This document shows, piece after piece, positions 1 to 64,000 of a stretch of DNA of 64,000 nt. Made by a program: the position numbers and the translations under genes. This DNA is from Bacteroidetes bacterium ADurb.Bin008 (GTDB lineage: Bacteria; Bacteroidota; Bacteroidia; Bacteroidales; Tenuifilaceae). Numbering within the stretch: the first letter of the stretch is position 1; every line of letters begins with the position of its first letter. Below the pieces are notes generated by a model, which was not told the origin of the DNA, did no database searches, and saw only the letters and a program-made list of their open reading frames with translations. The DNA lies in contig MWFE01000013.1 in assembly GCA_002071445.1 (NCBI GenBank), positions 62,001-126,000 of the forward strand, written 5' to 3'.

Positions 1-1059
1 GCATTCCTGCGTTCGAACAATGAGCACGTACTGAAAGCGGTTGATTACATCGAAACGCTGATTGCAGAGCGTTCCACGGAGCATTACAGAAGCGGAAACG
101 ATAGCATCAGGGCGCATTACGGGCTGGTGCCGGAATCAATCAGCCACGAGGGTTATTCTGAGAAAGCCATGCACTCCTATTGGGACGATTTCTTTACCCT
201 CAAAGGCCTGAAAGATGCCGTTGAAATCCAAAGAGTGCTTGGCGAAGAGAACAACCGCCGGCGTATAGCCGCCATCAGGGATACGTTCAGGGAGAATTTG
301 TACAACTCCCTGGAGATGGCCATGAGGTTAAGGGGGATTGACTATATCCCCGGCTGCGTTGAACTGGGCGATTTCGACCCCACTTCAACCACCATTGCCC
401 TTACGCCCTGCAATGAGTTTAATAATCTTCCCAAGCCACAGGTTTACAATACTTTCAATCGATACTTCCAGTTTTTTGAGGAGAGAAGGGATGGCAAAAG
501 GGAGTGGGACAAGTACACACCTTACGAAACAAGGCTTATCGGTTCGTTCATACAGCTCAACGAGCCCCAGAAGGCTCATCGGTTGATTGAGTATTTCCTC
601 AACCATCAACGCCCCCGGGCGTGGAATCACTGGGCCGAGGTGGTCTGGAACGATGAGCGAAAGCCCGGATTTATCGGAGATATGCCCCACACGTGGGTGG
701 GCAGCGATTTTATCAATGCCATACGAACCATGTTTGTTTTTGAGAATGAGTACGATAGCACCTTAGTAGTGGCATCGGCGCTGTATCAGGATTGGATAGA
801 TTCGCCCCGTGGCATGTCGGTTGAAAACCTCCCCACATACTATGGCGACATCTCTTACACCATACAAAAGATGGGTAACAAATACAGCATCCGCATTTAC
901 GGAGATGTTGTGCTACCTGAGAATGGCATGAGGATTAAAAACTTCAACGGCTCCAGAATACCAAAAAGGGTTACTGTGAATGGGAAGGAGATACAATCCT
1001 TTGATAACAAGCAGATTGCCATTCATGCTTTTCCGGTAGAGATTGAGATATACTACTAA
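1..1059 (+). CDS. Six-hairpin glycosidase-like protein, C-terminal part (5'-truncated by window edge)
   Basis: The frame is open from the first base and ends in TAA at 1057-1059, so 352 residues of a longer protein are visible. A GTG at 127 is internal and not a convincing start, because good coding sequence precedes it. Most of the visible part is helical and Trp/Tyr-rich, resembling the last helices of an (alpha/alpha)6 barrel. It is followed by a short beta-rich tail (about the last 80 residues, including ENLPTYYGDISY and a VTVNGKEI turn), as in many bacterial six-hairpin glycosidases. The next gene starts 25 bp downstream, and the transporter, GH35-like and GH94-like genes that follow point to a shared saccharide. 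Substrate and exact family cannot be read from this fragment. Confidence 0.6.
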   Translation, partial: AFLRSNNEHVLKAVDYIETLIAERSTEHYRSGNDSIRAHYGLVPESISHEGYSEKAMHSYWDDFFTLKGLKDAVEIQRVLGEENNRRRIAAIRDTFRENLYNSLEMAMRLRGIDYIPGCVELGDFDPTSTTIALTPCNEFNNLPKPQVYNTFNRYFQFFEERRDGKREWDKYTPYETRLIGSFIQLNEPQKAHRLIEYFLNHQRPRAWNHWAEVVWNDERKPGFIGDMPHTWVGSDFINAIRTMFVFENEYDSTLVVASALYQDWIDSPRGMSVENLPTYYGDISYTIQKMGNKYSIRIYGDVVLPENGMRIKNFNGSRIPKRVTVNGKEIQSFDNKQIAIHAFPVEIEIYY

Positions 1060-1084
1060 CCGTTTTGAAAAAATGTAAAATAAC

Positions 1085-3136
1085 ATGGCCCAACTAACAG
1101 ATACTTCTGCAAAGAACATGAATACCGACGGACGAATCGGATTTGGGCAGCTTATGGCCTACGGTTCGGGCGGGATAATCCCCATTGCGCTTTTCAATAT
1201 CGCTGGAATTCTGGTGGGGTTGATGGGGAATATCAGCCTTGGGCTAAGCGCCTTTTGGCTGGGGGTCATTCTTATCATTCCCCGCCTATGGGACGCGGTA
1301 TCCGACCCCATTGTTGGCCATATATCCGATAACATCCGAACCCCGTGGGGTAGGCGTCGTCCATTCATCCTTGTGGGGGGTATTCTCGTGGCCTTGTGTT
1401 TTGTGATGCTATGGTGGATCCCCAAGGGCGAAATGGTAAAGGCGTGGTTCCCGTCCGATGCGGGATTCCAATGGTTCCAGTTGGGCTACATACTGCTATC
1501 GCTGTTGCTGTTCTTCACGGCATGCACCATCTTCGAGATACCCCACGGTGCCTTAGGAATGGAGATGACCAACGACCCGCATGTTCGTACTCGATTGTTC
1601 AGCGCAAAAAGTTTTGTTGGGAACCTGTTCGCCATGAGCACGCCCTGGCTGTTTGCATTGGCCAACATGGAGATTTTCAAAGGCCCCGGAGGCAATGAGG
1701 CTGATGGGATGCGATACGTTTCGCTAATGGTGGCAGCCATACTTATTCCCCTCTCCGTTTTGTGGTTCTTCTCGCTGCGCGAACCGGGTTTCCATAGGGT
1801 TGCCTCCCAAAAGAAAACCCCGTTCTGGCACGACATGAAGCATGCCATTGGTAACAGGAACTTCATCATGCTCACGCTCACCATTTTCACCCTGGCCATG
1901 GGGTTTAACTTTGTGAACCTGCTGGGTTCATACATCCCCATTTTTTACGTTTTCGGCGGCGACAAAGTGGCCGGAGCATACCTGCTGGGCATTAACGGAA
2001 CCGTGTGGGCGGTTACCGGCGTACTCGCCGTTTTTCCTCTCAACTGGATTAGCCCCAAGTTGGGAAAGAGGAATACTCTAATCGTTGCAATACTGCTGAT
2101 GTGCGCGGCACAGCTCTCCAAAATAGTGTGTTACAACCCCTCGTATCCTTACCTAATTATTATCCCGACGGTGCTTCTTTCCATGGGAATGCTGTTCTTC
2201 TTTACCCTCGGCTCGTCCATGGTTGGCGATATCTGCGATGAGGATGACCTGAAAACGGGCGTGCGCACCGAGGGGAGTTTCTACTCCATCTTTTGGTGGT
2301 TCATCAAAATGGGAACAGCCCTTGCCAGCTTCGTAGCGGGTGCCCTCATCGTGTTTACCATGTTCGACCAAACACAGGTTACCAAGGTTGATGCCATTCA
2401 GGGAAGTATCAAAGAGATACACAGCACCGTTGAGGTATGGCTTGACGAGATGGCAAATGCCAAAGATTATGATGTTCTGGCAGGCAAGGCGCAAAACCGC
2501 GCCGGTGCAACCATTGAGGAGATGAAAGATTACCATATATACCTTGAAAAGGAGTTGCAGAGAAGCCAAAAATACAATAACCCTGAGTTGCAGGTTATGA
2601 GGAAAGCCGAATTGCTGAAAGCGCAAACCATTACCGATTCAACGGCAGCAATTCTGAGAAAGATAATGGGGTATATGGACAGCAAGGAGGGGCAAGTAAA
2701 TGGCGAAGCCATATATTCATACTATGAGGAGGTTAATGCTTTGACCCTTGGATTAAAATTGGAAAAAGCCAAAACCTATACCCAGGAGTTGTTGCTACAT
2801 CTCGACCAAAAAAATGCAGAATCCAATAATAGTCAGGAGCATTTCCATGATATTTTGCAAAATACTACGGAGCTATTTGATTTGCTACAGAATGTGAATC
2901 CAAAGGATTCCCTCAAAAAAATTGATGAGCAGTTGGCCAACATTGAAAGCAGCATAGCTCCGCTAAAAAAACAAACACCCTATACCTTACTTATGATGAG
3001 GGTAGTAGAGATAGGCTTGCCGCTGTTGCTTAGTATTTTCTCAATTTTCTTTATCCTGCGCTATTCTCTTACCGAAGAAAGGACAAACGAGATTAAGAAC
3101 CTGCTGAGGAAAAGGAATAGGGAAATTGATAATTAA
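1085..3136 (+). CDS. GPH-family sugar:cation symporter (MFS) with large insertion before the last membrane segment
   Basis: Inner-membrane symporter expected to import a glycoside together with Na+ or H+. The N-terminal ~420 residues are hydrophobic with about eleven membrane segments. They carry the family signature between segments 2 and 3 (D70 through the Arg run at 90-92, ending GRRRPF). The family is usually about 450-500 residues, whereas this protein has 683. The excess is a soluble, charged, helix-prone stretch at about residues 425-628, rich in Lys, Glu, Gln and Leu, inserted between the penultimate and last membrane segments (last segment about 632-655). With the usual 12-segment topology that loop faces the periplasm. 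The gene sits in an operon with glycosidase and phosphorylase genes (12 bp to the next start). The transporter call is firm; the substrate is inferred only from neighbours. Confidence 0.85.
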   Translation: MAQLTDTSAKNMNTDGRIGFGQLMAYGSGGIIPIALFNIAGILVGLMGNISLGLSAFWLGVILIIPRLWDAVSDPIVGHISDNIRTPWGRRRPFILVGGILVALCFVMLWWIPKGEMVKAWFPSDAGFQWFQLGYILLSLLLFFTACTIFEIPHGALGMEMTNDPHVRTRLFSAKSFVGNLFAMSTPWLFALANMEIFKGPGGNEADGMRYVSLMVAAILIPLSVLWFFSLREPGFHRVASQKKTPFWHDMKHAIGNRNFIMLTLTIFTLAMGFNFVNLLGSYIPIFYVFGGDKVAGAYLLGINGTVWAVTGVLAVFPLNWISPKLGKRNTLIVAILLMCAAQLSKIVCYNPSYPYLIIIPTVLLSMGMLFFFTLGSSMVGDICDEDDLKTGVRTEGSFYSIFWWFIKMGTALASFVAGALIVFTMFDQTQVTKVDAIQGSIKEIHSTVEVWLDEMANAKDYDVLAGKAQNRAGATIEEMKDYHIYLEKELQRSQKYNNPELQVMRKAELLKAQTITDSTAAILRKIMGYMDSKEGQVNGEAIYSYYEEVNALTLGLKLEKAKTYTQELLLHLDQKNAESNNSQEHFHDILQNTTELFDLLQNVNPKDSLKKIDEQLANIESSIAPLKKQTPYTLLMMRVVEIGLPLLLSIFSIFFILRYSLTEERTNEIKNLLRKRNREIDN

Positions 3137-3148
3137 AATAATCCATAT

Positions 3149-5578
3149 ATGATTTTTAAAGCCAAGGATGATAGTTTTTACCTTGATGACCAAAAGGTTT
3201 TCCTTAACTCCGGAGAGATTCACTATTTTAGGATTAAGTACGACCTTTGGGATACCCATCTTTTAGCCGCCAGGGAGGCCGGATTAACTACGGTAAGCAC
3301 TTATGTTCCCTGGGCATGGCACGAGCCGGTGGAGGGATTTTTCGATTTCGAAGGAAAAACCAAACCCGAACGAAACCTGAAGGAATGGCTTAATAAGTGC
3401 AAGGAGTATGGGCTAAACGCTATCCTGAAACCCGGTCCTTTCATTCTGGCCGAGTTCCGCGGTGCAGGACTACCCGACTGGTTTCTGGAAAAGCATGGCG
3501 ATAGTGTGAGAATGCGCAACAGCGGGGGCGAGAAGGTAATGAGCGATGGGGTCAACCTGTTCCATCCCATTTTCCTTAACAATGTTGAAATCTGGTATGA
3601 TAATGTAATGCCTTTCATCAAAGGTTTCCAAAGTCCTCAGGGCGGACCGGTGATTATGATGCAGCTTTGCAACGAGATTGGCGTTTTCTCATGGTTGGCT
3701 CATCAGGCCGATTATGGCGAGGGCGTAAGAGAGCGATTTATCGCATTTACCCGGGGTAAATTTCAATCCATTGATGAGGTGAACAGGTTGTGGGAAACCG
3801 ATTACCCAAACTTCGATGCCCTAGAGTTGCCGCCCGACGGTCGTTTGCCCTACCAATCGCGTGGCGACAGAAGCCGCGATTACCATTGGCACTGTTTCTG
3901 GCGGGAGTACTACGGCGATTACCTTAAGATGTTAGACAAAATGGTCAGGGACAGGGGTATAACTGTTCCGTTGTATCACAACCTCCCCGGTTGGATTTAC
4001 GGCCATGGCTTTGATTTTCCGCTCAATATCACCATGTATCAGGAGCTCTACGGCAACAAAAGCGAGATACTGTTTGGCATTGACCACATCCCCGAATTCG
4101 TATCGTTTAGGAATATGCACGATGATGGGATTATCAACGCCATTACACGAGCCATGCAGGGGCCAAAGCCCCTCTTTGCCGCCGAGTTCCAAAGCGGCTC
4201 GCGCGAGTACCATGTGATTCCCAATCCACGGGAGATGGAACTTTTCTACAAGGCGAGCATAATCAATGGCCTCACAGGATGGAACTACTACATGTTCTCG
4301 CAGGGCCGAAATCCGGCGCGCAAAGGGTACTCAGGAGATACCTTTTACTGGTTTACTCCCGTTACTGCCGAGGGTAAATATACGAATGCCTTTGGCTTGG
4401 TGAAAAAGATGAGCCATCTGGTGGGTAGTTTGGAGAAGATTATTGTCAACAGCAAGCGCAGGGCCGATGTTTGCGTGCTTTTCTACCCGCCATACTATGC
4501 CACTGAGTTGGAGCGACCCGAAGAGGGGGCGAGCAACCTGCAATTTGTTCCTGCCGCCATCCGGCGTAGTGCCTATTTCGATGGGTTACTCAGGGCATTG
4601 CAGGTGCTCAACGTTGATTTCGATATGGTTGACCTTACGCAAACCAATGTGGATGAGCTGATAAAATACCGTCAGGTTTGGCTTTTCAGCACCGACGAGA
4701 TGGATGTCAACCATCAGCAAACGGCTGTGGATTATGCGAAGGCAGGTGGCCGTTTGGCCATTTTTCCTTACCTCCCCGATAGGGAAATGTCGCAAAAACC
4801 ATGTAGCATTATCCGAGATGAGCTGGGCATTGCCCCCTTGGGGGTTGAAATCATCGATTCGCCCCTTATTGACATCCTCAAACTGAAAGATGTAAAGTGC
4901 GCCAATCCGCAGGTAGTATACTCTCACGAACAGTTTGCTGAGGGCGAGGTGATTGCTTGCACTCTACAGGGTTCGGTTTGCGGTTTTACCAAGCCCATGG
5001 GCAAAGGCAAAGTGTTGCACCTGGGAACGTGGCTTGGTTTCGACACCGAAAGGCACAAAGAGGTATATCAAAGCCTATTGGACAAATTGGGGGGAGTTAC
5101 CCGCCACGCCACTTCCGATAACGAGTTTCTGTCTGTAAAACAGCGCTTTACCGAGAGTAACGAGGCATTGTTGTTCGTGGGCAACTACTTCAACGAGGAG
5201 CATTGTGGATGTGTGCGCTATACCCATCCCGAGACCAATGAACAGATCTCCCTGCCATACTCAGGCCGGGACATATTATGGCCACCAACGTATGCCTTGC
5301 TGTCGCCAATATGCCTTAGTATTGACGAGAAACTGAGCATCTTGCACACAACGTCTGATATCCAAAGGGTTAATGCAAATGGTGAAGCCATTGATATTTT
5401 TGTTGTGGGCGACCGCGATTTGGCGGGGGAAATGGTTTTGGAAGGGAAGCGGGTCAACGGAATTAAATCGGTGCAAATCAACAACGAGGAGATAATGGCC
5501 AATAGATATCGGGACAGAATTCTCATCAACTACAGCCATGCTCACAGAGAACCGGTTCGAATCACCATAAATTTTTAG
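3149..5578 (+). CDS. Beta-galactosidase-like glycoside hydrolase (GH35-like)
   Basis: 809 residues with no visible signal peptide, so probably cytoplasmic. The N-terminal half is a TIM barrel with typical beta-galactosidase landmarks: a GEIHYFR strand near residue 22, the STYVPWAWHEP segment near residue 50, and KPGPFILAE followed by GLPDWF. The probable acid/base is E176, preceded by N175 (QLCNEIG). The probable nucleophile is E346 (FAAEFQSGS). The C-terminal half is beta-rich, with a glutamine-amidotransferase-like middle region as seen in several GH35/GH42 enzymes. It would release a terminal galactosyl (or related) residue from the imported oligosaccharide. It starts 12 bp after the symporter and ends 3 bp before the phosphorylase, indicating co-transcription. 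GH42 is the main alternative. Confidence 0.8.
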   Translation: MIFKAKDDSFYLDDQKVFLNSGEIHYFRIKYDLWDTHLLAAREAGLTTVSTYVPWAWHEPVEGFFDFEGKTKPERNLKEWLNKCKEYGLNAILKPGPFILAEFRGAGLPDWFLEKHGDSVRMRNSGGEKVMSDGVNLFHPIFLNNVEIWYDNVMPFIKGFQSPQGGPVIMMQLCNEIGVFSWLAHQADYGEGVRERFIAFTRGKFQSIDEVNRLWETDYPNFDALELPPDGRLPYQSRGDRSRDYHWHCFWREYYGDYLKMLDKMVRDRGITVPLYHNLPGWIYGHGFDFPLNITMYQELYGNKSEILFGIDHIPEFVSFRNMHDDGIINAITRAMQGPKPLFAAEFQSGSREYHVIPNPREMELFYKASIINGLTGWNYYMFSQGRNPARKGYSGDTFYWFTPVTAEGKYTNAFGLVKKMSHLVGSLEKIIVNSKRRADVCVLFYPPYYATELERPEEGASNLQFVPAAIRRSAYFDGLLRALQVLNVDFDMVDLTQTNVDELIKYRQVWLFSTDEMDVNHQQTAVDYAKAGGRLAIFPYLPDREMSQKPCSIIRDELGIAPLGVEIIDSPLIDILKLKDVKCANPQVVYSHEQFAEGEVIACTLQGSVCGFTKPMGKGKVLHLGTWLGFDTERHKEVYQSLLDKLGGVTRHATSDNEFLSVKQRFTESNEALLFVGNYFNEEHCGCVRYTHPETNEQISLPYSGRDILWPPTYALLSPICLSIDEKLSILHTTSDIQRVNANGEAIDIFVVGDRDLAGEMVLEGKRVNGIKSVQINNEEIMANRYRDRILINYSHAHREPVRITINF

Positions 5579-5581
5579 GCT

Positions 5582-8500
5582 ATGACCCTTGCAAACTCAC
5601 TTGGCCTTTCTGTCGATTTTCTGGAAAATGGCGCTGTGAAGGATATCATGGCTCATCCCATCAGGATAAGCATGAAACCGGCGACACCATACTCCCGAAA
5701 CGGGACCAATATCTACCTGCGAAAAAGGTCGGAAACCATTGAGTTCATCCCTCTTATCGGGCCCGGAAGCAATAACCTGTTTGCCATAACCTCCGAGGCC
5801 TTTTTTGCTCGCGGAAATTGGAACGGCATCGACTATTCATGTACCTTACGTCTGTCGGAGCGAAGCTATAGCTGGGAGTGGAACATCGAAATTGTCGTTA
5901 ATTCGGACGAGGAAACGGAGCTGGACCTAATCTATCTGCAGGATGTGGGGCTAAAGGCCGCCAACTCAGGATTGATAAACGAATACTATGTAAGTCAGTA
6001 CATTGAAAGGATTGTATTTGAGGATGAGAGGTTTGGCCATGTGGTTTGCTGCAGGCAAAACCAAAAGGAGGCCAACGGGTATCCCCGGTTGATGATTGCC
6101 TGTGTGGATGGCGCCCTTTCGGCCTGTACCGACGGGATGCAGTTTTACGGACCTGACTACAGGGAGAATGCCATTCCCCGTGGATTGACTGCCCACAAGC
6201 TCGGGGGTGAGTATGCAGGCGAATCATCGCTTGTGGCTATCCAACGTTTACCCTTTGTGATGCGCAAGGGGAGCACTTGCCAAACCCGATTTATAGCAAA
6301 ATTCCAACATCATCACCCCCTGGCATCATCGAAGGATGATGTGCAAATGCTCATTCACACCATTGAAGAGTTTAATCGCCCGCTTCCCATGCCGCCTCTC
6401 ACGGGTTGGGTGAAGCTTAAAAATAACATTTTCAGCTCGGCTGAATTTTTAGCTGCCGACGACCTTAACGATGAGGAACTCACACGTTATTTCGGCCAAG
6501 AGCAAAGGCATGTGGAACGGAAAAATGGCAGAATACTCTCCTTTTATGCCTCTACGCACAATCATGTCGTGCTGAAGGAAAAGGAATTGCTGACCGACAG
6601 GCCGCATGGCCATATTTTGCAAACGGGCAACGGCTTTCTTCCCAACGAGGATATTGTTGCCACCAATCCCTTTGCCTATGGGGTGTTCAACTCGCATATC
6701 TCGCAGGGCAATACCAACTTCAACGTTTTTCTATCCATCTGCTCTAACCCGTTCAACCTTGAGCCGGCAACAGGCCAACGCATATTTGTCAATATTGATG
6801 GACAATACCATCTACTGGGTGTACCCTCGGCCTTTGAAATGGGGCTGAACCATTGCCGATGGATTTATAAACATGGCAATCGCACCTTTCAGGTGCGGAC
6901 GTGGACTTCGAAGGATTTTCCACAGGTTAACCTCGATTTTAAAGTGATTGAGTGTGAGGCAACTGACATTATTGTCACACACCATCTGGATGAGTCCAAC
7001 GGTTGGCAGATAACAACCGTCGGGCATCAGGGCGAGTACATGGCCAAGCCCAATGCCAATAGCATGATGGCCGAAAAATTTCCCCAAGCCCGGTTTAGGA
7101 TTATTGTTCATGGAAAGGGTACCGATGCCCGATGGCACCCCTGTGATGAAAGCCAAAATCTCTTTGCTCTTCACGTGGCACAAACTGCCCATTTCTGCAT
7201 GAGTTTCGTTGGCGAGGTAAACAATACGGTCACCCCCATTGCCATTGAAGACCCTGACCGACAGTGGCAATGCGACTGCCAAAAGGCAGTGGATAGCTGG
7301 AAAAACCAAAGTCTGGATCTCTGTATTCAGGGCAACGCAAAAAACATTGGAATCCTCAACGAGATTATTCCCTGGTTTGGGCACAACGCGCTGGTTCACT
7401 ATCTCACTCCCTTTGGACTTGAACAGTTCAGCGGGGCAGCATGGGGAACACGCGATGTATCGCAGGGCCCCATAGATTTGCTTTTAACCCTGGGAAAATT
7501 CGCCGAAGCCCGGGAAGTGATTAAAACCATCTTCTCAAACCAGCACCCCGACGGGGGTTGGCCCCAGTGGTGGATGTTCGACAGCTATGCCCATGTGCGT
7601 GCCCCCGATGCCCACGGCGATATTGCCTACTGGTGCATTCTGGCTCTATGCAAGTACATTAGCGTTACCGGACATATGGATATTCTCCAAACGGTACTCC
7701 CGTACTATGAAGCCGATGGCGAGGCTTCGCCCCTAAGCGAACACATCGAAAGGCTGATAGCCAGGGTTACGGATTCCTTTATCCCCGGAACCTCACTGGT
7801 TGCCTATGGCGGTGGCGATTGGAACGACTCATTGCAGCCGGTTAGCACCGATATGGCCCAACGCATGGTTTCCAGCTGGACCGTCGAAATTTGCTATCAG
7901 TCCCTTGGGCAGTACCAAAAAGTTTGTCAAATGGCCAATGATACTGCCATGGCAAATCGTTTGGAAATGCTGTGCCAACGAATAAAAGAGGACTTCAACA
8001 AATTTTTGGTAAAGGATGAAGTGGTGGCAGGGTATGCCATTTTTAGCGATGATGGCAGCGTAAAGCTTATGCTCCACCCATCCAACAGCATCACTGGGGT
8101 GCGCTACAGCCTACTCCCCATGGAGCGAGGTGTGCTCAGCGGTATTTTCACCCCCGTTCAGGCCAATCATCATCTTCAAATCATCGAGAAGCACCTAAAG
8201 GGCCCCGATGGTGCAAGGCTAATGGATAGGCCCCTGAGATATAAGGGTGGAATTCAGCATATCTTCCAGCGTGCTGAGAGCAGCACCTTTTTTGGACGAG
8301 AAATAGGTTTGATGTACATGCATGAGCATATTCGCTATGCTGAAATGCTGGCCATCATGGGGAAAACCGATGAGTTTGCCCGGGCGATCAGGCAGATTAT
8401 CCCCATTGCCTACAGCGAAGTTGTGACAAACAGCGATTACCGCCAATCCAACTGTTACTACAGCAGTTCCGATGTGGTTTTCAAAACACGTTACGATGCC

Positions 8501-8890
8501 GATAATCTTTACCACGAGGTACTGAAAGGCGCAAAAATGCTGAGGGGAGGATGGAGAGTTTATTCCAGCGGGCCGGGCATATTTATAGGGCTCATCATCG
8601 GATATCTCACGGGGATACGCATTGAGAATGGCCACGTAATTATTGACCCGGTAATGCCCCTATCCTTTGATGGTACGGAATTGCACATGCAATTCATGGG
8701 CTATCTGACCCGCTTTGTATATCACGTAGGGGAAAAAGGGTATCATCCCGCAAAGATTGTGGTAAATGGCACCCCCATGGATTTGGTATACCAAAACAAT
8801 CCCTATCGCCCCGGAGGGGCATCAATCCCCTGCCCTACTCTACTTGCGCTACTTGCTAAAGGTGAAAACAGGATTGAGATATTTTTATAG
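5582..8890 (+). CDS. GH94-type glycoside phosphorylase (former GT36)
   Basis: 1102 residues, cytoplasmic. GH94 enzymes split beta-glucosides with phosphate, giving a sugar 1-phosphate and saving ATP. Two beta-sandwich regions (roughly 1-270 and 300-570) precede an (alpha/alpha)6 catalytic region. That region shows GAAWGTRDVSQGP, a WWMFDSYAHVRAPDAHGD stretch and the family motif GGGDWNDS, whose acidic residues are D746 and D749; the catalytic acid lies in this motif in characterised members. The length (about 300 longer than cellobiose phosphorylase) and the WGTRDV-type motif recall 1,2-beta-oligoglucan phosphorylases, but I hold that only as a possibility. The gene follows the beta-galactosidase by 3 bp and is the last of the visible operon. 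There is no hairpin terminator just downstream. Confidence 0.8.
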   Translation: MTLANSLGLSVDFLENGAVKDIMAHPIRISMKPATPYSRNGTNIYLRKRSETIEFIPLIGPGSNNLFAITSEAFFARGNWNGIDYSCTLRLSERSYSWEWNIEIVVNSDEETELDLIYLQDVGLKAANSGLINEYYVSQYIERIVFEDERFGHVVCCRQNQKEANGYPRLMIACVDGALSACTDGMQFYGPDYRENAIPRGLTAHKLGGEYAGESSLVAIQRLPFVMRKGSTCQTRFIAKFQHHHPLASSKDDVQMLIHTIEEFNRPLPMPPLTGWVKLKNNIFSSAEFLAADDLNDEELTRYFGQEQRHVERKNGRILSFYASTHNHVVLKEKELLTDRPHGHILQTGNGFLPNEDIVATNPFAYGVFNSHISQGNTNFNVFLSICSNPFNLEPATGQRIFVNIDGQYHLLGVPSAFEMGLNHCRWIYKHGNRTFQVRTWTSKDFPQVNLDFKVIECEATDIIVTHHLDESNGWQITTVGHQGEYMAKPNANSMMAEKFPQARFRIIVHGKGTDARWHPCDESQNLFALHVAQTAHFCMSFVGEVNNTVTPIAIEDPDRQWQCDCQKAVDSWKNQSLDLCIQGNAKNIGILNEIIPWFGHNALVHYLTPFGLEQFSGAAWGTRDVSQGPIDLLLTLGKFAEAREVIKTIFSNQHPDGGWPQWWMFDSYAHVRAPDAHGDIAYWCILALCKYISVTGHMDILQTVLPYYEADGEASPLSEHIERLIARVTDSFIPGTSLVAYGGGDWNDSLQPVSTDMAQRMVSSWTVEICYQSLGQYQKVCQMANDTAMANRLEMLCQRIKEDFNKFLVKDEVVAGYAIFSDDGSVKLMLHPSNSITGVRYSLLPMERGVLSGIFTPVQANHHLQIIEKHLKGPDGARLMDRPLRYKGGIQHIFQRAESSTFFGREIGLMYMHEHIRYAEMLAIMGKTDEFARAIRQIIPIAYSEVVTNSDYRQSNCYYSSSDVVFKTRYDADNLYHEVLKGAKMLRGGWRVYSSGPGIFIGLIIGYLTGIRIENGHVIIDPVMPLSFDGTELHMQFMGYLTRFVYHVGEKGYHPAKIVVNGTPMDLVYQNNPYRPGGASIPCPTLLALLAKGENRIEIFL

Positions 8891-9012
8891 TTCTTCTAAC
8901 AGTTTCGGCAATACATCTTCCCAAGTTTTTCTATTCAAAACCTCACCCGCTACAAAACAATTTGTATATTGTAGCCTGAAAATAGTGCAGTATCCACAAA
9001 AAAAGCCTAACC

Positions 9013-11154
9013 ATGAAAAAAATAAACACATCAGTTTCAATACTCTCATTCTTTGGCTTTATTGCCATAATCGGTTTATGCACCTGCAACCGTCTGGTAA
9101 AGATGGAAGAAAGTATTATTCTCGAGTTGAAGGAACAAGGGCTAACGGCTGAAGTGATAAGTGCCGAGCAATTTTTCAAGGGTATCGTCCCTCACAACTT
9201 CGAAGCCGCGGCCGGTGCATCATACAAACCTTCGCACAACGAAGATCCCAAAATCCCTGCACAGTGCTGGATTGAAACCGGATATGGAACACAAAATGCC
9301 TGTAAATACTGCCATACCGATTACCTTTCGTCCATTGGGCATGGAAACTCTTTCCCCATTGCTGAAGACCAGATTTTTTACAGCTTTCCAAGTTCAAACC
9401 TTAACCGTATTCTTTGGCAAAACATTATCTACCCGCAGAATATTGAGTCCCGGCTGAAAGCCGATGGCATTGAAATTCCCCATATTGACGATGTGGAGTA
9501 CGTGCGGGTTGACAATTGGCTGCCTACCTACAGCAAGGTGCGTGGGGATGGGAACGACAACTGGTTGATTGACCATGACCCTGCAAACAGCTTTGTGCTG
9601 TTCCCGGCGCTCAACCCCAACCACTTGTTCCCCTACAATGCTGACGACCCAACCCATGGCAATGCTCATGGCTACATTGATGAGGAGGGTTTTATTCGCA
9701 ACGAAAGGGAGGAGTACACCGGCTGGCGTGCCGTCAATTTCTTCCCATACGCCATATTCTCGCCACTTACGGGGAGTGTCAGCGGGATCTACATCAGACT
9801 ACCCCGGGAATACATGCAGACCAATGGTAAGCAGGATATAAACACCTATAAACAGAATCTGGATATTCTGGAAAAAAATATCAAAAACCAACCCTGCGAG
9901 TCCACACACTACTTGGGCGATGCTGCACAGGTAAAGGTTAGCAAGGGTTTTTACCCTGTGGGTACCGAATTTGCCCATCCGCTCCACTATGTGGATTTAA
10001 GTGCCGATGGCGAAATGGGCACACAGGTAGATGGCGTTATGGCCGACGGAAACGGTTACCGGTACGAATTTCCCGGCACCCGATCCAAGCGGGTTAAGGA
10101 GATTCGATACATGTACAAGTGGAAAGAAGTAACCCTTGAGGATATTGCAGATAAGGAAAGCGAAGAGGAATTTGATACCTATATCGGTAGAGAGGGTCAG
10201 GGATGGATTGACAACGGAGGGGGGTGGATTATTGCAGCCTACATCGAGAATCGCCATGGCGAGCTGCGCCCGCAAACCACCGAGGAGTTGGCCCAGTGCT
10301 TAGGCTGCCATGCCAGAGTTGGTAACACGGTTGATGCCATTTGGTCGTTTCAGCGCAAGTTGCCGGGCTTGGAGGGATGGGCCGATATGAACTACGGAAA
10401 ATACAACTCCAAATACCCAATGCAAACCAAACTACAGGATTACTACAACGAATCGGCGGGTATGGGCGAATTGGGCTACTTCTTCCATTCGGTTGTGGGA
10501 GCCGATCTGTACGGAATTATGCCACAGGAAATCAGGGATGAACTGATGATTTACGCCAAGGACAATGACCTACAAGGCAAACTTGGCATTGCCTACGATA
10601 TTCATGATGTGTTGGATGACGATGTGCTAAAGGGCCTGGATAGGGAAGAACGGATGCCAAGGCTGTTGGCTCGCCAAAAACTGATGAGGCACTACAGCGC
10701 CCAAAAGGAATACCTGGCGTACAGCAAAGCCGATAATAAGTTCTACATAAAGGGAAATATTTTTTACCCCACTACCACAACCATGAAGGCCAACATACAG
10801 GGTTACCGTAAGGTGGTTCTGGACCAGAGTTTCAACCTGGGAAAGGATGTGTTTGGCACCGAGTCCGACCACGTTCCATTTACCTTCCGGTCCGATGGCC
10901 GGGTTATGGACGAAAAGGGGAATTTAATCCCCACAGGAGCGGTTATCTACAGCCGGCCCTACAACGTTGATGGGGAGGGGATTACCCCAACCGGCATTGT
11001 GGCCACCAACGCCGATGGCGATGTGCTGGACAAAGATGGGGAGCCTGTTGATGCGCTGAAAGAGCCCCAGAAAGCCTATGGGCATTTCTCAACCGGTGGG
11101 ACTTTCGATATTTACTACAACTCCATTATCACGGGCAAACCGGTTGTAAAATAG
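9013..11154 (+). CDS. Dihaem c-type cytochrome-like lipoprotein, unknown role
   Basis: 713 residues. The first 25 form a hydrophobic export signal ending in L-C-T-C25, a weak lipobox, so the protein is probably anchored at the periplasmic or outer face of an envelope membrane. Two CxxCH haem c sites are visible: C97-K-Y-C100-H101 and C429-L-G-C432-H433. The rest is rich in Tyr, Trp, Asp and Gly and reads as a large folded periplasmic domain without recognised repeats. I do not recognise the family. Haem attachment implies a redox job, possibly as electron carrier or oxidoreductase. It is a single-gene unit between the sugar operon and two small lipoproteins on the other strand, with an intrinsic terminator 36 bp after its stop. 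Confidence 0.75.
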   Translation: MKKINTSVSILSFFGFIAIIGLCTCNRLVKMEESIILELKEQGLTAEVISAEQFFKGIVPHNFEAAAGASYKPSHNEDPKIPAQCWIETGYGTQNACKYCHTDYLSSIGHGNSFPIAEDQIFYSFPSSNLNRILWQNIIYPQNIESRLKADGIEIPHIDDVEYVRVDNWLPTYSKVRGDGNDNWLIDHDPANSFVLFPALNPNHLFPYNADDPTHGNAHGYIDEEGFIRNEREEYTGWRAVNFFPYAIFSPLTGSVSGIYIRLPREYMQTNGKQDINTYKQNLDILEKNIKNQPCESTHYLGDAAQVKVSKGFYPVGTEFAHPLHYVDLSADGEMGTQVDGVMADGNGYRYEFPGTRSKRVKEIRYMYKWKEVTLEDIADKESEEEFDTYIGREGQGWIDNGGGWIIAAYIENRHGELRPQTTEELAQCLGCHARVGNTVDAIWSFQRKLPGLEGWADMNYGKYNSKYPMQTKLQDYYNESAGMGELGYFFHSVVGADLYGIMPQEIRDELMIYAKDNDLQGKLGIAYDIHDVLDDDVLKGLDREERMPRLLARQKLMRHYSAQKEYLAYSKADNKFYIKGNIFYPTTTTMKANIQGYRKVVLDQSFNLGKDVFGTESDHVPFTFRSDGRVMDEKGNLIPTGAVIYSRPYNVDGEGITPTGIVATNADGDVLDKDGEPVDALKEPQKAYGHFSTGGTFDIYYNSIITGKPVVK

Positions 11155-11189
11155 GCCCACCGACAAAGGATAACAAATGCAAAAACAAC

Positions 11190-11213
11190 AAAGCCCGCCA
11201 ATAAGCGGGCTTT
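11190..11213. terminator. Bidirectional intrinsic terminator between convergent genes
   Basis: A perfect 9-bp stem, AAAGCCCGC (11190-11198) with GCGGGCTTT (11205-11213), and a 6-nt loop. A-rich and T-rich flanks let it serve the dihaem cytochrome gene on the plus strand and the lipocalin-like gene on the minus strand, whose stop is 21 bp away. Confidence 0.8.
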
Positions 11214-11233
11214 GCTTGTGTTATCGAATATGA

Positions 11234-11659
11234 TTATAACTTGGAAAGCTCAAGAATCAAATTTACTGAAACAGTATAAACTTGCCCTTCAATCTCATAA
11301 CTTTCTTCAAAAGTTGACTCTGCTACAATCTTTTGTAAAGTCTTGGTAGTTAACTTAAAAGTAAAACTGGCCATTTCACCCTCATCAGGGTCATCAAATG
11401 TTATGGTTAAATTATCGCCCGACAGGCTCCATTGAAAAGTACCCCCGTCATCATCTACCCCTGTATTTCCACTAAAGAATTGAATCCAACCCTGATTCGT
11501 TTCTTCTTCATGATGTACCTGCTGCCCATTTAAAAAGGCTGTTGTTGTAACTTTATCAACATTCCATTTACCAACCAAGGTAAACTCCTCCTCCTTTTTA
11601 CAAGAGGTAAATGCAAGGGCAAGAATGCCAACAAATGCTAAGAATTTAAGTGTTTTCAT
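11234..11659 (-). CDS. Small lipocalin-like lipoprotein
   Basis: 141 residues from the ATG at 11659. The frame extends further upstream, but the downstream start is preferred because it places a clean signal peptide at the N-terminus (MKTLKFLAFV...AFTSC20). C20 would be the lipidated cysteine, followed by KKEEE, the acidic/basic tail common in Bacteroidota lipoproteins. The mature part begins LVGKWNVDKV, the opening strand of lipocalin-like lipoproteins common in this phylum, and continues as short beta strands. Ligand and role are unknown. A 9-bp terminator hairpin lies 21 bp beyond the stop. Confidence 0.65.
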   Translation of the reverse strand: MKTLKFLAFVGILALAFTSCKKEEEFTLVGKWNVDKVTTTAFLNGQQVHHEEETNQGWIQFFSGNTGVDDDGGTFQWSLSGDNLTITFDDPDEGEMASFTFKLTTKTLQKIVAESTFEESYEIEGQVYTVSVNLILELSKL

Positions 11660-11756
11660 AGTTTTAAAGTATTTAATAGTTAATAAAAAAGATATAAACG
11701 TCCCTTCCAATTATTATGCCATTACAATAAATAGCCATGGGCGTGAAACCCACGGC

Positions 11757-12086
11757 CTATCCCGACCATGTAAAAGTGAACTGTTCACAAGCGGTCAGGG
11801 TGTATTCCTCTGTCCAGTACCAATGGCTACCCATGTCAATCCACAGCTGTGCTTTTGTGGCCGATATGCTGTGAAAAATATAGCTGGCACCATTGTCAAT
11901 GCGCTGCTCCTCGGTAAATCCCACATCCTCAATCCATAATTTAAAAATAACCGGAATTCCTGAGAAGTTTACTACTTCAATATCGGTGGTATTCTTCCGT
12001 TCGCACTCCTTTATCTCTTCGGTACATGAAAGTAAAAAGGCGGAGAATACAATAATTACGAGTGGTAAAATCAATTGTCTGCGCAT
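11757..12086 (-). CDS. Small lipoprotein of unknown function
   Basis: 109 residues. A hydrophobic signal runs to a lipobox at LLSC21, followed by TEEIKECERK. The rest is a small domain with aromatic residues and two further Cys. I do not recognise a family. The ATG at 12086 lies about 13 bp downstream of the transcription start expected from the TAnnTTTG promoter at 12106-12113, which supports the call as a real gene. It may be transcribed together with the lipocalin-like gene 97 bp downstream. Confidence 0.55.
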   Translation of the reverse strand: MRRQLILPLVIIVFSAFLLSCTEEIKECERKNTTDIEVVNFSGIPVIFKLWIEDVGFTEEQRIDNGASYIFHSISATKAQLWIDMGSHWYWTEEYTLTACEQFTFTWSG

Positions 12087-12105
12087 AGCTATACATTTGA
12101 TTCGA

Positions 12106-12113
12106 CAAAGTTA
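12106..12113 (-). promoter_or_regulatory. Bacteroidota -7 promoter element
   Basis: TAACTTTG on the minus strand, a perfect match to TAnnTTTG, 20 bp before the start codon of the small lipoprotein. No convincing -33 TTTG was seen. Confidence 0.5.
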
Positions 12114-12520
12114 GTAACATTTCAACGCTTATTCTACTACTTAAAAAAAATGAAACTTTTAAAGTTTTGTTCCTTAGCCCCAGTTTTTTCCTTATATATC
12201 CGGAAATCGCCAATGGATTGACCATTTTCTTGAACAATATCGAACTCAACCAGCGAAAAGCAATATATTGGTGTCTTCATACCATATTACCCTAACCTTT
12301 ATAAGTTAAATGCTATGGTTAATAAAAGCAATAAACATCCCGTTCCCGAATGTCATCATGCGTTTAAATTAGAAAAATGCCATTATCTTTATAGCTGCTA
12401 AAGAAATATGAGCCGTACAATTTCTTACAGCATAAGGCTTTGAAAGAATGATTCCTCGGTTTATGCCATGATTAAGGATTTTCGCTTGGCATTTAAAATG
12501 AATACAAAAGTTGACTTGCA
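12114..12520. other. Intergenic region, 407 bp, no gene seen
   Basis: Divergent spacer between a lipoprotein gene (minus) and the FtsE-type gene (plus). It is AT-rich and carries no credible ORF or tRNA. The near-match TATCTTTA at about 12379-12386 could be the -7 element for the FtsE-type gene, but it is imperfect and over 130 bp from the start codon. Confidence 0.4.
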
Positions 12521-13231
12521 ATGGCACTGGATACAATTATTGAATTTAAGAACGCCTCCATCTTTCAGGACGACAATCTTGTTCTGTCCGATGTGAACCT
12601 GAAAGTAGGCAAGGGCGAGTTCATCTACATCATCGGCAAGGTTGGGAGCGGGAAAACCAGCCTCATAAAGACCATCAATGCCGAGTTGCCCCTTATTAAG
12701 GGCGAGGGGGTTGTTTCGGGTTATGCCCTTCATAAACTTCGACGAAGTCAAATTCCATACCTGCGTAGGAAACTTGGCATTGTGTTTCAGGATTTTCAGC
12801 TGCTTACCGACCGCACCGTGGAGGACAATCTGCTATTTGTTCTTCGCGCCACCGGTTGGAAAAATAAGCAGGCCATGAGGCAGCGGATTGACGATGTGCT
12901 GGAAAAGGTTGGGCTGAAGCACAAGGATTTTAAGATGACCCACCAGCTGTCGGGTGGCGAACAGCAGCGCGTTGTCATTGCCCGTGCACTGCTCAACAAC
13001 CCCGAAATTATCCTTGCCGACGAGCCCACCGGCAATCTCGACCCCGACACTTCCGATGAGATTATGCAGATTCTTTTCGATATTGCCTCCACGGGGCGAG
13101 CCGTGATAATGGCTACGCACAACTACAGCCTCCTCAAGAAGTTTCCGTCAAAAACATTACGCTGCGAGAAGACCAGACTGGAAGAGACCGAGCACACCTC
13201 GGAGATTGATTTCGAGAGCCTGATGGAGTAA
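12521..13231 (+). CDS. ftsE: FtsE-type ABC ATPase
   Basis: 236 residues, a single ABC nucleotide-binding domain with Walker [10 protein letters not shown] (about 39-47), Q-loop VFQDFQLL, signature LSGGEQQRV, Walker B IILADEP and the H-loop MATHNYSLL. The family consensus FQDFQLL and [10 protein letters not shown] are typical of FtsE. FtsE works with the membrane protein FtsX to activate septal peptidoglycan hydrolases. No ftsX lies beside it, so FtsX must be encoded elsewhere or the ATPase has another partner such as a LolD-like or MacB-like permease. The stop codon abuts the stop of the convergent gene with no spacer. Confidence 0.75.
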
Positions 13232-14332
13232 CTACACAAACGCACAATCGCCATCGCCCTCAAGAAAGGCCATGGCATCGCCAAACTCTTCTATTAGGCT
13301 ATTGGTAGTAAAATAGTTTCGTCTCTGCTTGAGCGAGAGCATGCCAAAAGGCATTAGCCTTTTCAGCCGTTTCCCAATCAAATGATGGTATGTGGTAATT
13401 CTGCAAGCACCAAGCTTCAGTGCATGATGCATAATGGCCCTGGCCAAGTACAACTCCTCACCATCCATGCAGCAAATGTAGGGAGTGGTGATATACCTAT
13501 GGTTCAGATTCAGCATAAGGAACCCCACCAAACGGTTATCCCTGAAAACCTTTACCAGCATACTCTCGAATCGCTTAGGGGAGGATGAGAAAAAGTATTT
13601 TTGCCCCATCCTGTCGCCGGCAGGCGATGAAACCAGCCACGGATAGGACAAAATCCACCTTAGCTCAGCCTTGCCACGTTGGGTAGCTGTTAGGTTGGTG
13701 GCTTCCTTAAACAGTTTTGCAACCTCCTGGTCGGGTATTTTCAAGTATTCGTACTGAATACCTCGTCCCAACCCAATGGAGTGTAAGTATAGCGGAACGG
13801 GGTTGAAAATCTTGAAGAGCGCATCGGAAAATTGCCATAAAGGCTTGAAGGCGCTGAACAGCCTGCTTTTTTTGCTAAGCACCTCCGCCAGACATGGGCG
13901 GATATATATCCGATAACCATCCAGAGTGAAGGCTCTCGCAAAGCTGCCCGACTTGTCGTAAACCGCCTTGGATTCCTCGGCGTAGTTGGTGAACAGCAAC
14001 CGATTGTTCCAATCGGGCATGGCACTTTGCAGTAGCTCGGTGGCGATTCCCTGCCGCCGTAAATTGGGATCAACCCAATTGCCACTGAGCCAGCCAACCT
14101 TAACAGATTCATTACCACGGGTAATGAAATCGGGGAGGATGGTGCGATAGCCCACCAGTTTTCCGTCTAAGTATGCCAGGTAGAGAACAACATCCGATGG
14201 CGAACAGCGGGGGTTGTTTATGTACGACAGCGCCCTGTGACGGCTTATGGGTATTTGCTCCCATTGGGCATAGCCGGGGGCTAAGACCAGCTCGCCCAGC
14301 TCGGAAATGCTTACTTTTTTAATGCTTATCAT
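13232..14332 (-). CDS. GNAT-type acyltransferase, last gene of an envelope-glycan operon
   Basis: 366 residues. An N-terminal GNAT domain shows the strand-turn LAYLDGKLVGYRTI and an acetyl-CoA-binding loop VDPNLRRQGIATELL near residues 90-104. The C-terminal half is a second GNAT-like or FemAB-like region without a clear pyrophosphate loop. The start overlaps the stop of the upstream deacetylase gene by 4 bp. Its neighbours (two deacetylase-like proteins and another acyltransferase) suggest modification of a surface polysaccharide or lipid-linked sugar, probably at the cytoplasmic membrane. The acceptor is unknown. Confidence 0.6.
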   Translation of the reverse strand: MISIKKVSISELGELVLAPGYAQWEQIPISRHRALSYINNPRCSPSDVVLYLAYLDGKLVGYRTILPDFITRGNESVKVGWLSGNWVDPNLRRQGIATELLQSAMPDWNNRLLFTNYAEESKAVYDKSGSFARAFTLDGYRIYIRPCLAEVLSKKSRLFSAFKPLWQFSDALFKIFNPVPLYLHSIGLGRGIQYEYLKIPDQEVAKLFKEATNLTATQRGKAELRWILSYPWLVSSPAGDRMGQKYFFSSSPKRFESMLVKVFRDNRLVGFLMLNLNHRYITTPYICCMDGEELYLARAIMHHALKLGACRITTYHHLIGKRLKRLMPFGMLSLKQRRNYFTTNSLIEEFGDAMAFLEGDGDCAFV

Positions 14333-15354
14333 TGGGGTATGGACATTTTATGCTTACCTACAATTCGCTTTGCGGCATAGTAAAGATACTCGCCCCCAAG
14401 AATCCGGCGAGCCCCGTACTTTTTCACTTCCATGGGGATTCGCTGCACTATCGCGGGGGATGGCATTAACTTCAGGCCGGCCGTGCCAAACATCACATCA
14501 AAACTTTGGGGTTTATCCCTCAGGAAATGCCTGTAAAACCCGGCTGCAACCCCGTAATCGGTAAAGGGAAATGCAAACATTCGCGGCTGATTGGGAATAT
14601 TCCGTTCCACCCATTCCAAACTCTGCTCAACCTCGGCTATCTGGCTTTCCACGGGCAGATTGGCAAACAGGGGGTGGCTGTAGCTGTGCGCCCCTATGGT
14701 AAAACCCTTTTGGGCCAGCGATTGCAACTCATCTAGGGTGAGGTATGGTCTGACACTCTGCAAATAACCCTTTAAATCAACCCCAAGGGCATGGGCAATA
14801 CTCTCGATGGTGGGCACCTCGTGGGCACCGAGCGTGAATAGCCGTTCTGTAAAATATTTAGCTCCATGCGCTCTCTCACCCCAAAGGGTGACAGTAAAAT
14901 CGGGTGCCACAAAGGCATCGCCCGCCTGCACAACGCTATGGGCTATAAGGCTCTGCTTGCATCGGTAGAGCATATCAACGTTGTCAATAAATGCGGGGGT
15001 TACAAAAAATGTTGCCGGTATTCCCTTTTCCAAAAGGATGGGGGCAATCACCTGTGCAACCTCGCGGAATCCGTCGTCGAAGCTGAGGTACAGGGCGGGC
15101 TTAGGCAAACGTTTTTGCCCCGAAATTACCAAGGGTACCTCGGCTGCGGATATGGGAATATAGTGCTTCAGCATGAAATCCAAATCCTTGGCAAAATCAT
15201 GGGGGCTGACAACGGGATAGAGATGTTTGATGTGGGCAGGGCAATCGTCGGAAACCAGATGGTAAAAGGGTGCAATCAACTTAAATCCACCGCAGCGGGT
15301 GAGCCACCGAAACGGCAACAGAGCCGATGCAGAGTAGAAGAAGCGTTTAATCAT
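14329..15354 (-). CDS. NodB-type polysaccharide deacetylase
   Basis: 341 residues. The NodB homology domain starts with YLSFDDGF (about 89-96), which supplies the catalytic Asp and metal Asp, and continues with ATFFVTP and the metal-binding HSYSH motif (GAHSYSHPLF). These enzymes are metal-dependent and remove N- or O-acetyl groups from glycans. There is no strong signal peptide, so location is uncertain. The start and stop codons overlap those of both neighbours by 4 bp, giving translational coupling. Catalytic residues appear intact; the substrate is not known. Confidence 0.75.
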   Translation of the reverse strand: MIKRFFYSASALLPFRWLTRCGGFKLIAPFYHLVSDDCPAHIKHLYPVVSPHDFAKDLDFMLKHYIPISAAEVPLVISGQKRLPKPALYLSFDDGFREVAQVIAPILLEKGIPATFFVTPAFIDNVDMLYRCKQSLIAHSVVQAGDAFVAPDFTVTLWGERAHGAKYFTERLFTLGAHEVPTIESIAHALGVDLKGYLQSVRPYLTLDELQSLAQKGFTIGAHSYSHPLFANLPVESQIAEVEQSLEWVERNIPNQPRMFAFPFTDYGVAAGFYRHFLRDKPQSFDVMFGTAGLKLMPSPAIVQRIPMEVKKYGARRILGGEYLYYAAKRIVGKHKMSIPQ

Positions 15355-16259
15355 CGCCTGAATATCTTTAGAATTAAGGGCAAGCGATTAATCACCAGGC
15401 GGTTATACTCACAAGGTGTGGCTCCGAACCCTTTGTAAAACCGTGCTATGGATTCAATATCCGACCCTTCAAAATCGAGGATAAGGGGCGTTTCGGAATG
15501 GAGATTTATGAAATGATCAACCAGTGCAAACATGGCCCTCTGCTCAAGACCCTCCTTACCGGACGAGGCCAAAAGGTATATGGCCTTGCCATTGGAAATG
15601 AGGAAGAACGCTGAGGCACACAGCTCGTTGCGTTGGGTATAGGCACCCAAAAGTTGCCCCACACCGCGCTCCAACGACTGGGTCATTATCCTTGTTAGCA
15701 TCTGGAATTGCTTCTTCTTAAGGGGTACAATCAGGCTTTCACGTTTTAAATCCAGCATTTGCATGGGGGTAACCCCCTTTGAAATGGTTATGCCATGTGC
15801 CACTGCCCTGGAGATATTCCTTTTGGTGTTGGTAGAGTACCGCCCCGAGAGAACGGGATAGGTCTCTATGAGGTCGAGGTGGTGGGTGATCCGACCAATT
15901 ACTTTGGCTGAGGGGTAGTCAACCCTGAGGTACGTGTTCAGTTGTATGGAAATGTATTTGAACTTCGCCGGAATGGCATCGAGAAACCTTGAAACCAGCT
16001 CGGGCGTGATATGCCCTGTGGAGAACAAACCCAGCTGCTGCGTGAAGTATGGCTGATAGAGGTAGTGTATCCCGAATTTCACGTTGTGAACCAGCGGAAA
16101 CACCGATTGATAATCATCTGCAACAAGCGCATCCCAACCATGTGCAACGATATCCAAATACCACGAGTAGGCATACACCATTCCGTTCACGGAACCGGCA
16201 ATGCACTCATCCCATTTCCGGGTATCAACCTCGTGGCGTTTAACGTATGAAATATTCAA
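15351..16259 (-). CDS. FemAB/GNAT-like acyltransferase
   Basis: 302 residues with the aromatic-rich N-terminus (NGMVYAYSWYLDIVAHGWDALV) typical of a Bacteroidota family related to FemAB and GNAT transferases. The C-terminal GNAT-like half includes SAFFLISNGKAIYLLAS followed by MFALVDHFI and FEGSDIESIARFYKGFG. FemAB relatives transfer an aminoacyl or acyl group to a lipid- or polysaccharide-linked acceptor. Acceptor and donor cannot be read here. The gene is 2 bp downstream of the preceding deacetylase-like gene and overlaps the next one by 4 bp. Confidence 0.6.
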   Translation of the reverse strand: MNISYVKRHEVDTRKWDECIAGSVNGMVYAYSWYLDIVAHGWDALVADDYQSVFPLVHNVKFGIHYLYQPYFTQQLGLFSTGHITPELVSRFLDAIPAKFKYISIQLNTYLRVDYPSAKVIGRITHHLDLIETYPVLSGRYSTNTKRNISRAVAHGITISKGVTPMQMLDLKRESLIVPLKKKQFQMLTRIMTQSLERGVGQLLGAYTQRNELCASAFFLISNGKAIYLLASSGKEGLEQRAMFALVDHFINLHSETPLILDFEGSDIESIARFYKGFGATPCEYNRLVINRLPLILKIFRR

Positions 16260-16261
16260 TG

Positions 16262-17566
16262 CTACATGGCTTTTACACGGTTAACAATTTCGCCCAAAAC
16301 ATTCTCCCACCCTTTCCACTCGTTGATGCCCGACAACGATTCGTTGTGCCACAGCGTTGAGAAGGTTCCACCCACCCGCTTGACCCGTTGGGCCAATTCA
16401 AGGGTTCGCTGAGCGGCAGTTTGGGCATTGCACCCCATGGTGAGCAAGGCCCTGTCCATCACCTGAAAGGGAACGATGGTCAAAGGTAGCTCTTTTTCAT
16501 CCATCAGGTCGTAAAACCTGAATGGGGTGCAGGTACTTGCCCGAAACCCGATGGCATTGGAATAACCCATGGAGTATTCGTGGGTGATACCCAGCCCGGC
16601 AAGCAGCCTGTGAGTGTGCGGCATGCGAAAACGAAGGTAATGCTGACGGCTGGCCGTTATGGGCTGGCCAACCACCTCCGACAGACCGTTCAACTCTTCC
16701 CTAACCGTCTGCAACACGTCTCCCGAGGCATAGGAGGGGTGAATGCCAACCCGATATTCCGAAGCAATGCGCTTTATAAGGGCTTGCATCGATTGGTTAC
16801 CTAGCGGAACGCTTTTGTCAAATCTCCCTCGCTTACCACCCAGCATAAACCAAACGGCATCAGGGCATTGGATTAGGATTTGGAATAGCCTATGGTAAGT
16901 ATCGAAGGGGTCGGGGCGGGAACCCAAAAATACTGCCAAACGTCCTGCAAAATCAGCAAAACGAAAATGGACCAAGGCTTTGCCAAGCCCAAGGCATGAT
17001 TGCAGCAATCCCCTGTGCTTGAATGCATAGGCATTGTCAATATCAATGGTGGGGATGAACTGGAAACTCCTCTCCTTAATGGCAACGTCGGGAAATTTTT
17101 GTTTAATAATGGTTTCCAGCTCTTTGACCCACATATCCACCAGGGGAATCTCCAAAAAACTCTCCCTGTGCGCCAAACTTGCAGTGGAAGGGAAGCGTCT
17201 ATGCTCATCACTTTCAAATGGCAGATACTCCTCGTACCTCGAAATCAGGTAGAATGCTGCGGCGAATAAATCGAATGGAATTTGGGCATGAGGGTTGGTT
17301 TCGAAAAATATGGGAACCGAATTCCAACAACCCATCGTTACCGCTTGTCGGGTTATGCCCGATTCGCCAAGTAGCCCATGCGGGCTAATGCTGATGGCAT
17401 CGTCGAACTCCACATCGCCATAGGCGATTTTTGCACCCGCAAAACTGCTGAATTGATCGCGATTCTCCGTAAGAACCACCTCAAATCCAAGCATCTCGCC
17501 CAGTATGTGTTGAGTGATATACTGCAAACGGGGGGTTACCGAATCGGCCCAAACAGCTATATGCAT
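16262..17566 (-). CDS. Deacetylase-like protein with Bacteroidota-specific N-terminal domain
   Basis: 434 residues and the first gene of the four-gene operon. The N-terminal ~200 residues (AVWADSVTPRLQYI...) form a domain seen in Bacteroidota polysaccharide deacetylase family proteins (DUF7033-like, named from memory). The C-terminal half is a divergent NodB fold: PTIDIDNAYAF carries the Asp pair, GIHPSY replaces the usual HSxxH motif, and RxHYLRFRMP with HEYSMGY follow. Because the metal site looks altered, activity as a deacetylase is uncertain. With its three followers it probably makes or edits a surface glycan. No good promoter match was found in the 235 bp upstream. Confidence 0.6.
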   Translation of the reverse strand: MHIAVWADSVTPRLQYITQHILGEMLGFEVVLTENRDQFSSFAGAKIAYGDVEFDDAISISPHGLLGESGITRQAVTMGCWNSVPIFFETNPHAQIPFDLFAAAFYLISRYEEYLPFESDEHRRFPSTASLAHRESFLEIPLVDMWVKELETIIKQKFPDVAIKERSFQFIPTIDIDNAYAFKHRGLLQSCLGLGKALVHFRFADFAGRLAVFLGSRPDPFDTYHRLFQILIQCPDAVWFMLGGKRGRFDKSVPLGNQSMQALIKRIASEYRVGIHPSYASGDVLQTVREELNGLSEVVGQPITASRQHYLRFRMPHTHRLLAGLGITHEYSMGYSNAIGFRASTCTPFRFYDLMDEKELPLTIVPFQVMDRALLTMGCNAQTAAQRTLELAQRVKRVGGTFSTLWHNESLSGINEWKGWENVLGEIVNRVKAM

Positions 17567-17669
17567 AGTTGTTGACTATTATCTAGCTAAAATACCCATT
17601 TAATAGAAAAATATTGTGCCCACGACCGAAAATAGGCAGTAGTTTGTTCCCATTTAACAATAATTTTTA

Positions 17670-17677
17670 TACTTTTG
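17670..17677 (+). promoter_or_regulatory. Bacteroidota -7 element for mgtE
   Basis: TACTTTTG, a perfect TAnnTTTG match. A TTTG at 17643-17646 is 23 bp upstream, slightly too far for an ideal -33. A start near 17684 would give a leader of about 118 nt before the mgtE ATG. Confidence 0.6.
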
Positions 17678-17683
17678 CAGCCA

Positions 17684-17801
17684 TCACCAAGACCTGATTC
17701 AATATGGACGAGGACCCTTATCCTAGTAAAACAAGAGTATTAACTAATCTGTAGGGTGCCTCGCTGTTTCCTTACAGATGAAATTGTAAGGAGACCCATT
17801 T
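17684..17801 (+). promoter_or_regulatory. Candidate structured regulatory leader (riboswitch-like) of mgtE
   Basis: The ~118-nt leader contains a long helix: CGAGGACCCT (17709-17718) pairs with AGGGT (17753-17757) and CCTCG (17759-17763), with one bulged G. Nearer the gene, TCCTTACA (17769-17776) pairs with TGTAAGGA (17785-17792). This buries the strong Shine-Dalgarno AAGGAG at 17788-17793, 8 nt before the ATG. The left arm of that hairpin can instead pair upstream: ATCTGTA (17747-17753) with TACAGAT (17773-17779), which frees the ribosome site. Two exclusive folds ahead of a magnesium transporter suggest Mg2+ or other ligand control of translation. I do not recognise the M-box consensus in it. 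Confidence 0.5.
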
Positions 17802-19142
17802 ATGGTGGAAATAATTGTCAATTTCCAGGAACTAGTTCAGGAAAAACAATGGAAAACTATCCGGGATGAGATAGTTACGCTTGATCCATTGCAAATTGCC
17901 GAAATAATTGAGGAGCTGTCAGACGATGAGGATTTGATTGTATTCCGTTTGCTTCCTCGTGAGTTGGCCAAATCTACCTTTCAACATCTTTCGCACGATA
18001 AACAGGAAGAGATTATTGAAGGCCTGGCCCACAACGTCAACAAGTTGTCCAGCCTGCTGAACGACTTGGACCCCGACGACAGGACTGCCTTTTTTGAGGA
18101 ATTGCCCGGCGAGATAGCCCAAAGGCTGATTCAACTCCTCTCTCCGCAGGAACGCAGGATTGCCACCACCCTGCTTGGGTACCCCGAGGATAGCATCGGG
18201 CGATTGATGACCCCCGAATTTGTTGCCATTAAACCCCACTATACTGTGGAAGAGGCGCTGAACCACATCAGAAAATTCGGAAGGGATTCGGAAACCCTTA
18301 ACGTAGTGTACATTGTTGATAATCAATGGAAACTCATTGACGATATTAGGATAAGGGAGATAATTCTGGCCACACCTGACCAGAAGATCGAAGAGCTGAT
18401 GGACTACCGCTTCGTTGCGCTCAGCGCATTTGACGATCAGGAGATGGCCGTGCGGGTTTTTCAGGATCAGGACAGGGTGGCCTTGCCCGTGGTGAACTCC
18501 GAAGGCTTGCTCCTGGGTATTGTAACCTTCGACGACATGATGGACGTTGCCGAAGAGGAGACCACCGAGGACTTCCATAAATTCGGAGCCTTTCAGGAAG
18601 CCGTTGTCAACCCCTTGAAAGCAAAGATATCTTCGCTCTACAAGACACGTGTGGTATGGCTTACCGCACTCGTTTTTGTTAACGTTTTTTCGGGTGCAGC
18701 AATCTCTAAGTTTGAAAGCGTAATCCAGTCGGTGGTATCGCTGGTGTTCTTCTTACCCCTGCTTATTGACAGCAGCGGGAATGCCGGTTCACAATCAGCA
18801 ACGTTAATGATACGATCTCTGGCCGTTGGTGAAGTCAAACTATCGGACTGGTACAGGTTAATAGGAAAAGAGGTACTTGTATCGCTGCTTTTGGGGATTA
18901 CCATGGCCATTGGAGCAGGCATTGTTGCCAATTTCAGATCTCCCGAAATAGTCGTAGTGGTCGGGCTAACCATGGTCTTAACCGTAATGGCAGGGAGTCT
19001 GATTGGTATGCTGTTGCCATTTATCTTTACCAAGCTGAAACTCGACCCGGCAACAGCCAGCGCCCCTCTGATAACATCCATTGCCGATATTTCGGGGGTT
19101 CTGATCTATTTTTCCATTGCCAGATGGTATTTGGGACTTTAG
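17802..19142 (+). CDS. mgtE: MgtE-type magnesium transporter
   Basis: 446 residues, the usual family length. The layout is the helical MgtE N-domain (about 10-125), a pair of CBS domains (about 130-255, with LGYPEDSIGRLMTPEF and VVNSEGLLLGIVTFDDMMDV), then five membrane helices (about 285-446). The pore region DSSGNAGSQSATLMIRSLA matches the conserved filter-side motif. It imports Mg2+, and sometimes other divalents, with the cytosolic domains acting as a Mg2+-sensing gate. Translation starts at ATG 17802 behind an unusually strong AAGGAG. The gene converges on mutS2 with an 11-bp gap. Confidence 0.9.
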   Translation: MVEIIVNFQELVQEKQWKTIRDEIVTLDPLQIAEIIEELSDDEDLIVFRLLPRELAKSTFQHLSHDKQEEIIEGLAHNVNKLSSLLNDLDPDDRTAFFEELPGEIAQRLIQLLSPQERRIATTLLGYPEDSIGRLMTPEFVAIKPHYTVEEALNHIRKFGRDSETLNVVYIVDNQWKLIDDIRIREIILATPDQKIEELMDYRFVALSAFDDQEMAVRVFQDQDRVALPVVNSEGLLLGIVTFDDMMDVAEEETTEDFHKFGAFQEAVVNPLKAKISSLYKTRVVWLTALVFVNVFSGAAISKFESVIQSVVSLVFFLPLLIDSSGNAGSQSATLMIRSLAVGEVKLSDWYRLIGKEVLVSLLLGITMAIGAGIVANFRSPEIVVVVGLTMVLTVMAGSLIGMLLPFIFTKLKLDPATASAPLITSIADISGVLIYFSIARWYLGL

Positions 19143-19153
19143 CCGTATTGCTG

Positions 19154-21646
19154 TTAGACATCCACATCAACCACTGTTATCCCTGTTCCGCCAAATTCAA
19201 TGTGCTCATCGGCAAACGAATTGACAAAAGGAATAGTTTTCAGGAAGGTTCGTATCTGCTGCCGCAGGATGCCATTGCCTTTTCCATGGAGAATGCGTAC
19301 TCTCGATATGCCAATCATGGCGGCATCGTCAACTAGATTTTGCACAGCCTCCAGAGCCTCCTCGGTTCTGTAGCCCCTTATATCGATTTCGGGCTTGAAG
19401 TTAAGCCTGCGCTGCTGAAGGCTATGACTAAAGCTCGACTGAGGCGAGCGGATAATCTGCCCCTGCTGTTTGTAATCGGCACCGGTTGCCCTCTGCAACT
19501 TTTTCAAATCCACAGATGTTAGCATATTCCCGAAGGCCACCACAGCGCTCTTGTTAGAAACCTCAACGATTTCGCCTACAACGCTTTGTCCCGTCATCTT
19601 CACCCTATCGCCCTTTACCAAGGGATCGTCGGGCTTGGGCTCGTCCTTTGGCTTGGCCTTGGCCAAACCCTTTTTAATGCTTCGCTCTTTATTCCTCTCC
19701 TGCCTGCGCTGCAGCTGCTCCATCTTGCGGACTATGGTTTCATCATCTATACCCTCCTGCTTCACATTGGCCTTGTACTCATCCAGCTGTTTGCGTGCCT
19801 CACGGGTTTTCTCTTTCTCTGCCGCCGACTCCCTAATCTCCTTTATGGTATTCTCAATCATCTTATTGGTTTGCGACAGCAGGGCCTGAGCCTCCTCCTT
19901 GGCCTTGCGCAATATCTCTTTCCGCTGGCTTTGAAGGGCATCCAATTCAACCTCCAGCCTCTTTTCATACTCCTCGGCTTTCTTGCCCGATATGCGGATA
20001 TTCTCCCGCTTCCTTTCCCAGTAGCGCTTGTCGCGCGTAATCTCACGCAAATGCTTTTCAAAAGTCGTGTAGTCGGTTCCCGTTTTGCTCTCGGCGGTTT
20101 TCAGAATATCAGTGGGAAGCCCGATTTTTTGGGCAATCTCAAAGGCAAAACTGCTTCCCGGCTTACCCATCTCCAGCTTGAAAAGGGGCTCAATCCTACC
20201 CGAGTCGAACATCATGGCTCCGTTGATAATGCCATCGGTGCCAGCGGCAAAGTGCTTAAGATTTGAGTAGTGCGTGGTGATAACCCCAAAGGTTCCCATT
20301 TCGTTGAGCTTTTGCAAAATCGCCTCGGCAATGGCACCCCCCGCCAAGGGATCGGTACCGGCACCAAATTCATCAATGAGCACCAGAGTATGGCCATCGG
20401 CGTGCCTGATGAAATGCTTCATGTTGATTAAATGCGAACTGTAGGTGCTTAGGTCATTCTCAATGGATTGCTCATCGCCTATGTCGATAAAGATTTTGTT
20501 GAATAGCCCCATCTCGGAGTTCTCCATGACGGGTGGCAAAAATCCGCACTGCAGCATGTACTGTGATACGCCGATGGTTTTAAGGCAAACCGACTTCCCC
20601 CCTGCGTTTGGCCCCGAAATCAACAGGATATGATGGTGGGCATTCAACTCCATATCGAGGGGTACAACCTCCTTGCCTTCGCGTCTTAGGGCTAACATGA
20701 GCAACGGGTGTGCCGCCTTGCGGAGATACATCCGCGGGCTATCGTGCAGGATGGGTTTTGCTCCTGACACATTCACTGCAAACATCGCCTTGGAATGTAA
20801 AAAGTCGATTTCTCCAAGGAAATCGTATGAATGTAGCAACTCGGGCAAGTAGGGGCGAATGGTATCGGATAGTTCTACCAGTATTCTGATGACCTCGCGC
20901 TTCTCATCGTACTCCAACTCCTTAATCTCGTTGTTTATCTCCACCACCTCGATGGGTTCGATAAAGACGGTCTTCCCCGTGGCTGATTCGTCCTGAACAA
21001 ACCCCTTAAGCTTACGCTTATTGGCAGCGCTGACGGGGATAACAATACGCCCATCGCGGATTGATGTTGTGGCCTCATTATCGACAATGCCCGCTGCCTT
21101 CGCCGCTTTGAGAATTGCGCTCATGCGCTTCGAAACCGCCTCCTGTTTCGATGCCATCTCGCCCCGTATTCGGGCCAGCTCGGGAGAAGCGTTATCCTTA
21201 ATTTTTCCAAAACGATTGATTATAGCATCAATGCGCTGCGCGACGAAGGGAAAATAGTCCACATCCTCGGCCAACCGAGTAAGATGGGGATATTTCGGCG
21301 TTTCGCCCTTTCGGAAAAAGGTTGTCAACGCCTTAATGGTATCAATGGATTTTCGAAGCGTGAAGAGTTCGGTCTCGTCTAACCAAGAGCCCTCATGCTT
21401 AATACGTTCGAGAAAGGGGGTGGCATCGGCATAGCCATCCACAGGGAATGACTCCTCCATGAGGCAGATGGTCTTCATCTCGGCAGTCTGCTCAATCCAT
21501 TCCTGCACATCCCCAAAGTCGTTTGAGAATTGGGCATCCATGGTCTTTTTCTTGCCCAGCGGGCAAAAACACATATCGGCCACCTGGCTGCGGATTCGGT
21601 CAAATCCGATTTTCTCCTCAAAGCTGTTTGGGTAGATACTGTGCAT
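19154..21646 (-). CDS. mutS2: MutS2 family ATPase with C-terminal Smr endonuclease domain
   Basis: 830 residues. A MutS-type clamp/lever region lies in the first ~300, a P-loop SGPNAGGKS near 343-350, Walker B VLIDEFGAGTDP, and the ABC-like THYSNLKHFA. A long charged coiled coil (about 500-650) follows. The C-terminal Smr domain (about 753-830) carries DIRGYR and the nuclease motif HGKGNG. MutS2 lacks the mismatch-recognition domain of MutS and acts in suppressing recombination or resolving collided ribosomes in characterised bacteria. All key motifs are present. It is monocistronic and converges with mgtE. Confidence 0.92.
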   Translation of the reverse strand: MHSIYPNSFEEKIGFDRIRSQVADMCFCPLGKKKTMDAQFSNDFGDVQEWIEQTAEMKTICLMEESFPVDGYADATPFLERIKHEGSWLDETELFTLRKSIDTIKALTTFFRKGETPKYPHLTRLAEDVDYFPFVAQRIDAIINRFGKIKDNASPELARIRGEMASKQEAVSKRMSAILKAAKAAGIVDNEATTSIRDGRIVIPVSAANKRKLKGFVQDESATGKTVFIEPIEVVEINNEIKELEYDEKREVIRILVELSDTIRPYLPELLHSYDFLGEIDFLHSKAMFAVNVSGAKPILHDSPRMYLRKAAHPLLMLALRREGKEVVPLDMELNAHHHILLISGPNAGGKSVCLKTIGVSQYMLQCGFLPPVMENSEMGLFNKIFIDIGDEQSIENDLSTYSSHLINMKHFIRHADGHTLVLIDEFGAGTDPLAGGAIAEAILQKLNEMGTFGVITTHYSNLKHFAAGTDGIINGAMMFDSGRIEPLFKLEMGKPGSSFAFEIAQKIGLPTDILKTAESKTGTDYTTFEKHLREITRDKRYWERKRENIRISGKKAEEYEKRLEVELDALQSQRKEILRKAKEEAQALLSQTNKMIENTIKEIRESAAEKEKTREARKQLDEYKANVKQEGIDDETIVRKMEQLQRRQERNKERSIKKGLAKAKPKDEPKPDDPLVKGDRVKMTGQSVVGEIVEVSNKSAVVAFGNMLTSVDLKKLQRATGADYKQQGQIIRSPQSSFSHSLQQRRLNFKPEIDIRGYRTEEALEAVQNLVDDAAMIGISRVRILHGKGNGILRQQIRTFLKTIPFVNSFADEHIEFGGTGITVVDVDV

Positions 21647-21842
21647 GGCTCATCTGTTGGTTACAAAGGTAGCAAGCATTCGGCAATTTCATCAAATGAA
21701 ATGGCCAATATCCCTTTTAATGCTCCGGGCACAGGGCTGAAATCCAAAGTTTTTACTACTATTGCCAACGATTAACGGTTAATAGCAAACCAAAAATCGC
21801 ACACCCATTGGCATGGGCAGACAAATAAATCAGGAATAAAAT

Positions 21843-21865
21843 GGCTGTATCGCCTCAGTGCAGCC
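21843..21865 (-). terminator. Probable terminator of the rnf operon
   Basis: GGCTG/CAGCC arms (21843-21847 and 21861-21865) with a 13-nt loop. On the minus strand the hairpin is followed by ATTTTATT, and the rnfA stop codon is immediately upstream. The stem is short, so support is moderate. Confidence 0.4.
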
Positions 21866-21866
21866 G

Positions 21867-22442
21867 TTATTTTACAATTCCTGCAAATCCCATGAAGGCC
21901 AATGCAAGGATACCCGCCGTTAGAAGGACAATGGGAACACCCCTCATGCCCTTAGGAACATTGGACAGCGCCAGTTGCTCCCTGATTCCCGCCATGATAA
22001 TCAGCGCCAGCCCAAAGCCGATGGCCGTGGCAGCGCCAAAAACAACGCCCTCCAGCAGGTTGTAGTTCTTTTTAATAACCAGTATGGCCACCCCCAGCAC
22101 AGCACAGTTGGTGGTGATTAGGGGTAGAAAAATACCCAGGGCCTGATATAGCACAGGGCTCAACTTCTTCAGTATAATCTCAACCATCTGCACCAGGGCA
22201 GCGATAACCAGAATAAACACGATGGTCTGCATATACGCAATCCCCAGAGGATTGAGCACATAGTGCTGCAGCAAAAAGGTTACTATGGTGGCCAGCACAA
22301 TCACAAAGGTAACCGCCCCGGCCATGCCCATGGATGTTTCAATTTTATTGGATACCCCGATGAAAGGGCATATTCCTAAAAACTGGGCAAGAACAACGTT
22401 GTTGACAAATATTGCCGCAATGATGATTAGAATGTATTCCAT
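21867..22442 (-). CDS. rnfA: Rnf complex subunit RnfA
   Basis: 191 residues, six membrane helices. The Rnf complex couples electron flow from reduced ferredoxin to NAD+ with Na+ or H+ pumping. RnfA and RnfE are related, oppositely oriented subunits that hold a membrane-embedded iron-sulfur cluster through Cys pairs. Here the Cys residues lie in LGICPF and TTNCAVLG. It is the last gene of rseC-rnfBCDGEA, 12 bp after rnfE. Length and motifs are normal. NqrE of Na+-NQR is a paralogue, but the presence of rnfB and rnfC settles the assignment. Confidence 0.93.
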   Translation of the reverse strand: MEYILIIIAAIFVNNVVLAQFLGICPFIGVSNKIETSMGMAGAVTFVIVLATIVTFLLQHYVLNPLGIAYMQTIVFILVIAALVQMVEIILKKLSPVLYQALGIFLPLITTNCAVLGVAILVIKKNYNLLEGVVFGAATAIGFGLALIIMAGIREQLALSNVPKGMRGVPIVLLTAGILALAFMGFAGIVK

Positions 22443-22454
22443 GACAACCTCCTG

Positions 22455-23033
22455 CTATTTTTTGATTCTGTTGAATAGTGCAATAAGGTAGGCCAGGGCA
22501 ATGAATGCTCCCGGGGCCAGTATGAATACGATGATGCCATCGCCACTGATAAACTTATGGTCGAATATGGATCCGCTGCCCAGCACCTCTCTTACGGTAC
22601 CAAGCAGAGCCAATGCAAAGGTGAAACCCAGTCCCATTCCAATACCATCGAGGGCCGATTGGAACACGTTGTTCTTGTTGGCAAAGGCCTCGGCACGGCC
22701 AAGCACGATGCAGTTAACCACAATGAGCGGGATGAAGATGCCCAGCTTCTCGTAGAGTGTCTGCGTATAGGCCTGCATAACCAAATCGACAATGGTAACG
22801 AAGGTGGCAATGATTACAATGTAGGCAGGGATGCGCACCTTGTCGGGAATGAGCCGTGCCAGTAGCGAAATGACCACGTTGGAACCCAGCAATACAAACG
22901 TGGTGGCCAGGCCCATGCCCAATCCGTTCATGGCCGACGAGGTGGTAGCCAATGTTGGGCACATACCCAAAACAATCACAAAAATGGGGTTCTCCTTGAG
23001 AATACCCTTGGTTAAATTGTAGAACTTATTCAT
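22455..23033 (-). CDS. rnfE: Rnf complex subunit RnfE
   Basis: 192 residues, six membrane helices, paralogous to RnfA. Cluster-binding Cys are in LGMCPTLA and VVNCIVLG. The first ATG overlaps the rnfG stop by 4 bp (ATGA), so the two are translationally coupled. It forms the membrane core of the ferredoxin:NAD+ oxidoreductase together with RnfA and RnfD. Confidence 0.93.
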   Translation of the reverse strand: MNKFYNLTKGILKENPIFVIVLGMCPTLATTSSAMNGLGMGLATTFVLLGSNVVISLLARLIPDKVRIPAYIVIIATFVTIVDLVMQAYTQTLYEKLGIFIPLIVVNCIVLGRAEAFANKNNVFQSALDGIGMGLGFTFALALLGTVREVLGSGSIFDHKFISGDGIIVFILAPGAFIALAYLIALFNRIKK

Positions 23034-23608
23034 TGTACACCTCCTTCCTTAAGAGCCTTGTATGCACGTTCCACGGCATCGCAATAGGCCCGGGATGTTA
23101 TGGTTGAAGCAGTGATGGCATCTACGTTTCCGCCATCCTTAACAACGCTAAGCTTAAAACTTTCGGGATTTTTACCCTCGAATTGCACGCTGAAATTTGA
23201 CTTTTTGGGATCCATCTTATCGCCCAGCCCGGGGGTTTCCTTGTGCGATACCACTGCTACTTTGTTTATAGTGCCATCGGGCAGGAAGCCCACCATCAGC
23301 TCAATGAGCCCTGCAAAACCATTCATGCTAAATGTTTTCACTGCTGTTCCAACCAGTTCGCCATCCTTTTTGGCTGGGAACAGGGTTAATTCCCCTCCAT
23401 CCATTTCAATGGTTTTGGCCTCCTCATAGGGCTGATTGTCAAATTCGGGCACCACTACCTCGATGGCCGAGTTTATTTTGAGCATCTGAGCCTTGACAAT
23501 GGCTTCATTGGTAAACTGATGTACTAACCCCAGGGCTGCCGATGCAACCAAAGAAATAATCAACAGGGTCAGTGTCATATTTTTAAAATTCGATTCAACG
23601 TTAGCCAT
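23030..23608 (-). CDS. rnfG: Rnf complex subunit RnfG (covalent flavin)
   Basis: 192 residues from the ATG at 23608. An upstream in-frame ATG at 23647 is rejected: 23608 has an AGGAGG about 10 nt before it and an 8-bp overlap with the end of rnfD. One N-terminal membrane helix anchors a periplasmic FMN-binding domain. The FMN-threonine motif is ASTITS in DAITASTITSRA, equivalent to the SGATITS motif where FMN is attached by a phosphoester bond. RnfG passes electrons from the membrane clusters towards RnfD. Confidence 0.9.
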   Translation of the reverse strand: MANVESNFKNMTLTLLIISLVASAALGLVHQFTNEAIVKAQMLKINSAIEVVVPEFDNQPYEEAKTIEMDGGELTLFPAKKDGELVGTAVKTFSMNGFAGLIELMVGFLPDGTINKVAVVSHKETPGLGDKMDPKKSNFSVQFEGKNPESFKLSVVKDGGNVDAITASTITSRAYCDAVERAYKALKEGGVQ

Positions 23609-24605
23609 TTTTCTTAACCTCCTCTCCAAATCTTTTTGGTTTAACATATCTGTTGATCAGCGGGACAAAGGCATTCATGATTAGAATTGCAAAGGAAATA
23701 CCCTCAGGGTATGCGCCCCACACCCTGATGATAACGGTAATCAATCCGATGCCTACGCCGAATATCCACATCCCTTTGGGGTGCATGGGCGAGGTAACGT
23801 AATCTGTTGCCATGAATATGGCTCCCAGCATCACACCACCCGTAAGCAGATGGAAAAGTGGATCGGCATTGGTCTGAGGGTTAATCAGCCAAAGGATTCC
23901 CGTAAAAGCAACGATGGTGGTAAAGATGGAAACGGGGATATGCCATGTGATTACTTTAGTGACAAGAAGCCACACAAATCCGATTATCAGGGCAAAAGCG
24001 GCAATCTCGCCCAACGATCCGCCCATGGTACCCATAAACAACTGCATATGGCTGGGTATCTGTTCGGAAATAACGCTCATGGTGTCGCCCTTGCCAAGAC
24101 CCTCCTTAACAATGGCCAACGGGGTTGCCCCGGTAACGGCATTGATGTACGACATGCGCGACTCAATGGGCAGCGGCCAGCTGGTCATGTGAACCGGGAA
24201 GGAGATGAGCAGGAATACACGCCCTACCAGCGCGGGGTTAAAGGGGTTGTTACCCAACCCTCCGAAACTCATCTTCCCCACCCCAATGGCTATAATGGCA
24301 CCTATTACCACAATCCACCATGGAAGGTTGCTGGGCAGGTTGAAAGCCAGAATTAGCCCCGTAACCAGTGCCGAGCCATCGGAGATGGTTGGTTTAACCT
24401 TAAGTAAGAACTTTTGGATAAGGTACTCAAATAGTAAGCACGAGGTAATGGAAATCAGGGTTACAACAAGCGCACCCATCCCAAAGTAGAAAAGGGTAAC
24501 AGCAAAAGCAGGAACAAGTGCCAGCACCACATTGAACATCAACCTTGAGGTTGACTCCCCGCTGTGTGTATGGGGCGATGGCGAGACGACTAAAAGTTTG
24601 TTCAT
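23601..24605 (-). CDS. rnfD: Rnf complex subunit RnfD (covalent flavin)
   Basis: 334 residues, about nine to ten membrane helices. It carries the covalent FMN attachment motif TGATPLA (in INAVTGATPLAIV) and the conserved KMSFGGLGNNPFNPAL loop. RnfD is a main candidate for the ion-translocating subunit. It sits 48 bp after rnfC and overlaps rnfG by 8 bp. No irregularities seen. Confidence 0.93.
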   Translation of the reverse strand: MNKLLVVSPSPHTHSGESTSRLMFNVVLALVPAFAVTLFYFGMGALVVTLISITSCLLFEYLIQKFLLKVKPTISDGSALVTGLILAFNLPSNLPWWIVVIGAIIAIGVGKMSFGGLGNNPFNPALVGRVFLLISFPVHMTSWPLPIESRMSYINAVTGATPLAIVKEGLGKGDTMSVISEQIPSHMQLFMGTMGGSLGEIAAFALIIGFVWLLVTKVITWHIPVSIFTTIVAFTGILWLINPQTNADPLFHLLTGGVMLGAIFMATDYVTSPMHPKGMWIFGVGIGLITVIIRVWGAYPEGISFAILIMNAFVPLINRYVKPKRFGEEVKKNG

Positions 24606-24653
24606 TATGTTAGTGTTTTATCTTTTGAATTTCAATGAGAAATAAGAATAGGA

Positions 24654-25988
24654 TTAACTTTTTCGGGCTCTAATCATGGCAAAAACTTCCGTTTTCCCAA
24701 GCCGTATGTAATCGAGCAGGGGCAGGTTGGCAGGGCACACAAAACTGCACGAACCGCATTCCATGCAATCCACCACCCTTTCCGGCTCCATCCTGTCGTA
24801 GAGCCTACGTTGCGCAAGCTGGTTGAGCAGATATGGTTCGAGCCCCATGGGGCATGCAGACACGCACTTGCCACAACGAATACACGAGGGTTGGGCTTCG
24901 CCCCGAAGCGATTCTTTGGATGGAAATAGGATAACACCCGATGTTCCCTTGGTAACGGGGGCTTCCACACTATTGATGGCCTTACCCATCATGGGACCGC
25001 CGTTAACCACCTTACCCACATCCTCAGGCAAACCACCCGCTGCTTCAATGAGCTTAGATATAGGTGTGCCAATACGTACCAGATAGTTACCGGGGTTCTT
25101 CACTCCCTTTCCGGTTATGGTTACAATCCTCTCAACCAATGGCTTTCCCTTTTGAACCGCCTCATAAACGGCCAAAGTGGTTCCCACGTTGTGTACCACA
25201 GTTCCAACATCAATGGGCAAGCCACCCGAGGGAACCTCGCGCTTGATAAGCGCTTTTATCAGTTGTTTTTCACCTCCCTGCGGATACTTAACCCTTAATG
25301 GATAAACCTCTATGCCGGGATAACCGGTACTCACATTCTTCAGATGTGCAATGGCATCGCGCTTATTGTTCTCAATGCCGATTAATGCCCTCTCTGCACC
25401 CAGCACCTTTTTTAGCACCATGATGCCCACCATCAGCTCATCGGCTTTCTCTAACATCAGTCTGTGGTCGGAGGTGAGGTATGGTTCACACTCAACCCCG
25501 TTGATAATCAGCACGTCAACCTTTTTACCCTTGGGAACTGCCAACTTCACATGCGAAGGGAAGGTGGCACCGCCCAATCCCACAATTCCCGCCTCGTTGA
25601 TTTTGACAATGAGCTCCTCGGACGAAAGCGAAATCTCTTTTTTCACGTCAGCCGTTCTGTCAATCCCCTCCATCCACTCATCGCCCTCAACCTTGATGGT
25701 TATTGCCGGCTTTTTATAGCCCGTGGAGTCTAAAATGGGGTCCAACGATTCCACCACCCCCGATACCGACGAGTGGATGTTGGCCGAAACAAACCCGTTG
25801 CTCTTGGCAATCAGCTGCCCTACCCTAACGCTATCGCCCTTGGCAACAACGGGGGTTGCAGGCGCGCCAATGTGCTGGGCAATGGGAATGGAAACCTGCT
25901 CGGGTAGCGGCAAAACTTCGATGGGCCTGCTTGCCGACAGCTTATTCTCGGCGGGATGAACCCCGCCCTTGGGAAAAGTTTTTAACAT
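24654..25988 (-). CDS. rnfC: Rnf complex subunit RnfC (NADH-binding)
   Basis: 444 residues, peripheral on the cytoplasmic face. It has an N-terminal barrel-sandwich region, then a flavin/NADH-binding domain with GLGGATFPSHVKLA and NGVECEPYL. Two [4Fe-4S] motifs follow: CIRCGKCVSACPMGL and CMECGSCSFVCPANLP. RnfC passes electrons to NAD+. It follows rnfB after 101 bp, the largest gap in the operon. Length is typical of the compact RnfC lacking the long C-terminal repeat of some gammaproteobacteria. Confidence 0.93.
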   Translation of the reverse strand: MLKTFPKGGVHPAENKLSASRPIEVLPLPEQVSIPIAQHIGAPATPVVAKGDSVRVGQLIAKSNGFVSANIHSSVSGVVESLDPILDSTGYKKPAITIKVEGDEWMEGIDRTADVKKEISLSSEELIVKINEAGIVGLGGATFPSHVKLAVPKGKKVDVLIINGVECEPYLTSDHRLMLEKADELMVGIMVLKKVLGAERALIGIENNKRDAIAHLKNVSTGYPGIEVYPLRVKYPQGGEKQLIKALIKREVPSGGLPIDVGTVVHNVGTTLAVYEAVQKGKPLVERIVTITGKGVKNPGNYLVRIGTPISKLIEAAGGLPEDVGKVVNGGPMMGKAINSVEAPVTKGTSGVILFPSKESLRGEAQPSCIRCGKCVSACPMGLEPYLLNQLAQRRLYDRMEPERVVDCMECGSCSFVCPANLPLLDYIRLGKTEVFAMIRARKS

Positions 25989-26089
25989 TATTCAGCAGTA
26001 TTTCTAATATCGAACAATTGGTTACAATTTATTATCAATCTATGATTTAGATTTTCTTGCCATCTACAGGCATTACATTTTGCTCCTCA

Positions 26090-26965
26090 TCATGCCGTTT
26101 CGGAGCCCACCTCAACCTCCTCCTTCTTCTTGCGTGGTGGGAAATTGGCCTCGAGAATGGCTCCCGTGGGGCACACTTCAACACACTTGCGACACAGCTT
26201 ACACTTATTGAAATCGATATATGCCAAAAAGTTCTCTATCACAATGGAGTCGTGAGGGCATGCCTTGACACACAAATTACACCCGATACATGCCACCGCG
26301 CAACTTTTCTTGGCAATACCGCCCTTATCCTTGTTCACGCACGACACGAAAATGCGCTTACCTTTGGGCCCTTTTTTCCTCAACTCGATAATGGATTTCG
26401 GGCAGGCCTTGATACATGCGCCGCAAGCGGTGCAATTCTCCTCGCTAACCACCGGCAAACCTGTGGCCACATCAATATGTATGGCATCGAACTTACAAAC
26501 CTCAACACAGTCGCCCAGCCCAAGGCACCCAAACTGGCACCCCGTATCGCCGCTGAAAATGGTAGTGGCACTTTTGCATGATGAAGCTCCGTTGTAAACA
26601 CTGGTTTTGGGCCTGTGCTGGGGTGCTCCCGCGCATCGCACCACAGCAATCATGGGGTCCTGCGCCACGGCATCCTTCCCTACAACCTTAGCGGCAGCAG
26701 CAAAAACTGCGTTGCCTCCCGGCGGGCAAAACATATCGGTGATGTCATCGGCCTTAACAAACGCCTCGGCAAATCCTCTGCAACCGGGGTAGCCACACCC
26801 TCCGCAATTGGCACCGGGCAATACAGCCTCAACGGCATCAATCCTTGGGTCCTCATACACCTTGAACTTTTGGGCTACAAGGTAAAGAACAACCGCAGCC
26901 AATACCCCCAAGGCACTAAGCATCAAAACGGTAGAAATAATGATAGAATAACTCATGTCATTCAA
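26090..26965 (-). CDS. rnfB: Rnf complex subunit RnfB (ferredoxin-oxidising)
   Basis: 291 residues. One N-terminal membrane anchor precedes the RnfB-type cluster site GANCGGCGYPGCRGF. Cysteine motifs for four more clusters follow: CQFGCLGLGDCVEVC with upstream Cys, CTACGACIKACP, CIGCNLCVKACP and CKLCRKCVEVCP. That is more than the two extra clusters of enterobacterial RnfB and resembles clostridial and Bacteroidota forms. It accepts electrons from reduced ferredoxin. The C-terminus is a charged Lys/Glu tail. It starts 3 bp after rseC. Confidence 0.93.
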   Translation of the reverse strand: MNDMSYSIIISTVLMLSALGVLAAVVLYLVAQKFKVYEDPRIDAVEAVLPGANCGGCGYPGCRGFAEAFVKADDITDMFCPPGGNAVFAAAAKVVGKDAVAQDPMIAVVRCAGAPQHRPKTSVYNGASSCKSATTIFSGDTGCQFGCLGLGDCVEVCKFDAIHIDVATGLPVVSEENCTACGACIKACPKSIIELRKKGPKGKRIFVSCVNKDKGGIAKKSCAVACIGCNLCVKACPHDSIVIENFLAYIDFNKCKLCRKCVEVCPTGAILEANFPPRKKKEEVEVGSETA

Positions 26966-26968
26966 AGT

Positions 26969-27394
26969 TTATTTAACTGGTTCTATGTCGAAAGTAAAAC
27001 GTTTGGAAACTCTGTTCTTAAAGCCATATAAGGCCAGGTAGTAGGGAACAAGTACCGAAAGCGAAATCAATCCCGCCATCGCCTCGTGCACTTTGCATAC
27101 CGAGAGCAGGATAAGAGAGAGAAGCACTAAAAAAAAGGGTAAAATATAACCCAGGAATAAAGCCCTGAAACCGAGGGATTGTCGTAAAATAACCTTTACA
27201 TCCTCTCCCACCCTATAATCGTGATTGGGTTTTTGAACTACCACGGTTTTCTGAGATGAACCGGACATACCGCAAACTCCCTGCGCATGACAACCAGCAC
27301 AGGCTGAGTTGCTTGTGATGCACACAATCACCTCGTCGGGTGTAATCTCTTGCACTCTTCCAATATGGTCAACCGTTTTGGCAGCTTGCGTCAT
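26969..27394 (-). CDS. rseC: RseC-like protein heading the rnf operon
   Basis: 141 residues: an N-terminal beta domain with a Cys-rich segment (CAGCHAQGVCGMSG), then two membrane helices (about 80-125). It matches the RseC/MucC family, members of which belong to the SoxR-reducing system next to rnf-type genes. The CAGCH string resembles a haem site, but here it is part of the family's four-Cys pattern and the protein lacks a signal peptide. It is the first gene of the operon, 3 bp before rnfB. A role in supporting Rnf maturation or redox sensing is inferred from the conserved linkage. Confidence 0.8.
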   Translation of the reverse strand: MTQAAKTVDHIGRVQEITPDEVIVCITSNSACAGCHAQGVCGMSGSSQKTVVVQKPNHDYRVGEDVKVILRQSLGFRALFLGYILPFFLVLLSLILLSVCKVHEAMAGLISLSVLVPYYLALYGFKNRVSKRFTFDIEPVK

Positions 27395-27421
27395 ATTCCT
27401 TAACCCTACGAAAATTGACTA

Positions 27422-27429
27422 CAAAAATA
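27422..27429 (-). promoter_or_regulatory. Bacteroidota -7 element for the rseC-rnf operon
   Basis: TATTTTTG on the minus strand, a perfect TAnnTTTG match, 28 bp before the rseC start. No clear -33 TTTG at the expected distance. Confidence 0.5.
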
Positions 27430-27621
27430 AATTTCTTTATCAATCCTTTGTGGTTAACGCCAAACAAGTTTATAATTTAGTTTCATTATAAATAAGCAGC
27501 ATGGAGGCGTGCGTTTATCTTAAAATTCTATTTTTGATTTCGTGTATTGGCAGTTCTTCATGGCATCTTTGTGTTTGACCATTTACCAAAAGAATAGCCA
27601 CGTACATTTGTAAAGTATTGC

Positions 27622-27629
27622 TAATTTTG
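27622..27629 (+). promoter_or_regulatory. Bacteroidota -7 element for the ClC gene
   Basis: TAATTTTG, a perfect TAnnTTTG match, with the ATG 21 bp downstream, giving a very short leader of about 14 nt. Confidence 0.5.
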
Positions 27630-27649
27630 AATTGGCATTTTGGAAGTAG

Positions 27650-29428
27650 ATGAAAAGTTTTCTATCCCGCATCAACAATATTCAGCTTAAAGCTCTTCAT
27701 AAGCTTGGGCCCTATAGGATTACCCTCATTTTAAGCTGTTTGGTGGGTATCCTCAGCGGATTGGCCGCTGTTATTTTTAAGAATACCATACACTATACCC
27801 GCGATGTGCTGGAAACCATTTTGGAGCAGGGAACCCTCGGTTACCTATACCTTGCACTTCCCGGCGTGGGGATAATCATCACTGTGCTTTATATCAAATA
27901 TTTCGTAAAAGATGAAATTGGACATGGCATTTCGAGGATACTCTACTCCATCTCGAGGCAGGGCAGTAAGCTGAAAAGGCACAACATGTACACCTCCATG
28001 GTTTCCAGTTCCATTACCATTGGCTTTGGGGGTTCGGTAGGTGCTGAGGCACCCATTGTATATACGGGTGCGGCCATTGGTTCGAACATCGGCCAACTCT
28101 TCCATCAGAACCGAAAGAATATCACTCTCCTGCTGGGATGTGGGGCAGCCGGAGCCATTGCCTCAATTTACAAGGCTCCCCTTGCAGGGCTTGTATTTAC
28201 TCTGGAAGTTCTTATGCTCGACCTTACCATGACTTCCATTGTTCCCCTGCTCATTGCTGCCGTATCGGCCACCACCGTCTCATATTTCCTGCTGGGCAAA
28301 GAGGTTACACTGGCATTCGATATTGTTGAGCATTTTGCGCTGTATAAAATTCCCTTTTACATAATCCTTGGCATTTTCTGCGGGTTAACCTCCTATTACT
28401 TCACCCGCACAACCATGCGGGTTGAGAGTAGATTTGCGGCAATAAAAAAACCTTACAAGAAAATACTGTGGGGCAGCCTGATTCTGGGCTTGCTCATTTT
28501 CCTTTTCCCTCCGCTATACGGCGAGGGTTTTGAAACCCTTCAGGCACTTCTTAACGCCGAACCCGCATCAATTCTTAACAACAGCCTGCTGTATCCGCTA
28601 CGCGAGAATCCCTGGATAATTGTTGCCTCATTGGGTTTTCTGCTACTCTTTAAGGTGTACGCCATGGCGGCAACCACGGGTGCCGGAGGTGTTGGAGGGA
28701 TATTTGCCCCCACGCTGTTCATGGGCGGAGTGGCCGGGTACTTCGTGTCGAAAACACTCAACCTCTCATTTAACTTTGGGCTTAATGAGGGCAACTTCAC
28801 CCTGGTGGGGATGGCCGGCATGATGGCAGGTGTTATGCACGCTCCGCTCACGGCCATCTTCTTAATTGCAGAGCTCACAGGGGGTTATGCCCTTTTCATC
28901 CCCCTAATGATAACGGCTACAATATCATACATTACCGTGATGTATTTCGAACCCCACACGATATATACAAAACGTTTGGCTGCAAGGGGAGATTTGATAA
29001 CCCACCATAAGGATAAGGCAGTATTGACCGTATTGCAACTGGGCAGCGTGATAGAGAATGATTTCGTCACTGTCCAACCCGATGATACGCTGGGAATATT
29101 GACTCAGGCAATAAGCAAATCGCGTAGGAATATTTTCCCTGTGGTAGATTCCGAAGGAATGTTCATCGGGATTGTTCAGATGGATGACATCAGGGAGCTC
29201 ATGTTCGATTCGCACATGTACAACTCCATTTACGTTCGTGAGTTGATGACTCTACCGCCCGAATTCATCTCCATTGACGAACCTATGGAAAGCGTTGTGC
29301 AGAAGTTTGAGATAACCAATGCCTGGAATTTACCTGTGTTGGAAAACGGAAAATACCTTGGATTTGTATCCAAATCCAAGGTATTTTCCGCCTACCGAGA
29401 TGTGCTTGTGCAATTCTCGGACGAGTAA
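27650..29428 (+). CDS. ClC-family chloride channel/transporter with CBS pair
   Basis: 592 residues. The ClC membrane domain (about 20-440) is followed by two CBS domains (about 460-590). Selectivity-filter segments are GSVGAEAP (usual GxEGP; its Glu is the gating glutamate), GGVGGIFAP and the late Tyr in HTIYTKRLAARG. In the proton-pathway region the sequence is APLAGLVFTLEVL. Aligned by eye to E. coli ClC-ec1 (APLAGILFIIEEM), the internal proton glutamate E203 is replaced by Val, as in channel-type ClCs, so passive conduction rather than Cl-/H+ exchange is possible. Its 3' end holds a 20-bp hairpin described separately. It is convergent with the Crp/Fnr gene, 31 bp away. Confidence 0.88.
   Translation: MKSFLSRINNIQLKALHKLGPYRITLILSCLVGILSGLAAVIFKNTIHYTRDVLETILEQGTLGYLYLALPGVGIIITVLYIKYFVKDEIGHGISRILYSISRQGSKLKRHNMYTSMVSSSITIGFGGSVGAEAPIVYTGAAIGSNIGQLFHQNRKNITLLLGCGAAGAIASIYKAPLAGLVFTLEVLMLDLTMTSIVPLLIAAVSATTVSYFLLGKEVTLAFDIVEHFALYKIPFYIILGIFCGLTSYYFTRTTMRVESRFAAIKKPYKKILWGSLILGLLIFLFPPLYGEGFETLQALLNAEPASILNNSLLYPLRENPWIIVASLGFLLLFKVYAMAATTGAGGVGGIFAPTLFMGGVAGYFVSKTLNLSFNFGLNEGNFTLVGMAGMMAGVMHAPLTAIFLIAELTGGYALFIPLMITATISYITVMYFEPHTIYTKRLAARGDLITHHKDKAVLTVLQLGSVIENDFVTVQPDDTLGILTQAISKSRRNIFPVVDSEGMFIGIVQMDDIRELMFDSHMYNSIYVRELMTLPPEFISIDEPMESVVQKFEITNAWNLPVLENGKYLGFVSKSKVFSAYRDVLVQFSDE
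29347..29390 (+). repeat. Perfect 20-bp inverted repeat inside the ClC coding sequence
   Basis: The left arm 29347-29366 (starting CGGAAAATAC, ending TTGGATTTG) is the exact reverse complement of the right arm 29371-29390, separated by TATC. It encodes GKYLGFVSKSKVFS in the second CBS domain, 38 nt before the stop codon. No T-tract follows, so it is not a standard terminator. Confidence 0.95.
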
Positions 29429-29459
29429 AACTTTTTTTAACTCTTCAAATTACTAACCA

Positions 29460-30143
29460 CTAACTATATTTGCCTAACTCATCGAGTTTAACGGGATCTA
29501 TAATTTCAATGGTTTTACCCCCGATTCGAATAATGCCCTCGGTATTGAACTCCGAAAGTGTTCGAATCACATTCTCTCTCGAGAAACCAATCATTTGAGC
29601 TATCTCATTGCGTCCGATGAGAAGCGTAAAGGTGTTATTCTTAAATACAACCGTAGAAAAATGCAGGAGCAATTTTGCCAGTCTGCCCCTTACGTTATTC
29701 AAAGCGCTACTTTTCAACTTTTCAAAAAGAGTAAAGGTGAACGTTTCGTTGCCATACTCAATGGCCTTTATGGCAACCTGTCCATTCTCTCCCATTATTT
29801 TTTTTACTAAATCCATGGGCACATACAAAAGGGTCGTGTCGGTAAGCGATACTGCCGAAAAAATGTATTTCTCGGACGAGAGCACCAACGGAAGGCCTAT
29901 GTAATGCAAAGGTGGGATAATATCAAAAATAAAATTTTTCTCCCCTTGGTCCACTTCAATCTTCAAATACCCCTCCAACAACAACACGAGGTGAGAAATA
30001 AATTCCCCCTTTTTAAAAATGGTTTCCTTCCTGCGATACTCAACAGTTGTGGTTTTCAGCAGTATTTCATCAATCTCCTGTGGCGAGAGCTGGCTGAAGA
30101 GCCAATTCTTTTGTAAAATTTGAACTTTTGCTTCGTTATTCAT
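29460..30143 (-). CDS. Crp/Fnr-family transcriptional regulator
   Basis: 227 residues. The N-terminal cyclic-nucleotide-binding-like beta roll (about 15-130) lacks the Cys cluster of oxygen-sensing FNR and has no obvious cAMP-binding Arg-Ser pair, so the effector is unknown. A dimer helix follows. The C-terminal winged helix (about 155-220) contains the recognition stretch RNEIAQMIGFSRENVIRTL. No gene next to it is an obvious regulon member. The upstream region holds a palindromic element at 30242-30287 that could be its own operator. Confidence 0.8.
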   Translation of the reverse strand: MNNEAKVQILQKNWLFSQLSPQEIDEILLKTTTVEYRRKETIFKKGEFISHLVLLLEGYLKIEVDQGEKNFIFDIIPPLHYIGLPLVLSSEKYIFSAVSLTDTTLLYVPMDLVKKIMGENGQVAIKAIEYGNETFTFTLFEKLKSSALNNVRGRLAKLLLHFSTVVFKNNTFTLLIGRNEIAQMIGFSRENVIRTLSEFNTEGIIRIGGKTIEIIDPVKLDELGKYS

Positions 30144-30462
30144 AACTCACTCTTTTTTTTAAATTATCTTATCATAAAACCTTTCTCAAACTGAAACACC
30201 GGAAAAAGTTAAATCATCAATCGGTATTGAAAATATCATTATGCATTATCGCAACTTGCGATTCTTTTTTTCGCAATTCTTAATGCACTTTTAAATCTCA
30301 CTCCACCCCATTAATAAACTTTCTTTATGGTTGTATTTGCATTTTTCTATATCTATATACGTATTAGAAAAAAAGGGTTATCGCTTATGGCTGTAATTGT
30401 GATTAATAGCACCAAATCAGGGGGTAAATGCGACGAAATAATTGACAAAAATTAAATTTAAC
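30144..30462. other. Divergent intergenic region, 319 bp
   Basis: Lies between the Crp/Fnr gene (minus) and the receiver-domain gene (plus). It is strongly AT-rich and contains the structured palindrome at 30242-30287 and poly-T runs. No ORF or tRNA was seen. Confidence 0.5.
30242..30287. repeat. Nested palindromic element in a divergent promoter region
   Basis: The outer arms TGCATTA (30242-30248) and TAATGCA (30281-30287) enclose three copies of one hexamer: TCGCAA (30249-30254), TTGCGA (30256-30261) and TCGCAA (30271-30276). The first two form ATCGCAA-C-TTGCGAT, an operator-like palindrome. The second and third can form a hairpin with a T-rich loop. Confidence 0.7.
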
Positions 30463-30885
30463 ATGCCAATTTTGCAATCTGCTTTATTTAAGAAACTCAT
30501 GAACCACCTGATCGATTTTTTTAACAAAAAATCCATTCTGATCGTTGACGACGATCACATGAGTGCACTCCTGCTAAAGGAGAATTTAAAATTTTTAAAT
30601 ACTACTCTTTTGGTGGCCTACAACACCCATGATGCCATTGAGATATTCAAATCGAATCCTGATATAGCACTGGTACTACTCGATCTAAAATTTCATACAG
30701 GCTGTGGATATGAGGTGGCCAAGCAGATGAGGGAATTGAGTCCCAAGGTAATAATCATCGCTCAAACAGCAATGGCCATCGATGAGGAGCGAATCAAACT
30801 CAAACACAGCTGCTTTGACGGTTATATTTTTAAACCAATCCTCAGCGATTTGCTCCTGAAAACCATTTCAAACCTTATACCTTAG
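30463..30885 (+). CDS. Stand-alone response-regulator receiver protein
   Basis: 140 residues from ATG 30463; a TTG 21 bp earlier is less likely. It is a single CheY-like receiver domain after about 24 leading residues: acidic pocket DDD (29-31), phospho-acceptor D74 in VLLDLKF, the Thr of IIAQTA and the Lys of IFKPI, all in normal order. No output domain follows. No histidine kinase is adjacent, so its partner is encoded elsewhere. It probably acts by protein-protein contact or in a phosphorelay. Confidence 0.85.
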   Translation: MPILQSALFKKLMNHLIDFFNKKSILIVDDDHMSALLLKENLKFLNTTLLVAYNTHDAIEIFKSNPDIALVLLDLKFHTGCGYEVAKQMRELSPKVIIIAQTAMAIDEERIKLKHSCFDGYIFKPILSDLLLKTISNLIP

Positions 30886-31151
30886 GCGCTTCCCGATGCC
30901 CGGCTCTGATGCGTTTAATCACTCCTAACGTTTATTAGTGAACTCTTTAAATTAAACGCTTAAATGCTCCTGAAAGGCCTTTTGCCTTGCTGGAACGCAT
31001 GTCATTTTAAACCGTTTATGCCAATCTTAATCTTAAACTCCGGACAAGGAATGATGATTTCTCCCGTTAATCTGCGAAATTGAATTGAATAGTATTTTAA
31101 AGGTAGCACGAAGTATGCTTTGAAATAGTTTTTTCTAACATCTTAATATCT

Positions 31152-31159
31152 TAAATTTG
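31152..31159 (+). promoter_or_regulatory. Bacteroidota -7 element for glyA
   Basis: TAAATTTG, a perfect TAnnTTTG match, 14 bp before the ATG at 31174. A start 6-8 bp downstream would leave a leader of only a few nucleotides. The preceding 30886-31151 holds nothing else recognisable. Confidence 0.45.
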
Positions 31160-31173
31160 TCAAAAAAAACATT

Positions 31174-32454
31174 ATGACAAGAGATAAAGTAGTATTCGAC
31201 CTGATAGATCAGGAAAGACAACGCCAAATGCATGGCATTGAGTTAATTGCCTCAGAAAACTTTGTTAGCCCCCAGGTGCTTGAGGCCATGGGCTCCGTTC
31301 TCACCAATAAATACGCCGAAGGATACCCCGGAGCACGCTACTATGGTGGATGCCAAATAGTTGATCAAACTGAACAGCTTGCCATAGACAGGCTGAAAGA
31401 GCTATTCAATGCTGAGTATGCCAACGTACAGCCCCACTCTGGAGCCCAGGCCAACATGGCAGTTTTCATGGCCGTTATGCAACCCGGTGATACTTTCCTG
31501 GGTTTAGACCTATCGCATGGCGGTCACCTTTCGCACGGATCACCCGTTAACATGTCGGGAATCTGGTATAACGCCGTGTCGTATGGGGTAAGACAGGATA
31601 CCGAGACCGTGGATTACGACCAAATGGAAAAATTGGCCGTTGAGCATAAACCCAAATTGATTGTGGGTGGAGCATCGGCCTATTCGCGGGAATGGGACTA
31701 TAAAAGAATGCGCCAGATAGCCGACAAGGTGGGCGCAATCCTGATGATTGACATGGCACACCCCGCAGGGCTTATAGCCGCAGGGCTGTTAGACAACCCC
31801 ACGAGGTATGCACATATAGTAACCTCAACAACCCACAAAACCCTCCGTGGTCCAAGGGGTGGCATTATCCTGATTGGGAAAGACTTCGACAATCCCTGGG
31901 GGCATAAAACGACCAAAGGCGAAATTAAAAAGATGTCGCAAATATTGAACAGCAGCGTCTTCCCGGGCGTTCAAGGGGGTCCACTGGAACATGTCATAGC
32001 ATCCAAAGCTGTAGCTTTTGGTGAGGCGCTACAACCGGAGTACAAACTTTACCAAACCCAGGTTAAGAAGAATGCAGCCGAAATGGCCAAAGTATTTATG
32101 AGCAAGGGCTACAAGGTAATCTCGGGAGGAACCGATAATCACTCCATGCTCATCGATCTGCGTACAAAATTCCCCGACATCACAGGAAAAAAAGTGGAAA
32201 ATACGCTGGTCATTGCCGATATTACCATTAATAAAAATATGGTGCCTTTCGACTCCCGCTCTCCTTTCCAAACATCGGGCATCCGTATTGGCACTCCCGC
32301 CATCACTACCAGAGGGCTTAAGGAACAACATATGCCTTTGATAGTTGACATGATTGACGAGGTAATTTCGAACATTGATGACGAAAAAGTGATTGAAGGC
32401 GTGCGCAAAAAGGTGAATAACCTTATGCACGATTTCCCGCTTTTCGCATGGTAA
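31174..32454 (+). CDS. glyA: Serine hydroxymethyltransferase
   Basis: 426 residues, the normal length. A PLP enzyme that converts serine and tetrahydrofolate to glycine and 5,10-methylene-tetrahydrofolate, the main source of one-carbon units. Seen: [12 protein letters not shown] near the start, [26 protein letters not shown], and the PLP lysine K222 in [13 protein letters not shown]. It is monocistronic, with a strong terminator just after the stop. Confidence 0.97.
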
Positions 32455-32472
32455 TTAAAAAAAAATCATTCT

Positions 32473-32502
32473 TACCCCGGCGCAGTCCGGGGTATTTTTT
32501 TT
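32473..32502 (+). terminator. Intrinsic terminator of glyA
   Basis: An 8-bp GC-rich stem TACCCCGG / CCGGGGTA (32473-32480 and 32487-32494) with a 6-nt loop, followed by eight T residues. A textbook rho-independent signal 19 bp past the glyA stop. Confidence 0.93.
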
Positions 32503-32556
32503 ATGGCCAACGGCAATTTTTGTTGCATTAGCGGGTTATTCCACAAATAATGTTGC

Positions 32557-32564
32557 TACCTTTG
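32557..32564 (+). promoter_or_regulatory. Bacteroidota -7 element setting the start of the next gene
   Basis: TACCTTTG, a perfect TAnnTTTG match. It lies downstream of an in-frame ATG at 32550, so that start would be upstream of the transcript. The ATG at 32592 is therefore preferred. Confidence 0.6.
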
Positions 32565-32591
32565 AAACAACTAAACTTTAACAAACCAAAC

Positions 32592-33071
32592 ATGGAACCC
32601 TTTTCAATCAATTTAAACCAAATGGAAGAGAGAGGGGGACGGTATAAACGTTACCTCCTGACCCTGGGGATTATTTTTATCGTTATTTCTGTTATCTCCT
32701 TCTTGCTGCTCCATAAAAAAGAAGGAACCAGCCTTTGGGTTTTCCTCCCCATAGTTATTTACATCCTGCTTTTCATCTACTTCGCTTACGTAGGCTACAA
32801 AACGAAAACATTTATCAATGGCGACGACCATGCCTTAGAGTACCAATTCGGCTTCTTTAAAAAGGTGCCCGAAAAAATTATATGGCAAACCCTGTCGAAA
32901 GTCAAATTAGGCCCAACATACATTACCTTTACCAAGAGAACCGGAAAGAAAAAAACCATTCAAATTGGTTGGCTGCCCTACGCCAAAGTAAAGGATATTA
33001 AATCAAAGGTGCAGGAAATCTGCAATGAGAAAGGGATAGAGGTAGCAGTTGCCGAATACACCAAAGCATAG
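32592..33071 (+). CDS. Two-helix membrane protein with C-terminal PH-like domain, unknown role
   Basis: 159 residues. About 22 polar residues precede two adjacent membrane helices (YLLTLGIIFIVISVISFLLL and LWVFLPIVIYILLFIYFAYV), then a basic beta-rich domain of about 85 residues (ALEYQFGFFKKVPEKIIWQ..., TKRTGKKKTIQIGWLPY). The layout resembles small bacterial PH-domain membrane proteins. I do not recognise a named family. Start chosen from the promoter at 32557. It is probably monocistronic. Confidence 0.65.
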   Translation: MEPFSINLNQMEERGGRYKRYLLTLGIIFIVISVISFLLLHKKEGTSLWVFLPIVIYILLFIYFAYVGYKTKTFINGDDHALEYQFGFFKKVPEKIIWQTLSKVKLGPTYITFTKRTGKKKTIQIGWLPYAKVKDIKSKVQEICNEKGIEVAVAEYTKA

Positions 33072-33249
33072 TTTTTTTCACGTTGGCTAATCAAAGCCCT
33101 GTTATTCGTATGTTACCACACATTTGAATTACAAATAAATTGATACAATTTGTCGAATACGAACATTAATTCTGTTCAAATTTTATAAAAGCACATTGAC
33201 GAATCTTGTAATGCATAAAAGACAGACCGAAAAAAACGATACAAAACTT

Positions 33250-33474
33250 ATGAAACCGACAACTAAACTTGTAATCAACATTCTGTATGCGTTAGCAGTT
33301 TGTTTTATTCTTTTGGGTATAATATTGAAGTTTTATAACTTCTCGAAGTCAGGGCTCATTATTCTGATAAGTTTTGCAGTAGGTACCCTAACGCTTATTT
33401 TCGACATCACTATTCTGAGGCGAAGGGCAACGTATTTGGAAAGTGAACTTAAGAGAAGAGAAGAAACGAAATAA
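33250..33474 (+). CDS. Small two-helix membrane protein, unknown
   Basis: 74 residues from ATG 33250; ATG 33211 would add 13 polar residues and is also possible. Two hydrophobic helices (LVINILYALAVCFILLGIIL and LIILISFAVGTLTLIFDI) are followed by a basic tail ending in RRRATYLESELKRREETK. I do not recognise it. No promoter of good quality and no terminator were seen. The flanks carry short TATTCGTA/TACGAAT sequences. Confidence 0.45.
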   Translation: MKPTTKLVINILYALAVCFILLGIILKFYNFSKSGLIILISFAVGTLTLIFDITILRRRATYLESELKRREETK

Positions 33475-33744
33475 AACGTTTAGTAACAACGGTTTGGTCA
33501 CTATCCATCGGGATGGGCTGTGGCGACTTGGCCGTTGGATACATTTGCGTACATTTTGTAAAGTCGTTGTATCGCAGACTATGTGCTGGATACTCAACCA
33601 CCTGACCCCGAGTCCCAACGCCTAGGGGCGGAGCCAAATTGCAAAACGTTAAATATATGCTCAGTGTCTGAATGTTTCCGTTTTGCCACTCCGTATTTTT
33701 TTTTCTCAAGCCAATCTTTTTATGGCACGAATAATGATTGATAG
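33475..33744. other. Intergenic stretch without recognised gene
   Basis: About 270 bp between two small genes. It includes a GC-richer patch near 33600-33635 and a run of T at about 33698-33706. No tRNA, terminator or credible ORF was found. Confidence 0.4.
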
Positions 33745-33769
33745 CTATTCGTAATCATAATACGAATAG
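33745..33769. repeat. 9-bp perfect inverted repeat just before a start codon
   Basis: CTATTCGTA (33745-33753) and TACGAATAG (33761-33769) flank a 7-nt spacer. The right arm ends one base before the ATG at 33771. It could be an operator or an mRNA hairpin that limits initiation. Related TTCGTAT/ATACGAA sequences occur about 600 bp upstream. Confidence 0.7.
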
Positions 33770-33770
33770 T

Positions 33771-34274
33771 ATGAAAAGGGTAATTATTGGCATTTTCTTC
33801 ATTATTCCTTTCGTGGCTCAATGCCAAAACGGGGTAAACAATCCCCCCGAATGGGTTAAAAACCCTCCGACGTCGAAAGAAAACATTTACGGTGTTGGGT
33901 TTGGTACCTCAACGAACCGTGATATTGCCGAGCGGAAAGCCATTATGGATGCCAACGTTAATTTGGCCGAGAAAGTCCAACCGGCAGTGATTACAATAAC
34001 CTCTCTGATCGATTCGGTGGTTAAGAACAACGTAGTGCTTATCGAAAAGGTACGCATCGTCAGAAAGAAGGTTCAGGCCACTCTGGAGAATACTAATATA
34101 AAGGAGAGGGCAGTATTTGAAGATAACGGTAGAATCTCGGTGTACGTTCTGATTGAGATGCCAATAAAGGAAATTAACCGGTCGGTGGTAAATCAGATAA
34201 CAGACGACAAGGATTTGTACAATGCCATAGCCAAAACCAAGGCCTACAAGCAATTGGCAAGGAAAGCAAAATAG
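33771..34274 (+). CDS. LPP20-like secreted or lipid-anchored protein
   Basis: 167 residues from ATG 33771, which gives a signal peptide (MKRVIIGIFFIIPFVAQC). C18 sits in a weak lipobox, so the protein may be a lipoprotein. The mature part starts PPEWVKNPPTSKENIYGVGFG, the opening of LPP20-type domains, where a small alpha/beta fold has the W-x-x-x-P then YGVG pattern. The remainder is charged and helical. Function is unknown. It is convergent with the phosphohexomutase gene, 16 bp away. Confidence 0.6.
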   Translation: MKRVIIGIFFIIPFVAQCQNGVNNPPEWVKNPPTSKENIYGVGFGTSTNRDIAERKAIMDANVNLAEKVQPAVITITSLIDSVVKNNVVLIEKVRIVRKKVQATLENTNIKERAVFEDNGRISVYVLIEMPIKEINRSVVNQITDDKDLYNAIAKTKAYKQLARKAK

Positions 34275-34290
34275 TTTGGAATATTGGATA

Positions 34291-35637
34291 TTAAACAAAC
34301 TTATCCAATATTCTCCTTACCTCCAATAGTTTACCATCAAGAATTTGTTGAGTTTTAGCTTCGGCTAAAAACCTCAGAAAGGGTTCGGTATTGGATGGGC
34401 GAATGTTGAACCACCAGTCGGGAAACTCAATACGATATCCATCAAAATCGTACGATGCAGACGGCTTTTCCAGGGATGTGAAGAAATCCCTGACGGCATC
34501 CATGGCTTCCTTCTTTCGCTCAATGCGGAAGTTAATCTCGCCCGAATTGGCGTAAGTTTCAATGCGTGCTATTAGCTGCGATAGCGTGAAACCTTGCTTT
34601 TTAAAACGGGCAATAACATTCAGGATGATCAAACAGGCCATTAGGCCTGAATCGGAATAGAAAAAGTCCTTAAAGTAGTAGTGCCCAGCCAATTCGCCAC
34701 CGTAAATACCATCAATTTCTCTCAATTTCATGGCTGCAAATGCCCTTCCAACACGCCATGTATGCATCTGCCCACCAAGGGGTTTCAGGTATTCTCCCAC
34801 GGCCTTTGAGGTCCTGATATCCTGCAGAACTAAGCCCTTTTGCCCCTTTTCCTCGAGAAAATAGTGTCCCAGAAGAGCGATCATCAAATCGGGTGAGATG
34901 AAACGTGCATTCTCGTCAACAAACATCACGCGGTCGGCATCGCCATCGAAGATTATGCCCAAATCGCATGCTCCCTTCTTCACAAGATTTTGAAGATCAA
35001 CAATATTTTTGGCGATCAAGGGATTGGCCTCATGGTTTGGAAAAGTTCCGTCCAGCTCATCGTAAATATAGATAGGGTGATTACCCAGCAGCTGCTTAAC
35101 CAACAGGGCTGCCATGCCGTTGGAACAATCGATGCCAATCTTCAATTGGCTATAATCACCAACATATTGCTTAAGGAAAGCAATGTATTCATCTCGTGCA
35201 TCAAAGGGAATAACTTTTCCTCTTTGCTGTCTGCAAGGGGTAGGTGCTCCGCTTCTTATTTTTTCCTCTATTTCCTTAAGGCCCGTGTCGTACCCTACGG
35301 GTAGAGCGTTCGCTCTGGAGATTTTCATGCCATTATACTCCTTTGCATTGTGCGATGCCGTAATCTGCACCGAAGCCTTAAAATCGTATCTCGCTGTGGA
35401 GTAATACACCATTGGCGTGGTAGCCAATCCGATGTCGTAAACATCGGCACCCGCATCGTTAATACCGTTACACAGGTATTCAAATATTTCAGGCGATGAA
35501 GTTCTTACATCTCTCCCCACTAAAATTCTGTCGGTTTGGAGTAACTCAACCAGATGATACCCTATCTTATACGCATCGTACTTGTCGAAATCCTTATTAT
35601 ATACGCCACGTATATCGTATGCATGGAATGCTCCCAT
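34291..35637 (-). CDS. Phosphomannomutase/phosphoglucomutase
   Basis: 448 residues, alpha-D-phosphohexomutase family with four domains. The phosphoserine loop is TASHN with S95. The metal-binding loop is DGDADR (about 236-241). The sugar-binding loop is GGELAGHYYF, and the C-terminal phosphate loop is RPSNTEPFLR. It interconverts hexose 1- and 6-phosphates and so feeds nucleotide-sugar synthesis (mannose or glucose type), including the pathways at 59.8-63.8 kb. The family does not allow PMM to be separated from PGM by eye. It has its own promoter. Confidence 0.9.
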   Translation of the reverse strand: MGAFHAYDIRGVYNKDFDKYDAYKIGYHLVELLQTDRILVGRDVRTSSPEIFEYLCNGINDAGADVYDIGLATTPMVYYSTARYDFKASVQITASHNAKEYNGMKISRANALPVGYDTGLKEIEEKIRSGAPTPCRQQRGKVIPFDARDEYIAFLKQYVGDYSQLKIGIDCSNGMAALLVKQLLGNHPIYIYDELDGTFPNHEANPLIAKNIVDLQNLVKKGACDLGIIFDGDADRVMFVDENARFISPDLMIALLGHYFLEEKGQKGLVLQDIRTSKAVGEYLKPLGGQMHTWRVGRAFAAMKLREIDGIYGGELAGHYYFKDFFYSDSGLMACLIILNVIARFKKQGFTLSQLIARIETYANSGEINFRIERKKEAMDAVRDFFTSLEKPSASYDFDGYRIEFPDWWFNIRPSNTEPFLRFLAEAKTQQILDGKLLEVRRILDKFV

Positions 35638-35665
35638 AGTTTTTTTTTGCTAAAAATAGGAAAAA

Positions 35666-35673
35666 CAAAAGTA
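35666..35673 (-). promoter_or_regulatory. Bacteroidota -7 element for the phosphohexomutase
   Basis: TACTTTTG on the minus strand, a perfect TAnnTTTG match, 28 bp before the ATG at 35637. Its presence separates this gene from the RNA unit upstream. Confidence 0.55.
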
Positions 35674-35707
35674 TTTATCATGCCTAAATGAAAAAATGGG
35701 ATGATAT

Positions 35708-36323
35708 AAAAACAGTAAGGGAACCATCCATTGAGAATGATTCCCTTTCACGCCTGGAAACTTACGTATCCGTTTGTGCCCGATTACAGTTATTACGGCC
35801 GGCTGCATTCTCAGGTTGTGAAACCTGTTCCTGTAGCCCTTTGCCTTTCAACCGCACCAGCTAAGGTGTGGTTTTCAGACTGTCCATTGGGTTAATCCGA
35901 GGATTAACTTTTGTGGACGAAGTGTCGTTTGCGTAAAGACCGAGAATTTGTTTCTGATACTAAGCTGCCAACCCATCCTGAGCCCTTTCTTCGCAGAATT
36001 GGCATCTTTCAGCGTTTTGCGGCTTAATCTGTATCAAATCCGCATTCCGGCAAACCCTTACCTATTTCCGAGGAAATTCTGGGGGTTTCAACATTGGGCG
36101 TGGGAGCCGAAACTCTTGCTGCCCCTGCTGCTTTCGACCCAATCATTCTTAGAACGTTAGACGACCTTAGATTGACTGACCTCCTCCTGTGGCGAACTCT
36201 TGGGATTTGGACTTCGGCACCCTATGCAGGCAAATCTTGCGATTTGTTCGACCGGTTGGCAACGCACCTAAGCGACAGCTGCACGGTCCCTGTTTTCGGG
36301 AGCAACCCTTTATCTCTCATCAG
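35708..36323 (-). ncRNA. Candidate large structured non-coding RNA, about 615 nt, family not recognised
   Basis: A promoter (36330-36337) and a terminator hairpin bound an interval with no credible protein on either strand. The hairpin has arms AAGGGAA at 35747-35741 and TTCCCTT at 35723-35717, then a T-run to 35708. The minus-strand sequence is dense in helices. CAAATC-GCAA-GATTTG (36246-36231) has a GNRA loop. GTTAATC-CTCG-GATTAAC sits near 35909-35892 inside GTCCA/TGGAC, and CAGGTT-TCAC-AACCTG spans 35827-35812. ATTGGG/CCCAAT encloses CGAAA/TTTCG, and AAACCC/GGGTTT encloses ATTTC-CTCG-GAAAT. TGCGG/CCGCA (36044, 36022) interlocks with TGATAC/GTATCA (36036, 35960), a possible pseudoknot. I found no RNase P, tmRNA, SRP or group II core motifs. 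Strand and ends are inferred. Confidence 0.6.
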
Positions 36324-36329
36324 GTAGAA

Positions 36330-36337
36330 CAAATATA
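36330..36337 (-). promoter_or_regulatory. Promoter of the structured RNA unit
   Basis: TATATTTG on the minus strand, a perfect TAnnTTTG match, with TTG at 36361-36359 spaced 21 bp upstream, close to the -33 position. An AT-rich tract lies further upstream. Predicted start near 36323. Confidence 0.6.
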
Positions 36338-36561
36338 CTACACGCTCTCACGCTTTTGCAACTTTTTGGCATCGTTTTAAGTAACAGCGATTCCACATCC
36401 GTTACAAACAATTGTTAACAACTATTTTAACTTAATAATCTGTATGTTAATAAAGAAATTTCCTTAAAAAAGGGGGATGCTAACACCTGTTAATAAAGGT
36501 TGAACGCTGCTGATGTTAATTGGAAAGAACTCCACCCATCGGAGTTGCAAAATTTGCAATG
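36338..36561. other. AT-rich spacer between mqnE and the RNA unit
   Basis: About 220 bp, rich in A/T and in TTAA/TTAAC sequences. A 6-bp hairpin AACTCC/GGAGTT (36528-36546) lies just after the mqnE stop and might act as a weak terminator, but no T-tract follows. No gene seen. Confidence 0.35.
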
Positions 36562-37701
36562 CTAATAACTTCGTATGGTGTTGTACAGGGAGTCGCGCTC
36601 CACGGGATTTTTCCCTGCCTGCCTTATCAAATTGCAGATCTCCTCCACCGTCATCCCGGGATTTGCATCCTCGGCTCCGGCCATGCTGTATATTTTGGTA
36701 GTATCGTCAATCGTTCCGTCCAGGTCGTTGGCACCAAAGCTAAGGGCCAGCATGGCTATCTGCTTGCCCAGCATAGGCCAGTAGGCCTTTATGTGGTTGA
36801 AATTGTCGAGGAAAATCCTGCTAACGGCTATGGTTTTCAGATCCTCAATGGAGTTAACCTCCCCAACGTGGGCAAAACTATTGTGCTTTGCCTTAAACTT
36901 AAGGGGGATGAAACAGTTAAATCCTCCTGTTCGGTCCTGCAGTTGCCGCAAACGATTCAAATGATCAACCCGATGGGAATAGTTCTCAATGTGCCCGTAA
37001 AGCATGGTTGCGTTGGATGTTAAACCCAGACTGTGTGCAACTTCGTGAATCTCAAGCCAACGTTCTCCCGAAAGCTTCTCGCCACAAATTACATTTCTGA
37101 TTTCGGCATCGAAAATCTCGGCCCCCCCACCGGGAATCGAATTCAATCCATCCTTTATCAGCTGCTTCAATCCCTCCTCGGGGCTAATTTTCTCAACTTT
37201 ACTAAATACGTAGTCTAACTCTGCAGCGGAGAATGCCTTTACGTGCACATCGGGCAGTTCGCCCTTTATAGTTTTTATTATTTGCGCCAGATGGCGTAGT
37301 TTCCATCGGGGATGAGCCCCACCGGTTACATGCACTTCGGTAACGCCCTTATCCCTAAAGGATTTGGCAATAGCAGCAATATCGTCAAGCGAAAGAACCC
37401 AACTCCCCTCCTCCTTCGGGATTCGTTTAAACGAACAAAAGGAACAGCTGTAAACGCATACGTTGGTTGGCTCAATATGAAAATTGCGGTTGAAGAAAAC
37501 ATTCGTCCCGTTCTTTTGCTGATTGACATGGCCAGCCAATAAACCCAACATGCTCAAATCGGCCTTTTGGAAAAGGGTAACGGCATCATCGCAGGAAATT
37601 CGAACTCCCGACAAAACCTTGCGGACAATGCTCTTCAAGGGTTCGCCAACCCGATCCTTGCCAAGCAATTCGCCCATGACCTCTATGCCGTTTGATGCCA
37701 T
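36562..37701 (-). CDS. mqnE: Aminofutalosine synthase MqnE (radical SAM)
   Basis: 379 residues. The radical-SAM cluster motif is C82-VYS-C86-SF-C89, followed by VTGGAHP, the GGGAEIFD segment and NATMLYGHIE, typical of the MqnC/MqnE group. MqnE joins 3-enolpyruvyl-benzoate (as its enol ether) with SAM to make aminofutalosine in the futalosine route to menaquinone. MqnC is the close alternative; the HIEPTNVC start and length fit MqnE better. It follows rpmH on the same strand and has no promoter of its own that I can see, so it may depend on readthrough. Confidence 0.85.
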   Translation of the reverse strand: MASNGIEVMGELLGKDRVGEPLKSIVRKVLSGVRISCDDAVTLFQKADLSMLGLLAGHVNQQKNGTNVFFNRNFHIEPTNVCVYSCSFCSFKRIPKEEGSWVLSLDDIAAIAKSFRDKGVTEVHVTGGAHPRWKLRHLAQIIKTIKGELPDVHVKAFSAAELDYVFSKVEKISPEEGLKQLIKDGLNSIPGGGAEIFDAEIRNVICGEKLSGERWLEIHEVAHSLGLTSNATMLYGHIENYSHRVDHLNRLRQLQDRTGGFNCFIPLKFKAKHNSFAHVGEVNSIEDLKTIAVSRIFLDNFNHIKAYWPMLGKQIAMLALSFGANDLDGTIDDTTKIYSMAGAEDANPGMTVEEICNLIRQAGKNPVERDSLYNTIRSY

Positions 37702-37732
37702 TATAAATGAGCAATGGAAGTGTGAAGGAATA

Positions 37733-37759
37733 AAAAAACTGACTCAAGGTCAGTTTTTT
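37733..37759 (-). terminator. Intrinsic terminator between rpmH and mqnE
   Basis: An 11-bp perfect stem AAAAAACTGAC / GTCAGTTTTTT with a 5-nt loop (37733-37743, 37749-37759). On the minus strand the T-rich arm provides the U-tract after rpmH. It could also work on the plus strand. Because mqnE starts 31 bp downstream, it may attenuate rather than block transcription. Confidence 0.75.
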
Positions 37760-37784
37760 ACCAAAATATCATTGTGCTGATTTT

Positions 37785-37943
37785 CTATACCTTGTGCCTT
37801 GGCTCATCCGAAACGGTGAGTTTTTTTCTACCTTTTGCTCTACGCGAAGCCAATACCCTACGTCCATTTGCAGTTGACATACGCTCGCGGAACCCGTGCT
37901 TATTTTTTCTCTTCCTGTTGGATGGTTGAAAAGTTCTTTTCAT
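37785..37943 (-). CDS. rpmH: 50S ribosomal protein bL34
   Basis: 52 residues, too short for standard ORF cut-offs. It reads [20 protein letters not shown] at the N-terminus, then [20 protein letters not shown] and ends [12 protein letters not shown]. The family signature MKRTFQPS...HGFRxRM...GRxVLxxRRxKGRxxL is complete. bL34 is a small basic protein of the large ribosomal subunit. Two perfect promoter elements lie upstream, and a strong terminator follows the stop. The usual rnpA/dnaA neighbourhood is absent; here it sits with mqnE. Confidence 0.97.
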
Positions 37944-38024
37944 CGCTATTCCCTTTTATTTAAGCTACTATTTGCTGATTATCAAATTTTTCAAAATCGA
38001 TTGGCCTATTCTCATTCAGGCTTG

Positions 38025-38032
38025 CAAAAGTA
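38025..38032 (-). promoter_or_regulatory. Bacteroidota -7 element, proximal promoter of rpmH
   Basis: TACTTTTG on the minus strand with TTTG at 38053-38050, 17 bp upstream. It lies 81 bp before the rpmH ATG and is a good match to the phylum's two-part promoter. Confidence 0.6.
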
Positions 38033-38106
38033 GTGTTTTTTTTAAAAGCCAAAAAGAAAATGGCCAAAAAAGTTTTATGGTTCTCAATAATTCGATTTCC
38101 ATTCGG

Positions 38107-38114
38107 CAAAGATA
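38107..38114 (-). promoter_or_regulatory. Bacteroidota -7 element, possible distal promoter of rpmH
   Basis: TATCTTTG on the minus strand, a perfect TAnnTTTG match 164 bp before the rpmH ATG. Tandem promoters would suit a ribosomal-protein gene, but the -33 element is unclear. Confidence 0.4.
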
Positions 38115-38222
38115 ATCCAAAACGGCAAGTACGTAATCAATTCCTGTAGCCACTTCCATCAACACAAGGTGAAATGTTGTGCCATGAAATATGAACGGAA
38201 AACGGAAAGCGGCACTCTCCGA

Positions 38223-38834
38223 TTAATGGCTATGCGTACTGTTTTTCAATATATTAGAAAGCAACTCTCTTGCCCTGAACAGCTGAGCCTTTACCGTTCC
38301 CAAAGGGAGCGAAAGTTCCTCGGCAATCTCTTCATAGGAGTACTCCCTAAAATATCTAAGCTCAATAAGATTCCGGTAGCGTGGTTTTAATTTGGAGACT
38401 AATGTCTGTATCAACTTTATGCTCTGCTCCTTAATCATGAATTCTTCTGGGTCAAGAGTGCTTGCCTGAAGATTGCTTGCCGGAGCGGATGAACCGCCCT
38501 CCAAGTCTTCGGGTACCTGATCGATGGAAACTAAATTACCCTTCTTCTTGCGAATGAAGTCGATACAGTTGTTGGTGGCAATTTTGAATAGCCAAGTGCT
38601 GAAAGCAAAATTTGGCGTGTACTGGTGTATGCTTTTAAATGCTTTACCAAAAGCTTCGATGGTAAGATCCTCAGCATCGCTTTTGTTGTTTACCATTTTC
38701 AGCAGCATGAAATAAATGGCATCCCGATACCTTTCCAGCAATTCGGCATACGCTCTCTGATCACCTTTTATGGCCAGATCTACCAAAACCAGATCGGCTT
38801 TTGCTTTGTCAGAAAGGTTTTGATTTATTTCCAT
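38223..38834 (-). CDS. ECF-type RNA polymerase sigma factor
   Basis: 203 residues with sigma region 2 (YRDAIYFMLLKMVNNKSDAEDLTIEAF, then STWLFKIATNNCIDFIRKKK) and region 4 (LKPRYRNLIELRYFREYSYEEIAEELSLPLGTVKAQLFRAR). There is no region 1 or 3, as expected for this class. No anti-sigma factor follows or precedes it. It overlaps the upstream glycosyltransferase gene by 10 bp, an unusual pairing. It is probably a housekeeping-like Bacteroidota ECF factor rather than a SusCD-linked one. Confidence 0.9.
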   Translation of the reverse strand: MEINQNLSDKAKADLVLVDLAIKGDQRAYAELLERYRDAIYFMLLKMVNNKSDAEDLTIEAFGKAFKSIHQYTPNFAFSTWLFKIATNNCIDFIRKKKGNLVSIDQVPEDLEGGSSAPASNLQASTLDPEEFMIKEQSIKLIQTLVSKLKPRYRNLIELRYFREYSYEEIAEELSLPLGTVKAQLFRARELLSNILKNSTHSH

Positions 38835-39976
38835 CTAACTTTTTTTACGGTCAAACGAACAACAAGCAAAAGTATAAAATATACAAGTGGTGATAACAAA
38901 TCGTAAAACAGTGAAATTAAAAATATTTTCTTTTCATTCAAACGGTTTAACGATATTCTTATTACAATGCCCATAAGAATTAGCCTGAAGCAAACTACGC
39001 CTGCTACAATTTGAGGTTTAAACTCGATTGCCAACATCAGAAAAGCCAAGGTCCAGAACAAAAGTCGCGAAAGAGGCTCTAAAGCGAGCCATGCCTTAGT
39101 GGAAAACCTGTAATACTTGCTTGTTTGCAGATGCCTTTGTTTCTGGGCAAACCAGCATTTATAAGTGGTGCAAGGCACAGAACGGGTGTGAGCTTCGTGC
39201 CTATAATCAACCGTTGTATTCCTCTTGTTGGCCACCTCGTGGACAAAGAGATCATCATCGCCCGAAGGGATATGGCTATGCGAAGCAAAACCCCTGTTTT
39301 TAACGAAAAGTCCTTTGCTATAGGCCATGTTCCGTCCAACCCCCATGTAGGGCTTCCCCATTAGGGCAAAGCCAAGGTACTGCATGGCGATAAAAAAGGT
39401 ATCGTAGCGTATAAACCTGTTAAGCAAACCTTTCCTACGCATATATCCGCTATAGCCTAACACCACCTGGTGTTTGTCGTTAAAATTCGAAGCCATGGCT
39501 GCCAACCAATGGGGCGATTCGGGTTTGCAATCGGCATCGGTGAGCAGCAACCAGTCATGCTTGGCTGCCTTTATCCCAATGGTTAAAGCCAATTTTTTCC
39601 CGTGAGTAAATTTTGGATCGGGAGTGATATTCGTAGTCCGAAGGTGGCTGTACTGCTGCATCAAGCGTTGCAAAAGCATATCGGTATCGTCGTCCGAACA
39701 ATCGTTAACTACTATAACCTCATACTCGGGGTAATCCTGTTCGAGAACAGAAGGGAGGAAATTGGATAGGTTCTCCTCCTCGTTTTTAGCGCAAATTACA
39801 ACTGATATGGGAGGAGAACCTGCCGTATCGGGTGTGAACGGATGTTTTTTGGTAAAGGCAACCCTTGAGTAGATAACTATGAAATAGAATAGCTGAATGA
39901 TGAATGCCGCCGAGAAAACGATTAGCGCAATAAATTCAAAATCAGACACATCTAACAAGGCCGGCATCACAGGCAA
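38825..39976 (-). CDS. Membrane glycosyltransferase family 2 protein
   Basis: 383 residues. One N-terminal membrane helix (IALIVFSAAFIIQLFYFIVI) is followed by a GT-A domain (PPISVVICAKNEEENL, VVNDCSDDDT, the DxD motif LTDADCKP, GDDDLFVHE and the distal QKQRHLQTSKYY related to QxxRW). Two or three C-terminal membrane helices follow. It would transfer a sugar from a nucleotide donor at the cytoplasmic face. Acceptor unknown. It is transcribed ahead of, and overlaps, the sigma-factor gene. Confidence 0.85.
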   Translation of the reverse strand: MPVMPALLDVSDFEFIALIVFSAAFIIQLFYFIVIYSRVAFTKKHPFTPDTAGSPPISVVICAKNEEENLSNFLPSVLEQDYPEYEVIVVNDCSDDDTDMLLQRLMQQYSHLRTTNITPDPKFTHGKKLALTIGIKAAKHDWLLLTDADCKPESPHWLAAMASNFNDKHQVVLGYSGYMRRKGLLNRFIRYDTFFIAMQYLGFALMGKPYMGVGRNMAYSKGLFVKNRGFASHSHIPSGDDDLFVHEVANKRNTTVDYRHEAHTRSVPCTTYKCWFAQKQRHLQTSKYYRFSTKAWLALEPLSRLLFWTLAFLMLAIEFKPQIVAGVVCFRLILMGIVIRISLNRLNEKKIFLISLFYDLLSPLVYFILLLVVRLTVKKVRWK

Positions 39977-40070
39977 TGGGTTTTGAAATAATGAGCAATT
40001 TTAGTTAAAGTTTTTCGGTTTGACAAAGGGCAAATGGATACTGTTCAAATGTTTTGAAAACTATTTCCAC

Positions 40071-40078
40071 TATCTTTG
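40071..40078 (+). promoter_or_regulatory. Bacteroidota -7 element for tgt
   Basis: TATCTTTG, a perfect TAnnTTTG match, 18 bp before ATG 40096. It lies inside the longer upstream reading frame beginning at 40054, showing that the earlier start cannot be used from this promoter. Confidence 0.6.
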
Positions 40079-40095
40079 ACCCGAAATTGCCAGAA

Positions 40096-41226
40096 ATGAG
40101 ATTTACGCTAAACGCAACATGTAAAGACTCTTCAGCCCGAAGTGGAACCATTGTCACCGATCACGGTGAAATCCCCACGCCCATATTCATGCCCGTAGGA
40201 ACTCTGGGAAATGTTAAGGGGATAAGTCAAAAAGAGCTGGAGGAAGAGATAGATGCCAAAATTATTTTAGGGAATACATACCACCTTTACCTGCGGCCTG
40301 GTTTGGAAATCCTGAAATCTGCCGGAGGATTGCACCGGTTCATGTCGTGGGATAGGCCAATTTTGACAGATAGCGGAGGTTATCAGGTTTTTTCGCTGGC
40401 CCACAATCGCAAGCTTAAACCCGAGGGGGCCCAATTCCAATCGCATATTGACGGATCGAGACACCTTTTTAGCCCCGAAAGCGTTATTGATATACAGCGT
40501 ATCATAGGTGCCGATATCATGATGGCATTCGACGAATGCCCTCCGGGCGACTCCACCTATGATTATGCCAAAAAATCACTCGATCTCACGGAGCATTGGC
40601 TCGACAGGTGTATTGCCCGATTTAATCAAACCTCGCCCCTGTATGGGCATCAGCAATCACTTTTCCCCATTGTTCAGGGTTGTGTTTTCCCCGATCTAAG
40701 GCAAAGAGCAGCGGAGCACATTGCAAAGATTGATTGCGATGGATATGCCATAGGTGGGCTTTCGGTTGGCGAGCCCACCGATGTAATGTACCAGATGACC
40801 GAAGTGGTAAACGGCATACTGCCCGAAAGCAAACCGCGTTATTTAATGGGAGTGGGTACACCCGAGAATATTCTGGAATCGATTGACAGAGGGGTGGATA
40901 TGTTCGACTGTGTGATGCCCACACGAAACGGCCGTAACGGTATGCTGTTCACATCCGAAGGGGTGATAAACATCAGGAATAAGAAGTGGAGCTTCGATTT
41001 TACCCCCATCGACCCCATGGGCATAACCTTTGTTGACAAACGCTTTAGCAAAGCGTACCTCAGGCACCTGTTCGTTGCCAACGAAATGCTTGGTCCCCAA
41101 ATAGCAAGCCTTCATAATCTGGGGTTCTACCTGTGGTTGGTTACCGAAGCACGAAAACGCATTGAGGATGGCAGTTTCAAAACGTGGAAAAACCAAATGG
41201 TTAAAAAACTTACGGTTAGACTATGA
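40096..41226 (+). CDS. tgt: Queuine tRNA-ribosyltransferase
   Basis: 376 residues from ATG 40096. It exchanges guanine-34 for a 7-deazaguanine (preQ1) in GUN-anticodon tRNAs on the way to queuosine. The general acid/base is D92 in TDSGGYQVFS. The likely nucleophile is D271 in MFDCVMPTRNGRNG. The substrate loop GGLSVGEP is present. The bacterial zinc site (CxCxxC then His) is missing: the matching segment reads DPMGITFVDKRFSKAYLRH with no cysteine. It overlaps the next gene by 4 bp. Confidence 0.95.
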   Translation: MRFTLNATCKDSSARSGTIVTDHGEIPTPIFMPVGTLGNVKGISQKELEEEIDAKIILGNTYHLYLRPGLEILKSAGGLHRFMSWDRPILTDSGGYQVFSLAHNRKLKPEGAQFQSHIDGSRHLFSPESVIDIQRIIGADIMMAFDECPPGDSTYDYAKKSLDLTEHWLDRCIARFNQTSPLYGHQQSLFPIVQGCVFPDLRQRAAEHIAKIDCDGYAIGGLSVGEPTDVMYQMTEVVNGILPESKPRYLMGVGTPENILESIDRGVDMFDCVMPTRNGRNGMLFTSEGVINIRNKKWSFDFTPIDPMGITFVDKRFSKAYLRHLFVANEMLGPQIASLHNLGFYLWLVTEARKRIEDGSFKTWKNQMVKKLTVRL

Positions 41227-42314
41227 AGAGATTGGGCTTAAAAATTTTAGATATTTACATTATCAAAAAGTTCATTGGAACCTACCTGTTCGCCATTCTT
41301 CTAATCGTGGGCATTGCCGTTGTTTTCGATGTGGCAGAGAAAATGGACGACTTTGTGGGCAAGGGGGTCCCGCTAAAAACCATTGTCTTTGAATACTACG
41401 TTAACTTCATCCCCTATTTTGCCAACCTCTTCAGCTCGCTATTCACCTTTATCGCTGTAATCTTCATTACTTCTAAAATGGCTTACAATTCCGAGATCAT
41501 TGCCATTTTAAGCAGTGGTATCAGCTTTAAAAGAATGTTGGTTCCATACTTCATTTCGGCTGCGTTAATTGCCATCTTTTCGTTCCTGCTTTCAAGCTTT
41601 GTCATACCTCCTGCCAACCGGACCAGAATTGATTTTGAAAACACATACATCCGTAAACCCATTCAGAACACTGAACGGGATATCCATCGTCAGGTGCGGC
41701 CTAGTGTGTACGTTTATATGCAATCGTACAATACCTTTTCGAAAACCGGTTACAAATTTGCCATGGAGCGTTTCGAAGACGGAAAACTTGTATCGAAAAT
41801 GATAAGCGATTTTGTGAAGTGGGATACCATTAGCCAGAAATGGACGGCCAGTGCATACCAGATAAGAAACTATTTCGATGGCAGGGAAGAGCTTATTAGC
41901 GGCGAAACCATTGATACAACTATCTTTTTAACCCCTTCGGACTTTGCCAGACGGGATAACATAGTGGAAACCATGAATATGTTTGAGCTCAACGATTTCA
42001 TCGAAGAGCAGAAATTGCAAGGGTCGAACATTGTCGATTTTTACCTTATTGAAAAGTACAGCCGTGTGGCATATCCCTTTTCCTCATTCATACTCACCCT
42101 GATTGGCGTTTCCCTTTCTTCACGAAAGGTTCGCGGCGGCATCGGATTACATATAGGCTTGGGATTGGCCCTAAGCTTCAGCTTCATCCTGTTCATGCGA
42201 TTTACCACCATGTTTGCCGTTGGCGGCAATCTGCCCCCCCTGCTATCGGTGTGGATCCCCGGCTTTGTTTACGCCATTATTGCCTTAGTGCTCTACAGGG
42301 TAGCACCAAAATAG
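41223..42314 (+). CDS. LptF/LptG-family permease
   Basis: 363 residues with six membrane helices, three near each end, flanking a periplasmic beta-jellyroll (about 115-270). The N-terminus (LDIYIIKKFIGTYLFAILLI) is characteristic of the YjgP/YjgQ family. LptF and LptG form the membrane part of the ABC system that extracts LPS from the inner membrane and pushes it to the LptC/A bridge. No LptB lies nearby. The start overlaps the tgt stop (ATGA). Which of F or G cannot be told by eye. Confidence 0.88.
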   Translation: MKRLGLKILDIYIIKKFIGTYLFAILLIVGIAVVFDVAEKMDDFVGKGVPLKTIVFEYYVNFIPYFANLFSSLFTFIAVIFITSKMAYNSEIIAILSSGISFKRMLVPYFISAALIAIFSFLLSSFVIPPANRTRIDFENTYIRKPIQNTERDIHRQVRPSVYVYMQSYNTFSKTGYKFAMERFEDGKLVSKMISDFVKWDTISQKWTASAYQIRNYFDGREELISGETIDTTIFLTPSDFARRDNIVETMNMFELNDFIEEQKLQGSNIVDFYLIEKYSRVAYPFSSFILTLIGVSLSSRKVRGGIGLHIGLGLALSFSFILFMRFTTMFAVGGNLPPLLSVWIPGFVYAIIALVLYRVAPK

Positions 42315-42363
42315 CCCTCCTGTATAGTCCATACTAAAAAATCGCAAAATATTTACTAAAGCG

Positions 42364-43650
42364 CTATTCGGATTTTCCGTCATCGCCGGGCGCAGGAGTT
42401 TTGGCTTGCTTCCTTTTTACGATGCCTGTTCTCAAGAATAGCCCGTAAAAACTCCTGAATCTTGGATACTTTTCAACGGCCGGAACAAGCAGACTACTAA
42501 AAACAATGCTGAAAAGGATAATGGCGTAGGTTATATCGCGAATAAACTCTCCCCCCTCCAAACCGCGCTGGAAGGGCAATGATGCAAGGGCTGCGGCTGC
42601 CAAACCCTTTGGCACCATAACGCTGAACATAACCATATCGAAAGTGGGAATGGCCTGACGAATGGAAAAACGGACAACGGGAATTCGAAGGCAAAACAGG
42701 ACAATGGTAACTATCAATCCCAAAGCCATAGCCAATACATTTTGCAATTGGATTGATAAACCTATGTAAACAAAAAAGAATGTTTTAAGCAGGAACACTA
42801 TCTCACTAAAGAAAATCTTTTCGGTTTCGTTCAGCGAAATGGATTTTTTGGTTATATGCTTTTTCATAAAGCCAATGTAAAACATATCCACATTGGCCAG
42901 AGTAATACCAAATGCCAACGACGAGATGGCACCGCTAAATCCCAGAATCTCGGCAATACCATATATAACAAACACAAATGCAGGTGTTGTAAACATATTG
43001 TTGCGTATCATTCTAATCTTATTAAGGAAGAACGACCACGCCATTGCTCCAAGCCACCCCATTATAGCTGCCAGTATAAAGGAGGAGATGATTTTACCCA
43101 CCACCAAGCCAATTTTTACCTCCTCCACAAAAAATGTTTCGAGCAGTGCCAAAGCGAAAACTATACACAATACGTCATTTATGGCCGACTCAAGCACCAG
43201 AATGGCTTTAGAGTCATCCTTTATTTTTAGGTGCTGTGTCATGGGGATAATCACAGCCGAAGAGGTTCCCCCCACGATGGCGCCCAGCATAAGTCCGGCT
43301 ACCAGCGACAGGCCAAAAGCAAGCCAGGCAATCAAACCGATCACAACCACTGTTACAAAAAAGCTGGTAAAGGTAAGGGCCGTAGTACCACGAATTGACT
43401 GCTTTATGGTTTCGATATTCAAGGCGAGTCCGCCTTCAAAAAGAATGATAACCAGGGTAATGGTTGTGAACATGGGGCCTGCTATACCAAAATCGGAGGG
43501 AGTAATCAACCCAAAGATTGGCCCTAACAATAGGCCGATGAGCATGAGAAGCAGCACATCGGGGATACGCTTCCGCTCGAAGATCCCCGTAAAAACATGG
43601 GAAGCAAACACCAGCAACCCGACAAAAACTATGATTATGGCATTTTCCAT
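42364..43650 (-). CDS. CPA1-type cation/proton antiporter
   Basis: 428 residues, about 12-13 membrane helices. It begins with the NhaP-like stretch LLLMLIGLLLGPIFGLI, and the ion-binding segment is ESAINDVLCIVFALAL, in which the E-x-x-x-N-D pattern corresponds to the ND motif of electroneutral antiporters. It would exchange Na+ or K+ for H+ to control pH and ion balance. There is no cytoplasmic TrkA-type regulatory domain. It is followed on the other strand by the LptF/G-like gene (convergent, 49 bp). Confidence 0.85.
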   Translation of the reverse strand: MENAIIIVFVGLLVFASHVFTGIFERKRIPDVLLLMLIGLLLGPIFGLITPSDFGIAGPMFTTITLVIILFEGGLALNIETIKQSIRGTTALTFTSFFVTVVVIGLIAWLAFGLSLVAGLMLGAIVGGTSSAVIIPMTQHLKIKDDSKAILVLESAINDVLCIVFALALLETFFVEEVKIGLVVGKIISSFILAAIMGWLGAMAWSFFLNKIRMIRNNMFTTPAFVFVIYGIAEILGFSGAISSLAFGITLANVDMFYIGFMKKHITKKSISLNETEKIFFSEIVFLLKTFFFVYIGLSIQLQNVLAMALGLIVTIVLFCLRIPVVRFSIRQAIPTFDMVMFSVMVPKGLAAAALASLPFQRGLEGGEFIRDITYAIILFSIVFSSLLVPAVEKYPRFRSFYGLFLRTGIVKRKQAKTPAPGDDGKSE

Positions 43651-43669
43651 AGGTTAAAATCTAATGTAA

Positions 43670-44725
43670 TCATTTCTGTTCAATCCGTCTGTTCGGATAT
43701 AAATCCATATAAATTGGGAAATGGTCGCTATATCCGCCGTGATACCGAAATCCAATATAGGTTCTGAAAGGGCGAATTCCCACAAACGCATCATCGGGCT
43801 CCTCCAGAAAATCGGCCCTGAATATCTTACCACCATCGAGGCTTGTAAAAACACCATGCTCCCTGTCAAGCAGACTTTTAGAGACAACCATCATATCAAT
43901 AATCTCCCATGCTCCCTGAAATTTAAGGGTTCCCTCCCCCCTGGCAACATAAGGTAAATGTAGATTGTAAAGCCCATCGGGCTTTAATGGTTCTTCGGGG
44001 GGCAATGCCCCCAGTCCTTCAATAAGGGGTTTGCTATCGGGTGTGTCGTTAAAATCGCCCATGATGATGATGCGTGCATCGGGATAAAAAATGCGAATGG
44101 AGTCAACTTTGCTAAGTACCAGTTTCGCCGCCGATATTCTACCCGGCTCCGTAGCCAGTGCTCCACCATACTTCGATGGCCAATGGTTGACAAACACATG
44201 CAGGGTGTCGATACCATCAAGAATACCGCGGGCATAAAGCACATCGCGCGTGGTACGGGTTGAGTCATCGGGATAGTAAACCCTGAAAAAACGCTCATCC
44301 TCCACCACAAACCGGTCAGGGCGATAAATTAGAGCGACATCAATCCCCCTCCTGTCGGGTGATTCGCGATGGACAAGGCGATAGTTAAATTTCGAAAGCG
44401 GTGTGTGTTCAATCAACCTGTTCATTACAAACCTGTTTTCAACCTCGCTAAAACCAACAAGCACCGGCGGATTCCATTCGCCCACGGCAGCAATCACCTT
44501 GTAAATATTGTTGAGCTTATCGGTCATCCTCTTCCATGTCCAAAATCGTGCGCCCGCAGGCGTATATTCCTCGTCATGGGTAAGGCTATCCTTAAACGGA
44601 TCGAAAAGATTTTCAACGTTGTAAAACATTACCCTGTACCGTTCCTGACCATATACATATCCGTTAGTGGCTAACAGGATAATAACAAAAACTAAAATAG
44701 GCCATTGTTTACCAACGGATTTCAT
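43670..44725 (-). CDS. Secreted endonuclease/exonuclease/phosphatase-family protein
   Basis: 351 residues from ATG 44725. The frame runs 46 codons further up, but those overlap the upstream gene and lack a signal. With this start there is a signal peptide (KQWPILVFVIILLATNGYVYG). The EEP fold is marked by RVMFYNVENLFD, LVGFSEVENR, VFVNHWPSKYGG, IIMGDFNDTP and YSDHFPIYMDL, which together provide the metal-binding and catalytic Asn, Glu, His and Asp. It probably cleaves phosphodiester bonds in the periplasm or outside. Substrate unknown. Confidence 0.85.
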   Translation of the reverse strand: MKSVGKQWPILVFVIILLATNGYVYGQERYRVMFYNVENLFDPFKDSLTHDEEYTPAGARFWTWKRMTDKLNNIYKVIAAVGEWNPPVLVGFSEVENRFVMNRLIEHTPLSKFNYRLVHRESPDRRGIDVALIYRPDRFVVEDERFFRVYYPDDSTRTTRDVLYARGILDGIDTLHVFVNHWPSKYGGALATEPGRISAAKLVLSKVDSIRIFYPDARIIIMGDFNDTPDSKPLIEGLGALPPEEPLKPDGLYNLHLPYVARGEGTLKFQGAWEIIDMMVVSKSLLDREHGVFTSLDGGKIFRADFLEEPDDAFVGIRPFRTYIGFRYHGGYSDHFPIYMDLYPNRRIEQK

Positions 44726-44816
44726 TGTAAAGATTTTAAGCTTACAGATAGCTATTCGACTGGATAAAGATAAAAACAATTTTTTTAAGCTACCCGGAAA
44801 AAGGCTGAAAAACGCC

Positions 44817-46253
44817 CTACTCCACCCGCTCGTAAGCACCCAGGTCGGGGCCATCGTCGTCAAGTCTGCTGACGTTGTTCAGATCAACCGGAAAAGAGAT
44901 GGCAATATTGTATAGGCCAAAGTCCTTGGCAGGGCTAAGGGTATCGAGCTGAAAATCGTTTTTTTTGGGGTCAATAAATTTAGGGTTCTCAGTCAACAGG
45001 TTCACAAACCGCGTTTCGTCATTCAAATCGAAACCAGTATCTACCCTGAGTATGGTATTGTCAAATTTATAGTTCATCTGAGCATCAACCGGCTGACCAT
45101 TATATATATTATCCACTTCCAGCTCATTGCTCCTTGTTCCGTAAATTATGCAGTTGGCAAAATAGGCTTCCTCCAAATCCCTCGTTTCCAAATACCATGG
45201 TCCATCGGGTGGTTCCAACTGATACTCATAATAATTATTGAGGAATAGCGCCGGTCCTTTTCTATTGATATACTGCCCCCAATAGTTGGCAATGGTACAA
45301 TGGTAAAAACGGTATCTTCCACCTAAGGTCAAAGCAACGGGGTAATAGGCCACGTTGGCAAAAAGGCAGTTACCTGCCTCCACAATAGCCCCACGAGCAT
45401 ACAGAGCAGTATAGCTCATGTTAATAATCTTGGTATTCTCGATTTTCAACGTTGGCATACCCACCACTGAAAATGTATCAACCACAACGCCAAGAATGCC
45501 ATTCTTTATTTCGGCCCAGTTGATATGATTATCGCGGCTGCCGGCACGCAGCCATATCCCTCCCCACTGTCCCGCCTTATCGCGATAAAACATCTCCAGC
45601 CTATCGCCTTCAAAAATAACGGGGTCGTCGGGGAGGCCATTAACCTTAAGACTTCCGGCCACATGGACCAGTGTATTGTTATGCAAATGGATATGAGCAC
45701 CGGGATCAATGGATAGTTCAACCCCTGGCAATACCCACAAGCTGTCTATTATCAGGTATGGTTTATCGGCCGTGAATACAGTATTGGAGTAAAGTATTTG
45801 CCCCCTCAACATGTGAACGTCCTGCCCCCACGACATCAACTTAACGTCCTGGAAATTTCCATTGGTCTCAAAAACAACCGAATCGGGAATGAGCATGGGC
45901 GAATTCTGATCAGTGGGATCGACCGTAACCTCAACAAACACAAACAGGCTATCCCTTGCCCTAAGCACTACGTCTTTGGCTTGGTGAGACGGCTCGCCGT
46001 CAATATTAATCCTGTATGGCGAACTGTTGCCCCCAGCCAAGCTTACCGATGTGATAATCAAATCGCTTTTATTCCTGTTGTAAACCTTAAAATATCTGGT
46101 GGCCGAACCAACGGTGGTGAATACTGTATCAAACATCAGCGTATCGGTGCTAAAGCTAAGCTTCAACGCCGGATCGTTGGAAAAGTTTTCCTTTTGGCAC
46201 GATGCAGCCAACAGGAACATGATAAAACTCGACAGGACTATGGCATTCCTCAT
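44817..46253 (-). CDS. Lipoprotein with right-handed beta-helix repeats
   Basis: 478 residues from ATG 46253. The signal peptide ends at a good lipobox (FLLAASC). An Ig-like N-terminal domain (FSTDTLMFDTVFTTVGSATR, a type seen in Bacteroidota surface proteins) is followed by parallel beta-helix coils (VHVAGSLKVNGLPDDPVIFEGD, WGGIWLRAGS, INWAEIKNG and so on) and a C-terminal LGAYERVE ending typical of pectin-lyase-like surface proteins. It may bind or act on polysaccharide, but no catalytic residues can be assigned. It lies 91 bp upstream of the EEP gene on the same strand. Confidence 0.7.
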   Translation of the reverse strand: MRNAIVLSSFIMFLLAASCQKENFSNDPALKLSFSTDTLMFDTVFTTVGSATRYFKVYNRNKSDLIITSVSLAGGNSSPYRINIDGEPSHQAKDVVLRARDSLFVFVEVTVDPTDQNSPMLIPDSVVFETNGNFQDVKLMSWGQDVHMLRGQILYSNTVFTADKPYLIIDSLWVLPGVELSIDPGAHIHLHNNTLVHVAGSLKVNGLPDDPVIFEGDRLEMFYRDKAGQWGGIWLRAGSRDNHINWAEIKNGILGVVVDTFSVVGMPTLKIENTKIINMSYTALYARGAIVEAGNCLFANVAYYPVALTLGGRYRFYHCTIANYWGQYINRKGPALFLNNYYEYQLEPPDGPWYLETRDLEEAYFANCIIYGTRSNELEVDNIYNGQPVDAQMNYKFDNTILRVDTGFDLNDETRFVNLLTENPKFIDPKKNDFQLDTLSPAKDFGLYNIAISFPVDLNNVSRLDDDGPDLGAYERVE

Positions 46254-46322
46254 GAAAGAAAATATGTTAACGGTCAACCTTATAAACTGCTATACCCCGT
46301 AAATATTGTGGTATTACCTTAT

Positions 46323-46357
46323 AAAAATAGGCAGGTAAGCCCACTCCGTTAGCCTGC
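46323..46357 (-). terminator. Terminator overlapping the stop codon of the MATE gene
   Basis: GCAGG/CCTGC arms (46331-46335, 46353-46357) with inner TAA/TTA pairs on the minus strand, followed by CTATTTTTAT. The stem includes the stop codon region of the exporter gene. Confidence 0.5.
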
Positions 46358-47719
46358 TCCTTGATTTATTGCCTTATTCAACCGCCTAATCTCGCGTGTA
46401 ATAAAAGTAAATGCAATGATCCCCGCGATGAAATCTGAAATGGGTGCCGACACCCATACCCCGTTGACGCCACAAATGGTCGGCAGGAATATTAGAATGG
46501 GAATTAGCACTATCACCTGCCGAAGCAGCGACATCAAAGCAGAAATGGCTGCCTTCCCGGTAGATTGAAAATAGTTACCCACAATAATCTGAAATCCTAC
46601 AACCGGCAGGCCTGCCATAAAAATTCTCAAACCTCTTTTCCCAATGGCCAGCAATTCGGCATCCCTGGCATTAAACATTTTTATGACCAGCGAAGGGAAT
46701 AGTTCCATAAGAGCAAATCCGACAATCGATACAATAACCGCAGCTTTAAGACAGATAAAAAGCGTTCGCTTTACCCTCACAAAGTTTCCGGCTCCGTGGT
46801 TGAAACCGTATATGGGCTGAGCCGCCATGTTAATGGCAATGATAGACATAACCACCAGCGTGGCAACGCTGTTGATTATTCCCATAGCTCCCACAGCCAG
46901 ATCGCCTCCATGCTTAATGAGCTGAATGTTGAACAGCCCCTGAACAAAACTGGCAGCGAACTGCATGGCAAAAGGTGAAAATCCGATGGTTACTATTGAG
47001 ATAACTATCGATCGTTTGAGCCGGAAGTTTGATGCTCGCAGCTTGATTACTGAGTATTGAGACCTGAAGTGGTTGATAACCCATACGCAAAGTATGAAAT
47101 TGGATATGATTGTGGCCCAGGCTACCCCTTGAACCCCCATTCCGAATACAAAGATAAAAATGGGGTCTAACACAATGTTTGTGCCCGCACTGATGAGCAT
47201 TGAAAACATGGCAATGCGTGCATTCCCCTCTGCCCGTATCATGTTGTTCATGGAGAACCCCACCATATGAAACATGGTGCCAAACAGTATAATATTCAGA
47301 TATTCATTGGCGTAGCCAATAGTATCGTCACTGGCTCCGAATAACCTCAGCAATGGCTCTTTAATGATAAAACCAACAATAGTGAGCACGATAGAAGTTA
47401 TAATCATCAGACTAAAGGCGTTGCCAAGAACCTTCTCAGCGCTGGCAAAATCCTTTTTCCCAAGAAAAATGGAAATACGCACCCCCGAACCCATGCCGAT
47501 AAGCATTCCAAACGCCATCATAATGATCATGATTGGAAAAACCACGCTCAACCCCGTGAGTGCCAAAACACCAACCCCCTGCCCCACAAAAATCCTATCC
47601 ACAATATTGTAAAGCGAATTGACAACCACTCCCGTAAAGGCAGGCAGAAAAAATTTCCAAAGCACTTTACGAATGGGGGCTTCGGCAAGCAGCTGAATAT
47701 TTTGATGATGCTTTTCCAT
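46349..47719 (-). CDS. MATE-family efflux transporter
   Basis: 456 residues from ATG 47719; the extra upstream residues are polar and unlikely. Twelve membrane helices in two homologous halves. Landmarks: PAFTGVVVNSLYNIVDRIFVGQ, in which N-x-x-D near the start is the typical first-helix motif, VFPIMIIMMAFGMLIGMGSG, and NNMIRAEGNARIAM. It would export drugs or metabolites in exchange for Na+ or H+. The closest group by pattern is the NorM/DinF-like branch. No regulator is adjacent. Confidence 0.9.
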   Translation of the reverse strand: MEKHHQNIQLLAEAPIRKVLWKFFLPAFTGVVVNSLYNIVDRIFVGQGVGVLALTGLSVVFPIMIIMMAFGMLIGMGSGVRISIFLGKKDFASAEKVLGNAFSLMIITSIVLTIVGFIIKEPLLRLFGASDDTIGYANEYLNIILFGTMFHMVGFSMNNMIRAEGNARIAMFSMLISAGTNIVLDPIFIFVFGMGVQGVAWATIISNFILCVWVINHFRSQYSVIKLRASNFRLKRSIVISIVTIGFSPFAMQFAASFVQGLFNIQLIKHGGDLAVGAMGIINSVATLVVMSIIAINMAAQPIYGFNHGAGNFVRVKRTLFICLKAAVIVSIVGFALMELFPSLVIKMFNARDAELLAIGKRGLRIFMAGLPVVGFQIIVGNYFQSTGKAAISALMSLLRQVIVLIPILIFLPTICGVNGVWVSAPISDFIAGIIAFTFITREIRRLNKAINQGAG

Positions 47720-47882
47720 TTTCAATCGAACCTGCAAATTTAGTAAATCATAACGCCTGAAACGAAAACACACAAAGAACTTTGAACCAAGTATATTTTA
47801 CTGGAACAAAACGTTTTATCGCTTACATTTCATCCTAAACAATTATATTGCAAAACATTAGCAACCAAATAAAAAATAGGAA

Positions 47883-47890
47883 TATATTTG
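47883..47890 (+). promoter_or_regulatory. Bacteroidota -7 element for the amidohydrolase gene
   Basis: TATATTTG, a perfect TAnnTTTG match, 27 bp before ATG 47918. A TTG codon in the same frame at 47888 overlaps the promoter and is rejected as a start. Confidence 0.55.
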
Positions 47891-47917
47891 TACTTCAAAC
47901 TAAAAACAACAACTCCT

Positions 47918-49567
47918 ATGGTTAACAGAGCAAAACTCTTACCCATTGTACTCACAGTAATTCCATTCATCATGTCGTGTAACAGTAAACAAAAAGTTGA
48001 TCTGATAGTTAAAAATGCCAGGATTTACAGTGTTGACAGTGCCTTCTCTGTATACCAAAGCATGGCTATTGACAACGGAAAAATTGTTGCACTGGGAACA
48101 GACGAAGAGATTGAAAAGAGCTATACTTCAAAAAGTATTTACCGATTAGGAGGAAAACCTGTTTATCCCGGATTTATCGATGCTCACTGTCATTTCCTCG
48201 GCTACGGATTAAGTTTACGCAACGCTTCGCTTTCAGGTATTGGATCGTGGCAAAGGGTGGTTGAAAAATTGGTGGAACACCACCATAACTTTCCTTCGCA
48301 ATGGGTACTGGGGCGGGGCTGGAACCAAAACGAGTGGGACGTCAAGGAATTTCCCACCAATGAGTTGCTGGACAATGCTTTCCCCGACAACCCCGTGCTG
48401 ATAACACGCATCGATGGGCATGCTGCCATAGCCAATACCAAGGCACTGGAAATGGCCGGTTTTAGCCCCGATACCGTGGTGGCGGGAGGCACGCTGATGA
48501 AAGTGAATGGCAAACTTACAGGAGTACTGATTGACAATGCCATTGACCTTGTGCGCAGAATTGTGCCCGAGGCTACACTAAACGAAAAGGAAACTGCCCT
48601 GTTGACTGCACAGCGCAATTGCTTTGCCGTGGGACTCACCTCGGTTTCAGATGCAGGATTGGATTTAAACGATGTGCTACTCATTGATGAAATGCAACGG
48701 AGGGGTGATTTACAAATGCAAATCAACGCAATGCTTGCCCCAACCGATGAGAACTTCGAACACTTTGTGCAAAAAGGCATCCATTCAACACCCTACCTCA
48801 CCGTGCGCACCATTAAACTTTTTGCCGATGGAGCCCTTGGCTCCAGGGGAGCTCTTCTCCTTGAACCCTACAGCGACGCCAAGGGAACCCAAGGGCTTCA
48901 GGTTGAAACCCGCCAACGGCTAACCGAGATTTGCCAAAAGGCTTTCGATGCCGGATACCAGGTTGCTACCCATTGCATTGGCGATGCTGCAGTAAGGCTC
49001 ATGCTTGATATTTACGAGCAATTCCTTACCCCGGGGAACGACCTGCGCTGGAGAATTGAGCATGCCCAAATCGTTCACCCTGATGACTTACCCCGATTTG
49101 GCCGCCTAAAGATCATCCCATCGGTGCAAACCACTCATGCCACTTCCGACATGATTTGGGCTGCCGACAGGTTGGGCAAAAGAATAAAAAATGCTTACAT
49201 CTACCGTGATCTTCTCAATCAGAATGGTTGGCTGCCCAACGGCAGTGATTTCCCCATTGAACATATAAATCCGCTTTATGGCTTTTATGCTGGCGTTGCC
49301 CGTAAGAATCTGGAAGGTTTCCCCGACCAGGGTTTCCAAACCGAAAATGCTTTATCACGCGAACAAGCGCTTAAAGCCATGACCATATGGGCAGCCAAAG
49401 CATCGTTCGAAGAGTTGTCAAAGGGTAGTCTGGAGCCCGGAAAAAATGCCGATTTCGTTGTTATGGAGGATGATATAATGGCCGAACCCATTGAACGTGT
49501 GCCATACATAAACGCACAGTTGACTTTTATTAAGGGAAAAAAGGTATTCGGAGCATTAATTGAATAA
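47918..49567 (+). CDS. Lipid-anchored amidohydrolase (YtcJ-like)
   Basis: 549 residues. The signal peptide ends at IMSC19 (probable lipoprotein). It is a metal-dependent hydrolase of the amidohydrolase_3 group: HxH metal site in GFIDAHCHFLG, VLGRGWNQNEW, THCIGDAAVRLMLD, RIEHAQIV and NGSDFPIE supply the remaining His and Asp ligands. C-terminal ALKAMTIWAAKASFEE and GSLEPGKNADFVVM are standard. Substrates in this group are mostly unknown N-acyl or amide compounds. It stands alone between the MATE exporter (divergent) and a GNAT gene 47 bp downstream. Confidence 0.85.
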   Translation: MVNRAKLLPIVLTVIPFIMSCNSKQKVDLIVKNARIYSVDSAFSVYQSMAIDNGKIVALGTDEEIEKSYTSKSIYRLGGKPVYPGFIDAHCHFLGYGLSLRNASLSGIGSWQRVVEKLVEHHHNFPSQWVLGRGWNQNEWDVKEFPTNELLDNAFPDNPVLITRIDGHAAIANTKALEMAGFSPDTVVAGGTLMKVNGKLTGVLIDNAIDLVRRIVPEATLNEKETALLTAQRNCFAVGLTSVSDAGLDLNDVLLIDEMQRRGDLQMQINAMLAPTDENFEHFVQKGIHSTPYLTVRTIKLFADGALGSRGALLLEPYSDAKGTQGLQVETRQRLTEICQKAFDAGYQVATHCIGDAAVRLMLDIYEQFLTPGNDLRWRIEHAQIVHPDDLPRFGRLKIIPSVQTTHATSDMIWAADRLGKRIKNAYIYRDLLNQNGWLPNGSDFPIEHINPLYGFYAGVARKNLEGFPDQGFQTENALSREQALKAMTIWAAKASFEELSKGSLEPGKNADFVVMEDDIMAEPIERVPYINAQLTFIKGKKVFGALIE

Positions 49568-49614
49568 TGTTTTATATATTTGTTTAACTTTCGTTACTTT
49601 TTTTTGCAAACACT

Positions 49615-50091
49615 ATGGAGATCAAACTGGCCAATGAGCATAATCTTATTGAGGTTTCCTATATTTTCAGGGAATGCTCCCAACAATTCATTGAAAGTGG
49701 CTTTCAGTGCTGGGAGTTTGCCCATTCGAGCTATGAAGATATTGCAAATGATATATCCAAAAAATATGTTTATCTGGCGTTTATAAAAAAAGTCCCTGTT
49801 GGTACCATAAGCCTCAGACCCGATAGTTCCGACACGAGCATTATTAACATAGATCGATTGGCCATATTCCCCCATTACCAGCGTCGCGGTTTTGCCAAAA
49901 ACCTGATTGATTTCGCTATTACCGAAGCCGGTAAAAAAGGAGCTAAATCCGTTAGGGGGGCTGTCCCTTCGCACAACAGGATGCTTGTTAAACTACTTGA
50001 AGAAAGGGGATTTGTAAATATTGGCGAGGTTGAAAAAATGTTCAACGAAGCGAAGGGTACTATTTTTGAAAAGATCTTGAGAAAGCATTAA
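49615..50091 (+). CDS. GNAT-family acetyltransferase
   Basis: 158 residues. A single GNAT domain with VGTISLRPD, NIDRLAIFPHYQRRGFAKNLID (acetyl-CoA pyrophosphate loop Q-R-R-G-F-A) and a C-terminal VPSHNRMLVKLLEERGFVNIGEVEKMF. The target is unknown. It may be co-transcribed with the amidohydrolase 47 bp upstream. Confidence 0.85.
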   Translation: MEIKLANEHNLIEVSYIFRECSQQFIESGFQCWEFAHSSYEDIANDISKKYVYLAFIKKVPVGTISLRPDSSDTSIINIDRLAIFPHYQRRGFAKNLIDFAITEAGKKGAKSVRGAVPSHNRMLVKLLEERGFVNIGEVEKMFNEAKGTIFEKILRKH

Positions 50092-50234
50092 ACGCCCATC
50101 TGCATTATAAAATTCTCCTACTGAACATAACTTATGATTAGATATTTTACCCTTTGGGCAATTTAATGGTACCAACCCAGTTAAATAATGGAATCTTTAG
50201 AACTTTTGTATGGCTTTGGGTTTTCATATTTTGA

Positions 50235-50251
50235 TATTTTTGATAATTTTG
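50235..50251 (+). promoter_or_regulatory. Two tandem -7 elements upstream of porP/sprF
   Basis: TATTTTTG (50235-50242) and TAATTTTG (50244-50251), both perfect TAnnTTTG, lie in a T-rich stretch with TTTTGAT repeating at roughly 10-bp intervals. Start codon 44 bp downstream. Confidence 0.5.
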
Positions 50252-50294
50252 ATTTTTTAAACAACGAATACAGATTACTCATTCCTTAGGCAAC

Positions 50295-51284
50295 ATGGTT
50301 AGGCGAAACCAAATTGTATTTATTATCATTGCGTTGTTAATTAATACTGGTATTGCCAATGCCCAAGATCCCGGATTTTCACAGGTATATTCCAATCAGC
50401 TTTACCTTAACCCGGCATACGTAGGCAACCCTTTCTACATGCGCTCACGGCTGGTGTACCGTAATCAGTGGTTAACCACACGTTCGCCTTACACTACCTA
50501 CGGGGTTAATTTTGACCGGTACTTCATTAATGCGAATAGTGGACTGGGCATTAATATTGTCAACGACCGTCAGGGCCAAGGGGCCTTAAACCGGTTAGCG
50601 GCAGATATCATATACTCATACGCCTTTCAAGTAACCTACGATCTACTGATCAGGGGGGGGATTCAGGCTGGCGGTATTTTAAAATCGCAAAACGCAAGCG
50701 TTTTGGTTTTCCCCGACATGGTCGATCCAAGCGGTGAGGTTGTAGGCTCTCCTGGTTTTGCAGGAACCACCCGATTCGTTCCCGATTTTGCTACGGGCGT
50801 TGCTGCCGAATGGGATATTTTCTATGGTGGAATCGCGGTACACCACCTTGCAGAACCAGTTGAGTCAAAGTTTGGACGGCAAAAGGTAGTTTTGCCCCGT
50901 AAGTATTCAGCACACTTCGGATGCGATATTAATTTGTACAAAAGGTATCTTTTTCGGAAAAATTTATACCTATCGCCCAATATTATTTATCTACAGCAGC
51001 AAGACTTTCGTCAAATTAACCTTGGTCTCTACCTGTCTAACCATTTTTTCACTGTTGGCCTATGGGTTAGAGAGAATTTGTCTTTGGCCAGCCACACCTT
51101 CGTTTTCCTTGCCGGATACCACAATGATGAGTATTCCGTTGGGTATAGCTACGATTTTAGCATTATCAGGGGAGGGTTCCGAGGATTAAATACTTCTACT
51201 CACGAGGTAACCTTTGGGAAGAATTTTAAGTATAAGACAATTGTAAGAAAAAAAATTCGTTACATTAAAAGTCCGAAAATATAG
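50295..51284 (+). CDS. PorP/SprF-family type IX secretion protein
   Basis: 329 residues with a signal peptide ending at NAQ and the mature start DPGFSQVYSNQLYLNPAYVG, the hallmark of the PorP/SprF family (FSQY...NPA.AG). The rest is a transmembrane beta barrel of the outer membrane ending with alternating aromatic strands. These proteins serve type IX secretion: they anchor the PorKN ring or attach SprB-like adhesins. The gene lies 89 bp upstream of gldJ. Confidence 0.9.
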   Translation: MVRRNQIVFIIIALLINTGIANAQDPGFSQVYSNQLYLNPAYVGNPFYMRSRLVYRNQWLTTRSPYTTYGVNFDRYFINANSGLGINIVNDRQGQGALNRLAADIIYSYAFQVTYDLLIRGGIQAGGILKSQNASVLVFPDMVDPSGEVVGSPGFAGTTRFVPDFATGVAAEWDIFYGGIAVHHLAEPVESKFGRQKVVLPRKYSAHFGCDINLYKRYLFRKNLYLSPNIIYLQQQDFRQINLGLYLSNHFFTVGLWVRENLSLASHTFVFLAGYHNDEYSVGYSYDFSIIRGGFRGLNTSTHEVTFGKNFKYKTIVRKKIRYIKSPKI

Positions 51285-51323
51285 TTTTTTCGTTCGGATA
51301 GCGTTGACTTAATTATATTTTAC

Positions 51324-51331
51324 TATATTTG
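51324..51331 (+). promoter_or_regulatory. Bacteroidota -7 element for gldJ
   Basis: TATATTTG, a perfect TAnnTTTG match, with TTGAC at 51304-51308 17 bp upstream. ATG 43 bp downstream. Confidence 0.6.
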
Positions 51332-51373
51332 AAGTTACAATTATTTTGAATCAAAAGGAAAAAACCATCCATC

Positions 51374-52891
51374 ATGAAATTGAAATACAGTCATTTAATT
51401 TTGCTAATGGCAGGGGTAGCAGGGCTATCATCATGCAAAATGTTCGGTGGTAAATCAGGAGAATCGTCAACTACCGGTTGGAGGTACAACGACCCTAACT
51501 ATGGTGGATTCGAAGTTGTCATGGACTACACTCCCAAAACCGGTCCGGGATTGGTTTTTGTCGAAGGCGGTACTTTTATCATGGGGAGAGTTGAGCAAGA
51601 CGTCATGTACGACTGGAACTCGACGCCACGAAGGGTAACGGTTGCATCATTTTACATGGATGAAACCGAAGTGAAAAACGTTGACTACCGAGAGTACCTA
51701 TTCTGGTTACGGAGAGTTTACGTGGCATACCCTCAGGTTTATAAAAATGCACTCCCTGATACGTTGGTATGGCGTAGCCCAATGGGATTCAACGATCCTT
51801 ATGTAACCAACTACTTTAGGCATCCTGCCTACAACGACCATCCTGTTGTTGGAGTTAGCTGGCTGAAGGCAAGCGATTATTGTCTCTGGCGTAGCGATAG
51901 GGTAAATGAAATGCTATTAGTGAAGGGTGGATGGATTAATCTGGATTTACAGCAAAAAGACCACGAAAACTTTAATACGGATGCCTATCTTCTCGGCAAA
52001 TACGAAGCTTCTGTAAGGAACACCAAGCCCAGCTTGAAACCCGGTGAAGAGCAGGGACGCCAAATTTCTTTCGAAGACGGCATACTCCTTCCAAAATACC
52101 GCCTACCCACCGAAGCAGAATGGGAATTTGCTGCATCGGGTTTGATTGGCAATACATACGATGAGCGAATAGTTGAAAGAAGGATTTACCCCTGGAACGG
52201 TCATAACGTCCGCAACAGCAGTTCCAGGAACAGAGGCGAAATTATGGCCAACTTCGTTAGAGGAAGGGGCGACTACATGGGCGTTGCAGGAAACCTGAAT
52301 GACAAAGAGTTGATTCCAGGCCCGGTAAAATCATACTGGCCCAATGATTTTGGGTTATACTGTATGGCAGGCAACGTTAGTGAGTGGGTTCTGGACGTTT
52401 ACCGTCCGCTAACTTTCCAGGATATGGACGAGTTTAGGCCTTTCCGCGGTAATGTGTTTCAAGAGTTAGACCTAAATCCTGACGGATCGGTTAAAAACGT
52501 GGACAGTCTCGGAAGAATTCGCTACAGGGATGTTACACCGGAGAATGCCGCTAACCGCCGAAATTACAACAAGGCATACTACATCAACCACTTGGATGGC
52601 GACGTGGCATCCAGCATTTTGGATTGGGAAGATGTTGAAGGTTTTGGCAGCACATCTGACAAGATGTACTATCAGGGACAAACCACAAGGCAGGATAGAC
52701 CCAATGATGGGATGACTACACTGATCAACGACAGGGTTCGTGTTTACAAAGGCGGCTCATGGAAGGATCGTGCATACTGGCTTAGCCCGGGAACCCGTAG
52801 ATTCCTTGACGAAGCCTCGTCGCAAAGCGATCTTGGATTCCGCTGCGCTATGGAAGCCGTTGGTTCACAAACAGCTGGTAAAAGAAGATAG
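51374..52891 (+). CDS. gldJ: GldJ-type gliding/type IX secretion lipoprotein
   Basis: 505 residues. Lipobox GLSSC21. The domain is related to formylglycine-generating enzymes: FVEGGTFIMGRVEQDVMYDW, FYMDETEVKNVDYREYLFW, HPVVGVSWLKASDYCLWR, YRLPTEAEWEFAASG, CMAGNVSEWVLDVYRP and a final GFRCAME. The RVNEMLL and ALPDTLVWR segments separate GldJ from the shorter GldK. In Flavobacterium GldJ is needed for gliding and for stability of GldK of the T9SS. It is flanked by porP/sprF and murF. A terminator follows. Confidence 0.88.
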   Translation: MKLKYSHLILLMAGVAGLSSCKMFGGKSGESSTTGWRYNDPNYGGFEVVMDYTPKTGPGLVFVEGGTFIMGRVEQDVMYDWNSTPRRVTVASFYMDETEVKNVDYREYLFWLRRVYVAYPQVYKNALPDTLVWRSPMGFNDPYVTNYFRHPAYNDHPVVGVSWLKASDYCLWRSDRVNEMLLVKGGWINLDLQQKDHENFNTDAYLLGKYEASVRNTKPSLKPGEEQGRQISFEDGILLPKYRLPTEAEWEFAASGLIGNTYDERIVERRIYPWNGHNVRNSSSRNRGEIMANFVRGRGDYMGVAGNLNDKELIPGPVKSYWPNDFGLYCMAGNVSEWVLDVYRPLTFQDMDEFRPFRGNVFQELDLNPDGSVKNVDSLGRIRYRDVTPENAANRRNYNKAYYINHLDGDVASSILDWEDVEGFGSTSDKMYYQGQTTRQDRPNDGMTTLINDRVRVYKGGSWKDRAYWLSPGTRRFLDEASSQSDLGFRCAMEAVGSQTAGKRR

Positions 52892-52909
52892 ATTCATCAT
52901 AAATGCATT

Positions 52910-52946
52910 AAGACCTCATTACTAACATAATGAGGTCTTTTTTTTT
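52910..52946 (+). terminator. Intrinsic terminator of gldJ
   Basis: A perfect 10-bp stem AAGACCTCAT / ATGAGGTCTT (52910-52919, 52930-52939) with a 10-nt loop, followed by seven more T. The right arm contains an ATG at 52930 that is in frame with murF, but as part of the terminator it is unlikely to be the murF start. Confidence 0.88.
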
Positions 52947-52968
52947 CAATGACGAACTTTTTGATACA

Positions 52969-54267
52969 ATGAATCCCATTGAAATTATTTACCCCCTTAT
53001 TGAAAGCAAACATACAATCTCAACCGATAGCCGGTTGGTAAAGGAAGGCGATTTATTTTTTGCTCTTAAAGGAGGAAATTTTGACGGGAACAAGTTCGCT
53101 TTAAATGCCATTGAAAAGGGTGCTTTCATGGCAATTGTAGATGATCCCTCCATTGTATCAAGTGCCAAAATTCTTTTGGTTGAAAACGTTCTACAATTTT
53201 TACAGGAGTTGGCGTCTTATCACAGGTCAAAACTTGGCATTCCCATTATTGCACTTACCGGAAGCAATGGTAAAACCACCACTAAAGAACTTACTGCCAG
53301 AGTTTTGAGCATAAAGTACAATACCTATGCTACACAGGGCAATCTAAATAATCACATCGGAGTGCCACTAACCATCCTCTCAATCCCTTTGGATGCTGAA
53401 ATGGCCGTTGTTGAAATGGGGGCCAACCACGAGGGTGAGATTGGCATGCTATGCCAAATTGCAAGCCCAACGCATGGGATTATCACTAACATAGGTAAAG
53501 CACACCTCGAGGGCTTCGGTTCATATGAAGGGGTAAAAAGGGCAAAAGGCGAACTCTTCTACTTTCTTTCAAGAAATGGCGGTAGTGTGTTTTACGATAT
53601 TGACAATAACGTATTAACAGAACTGCTTTCATCTTTCCCGTTAGGGGATAGGTCAATTCCCTATGGACGATCTATTAACCATGTGGCCGGCATTACATCG
53701 AAAAACGGCAGATTGACCTTCAACCTTTCTTTCCATGACAGTAATGCCATCGAAGTCAATACCCAACTGGCCGGAGAGTATAACATTGAGAATATTCTGG
53801 CCGCTTTATGCATAGGAGTTCATTTCGGGGTTGATAGGGAAAAGGCCATCCATAGTATCGAAAGTTACACACCATCCAATAGCCGGTCGCAAATAGTAAG
53901 TACCAAAACGAATACTCTTCTGGTGGATGCTTACAACGCTAATCCCAGCAGCATGAAAAGTGCTCTTGAAAACTTTTCGCAAATTCCTCATGCACTGCCC
54001 AAGGTAGCCATACTGGGCGAAATGCTTGAATTAGGGAAATATTCAGAAGAGGAACATGGTAGAATTACTGCTATGGCAGAGCAGATGGGTTTTGAGCAAT
54101 TAGTTTTTATTGGAGAAAAGTTCATGGCAAATCAGACCAACCACTTATGGTTCATTTCAGCAGATGATTTCATGAAATATATAAAGCACAATCCATTAAT
54201 CAATAAGTTCATTTTTATAAAGGGGTCGAGGGGTGTGAAACTCGACACCATTGTTGGTTCTTTATAA
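52969..54267 (+). CDS. murF: UDP-N-acetylmuramoyl-tripeptide--D-alanyl-D-alanine ligase
   Basis: 432 residues from ATG 52969, chosen because the in-frame ATG at 52930 lies in the upstream terminator. Mur ligase with three domains: N-terminal substrate domain (STDSRLVKEGDLFFALKG), central ATPase (P-loop ALTGSNGKTTTKE; NLNNHIGVP; EMGANHEGEI) and C-terminal domain (DAYNANPSSMKSAL). It adds D-Ala-D-Ala to UDP-MurNAc-tripeptide in the cytoplasm, the last soluble step before lipid I. Motifs and length are normal. Confidence 0.95.
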   Translation: MNPIEIIYPLIESKHTISTDSRLVKEGDLFFALKGGNFDGNKFALNAIEKGAFMAIVDDPSIVSSAKILLVENVLQFLQELASYHRSKLGIPIIALTGSNGKTTTKELTARVLSIKYNTYATQGNLNNHIGVPLTILSIPLDAEMAVVEMGANHEGEIGMLCQIASPTHGIITNIGKAHLEGFGSYEGVKRAKGELFYFLSRNGGSVFYDIDNNVLTELLSSFPLGDRSIPYGRSINHVAGITSKNGRLTFNLSFHDSNAIEVNTQLAGEYNIENILAALCIGVHFGVDREKAIHSIESYTPSNSRSQIVSTKTNTLLVDAYNANPSSMKSALENFSQIPHALPKVAILGEMLELGKYSEEEHGRITAMAEQMGFEQLVFIGEKFMANQTNHLWFISADDFMKYIKHNPLINKFIFIKGSRGVKLDTIVGSL

Positions 54268-54291
54268 TAGATTCTGGTTGTACAATCATAC

Positions 54292-54317
54292 AAAAAAGAG
54301 GCCCACATGGGACCTCT
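54292..54317 (-). terminator. Intrinsic terminator of the acyl-CoA ligase gene
   Basis: Arms AGAGG-CCCA and TGGG-A-CCTCT (54297-54305, 54308-54317). Read on the minus strand, the hairpin is followed by six T. It may also mark the end of murF, although the plus side lacks a T-tract. Confidence 0.75.
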
Positions 54318-54355
54318 CTAAATGAAAATAAGATTGACGTTCTTCTCTTCCGTTT

Positions 54356-56047
54356 TTAATTGGCAGTGTAAAAATATCTTTTAATCTTGTGAGTAGGTGT
54401 TTTCTCAAAGGGTTCAACCTGTTCAATCACAAGGTGAAGCCTGGAAAAGGTGGCCACCCTTGAGTTGACATACTCCTGGATTTCCTTCATTATTTCCAGA
54501 ATCCGTTCATCAATCATCTGCTGGATAGTGAGCGCCGTTTCCTTCAACATGGCGTACTTTGCCTGTAACTCCTCACGATTCAGCTGAACCTTGGCAATCA
54601 ACTTACCACGCATTTCATAAACCATGGATTCGAGCACCATGGCATGGGTATTGATCACATCCTCAATATCCTCGGGATAGATATTCTCACCGCTTGGGCC
54701 CACTATCATATTTTTCAGCCTGCCTTTCAACTCAATAAAGCCATTGGGATGTAGAATACCCAAATCACCGCTCTTCAGCCACCCATCTTCAGTAAGCACC
54801 TTTTTAGTTGCCTGTTCATCATTGTAGTAACCCGACATAATATTGGCACCTCTCACCCATACTTCCCCCTCTCCCGTGTCGGAATTGGGCTCATGTATTT
54901 TAACTTCCTGCCCCGGAATCGAAAAGCCCGCACAACGGAACTTAACCAATGATGGGGCACATCCCGAAATAAGTGGGGAAGCCTCGGTCATGCCGTAGCC
55001 AATGGCATATGGGAAGCCCCCTTCAAACAGGAATCGCTCTACATCGTACGATAACTTCGAACCACCAATCCCGAAGAAATGCAACTTTCCGCCAAAAGTT
55101 TTGTGCAGTTTGTGGGCAGCCACTTTGTGTAGCAATTTCCTAAAAAAGGGTTTCTGATAAAGCTTCGCTTTCAATTTCGACGATGTTAGCTGGGGCAATA
55201 TTTTCGCTTTGAATATCTTTTCGATTATCAAAGGTACAACCAGCATCATGGTTGGTTTTATCAACTGAAGCGCAGGAATGATTACCGCTGCAGTAGGTGG
55301 TTTTTGTAAATAGTAAACCGATGCGCCTCTCATTAAGGGCATGATAAAGCCAATGGTACACTCATAGGTGTGCGAAAGGGGTAAAAGGCTAACCAGCCTA
55401 TCGTTTGAGTTGATTTCCTGTATTTGGAAAGTGGAAAGACAGTTCGAAATTATATTTTTATGGGTTAGCATCACCCCTTTAGGATTACCGGTTGTTCCCG
55501 AGGTATAAAGTATGGCCAACAGATCTTCCTCCATGGGTTCAGGATAGTTGAAACCTGAAAACTCAATGTTGGCTATGGGCTCAGGTAAGGTATAGTCAAC
55601 CGATAATGATTCAGCACTTTCACCGGGCATGACAACTTGAAAGTTGTTTAGTAGAATCACATCAGGAGAGCCAATCCTGCCGATATTTTCAATCTTTGGG
55701 TATAACTTTGACGAAACGAAAATGGACTTAGCTCCACTATGCTCTATAATTCGTTGAACTTCAACTACCGAAAAATCGGGTAAAATGGGTACTACCACCG
55801 CGCCAATACAGGCAATGGCAAAATAGGCAATGCCCCAGTTGGGGCTGTTTTCGCCAAGTAAAGCAACCCTGTCGCCCTTCTCAATACCCAACGAGATCAA
55901 TAATCCCGAGGTGTTGGTAATATGAATCGAAAGGTCGTTGTAGGTTATCGGCTTTTCACCTACAAAGGATAATGAGGGCAGATCGGCATACTGTACGCGC
56001 GAACGATTCAGTATGTCTTTTAGAGTTAAACTACTGTATGTTACCAT
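54356..56047 (-). CDS. AMP-forming acyl-CoA synthetase (long-chain fatty acid type)
   Basis: 563 residues, ANL superfamily. AMP-binding signature LYTSGTTGNPKGVMLTHKN, motif GYGMTEASPLISG, and WLKSGDLGILHPNGFIELKGRLKNMIVGPSGENIYPEDIE with the usual hinge. The catalytic Lys is near the C-terminus (PTHKIKRYFY). It activates a fatty acid with ATP and CoA. Closest by pattern to long-chain enzymes of Bacteroidota. Single-gene unit with its own promoter and terminator. Confidence 0.88.
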   Translation of the reverse strand: MVTYSSLTLKDILNRSRVQYADLPSLSFVGEKPITYNDLSIHITNTSGLLISLGIEKGDRVALLGENSPNWGIAYFAIACIGAVVVPILPDFSVVEVQRIIEHSGAKSIFVSSKLYPKIENIGRIGSPDVILLNNFQVVMPGESAESLSVDYTLPEPIANIEFSGFNYPEPMEEDLLAILYTSGTTGNPKGVMLTHKNIISNCLSTFQIQEINSNDRLVSLLPLSHTYECTIGFIMPLMRGASVYYLQKPPTAAVIIPALQLIKPTMMLVVPLIIEKIFKAKILPQLTSSKLKAKLYQKPFFRKLLHKVAAHKLHKTFGGKLHFFGIGGSKLSYDVERFLFEGGFPYAIGYGMTEASPLISGCAPSLVKFRCAGFSIPGQEVKIHEPNSDTGEGEVWVRGANIMSGYYNDEQATKKVLTEDGWLKSGDLGILHPNGFIELKGRLKNMIVGPSGENIYPEDIEDVINTHAMVLESMVYEMRGKLIAKVQLNREELQAKYAMLKETALTIQQMIDERILEIMKEIQEYVNSRVATFSRLHLVIEQVEPFEKTPTHKIKRYFYTAN

Positions 56048-56363
56048 GTAATCAGCGTTGGTTTGTATTTAACCAATAGTCCCATTGGTGTAAGGGCGCA
56101 AATATACGTACAAATTTCCATACTGATTCTCTTTTAATCAAATGTATTTACTAATGCTGTAAGACGTTAATTATTAGACAGATGTGATACAATGAACCTC
56201 CATTGAACTATTCCAATGGCAGGGATTGCCAATGCTTTTTTTGAGTATTATAATTCTTGCTAAAAATGCATATATCAACCTTACAATCATCGAGTTGAAT
56301 AAAAGGAAAGCGTTTTTTCCAAGCGATTAATGACCTAAAATGGAAATTCAAAAAGGGTATTGA
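56048..56363. other. Intergenic region, 316 bp
   Basis: Contains the likely promoter of the acyl-CoA ligase: TATATTTG on the minus strand at 56099-56106, 52 bp before its ATG. The remainder is AT-rich, without a gene or a clear terminator for the symporter gene that ends at 56364. Confidence 0.45.
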
Positions 56364-57827
56364 TTACGAATGAAGCACCCGCCTGTTCCGATTGCTAACT
56401 GCAAGCAAACCCATAAAGGTAAAGAAACCATTTACCATCAAGAGTTCAAAACCAAACCTATAGCCGTTGAATATTTCTTGAGAATACTTCGACAGGAAAT
56501 AGCAGATGATGGGCGAAAGAATTGCTATAAGCGGGACCCACTTGTCTTTCACATCCAATTTAGTGAATAGTCCGAATGCGTACAGTCCAAGCAACGGCCC
56601 ATAGGTGTATCCTGCCACGGTAAAAATAGAATTGATAACGCTTTGGTCGTTTACCGCTCTAAAAACCATGATAACCAGTGCGCTAAGTACCGAGAATGCA
56701 ATGTGAACCCGACGGCGTACCGTTTTTTGCTCATCCTCGCTCCTCCCCTTTAGGTTAAGAATATCTACAGTAAACGAAGTGGTTAGAGCAGTCAGCGCCG
56801 AATCGGCGCTTGAATATGCAGCCGCAATGATGCCGATAATGAATAGTACGCTAACCACCTTGGGGAGATAGCCCTGCGTGGCGATTATGGGAAACAGGTC
56901 ATCGCTCTGGGCAGGAATGGCTATTCCGTTTCTATGCGCAAAAACGAACAGCAATACGCCAAGGGAAAGGAAAATAAGGTTAACCGGCAGGAAGGCAAAT
57001 CCGTACCAATACATGTTTTTTTTGGCATCGCCAAGGTTCCGACAGCTCAGGTTCTTTTGCATCATATCCTGGTCCAGCCCTGTCATCACGATGGTAATGA
57101 ACACCCCGCTAAAGAACTGTTTCACAAAGTGTCTCTTATCGTTCCAATCATCGAAAAACCAGGTACGGCTATACTCGCTATCGCGAATGGTTTGAACCAT
57201 CTGGGCGAACGACAGGTCCATTTGCTTGGCGATAAAGATAATACAAAGGATTACCGTTGCCAACATAACTGCTGTTTGCAACGTATCGGTCCAAATTATT
57301 GTCTTGATGCCTCCTCTGTTGGTATAAATCCAAATCAGTACAATAGTAATCACTACTGTTACCCAGAATGGAACATGCCATGCATTGAAAACATTGACTT
57401 GCAGCACGGCAGCCACTAAATAAAGCCGGAACGAAGAACCCACAAGCCTTGAAATCAGGAAGAATACCGATCCGGTTTTATAGCTGAAAAACCCAAAACG
57501 ACCATCGAGATAGGTGTAAATAGATGTTAGGTTTAGCCTGTAATACAATGGCAACAGAACATTGGCAATCACATAATAGCCTAACAGGTAGCCCAGCACA
57601 AGTTGCAGGTATGAGAATTGACTGGCACCCACCATGCCCGGAACGGAGATAAATGTTACCCCCGAAAGCGAGGCTCCCAGCATGCCAAAGGCCACTATAT
57701 ACCAGGGCGAACGCCGATTGCCCAAGAAAAAAGCCTCATTGTTGGCATTACGGCCCGTATAGGCACCAATGGCTATCAGCACACCGAAGTATAAAACGAT
57801 GATAAGAATCACCCAAATAGGCTCCAT
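56364..57827 (-). CDS. Sodium:solute symporter (SSS family)
   Basis: 487 residues, about 13 membrane helices. Family features: FGMLGASLSGVTFISVPGMVG in the broken first core helix, TSIYTYLDGRFG, IWTDTLQTAVML, GLDQDMMQKNLSCRN and a later IGIIAAAYSSADSALTAL (Na+ site Ser/Thr). Symporters of this group take up sialic acid, sugars, amino acids or iodide; substrate cannot be read here. There is no adjacent catabolic gene. Orientation is divergent from recR. Confidence 0.88.
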   Translation of the reverse strand: MEPIWVILIIVLYFGVLIAIGAYTGRNANNEAFFLGNRRSPWYIVAFGMLGASLSGVTFISVPGMVGASQFSYLQLVLGYLLGYYVIANVLLPLYYRLNLTSIYTYLDGRFGFFSYKTGSVFFLISRLVGSSFRLYLVAAVLQVNVFNAWHVPFWVTVVITIVLIWIYTNRGGIKTIIWTDTLQTAVMLATVILCIIFIAKQMDLSFAQMVQTIRDSEYSRTWFFDDWNDKRHFVKQFFSGVFITIVMTGLDQDMMQKNLSCRNLGDAKKNMYWYGFAFLPVNLIFLSLGVLLFVFAHRNGIAIPAQSDDLFPIIATQGYLPKVVSVLFIIGIIAAAYSSADSALTALTTSFTVDILNLKGRSEDEQKTVRRRVHIAFSVLSALVIMVFRAVNDQSVINSIFTVAGYTYGPLLGLYAFGLFTKLDVKDKWVPLIAILSPIICYFLSKYSQEIFNGYRFGFELLMVNGFFTFMGLLAVSNRNRRVLHS

Positions 57828-57969
57828 GCGAAAATTCTTTCATATCCCCGGGCAAGTTCCAATGCTATTAATTATTAGTGAAACCTGCTCCGAAAATAAC
57901 CGTGCAATGCTATGGAAAAAAGGTGAAATAAAAAATTTTTTCTTTCAACCGCTTTTGGTTGATAATTTG

Positions 57970-57977
57970 TAGATTTG
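57970..57977 (+). promoter_or_regulatory. Bacteroidota -7 element for recR
   Basis: TAGATTTG, a perfect TAnnTTTG match, 22 bp before the ATG at 58000. The spacing to upstream TTTTG sequences is short. Confidence 0.5.
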
Positions 57978-57999
57978 CAGTAGTTCGTAAAAGAGTATT

Positions 58000-58626
58000 A
58001 TGCACATCCATAACTACCCTTCGAAACTTCTTGAGAATGCGGTTGATGAATTTGCCAAGTTACCCGGCATTGGCAGGAAAACAGCCCTGCGGCTTGTGCT
58101 GCATCTCCTTAAACAGCCCACGAACGAAGTAGAATCGTTCTCCGATGCCTTGAAAGAGCTCAAGCAGAATGTAAAATACTGTAAGGAGTGTATGAACATT
58201 TCCGACACGGAGATTTGTAGCATTTGTGCCAATCCTCGCAGGGATTCGTCCCTCCTTTGCATAGTTGAGAACATTAAAGATGTAATGTCCTTGGAATCAA
58301 CCAATCAGTACAATGGGCTCTATTTCGTTTTGGGTGGCTTAATCAATCCTATGAATGGGATCGGCCCGGCTGATTTGAACATCGAGGGTTTGATAAACAA
58401 AATTGCCCAGGGTTCCGTTAAAGAGGTTATAATGGCCTTAAGTGCCACCATGGAAGGCGACACAACCATTTTTTATCTGTACAAGAAGATTAAAAATTTC
58501 GATATTGAGATAACAGCTATAGCAAGGGGAGTCGCCATTGGCGATGATTTGGAGTACACTGATGAGATAACCCTTGGACGGGCACTACTGAACAGGACTA
58601 AACTTGAAGCTTCGTTTGCTACATAA
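58000..58626 (+). CDS. recR: Recombination mediator protein RecR
   Basis: 208 residues. An N-terminal helix-hairpin-helix ([17 protein letters not shown]) is followed by a C4 zinc finger ([16 protein letters not shown]) and a Toprim domain ([15 protein letters not shown]...[18 protein letters not shown]). The C-terminal Walker-B-like strand and [17 protein letters not shown] tail complete it. RecR with RecO loads RecA on SSB-coated gaps. Length and motifs are standard. Confidence 0.96.
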
Positions 58627-58662
58627 TAAGAATTATGCTATATTTCGAACATATTGGCTAAC

Positions 58663-59388
58663 ATGAGAACGCTAACCATATACCTCATTATCTTTGCTCT
58701 ATATTTGCCTTGCATATCGGTTGCTCAATCGGATGGGCTTATCGCTTCGGGTTATCAGAACCTTGAGTCGAAGAATTTTTCGGCTGCCGTCAACGATTTT
58801 TCCATGGCTTTGAAAGAAAATCCACGGGATACAGCTGCCCTTAGCGGCATCATCAGGGCGCATACCCTAACCGAAAATTTTAAAGAAGCTCAACGCTATA
58901 TCGATTTAGCCCTGAAGGATTACCCCAGTAGCGCTGAGTTCCACATGCGTCGTGGGATTCTGAACAACTTAAAGGGTCAACCACGTAAGGCCATTGCCGA
59001 TTTTGACAAGGCGCTTGAACTGGCATCGGGCCCAATTGCTGTTTCAATCCATATCAACAGGGGGGCTGCCCATCTGAAGGACGAAAATTTTTCAAGCGCC
59101 ATGGACGATTTTACGGAGGCATTGGATATTAACCCCAGGAGCACATCTGCCCTGAACTACAGGGCATTCATCAGTTACAGAATGGGAAATTTTGATGACG
59201 CCATACAGGATTACAATAAATCGCTGGATTTGGACCCCGAGAACGCTATGGGCTACTACAACAGGGGTATGGCACACCTTCGTTCGGGGAATAAGCCCAA
59301 GGCCTGCGCCGATTTCCATGCATCGTGCAGCCGCGGAAACATGAATGCCTGCAAAATGATTAAAGCTGAGTGTGGCGGGGGTAAGTAG
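58663..59388 (+). CDS. Exported tetratricopeptide-repeat protein
   Basis: 241 residues from ATG 58663; the TTG nine bases earlier is less likely. A signal peptide (TLTIYLIIFALYLPCISVAQ) precedes about five TPR units between residues 25 and 225 (for example ALNYRAFISYRMGNFDDAIQ, ALDINPRSTS, LDPENAMGYYNRGMAHLRSG). The C-terminus has three Cys (ACADFHASCSRGNMNACKMI), similar to Sel1-like ends. It should be a periplasmic or surface scaffold; no partner is evident. Confidence 0.8.
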   Translation: MRTLTIYLIIFALYLPCISVAQSDGLIASGYQNLESKNFSAAVNDFSMALKENPRDTAALSGIIRAHTLTENFKEAQRYIDLALKDYPSSAEFHMRRGILNNLKGQPRKAIADFDKALELASGPIAVSIHINRGAAHLKDENFSSAMDDFTEALDINPRSTSALNYRAFISYRMGNFDDAIQDYNKSLDLDPENAMGYYNRGMAHLRSGNKPKACADFHASCSRGNMNACKMIKAECGGGK

Positions 59389-59527
59389 CCAAACTGCAAG
59401 TGCTTTTTTATCTATTTGTTGTTTCCTTTTTCTTTATAAAGGTTATCTATTGGCTCAAGAACGAGGATTTGTTGTTTAAAGCCACTATTTTTACATCTTC
59501 AAACCCTCAACTAATCCTAAACCAACG

Positions 59528-59713
59528 ATGAGAAACAACAAAATACTCGGAATCACTATTGCAGCCCTTGGATTAGCATTACTACTTTTTTCCATTTTCC
59601 TTGATGACATAGGCATTGGCCGAACTCCCGGATTTGGCTTGGGGCAAATTGCCGGGACTATTGTGGGAGCAGCCTTAAATATTTACGGACTCTTCAGAAT
59701 GAGAAAAAATTAA
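59528..59713 (+). CDS. Small two-helix membrane protein, unknown
   Basis: 61 residues: a basic start (MRNNK), a hydrophobic helix (ILGITIAALGLALLLFSIFL), a Gly-rich turn (GIGRTPGFGLG) and a second helix (AGTIVGAALNIYGLF) ending in RMRKN. I do not recognise it. The good start codon, topology and clean end suggest a real gene. The 139 bp upstream show no perfect promoter. Confidence 0.5.
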   Translation: MRNNKILGITIAALGLALLLFSIFLDDIGIGRTPGFGLGQIAGTIVGAALNIYGLFRMRKN

Positions 59714-59738
59714 CCTGTCTGTTTTACCACTTTGCCAA

Positions 59739-59771
59739 AAAAGAAAAAGCACCTATCCATTGGAAGGTGCT
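59739..59771 (-). terminator. Intrinsic terminator of the rfb-ugd operon
   Basis: A 7-bp stem AGCACCT / AGGTGCT (59748-59754, 59765-59771). On the minus strand it is followed by TTTTTCTTTTTT. It lies 29 bp after the rfbC stop. Confidence 0.8.
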
Positions 59772-59800
59772 GATTTAGTTGTATAATAGTCGGTATCCTT

Positions 59801-60349
59801 TTAGAACTTCACATCTGTATCCCGAAGTAATGGCAAACTTGTATCCTTGGTAGAAAGGATAATATCTTCTTCCTCAATACCCCAGTTGATGTTCAACTGC
59901 GGGTCATTCCACATGATACCCGTATCGTACTCAGGGGCATAAAGATTATCCACTTTGTAGATTATCACTGCGTTTTGGCTTAGCACGACAAACCCATGTG
60001 CAAACCCCCGCGGAATGAAAAGTTGCTTCTTGTTTTCACCTGAAAGATTGACCGCCACATACTTACCAAACGTTGGCGATGCCTGTCGCAAATCCACCGC
60101 CACATCAAACACCTCTCCCTCGGCGCATCTGACAAGTTTTGCCTGAGCAAACGGGGGCTTTTGAAAATGCAACCCCCTTAGCACGCCATAGCTCGACTTC
60201 GATTCGTTATCCTGCACAAAGGTTATGGGTCCCACCTTCTCTTCAAACTCTTTCTGGTTGTACGATTCGAAAAAGTATCCCCTGGAATCGCCAAAAACTT
60301 TGGGTTCGATGATAAATACCCCATCGATGAATGTTTTGTTAAAAACCAT
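59801..60349 (-). CDS. rfbC: dTDP-4-dehydrorhamnose 3,5-epimerase
   Basis: 182 residues from ATG 60349; a TTG 12 bp earlier is less likely. RmlC cupin: EPKVFGDSRGYFFESYN, VQDNESKSSYGVLRGLHFQ (substrate-binding Arg/His, catalytic His in LHFQ), GRFD-like FDVAVDLRQASPTFG and FIPRGFAHGFVVLS. It makes dTDP-4-keto-L-rhamnose from the RfbB product. Last gene of the operon, 33 bp after rfbB. Confidence 0.94.
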   Translation of the reverse strand: MVFNKTFIDGVFIIEPKVFGDSRGYFFESYNQKEFEEKVGPITFVQDNESKSSYGVLRGLHFQKPPFAQAKLVRCAEGEVFDVAVDLRQASPTFGKYVAVNLSGENKKQLFIPRGFAHGFVVLSQNAVIIYKVDNLYAPEYDTGIMWNDPQLNINWGIEEEDIILSTKDTSLPLLRDTDVKF

Positions 60350-60382
60350 ATGCTTAATCAATAAAACCTTGCCTATTTGATA

Positions 60383-61444
60383 TTAATCAATCTGTCCCAA
60401 GCGTTCCAACTTGTAGTCGCCCGAGAGAATGTCCCTCCACCACTTTTCATTATCGATATACCATTTAACAGTGCTCCTAATCCCCTCCTCGAATCTGGTT
60501 TGGGGTGACCAACCCAACTCCTTCTTAATCTTAGTGGCATCAATGGCATACCGTTGGTCGTGTCCGGGTCTGTCCTTCACAAAGGTTATCAACTCCTCCC
60601 TCTTCTTCACCGATCTGGGTTTAACCATCTCATCCAGAATGGTGCAAATGGTTCGCACAATCTCTATGTTCTGCTTCTCGGTATTGCCACCCACATTGTA
60701 CGTTTCGCCAATTGTACCCTTCTCGAAAACAGTTATCAGGGCGTGAGCATGGTCCTCAACATAGAGCCAATCGCGGACGTTGTCACCCTTCCCGTAAACG
60801 GGAATCTGCTCTTCGGACAAACATTTTAGTATCACAACGGGTATCAACTTCTCGGGAAACTGATAGGGCCCGTAATTGTTTGAGCAATTGGTGATGAGGA
60901 CAGGCAGCCCGAAGGTGTGAAACCAAGCCCTAACCAAATGGTCGGACGAGGCTTTGCTGGACGAGTATGGCGAGCGTGGGTCGTATGGTGTGGTCTCGGT
61001 GAAGTATCCCTCCTTGCCTAACGACCCGAAAACCTCATCTGTGGAAATATGTAAAAATCTGAATTGCTGCTTCTTGGTATCAGAGAGGGAGGCCAGGTGA
61101 CGTCGGGTGGCCTCAAGCATGTTGTAGGTTCCCATGATATTGGTAACCATAAACTGTCCCGGGCCATCTATGGAGCGGTCAACATGCGACTCGGCAGCCA
61201 AATGGAAAACACCCTCGGGTTGATACTTATCAAACAGGGCAAAAAGAGCCTCCTTATCAGCCACATCGCATTTTTCAAAAACATATTTTGATGCATCGTC
61301 AAGGCTTTTCAACGAGTTCAGATTCCCTGCATAGGTCAGGGCATCCATATTGATAATCCGATACTTATCGCTTTTATATAAAAGGTGAACGAGATTCGAC
61401 CCAATGAATCCGGCTCCGCCGGTAACGATAATGGTTTTTTTCAT
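60383..61444 (-). CDS. rfbB: dTDP-glucose 4,6-dehydratase
   Basis: 353 residues. Short-chain dehydrogenase fold: NAD site GGAGFIGSN, catalytic Tyr-Lys in YSSSKASSDH, the family motif STDEVFG, AAESHVDRSI and RPGHDQRYAID. It converts dTDP-glucose to dTDP-4-keto-6-deoxyglucose. A strong AAGGAGG precedes the ATG at 61444. No rfbD follows in this window, so the end product (L-rhamnose or another 6-deoxysugar) is open. Confidence 0.95.
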   Translation of the reverse strand: MKKTIIVTGGAGFIGSNLVHLLYKSDKYRIINMDALTYAGNLNSLKSLDDASKYVFEKCDVADKEALFALFDKYQPEGVFHLAAESHVDRSIDGPGQFMVTNIMGTYNMLEATRRHLASLSDTKKQQFRFLHISTDEVFGSLGKEGYFTETTPYDPRSPYSSSKASSDHLVRAWFHTFGLPVLITNCSNNYGPYQFPEKLIPVVILKCLSEEQIPVYGKGDNVRDWLYVEDHAHALITVFEKGTIGETYNVGGNTEKQNIEIVRTICTILDEMVKPRSVKKREELITFVKDRPGHDQRYAIDATKIKKELGWSPQTRFEEGIRSTVKWYIDNEKWWRDILSGDYKLERLGQID

Positions 61445-61476
61445 GTCTTCCTCCTTAATAATTAGTGCCTTAATGG

Positions 61477-62355
61477 CTATCTGCTTTTTATCAATCTCTT
61501 CAGGTAATCGGCATAAGTGCTTTTGCCCAACTCTTGGGTGAGCTTCACAAATTGGTCCCTATCGATATATCCCATGATCAGCGCAATCTCTTCGATACAC
61601 GAAATCTTGAGGCTGGTCCTCTTCTCGATGGTTTTAACAAAATCTGTGGCTTCGGAAAGCGCTTCGTGGGTTCCTGTATCCAACCATGCGTATCCTCTGC
61701 TCATCACCTGAAGTTTGAGGCTACCCCTTTGGAGGTACTCCTGATTCACAGATGTTATCTCCAGCTCGCCGCGCCACGAGGGTTTCACATTTTTGGCAAC
61801 CTCCACCACGCTGTTTGGGTAGAAATAGAGGCCAACCACCGCATAGTTGGACTTGGGCTCCTTGGGTTTCTCCTCAATGCTAAGCACATTTCCCTGCTTA
61901 TCAATTTCGGCCACCCCATACCTCTCCGGATCATCAACATAGTAACCGAACACAACCGATTTTCCCTCATTATCGACCATGCTCACCGAATTTTGCAACA
62001 TCTTTTGCAATCCTGCACCGTAAAAAATGTTGTCGCCCAGCACAAGGCACACATTATCCTTACCAATGAAACTCTCACCAATGATGAAAGCCTGCGCCAA
62101 TCCGTCGGGTGAGGGCTGCTCGGCGTACTCAAAATTTACCCCCAATTGCTTCCCGCTTCCAAAAAGGTTCTTGAAATTGGGCAAATCGTGCGGTGTGGAA
62201 ATAATCAGGATATCCCTGATTCCGGCCAGCATCAGCACCGAAAGAGGATAGTAAATCATGGGTTTGTCGTAAACCGGTAGCAACTGCTTGCTTATGGCCC
62301 TCGTTACGGGGTGTAAACGGGTGCCGGCACCGCCGGCAAGTATTATTCCTTTCAT
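61477..62355 (-). CDS. rfbA: Glucose-1-phosphate thymidylyltransferase
   Basis: 292 residues. Nucleotidyltransferase signature [13 protein letters not shown], the sugar loop [26 protein letters not shown] and the [20 protein letters not shown] segment. Converts glucose 1-phosphate and dTTP to dTDP-glucose. It is 32 bp upstream of rfbB and 37 bp after ugd in the same operon. Confidence 0.95.
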
Positions 62356-62392
62356 TTTTAAATGGTTTTGTTGCTTTGATTATGGTTGCCAA

Positions 62393-63790
62393 TCACATTT
62401 TTTCACCCTTTCCAATGGCATACACTTTAAAGCCAATCTTGCGCAGGGCGGCATGGTCAAGGATATTACGTCCATCGAACAGGAATGCGGGCTTCTTCAT
62501 GCTGCTGAATATCCTTTTCCAATCGAGGGTTTTAAACTCGTCCCACTCGGTGACCACCGCAATGGCATGTGCATCCTTACAAGCATCGTATGGGTTGTTG
62601 TGAACGGTAAGCATCCTTTCGTTCTCCTCCGGTGAGCGACTGCTCAGGAAGTTTAAATCGTTGTACATACTGCCGGCAGGCACACGGGGGTCGTACACAT
62701 GAACCAGAGCCAAGTCGTTGAGTAGATGATCGGTAACGTATATGGCTGCCGACTCCCTGGTATCGTTGGTATCCTTTTTAAACGCCCATCCCAGCATGGC
62801 AATTTTCTTATCAGTAACGGTATTGAACAGGGAGGTAATTATTTTTTGAGCAAAACGGCGCTTCTGGTAATCGTTCATAATCACCACCTGATCCCAGTAG
62901 GCAGCCACCTCGGGTAGACCAAAGTGCTCGCACAGGTAAACCAGGTTAAGAATATCCTTTTGGAAACAGCTCCCCCCAAAACCCACCGATGATTTTAAAA
63001 ACTTGGGGCCGATACGGCTATCGGTTCCAATGGCGTGGGCCACCTCATCCACATCGGCATCGGTTGCTTCGCAAAGGGCCGATATGCTGTTGATTGACGA
63101 AATCCGCTGAGCCAAAAAGGCGTTGGCAACGAGCTTGCTCAACTCCGACGACCAGAGGCGGGTTTGGATAATCCTCTCGCGGGGTACCCAGTGGGCATAA
63201 ATATCGGTGAGCGCCTCAATGGCCTCCAGCCCTTCGGGGGTTTGATCGCCTCCAATGAGCACGCGGTCGGGATGGAGCAAATCGCTTACAGCCGTTCCCT
63301 CGGCCAAAAACTCGGGGTTCGACAGAACCCTAAACTTCACCCCGTTGCTGCTTTCGTCTAAGATTGCCTTAATGGATTGCGCCGTTCGTACCGGCAGGGT
63401 CGATTTCTCCACCACTATCTTATCCGATGTGGCTGTTTGAGCAATCTGCCTTGCACTCAACTCAACATACTTAAGATCTGCGGCGCGTCCTTTGCCCGTA
63501 CCGTACGTTTTGGTAGGGGTATTCACGCTGATAAAAATCATTTCGGCCTCCCTAATCCCCTTCTCGATATCGGTGGAAAAGAAAAGGTTACGACCCCGTG
63601 CCTCCTTTACCACCTCCAACAGCCCGGGCTCGTACACGGGCAACTCATCGGTTTGCCATGCGGCAATGCGGTCGGGATTGATATCAACAACGGTTACCCT
63701 AATTTCAGGACATTTCTGAGCAATCACTGCCATGGTGGGTCCACCCACATAGCCTGCTCCAATGCAACAGATATTTTTAATCTTAATCAT
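62393..63790 (-). CDS. ugd: UDP-glucose 6-dehydrogenase, eukaryote-like type
   Basis: 465 residues from ATG 63790. It oxidises UDP-glucose to UDP-glucuronate with 2 NAD+. NAD site [71 protein letters not shown] and the catalytic Cys in [10 protein letters not shown]. These stretches match, nearly residue for residue, what I recall of animal and plant UGDH rather than the shorter bacterial Ugd (about 390-450 residues). First gene of the operon; no perfect promoter seen upstream. Confidence 0.92.
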
Positions 63791-64000
63791 TACCTTTTCT
63801 AAAAAACGATGATACAATAAGATGTAATTACAACTCTAACTACAAATAAAGGGTAATATTACCAATAATGGAATGAATTTTATCGTATTGTGTTTAATAA
63901 CAATATGGCTTTGCCTTGTTAAAAAATCTAGAAATAGAAAAAACAGAATCAATAATCTGATTTTCAAATTATTATTTTAAATAGGCACCAAAAAGTTTTG
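63791..64000. other. AT-rich end of window, no gene seen
   Basis: 210 bp upstream of ugd, very AT-rich. It should hold the promoter of the ugd-rfb operon, but no perfect TAnnTTTG on the minus strand was found. Confidence 0.4.

Follow-up and report, generated by a model that had tools for sequence, protein, structure and literature searches.

The window, by which we mean the whole 64,000-nt stretch of DNA analysed here, carries a noncoding RNA gene on its minus strand from about 36327 to 35703, ends that replace the 36323-35708 given in an earlier note on the same sequence. Transcription is predicted to start at about 36324-36327. The TAnnTTTG promoter and -33-like TTG that had been proposed on this strand are both present (Table 1), and of 116 non-redundant homologs, 109 have TAnnTTTG at a distance of 19 or 20 nt ahead of a conserved GAG. 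At the other end, the terminator hairpin described in the note consists of a 14-bp helix (35748-35735/35729-35717) and a T-run, with double changes at 6 of its pairs in homologs, and a separate gene lies 3' of it in the minus-strand reading of the window. The note had also held that the interval is richer in GC than its flanks and without a plausible ORF. Both claims stood: GC content is 0.486 in the RNA but only 0.346 and 0.231 in the intergenic DNA on its two sides, and the longest stop-free run, 107 codons, is unexceptional relative to shuffled sequences (p about 0.18). Across homologs, in which no conserved coding potential or ORF was found, stop-free runs range from 58 to 117. A protein gene was rejected on these grounds. 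The minimum free energy of the window RNA corresponded to a z-score of -7.6 against shuffles.

Table 1. Positions in the window of the RNA gene, its predicted structural elements and the putative DnaA boxes upstream.
Feature	Position	Strand	Support or remark
Noncoding RNA gene, about 625 nt	35703..36327	-	promoter, terminator, homologs, length class, fold z
-33 element TTG	36359-36361	-	sequence; conserved in alignment and logos
-7 promoter element TATATTTG	36330-36337	-	sequence; fixed offset in homologs
P1 5' strand CCUGAU	36319..36324	-	pairs with 35779-35784; mutual information up to 0.88 bit
Core internal loop, 5' side GAGAGAUAAAG (family GAGVGAUAAAA)	36308..36318	-	near-invariant, 124 sequences
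P2 5' strand	36303..36307	-	pairs with 35797-35801
Hairpin GCUGUCGC/GCGUUGC	36259..36279	-	double changes at 6/7 pairs
GNRA-capped hairpin CAAAUC-GCAA-GAUUUG	36231..36246	-	double changes at 5/6 pairs, 98% paired
Helix UCAGUC/GAUUGG with conserved ACGUUCU apex	36139..36179	-	98% of cells paired
AAACC/GGUUU helix and inner CTCG-loop hairpin	36052..36088	-	double changes, 3 pairs per helix
Possible pseudoknot	35955..36044	-	sequences present; one compensated change in second copy
GUCCA/UGGAC helix capped by AGUUAAUC-CUCG-GAUUAACC hairpin	35882..35918	-	hairpin: double changes at 7/8 pairs, 25 cells
Hairpin GGCUACAGG/GAAUGCAGCC	35801..35838	-	double changes at 6/8 pairs, 29 cells
P2 3' strand	35797..35801	-	pairs with 36303-36307
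Core internal loop, 3' side (family ANAAUAACNGUA)	35785..35796	-	near-invariant, 124 sequences
P1 3' strand AUCGGG	35779..35784	-	covariation with 36319-36324
3' hairpin CAC...GUG, ahead of terminator	35749..35778	-	covariation, 106 sequences
Intrinsic terminator hairpin and T-run	35708..35748	-	covariation, 96% of cells paired, 106 sequences
Exact DnaA box TTATTAACA	36488..36496	-	sequence
Exact DnaA box TTATTAACA	36445..36453	-	sequence
DnaA-box-like array at the family's fixed position	36378..36421	-	family position -102 to -104 from GAG, 81/84
Inverted pair TTGTTAACA and TTACAAACA (other strand)	36413-36421 and 36402-36410		one mismatch each
Degenerate boxes TGTGGAATC and TGTTACTTA after inverted pair	within 36378..36421	-	

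No match to Rfam 15 was obtained with the window copy at gathering score, and 20 homologous loci gave none apart from two tRNAs in one locus; a scan of the interval at E<=5 returned only one chance match of 12.6 bits. There was likewise no Rfam match to 6S RNA at the locus. The earlier note had seen no signature of RNase P or tmRNA, in agreement with which full-length matches to these two genes of the source genome were found elsewhere, on contigs C60 and C50, and a diverged RNase P or tmRNA was rejected. A search of the open-access literature, which did not extend to subscription papers or preprints, revealed no description of the RNA. Rfp18 of Flavobacterium (PMC9723704) was weighed as a lead, without sequence comparison.

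A second copy in the same genome is 79% identical over about 550 nt and lies 10 kb from dnaA (G000:C14 28262 and 38466). Unlike this copy, the RNA gene of D. orientale shows no such proximity to dnaA. Further homologs found by BLAST belong to the same genus, the same family and, in one case, another family of the order; a 29-nt match in G032 failed to align, looks like chance and was discarded. When a covariance model of the 3' domain was run on 393 genomes from the order, 112 gave a match, in many cases at E<1e-10; a broader model matched only 5 of 392 genomes in a phylum-wide sample, which seems to have been drawn mostly from other groups. Separately from the 3' model, we searched for the 5' end with an exact pattern made up of the promoter and GAGVGATAAAAGG and found matches on at least 119 genome contigs, among them Draconibacterium, Tangfeifania, Perlabentimonas, Lentimicrobium, Algoriphagus, Aquiflexum, Cognataquiflexum, Mariniradius and many Bacteroidota MAGs. 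At nearly all of these loci the 3' domain follows downstream on the same strand. Since nearly all matches are labelled Bacteroidota, with a few labelled otherwise (e.g., Chlorobiota, a proteobacterium), the conservation in this phylum that had been raised as a possibility is supported, with copies in many of its environmental members.

In total, 137 distinct full-length homologous RNAs were collected from Bacteroidales/Marinilabiliales and Cyclobacteriaceae, and they fall into discrete length classes of about 300, 330, 430, 470-590 and 625 nt, the shortest mostly from Cyclobacteriaceae. Cultured relatives occur in Tenuifilaceae (Perlabentimonas) and Prolixibacteraceae (Draconibacterium). Several Cyclobacteriaceae have tandem paralogs: on contigs from this family or similar to it (L100, L117, L147, L160), two tandem copies of about 300 nt are separated by 0.8-2 kb, and both copies have a box array of their own. 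The RNA defines a new family, with members in Bacteroidales/Marinilabiliales and Cyclobacteriaceae. That it is a new, ornate RNA, as the earlier note had inferred, is supported by the lack of an Rfam match and of conserved coding potential, the strong covariation and the Bacteroidota homologs; the second copy, the helix closing the 5' and 3' ends, the invariant core and the upstream DnaA-box array were all missing from that account.

When the length classes were aligned and folded separately, the same end-to-end architecture emerged, and in the four classes tested the consensus energies were 12-20 standard deviations better than those of column-shuffled alignments. The 5' and 3' ends pair to form P1 (family consensus YCARRY with RYYUGR), followed by a near-invariant internal loop, which may also be written GAGVGAUAAAA/AAUAACNGUA, and then by P2 (GGY with RYC). 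One P1 pair is split between A-U (61 of 124 anchored sequences) and G-C (60), with a mutual information of 0.88 bit; a second is C-G in 63, U-A in 30 and U-G in 27, and a third is G-C in 96, G-U in 15 and A-U in 12; one P2 pair is C-G in 88, U-A in 18 and U-G in 14. In the 3' domain (106 sequences), 92% of cells pair, and 436 cells show double changes, well above the 118 of the shuffles and the maximum of 75 reached by slid controls. In the 625-nt class, helices that show double changes are spread over the entire molecule. These counts are of sequences and not of independent events, and carry no R-scape statistics. The criterion for a structured noncoding RNA, a conserved secondary structure that covaries, is met, and the covariation that the earlier note had suggested looking for among homologs is strong.

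All of the helices named in that note are literally present in the sequence, and compensatory changes support the GNRA stem, both CTCG-loop stems and AAACCC/GGGTTT. Two others fared less well. ATTGGG/CCCAAT competes with the better-supported UCAGUC/GAUUGG, and the proposed pseudoknot, TGCGG (first base 36044)/CCGCA (36022) with TGATAC (36036)/GTATCA (35960), rests on the thin support of a single compensated change, to TGATTC/GAATCA in the second copy. The 3' domain of all homologs (35776-35801 region) also holds a local hairpin, GYCA/UGRC. Because this hairpin excludes P1/P2 and shows some covariation itself, the end structure may switch between the two conformations.

Genes neighboring the RNA are syntenic within lineages only, and no neighbor is common across lineages. 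Their products, read from sequence without a family search, include alpha-L-fucosidase, enolase, UbiD, DnaG and SRAP. In the class of about 330 nt (L029, L038, L039, L043, L048, L052), the RNA gene adjoins an apparent primase gene, dnaG. Downstream genes occur in both orientations (64 vs. 52), and a cis-acting leader was rejected for this reason; together with the RNA's own terminator, these orientations argue for a standalone, probably trans-acting RNA gene. Neither PLSDB (blastn) nor IMG/VR (exact 5' pattern) gave a match, and with synteny being lineage-specific, a mobile, plasmid or phage element was rejected.

Upstream of the promoter, the family carries an array of the form TTATTAACA-WT-TGTTAATAAC-nnn-TGTTnATA-nnn-GTTnATA that starts 102-104 nt 5' of the conserved GAG. 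Its palindrome was recognisable, at no more than 5 mismatches in 21 positions, in 84 of the 116 non-redundant loci, with an offset fixed to within 1 bp in 81 of these, whereas shuffled upstream sequences reached the same threshold in only 2 of 116. The density of exact TTATNMACA boxes is 13.3 per kb from -110 to -55 but 0.6-0.9 per kb in the flanks, and none was found in the promoter or RNA body of the family loci. Cyclobacteriaceae have a differently arranged array with TGTGGATAA, the canonical DnaA box. Over all lineages, nearly every copy of the RNA follows a cluster of apparent DnaA sites at a fixed place. Pairs of boxes 2-3 bp apart are preferred by DnaA (PMC11317965, PMC8203912), in E. 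coli specifically those 2 or 3 bp apart (PMC11317965), and the boxes of the array, being 2 bp apart, match this spacing. The window copy has no exact box at the fixed position and two exact boxes 24-75 bp further upstream; because the latter lie off the family position, and because each member of its inverted pair has one mismatch, its own array is weaker and partly decayed. The criterion for membership of a DnaA regulon, boxes at a fixed place 5' of the promoter, is met by the family, more weakly by the window copy. We infer that the array represents putative DnaA binding sites, for which there are no direct binding data.

The GC skew of D. orientale switches at about 1.929 Mb, the site of the densest cluster of boxes within 400 kb. 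This cluster contains two copies of TTATTAACA, which is thus used at the likely origin, together with TTATCCACA, TTATTCACA and TTATACACA; TTATTAACA lies beside TTATCCACA. The RNA gene of this organism is at 0.422 Mb, where no skew switch was seen, and was rejected as an origin of replication there because the switch and its cluster are 1.5 Mb away. Allowing up to 2 mismatches, the palindrome occurs only at an RNA gene in D. orientale, D. sediminis and the source genome; in a fourth genome, one match also lies ahead of a gene whose first residues read as dnaB (G306:C8:14638, L221). A further multi-box cluster, possibly an origin, was noted at G306:C10:129423 (L214).

A discrete transcript is without direct proof, the only RNA-level evidence being chimeric-looking records of ssRNA phages. 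Three such records from activated sludge, belonging to three families (L175-L177: BK013657.1, positions 1-384; NC_073886.1, 1-705; NC_073784.1, 1-79), start with pieces of the source genome's two RNA loci that are 100%, 100% and 98.7% identical to them. When 61 kb of host DNA was tested against such records, only the two RNA loci matched, and the RNase P and tmRNA of the host had no match in ssRNA phage records; the source MAG yielded no 16S gene that could have served as a control for phage chimeras. Such records presumably derive from metatranscriptomes, and these probably arose from an abundant RNA, as chimeras of cDNA or of assembly. In two of them the junction falls at the same position of the RNA (GAGTCGGAA), a recurrence that remains unexplained. 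The possibility that ssRNA phages carry the RNA was set aside, the records being most likely chimeric, since one of the joined pieces also takes in the promoter and, upstream, the acylphosphatase gene.

We consider it likely, if some way from certain, that the locus encodes a standalone, probably trans-acting large structured RNA whose promoter is controlled by DnaA, a reading made without binding or expression data. On this model, sigma-A RNA polymerase would transcribe the RNA from the TTG/TAnnTTTG promoter to the intrinsic terminator, and P1 would close the ends of the molecule around the two-sided loop and P2, with lineage-specific helices added. DnaA bound at the fixed array would most likely set transcription, so that the amount of RNA would follow DnaA-ATP and, through it, the replication cycle or the rate of growth. 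The RNA would then probably act in trans, and a protein or some other partner would, speculatively, most likely bind at the invariant internal loop. What was observed is the structure of the gene, its homology, the conserved and covarying fold, and the position and enrichment of the array, and the coincidence of the 5' pattern search and the 3' covariance model at nearly all loci speaks for the model. DnaA binding, regulation and its direction are inferred from DnaA biology (PMC8203912, PMC11317965). Against the model count the loci without a recognisable palindrome, the different arrangement of the array in Cyclobacteriaceae, the restriction of RNA-level evidence to chimeric-looking phage records, the partial decay of the array in the window and the covariation of the hairpin that competes with P1/P2.

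The RNA could instead be a constitutive housekeeping molecule whose array binds another regulator or merely marks growth-coupled promoters. Besides the lack of DnaA binding data, the Bacteroidales box TTATTAACA differs from the E. coli consensus TTATNCACA and the window's boxes at the fixed position are degenerate; we nevertheless think this unlikely, given TTATTAACA in the D. orientale origin cluster, the TGTGGATAA arrays of Cyclobacteriaceae and the palindrome ahead of the apparent dnaB. Clusters of DnaA boxes away from oriC are known from the datA and DARS loci. That the present locus is mainly a DnaA-handling DNA site of this kind, titrating or recycling DnaA, with the RNA a passenger or acting only through its transcription, would suit a cluster of closely spaced boxes away from the origin. 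It would leave unexplained the strong selection on RNA sequence and fold, titration does not need phasing to a promoter within 1 bp, and there are only about 4 boxes; here too our confidence is low.

Still less can be said for a role of the RNA in priming or controlling replication, be it at a secondary origin or in an integrated replicon. DnaA boxes do lie beside a strong transcription unit, and the source genome's second copy is close to dnaA, but the D. orientale locus lacks a skew switch, plasmid and IMG/VR matches are absent, and neighbors are stable and lineage-specific, so that we regard this as very improbable. A cis-acting leader, a mobile intron-like element or a small-protein gene has nothing in its favor beyond the intergenic position and appears scarcely tenable in view of the RNA's own terminator, the mixed orientation of downstream genes, the absence of a conserved ORF and vertical synteny within lineages.

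Like OLE, GOLLD and ROOL, the RNA is large, intricately folded and standalone, and has no protein product. It differs from them in having no Rfam match to any, in its length (about 300-630 nt) and taxa, and in being chromosomal with a DnaA-box promoter and no phage or tRNA-island linkage seen. GOLLD and ROOL have no known function (PMC12286853). The RNA shares paired ends and a size of a few hundred nucleotides with the structured 6S RNA, RNase P RNA and tmRNA but has long branched forms. Its promoter resembles those of the DnaA regulon (e.g., E. coli nrdAB and dnaA) in having several DnaA boxes nearby; the targets discussed in a review of DnaA in transcription are protein genes, and neither "sRNA" nor "non-coding" appears in its text. 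As in datA and DARS, the boxes lie off oriC, but here they keep a fixed phase to a promoter, that of a structured RNA that is conserved.

Large structured bacterial RNAs are not new as a broader idea; the novelty lies in this family of RNAs and in the link of its promoter to DnaA. Few new families of such large bacterial RNAs with intricate folds are known, and for most there is no functional lead. The promoter-phased array of DnaA boxes, together with a clean covarying core, offers a handle that such RNAs usually lack, and the RNA occurs in cultured Bacteroidota (Draconibacterium, Perlabentimonas, Algoriphagus, Aquiflexum). As a tentative proposal that we hold possible but would not yet rely on, the RNA class may be a dedicated output of DnaA, with DnaA-ATP setting its synthesis and the core loop acting in trans on replication, transcription or translation, so tying global physiology to chromosome replication in Bacteroidota. 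If DnaA does control the RNA, the machinery that initiates replication would have a noncoding RNA among its outputs, and the role of this RNA would be directly testable.
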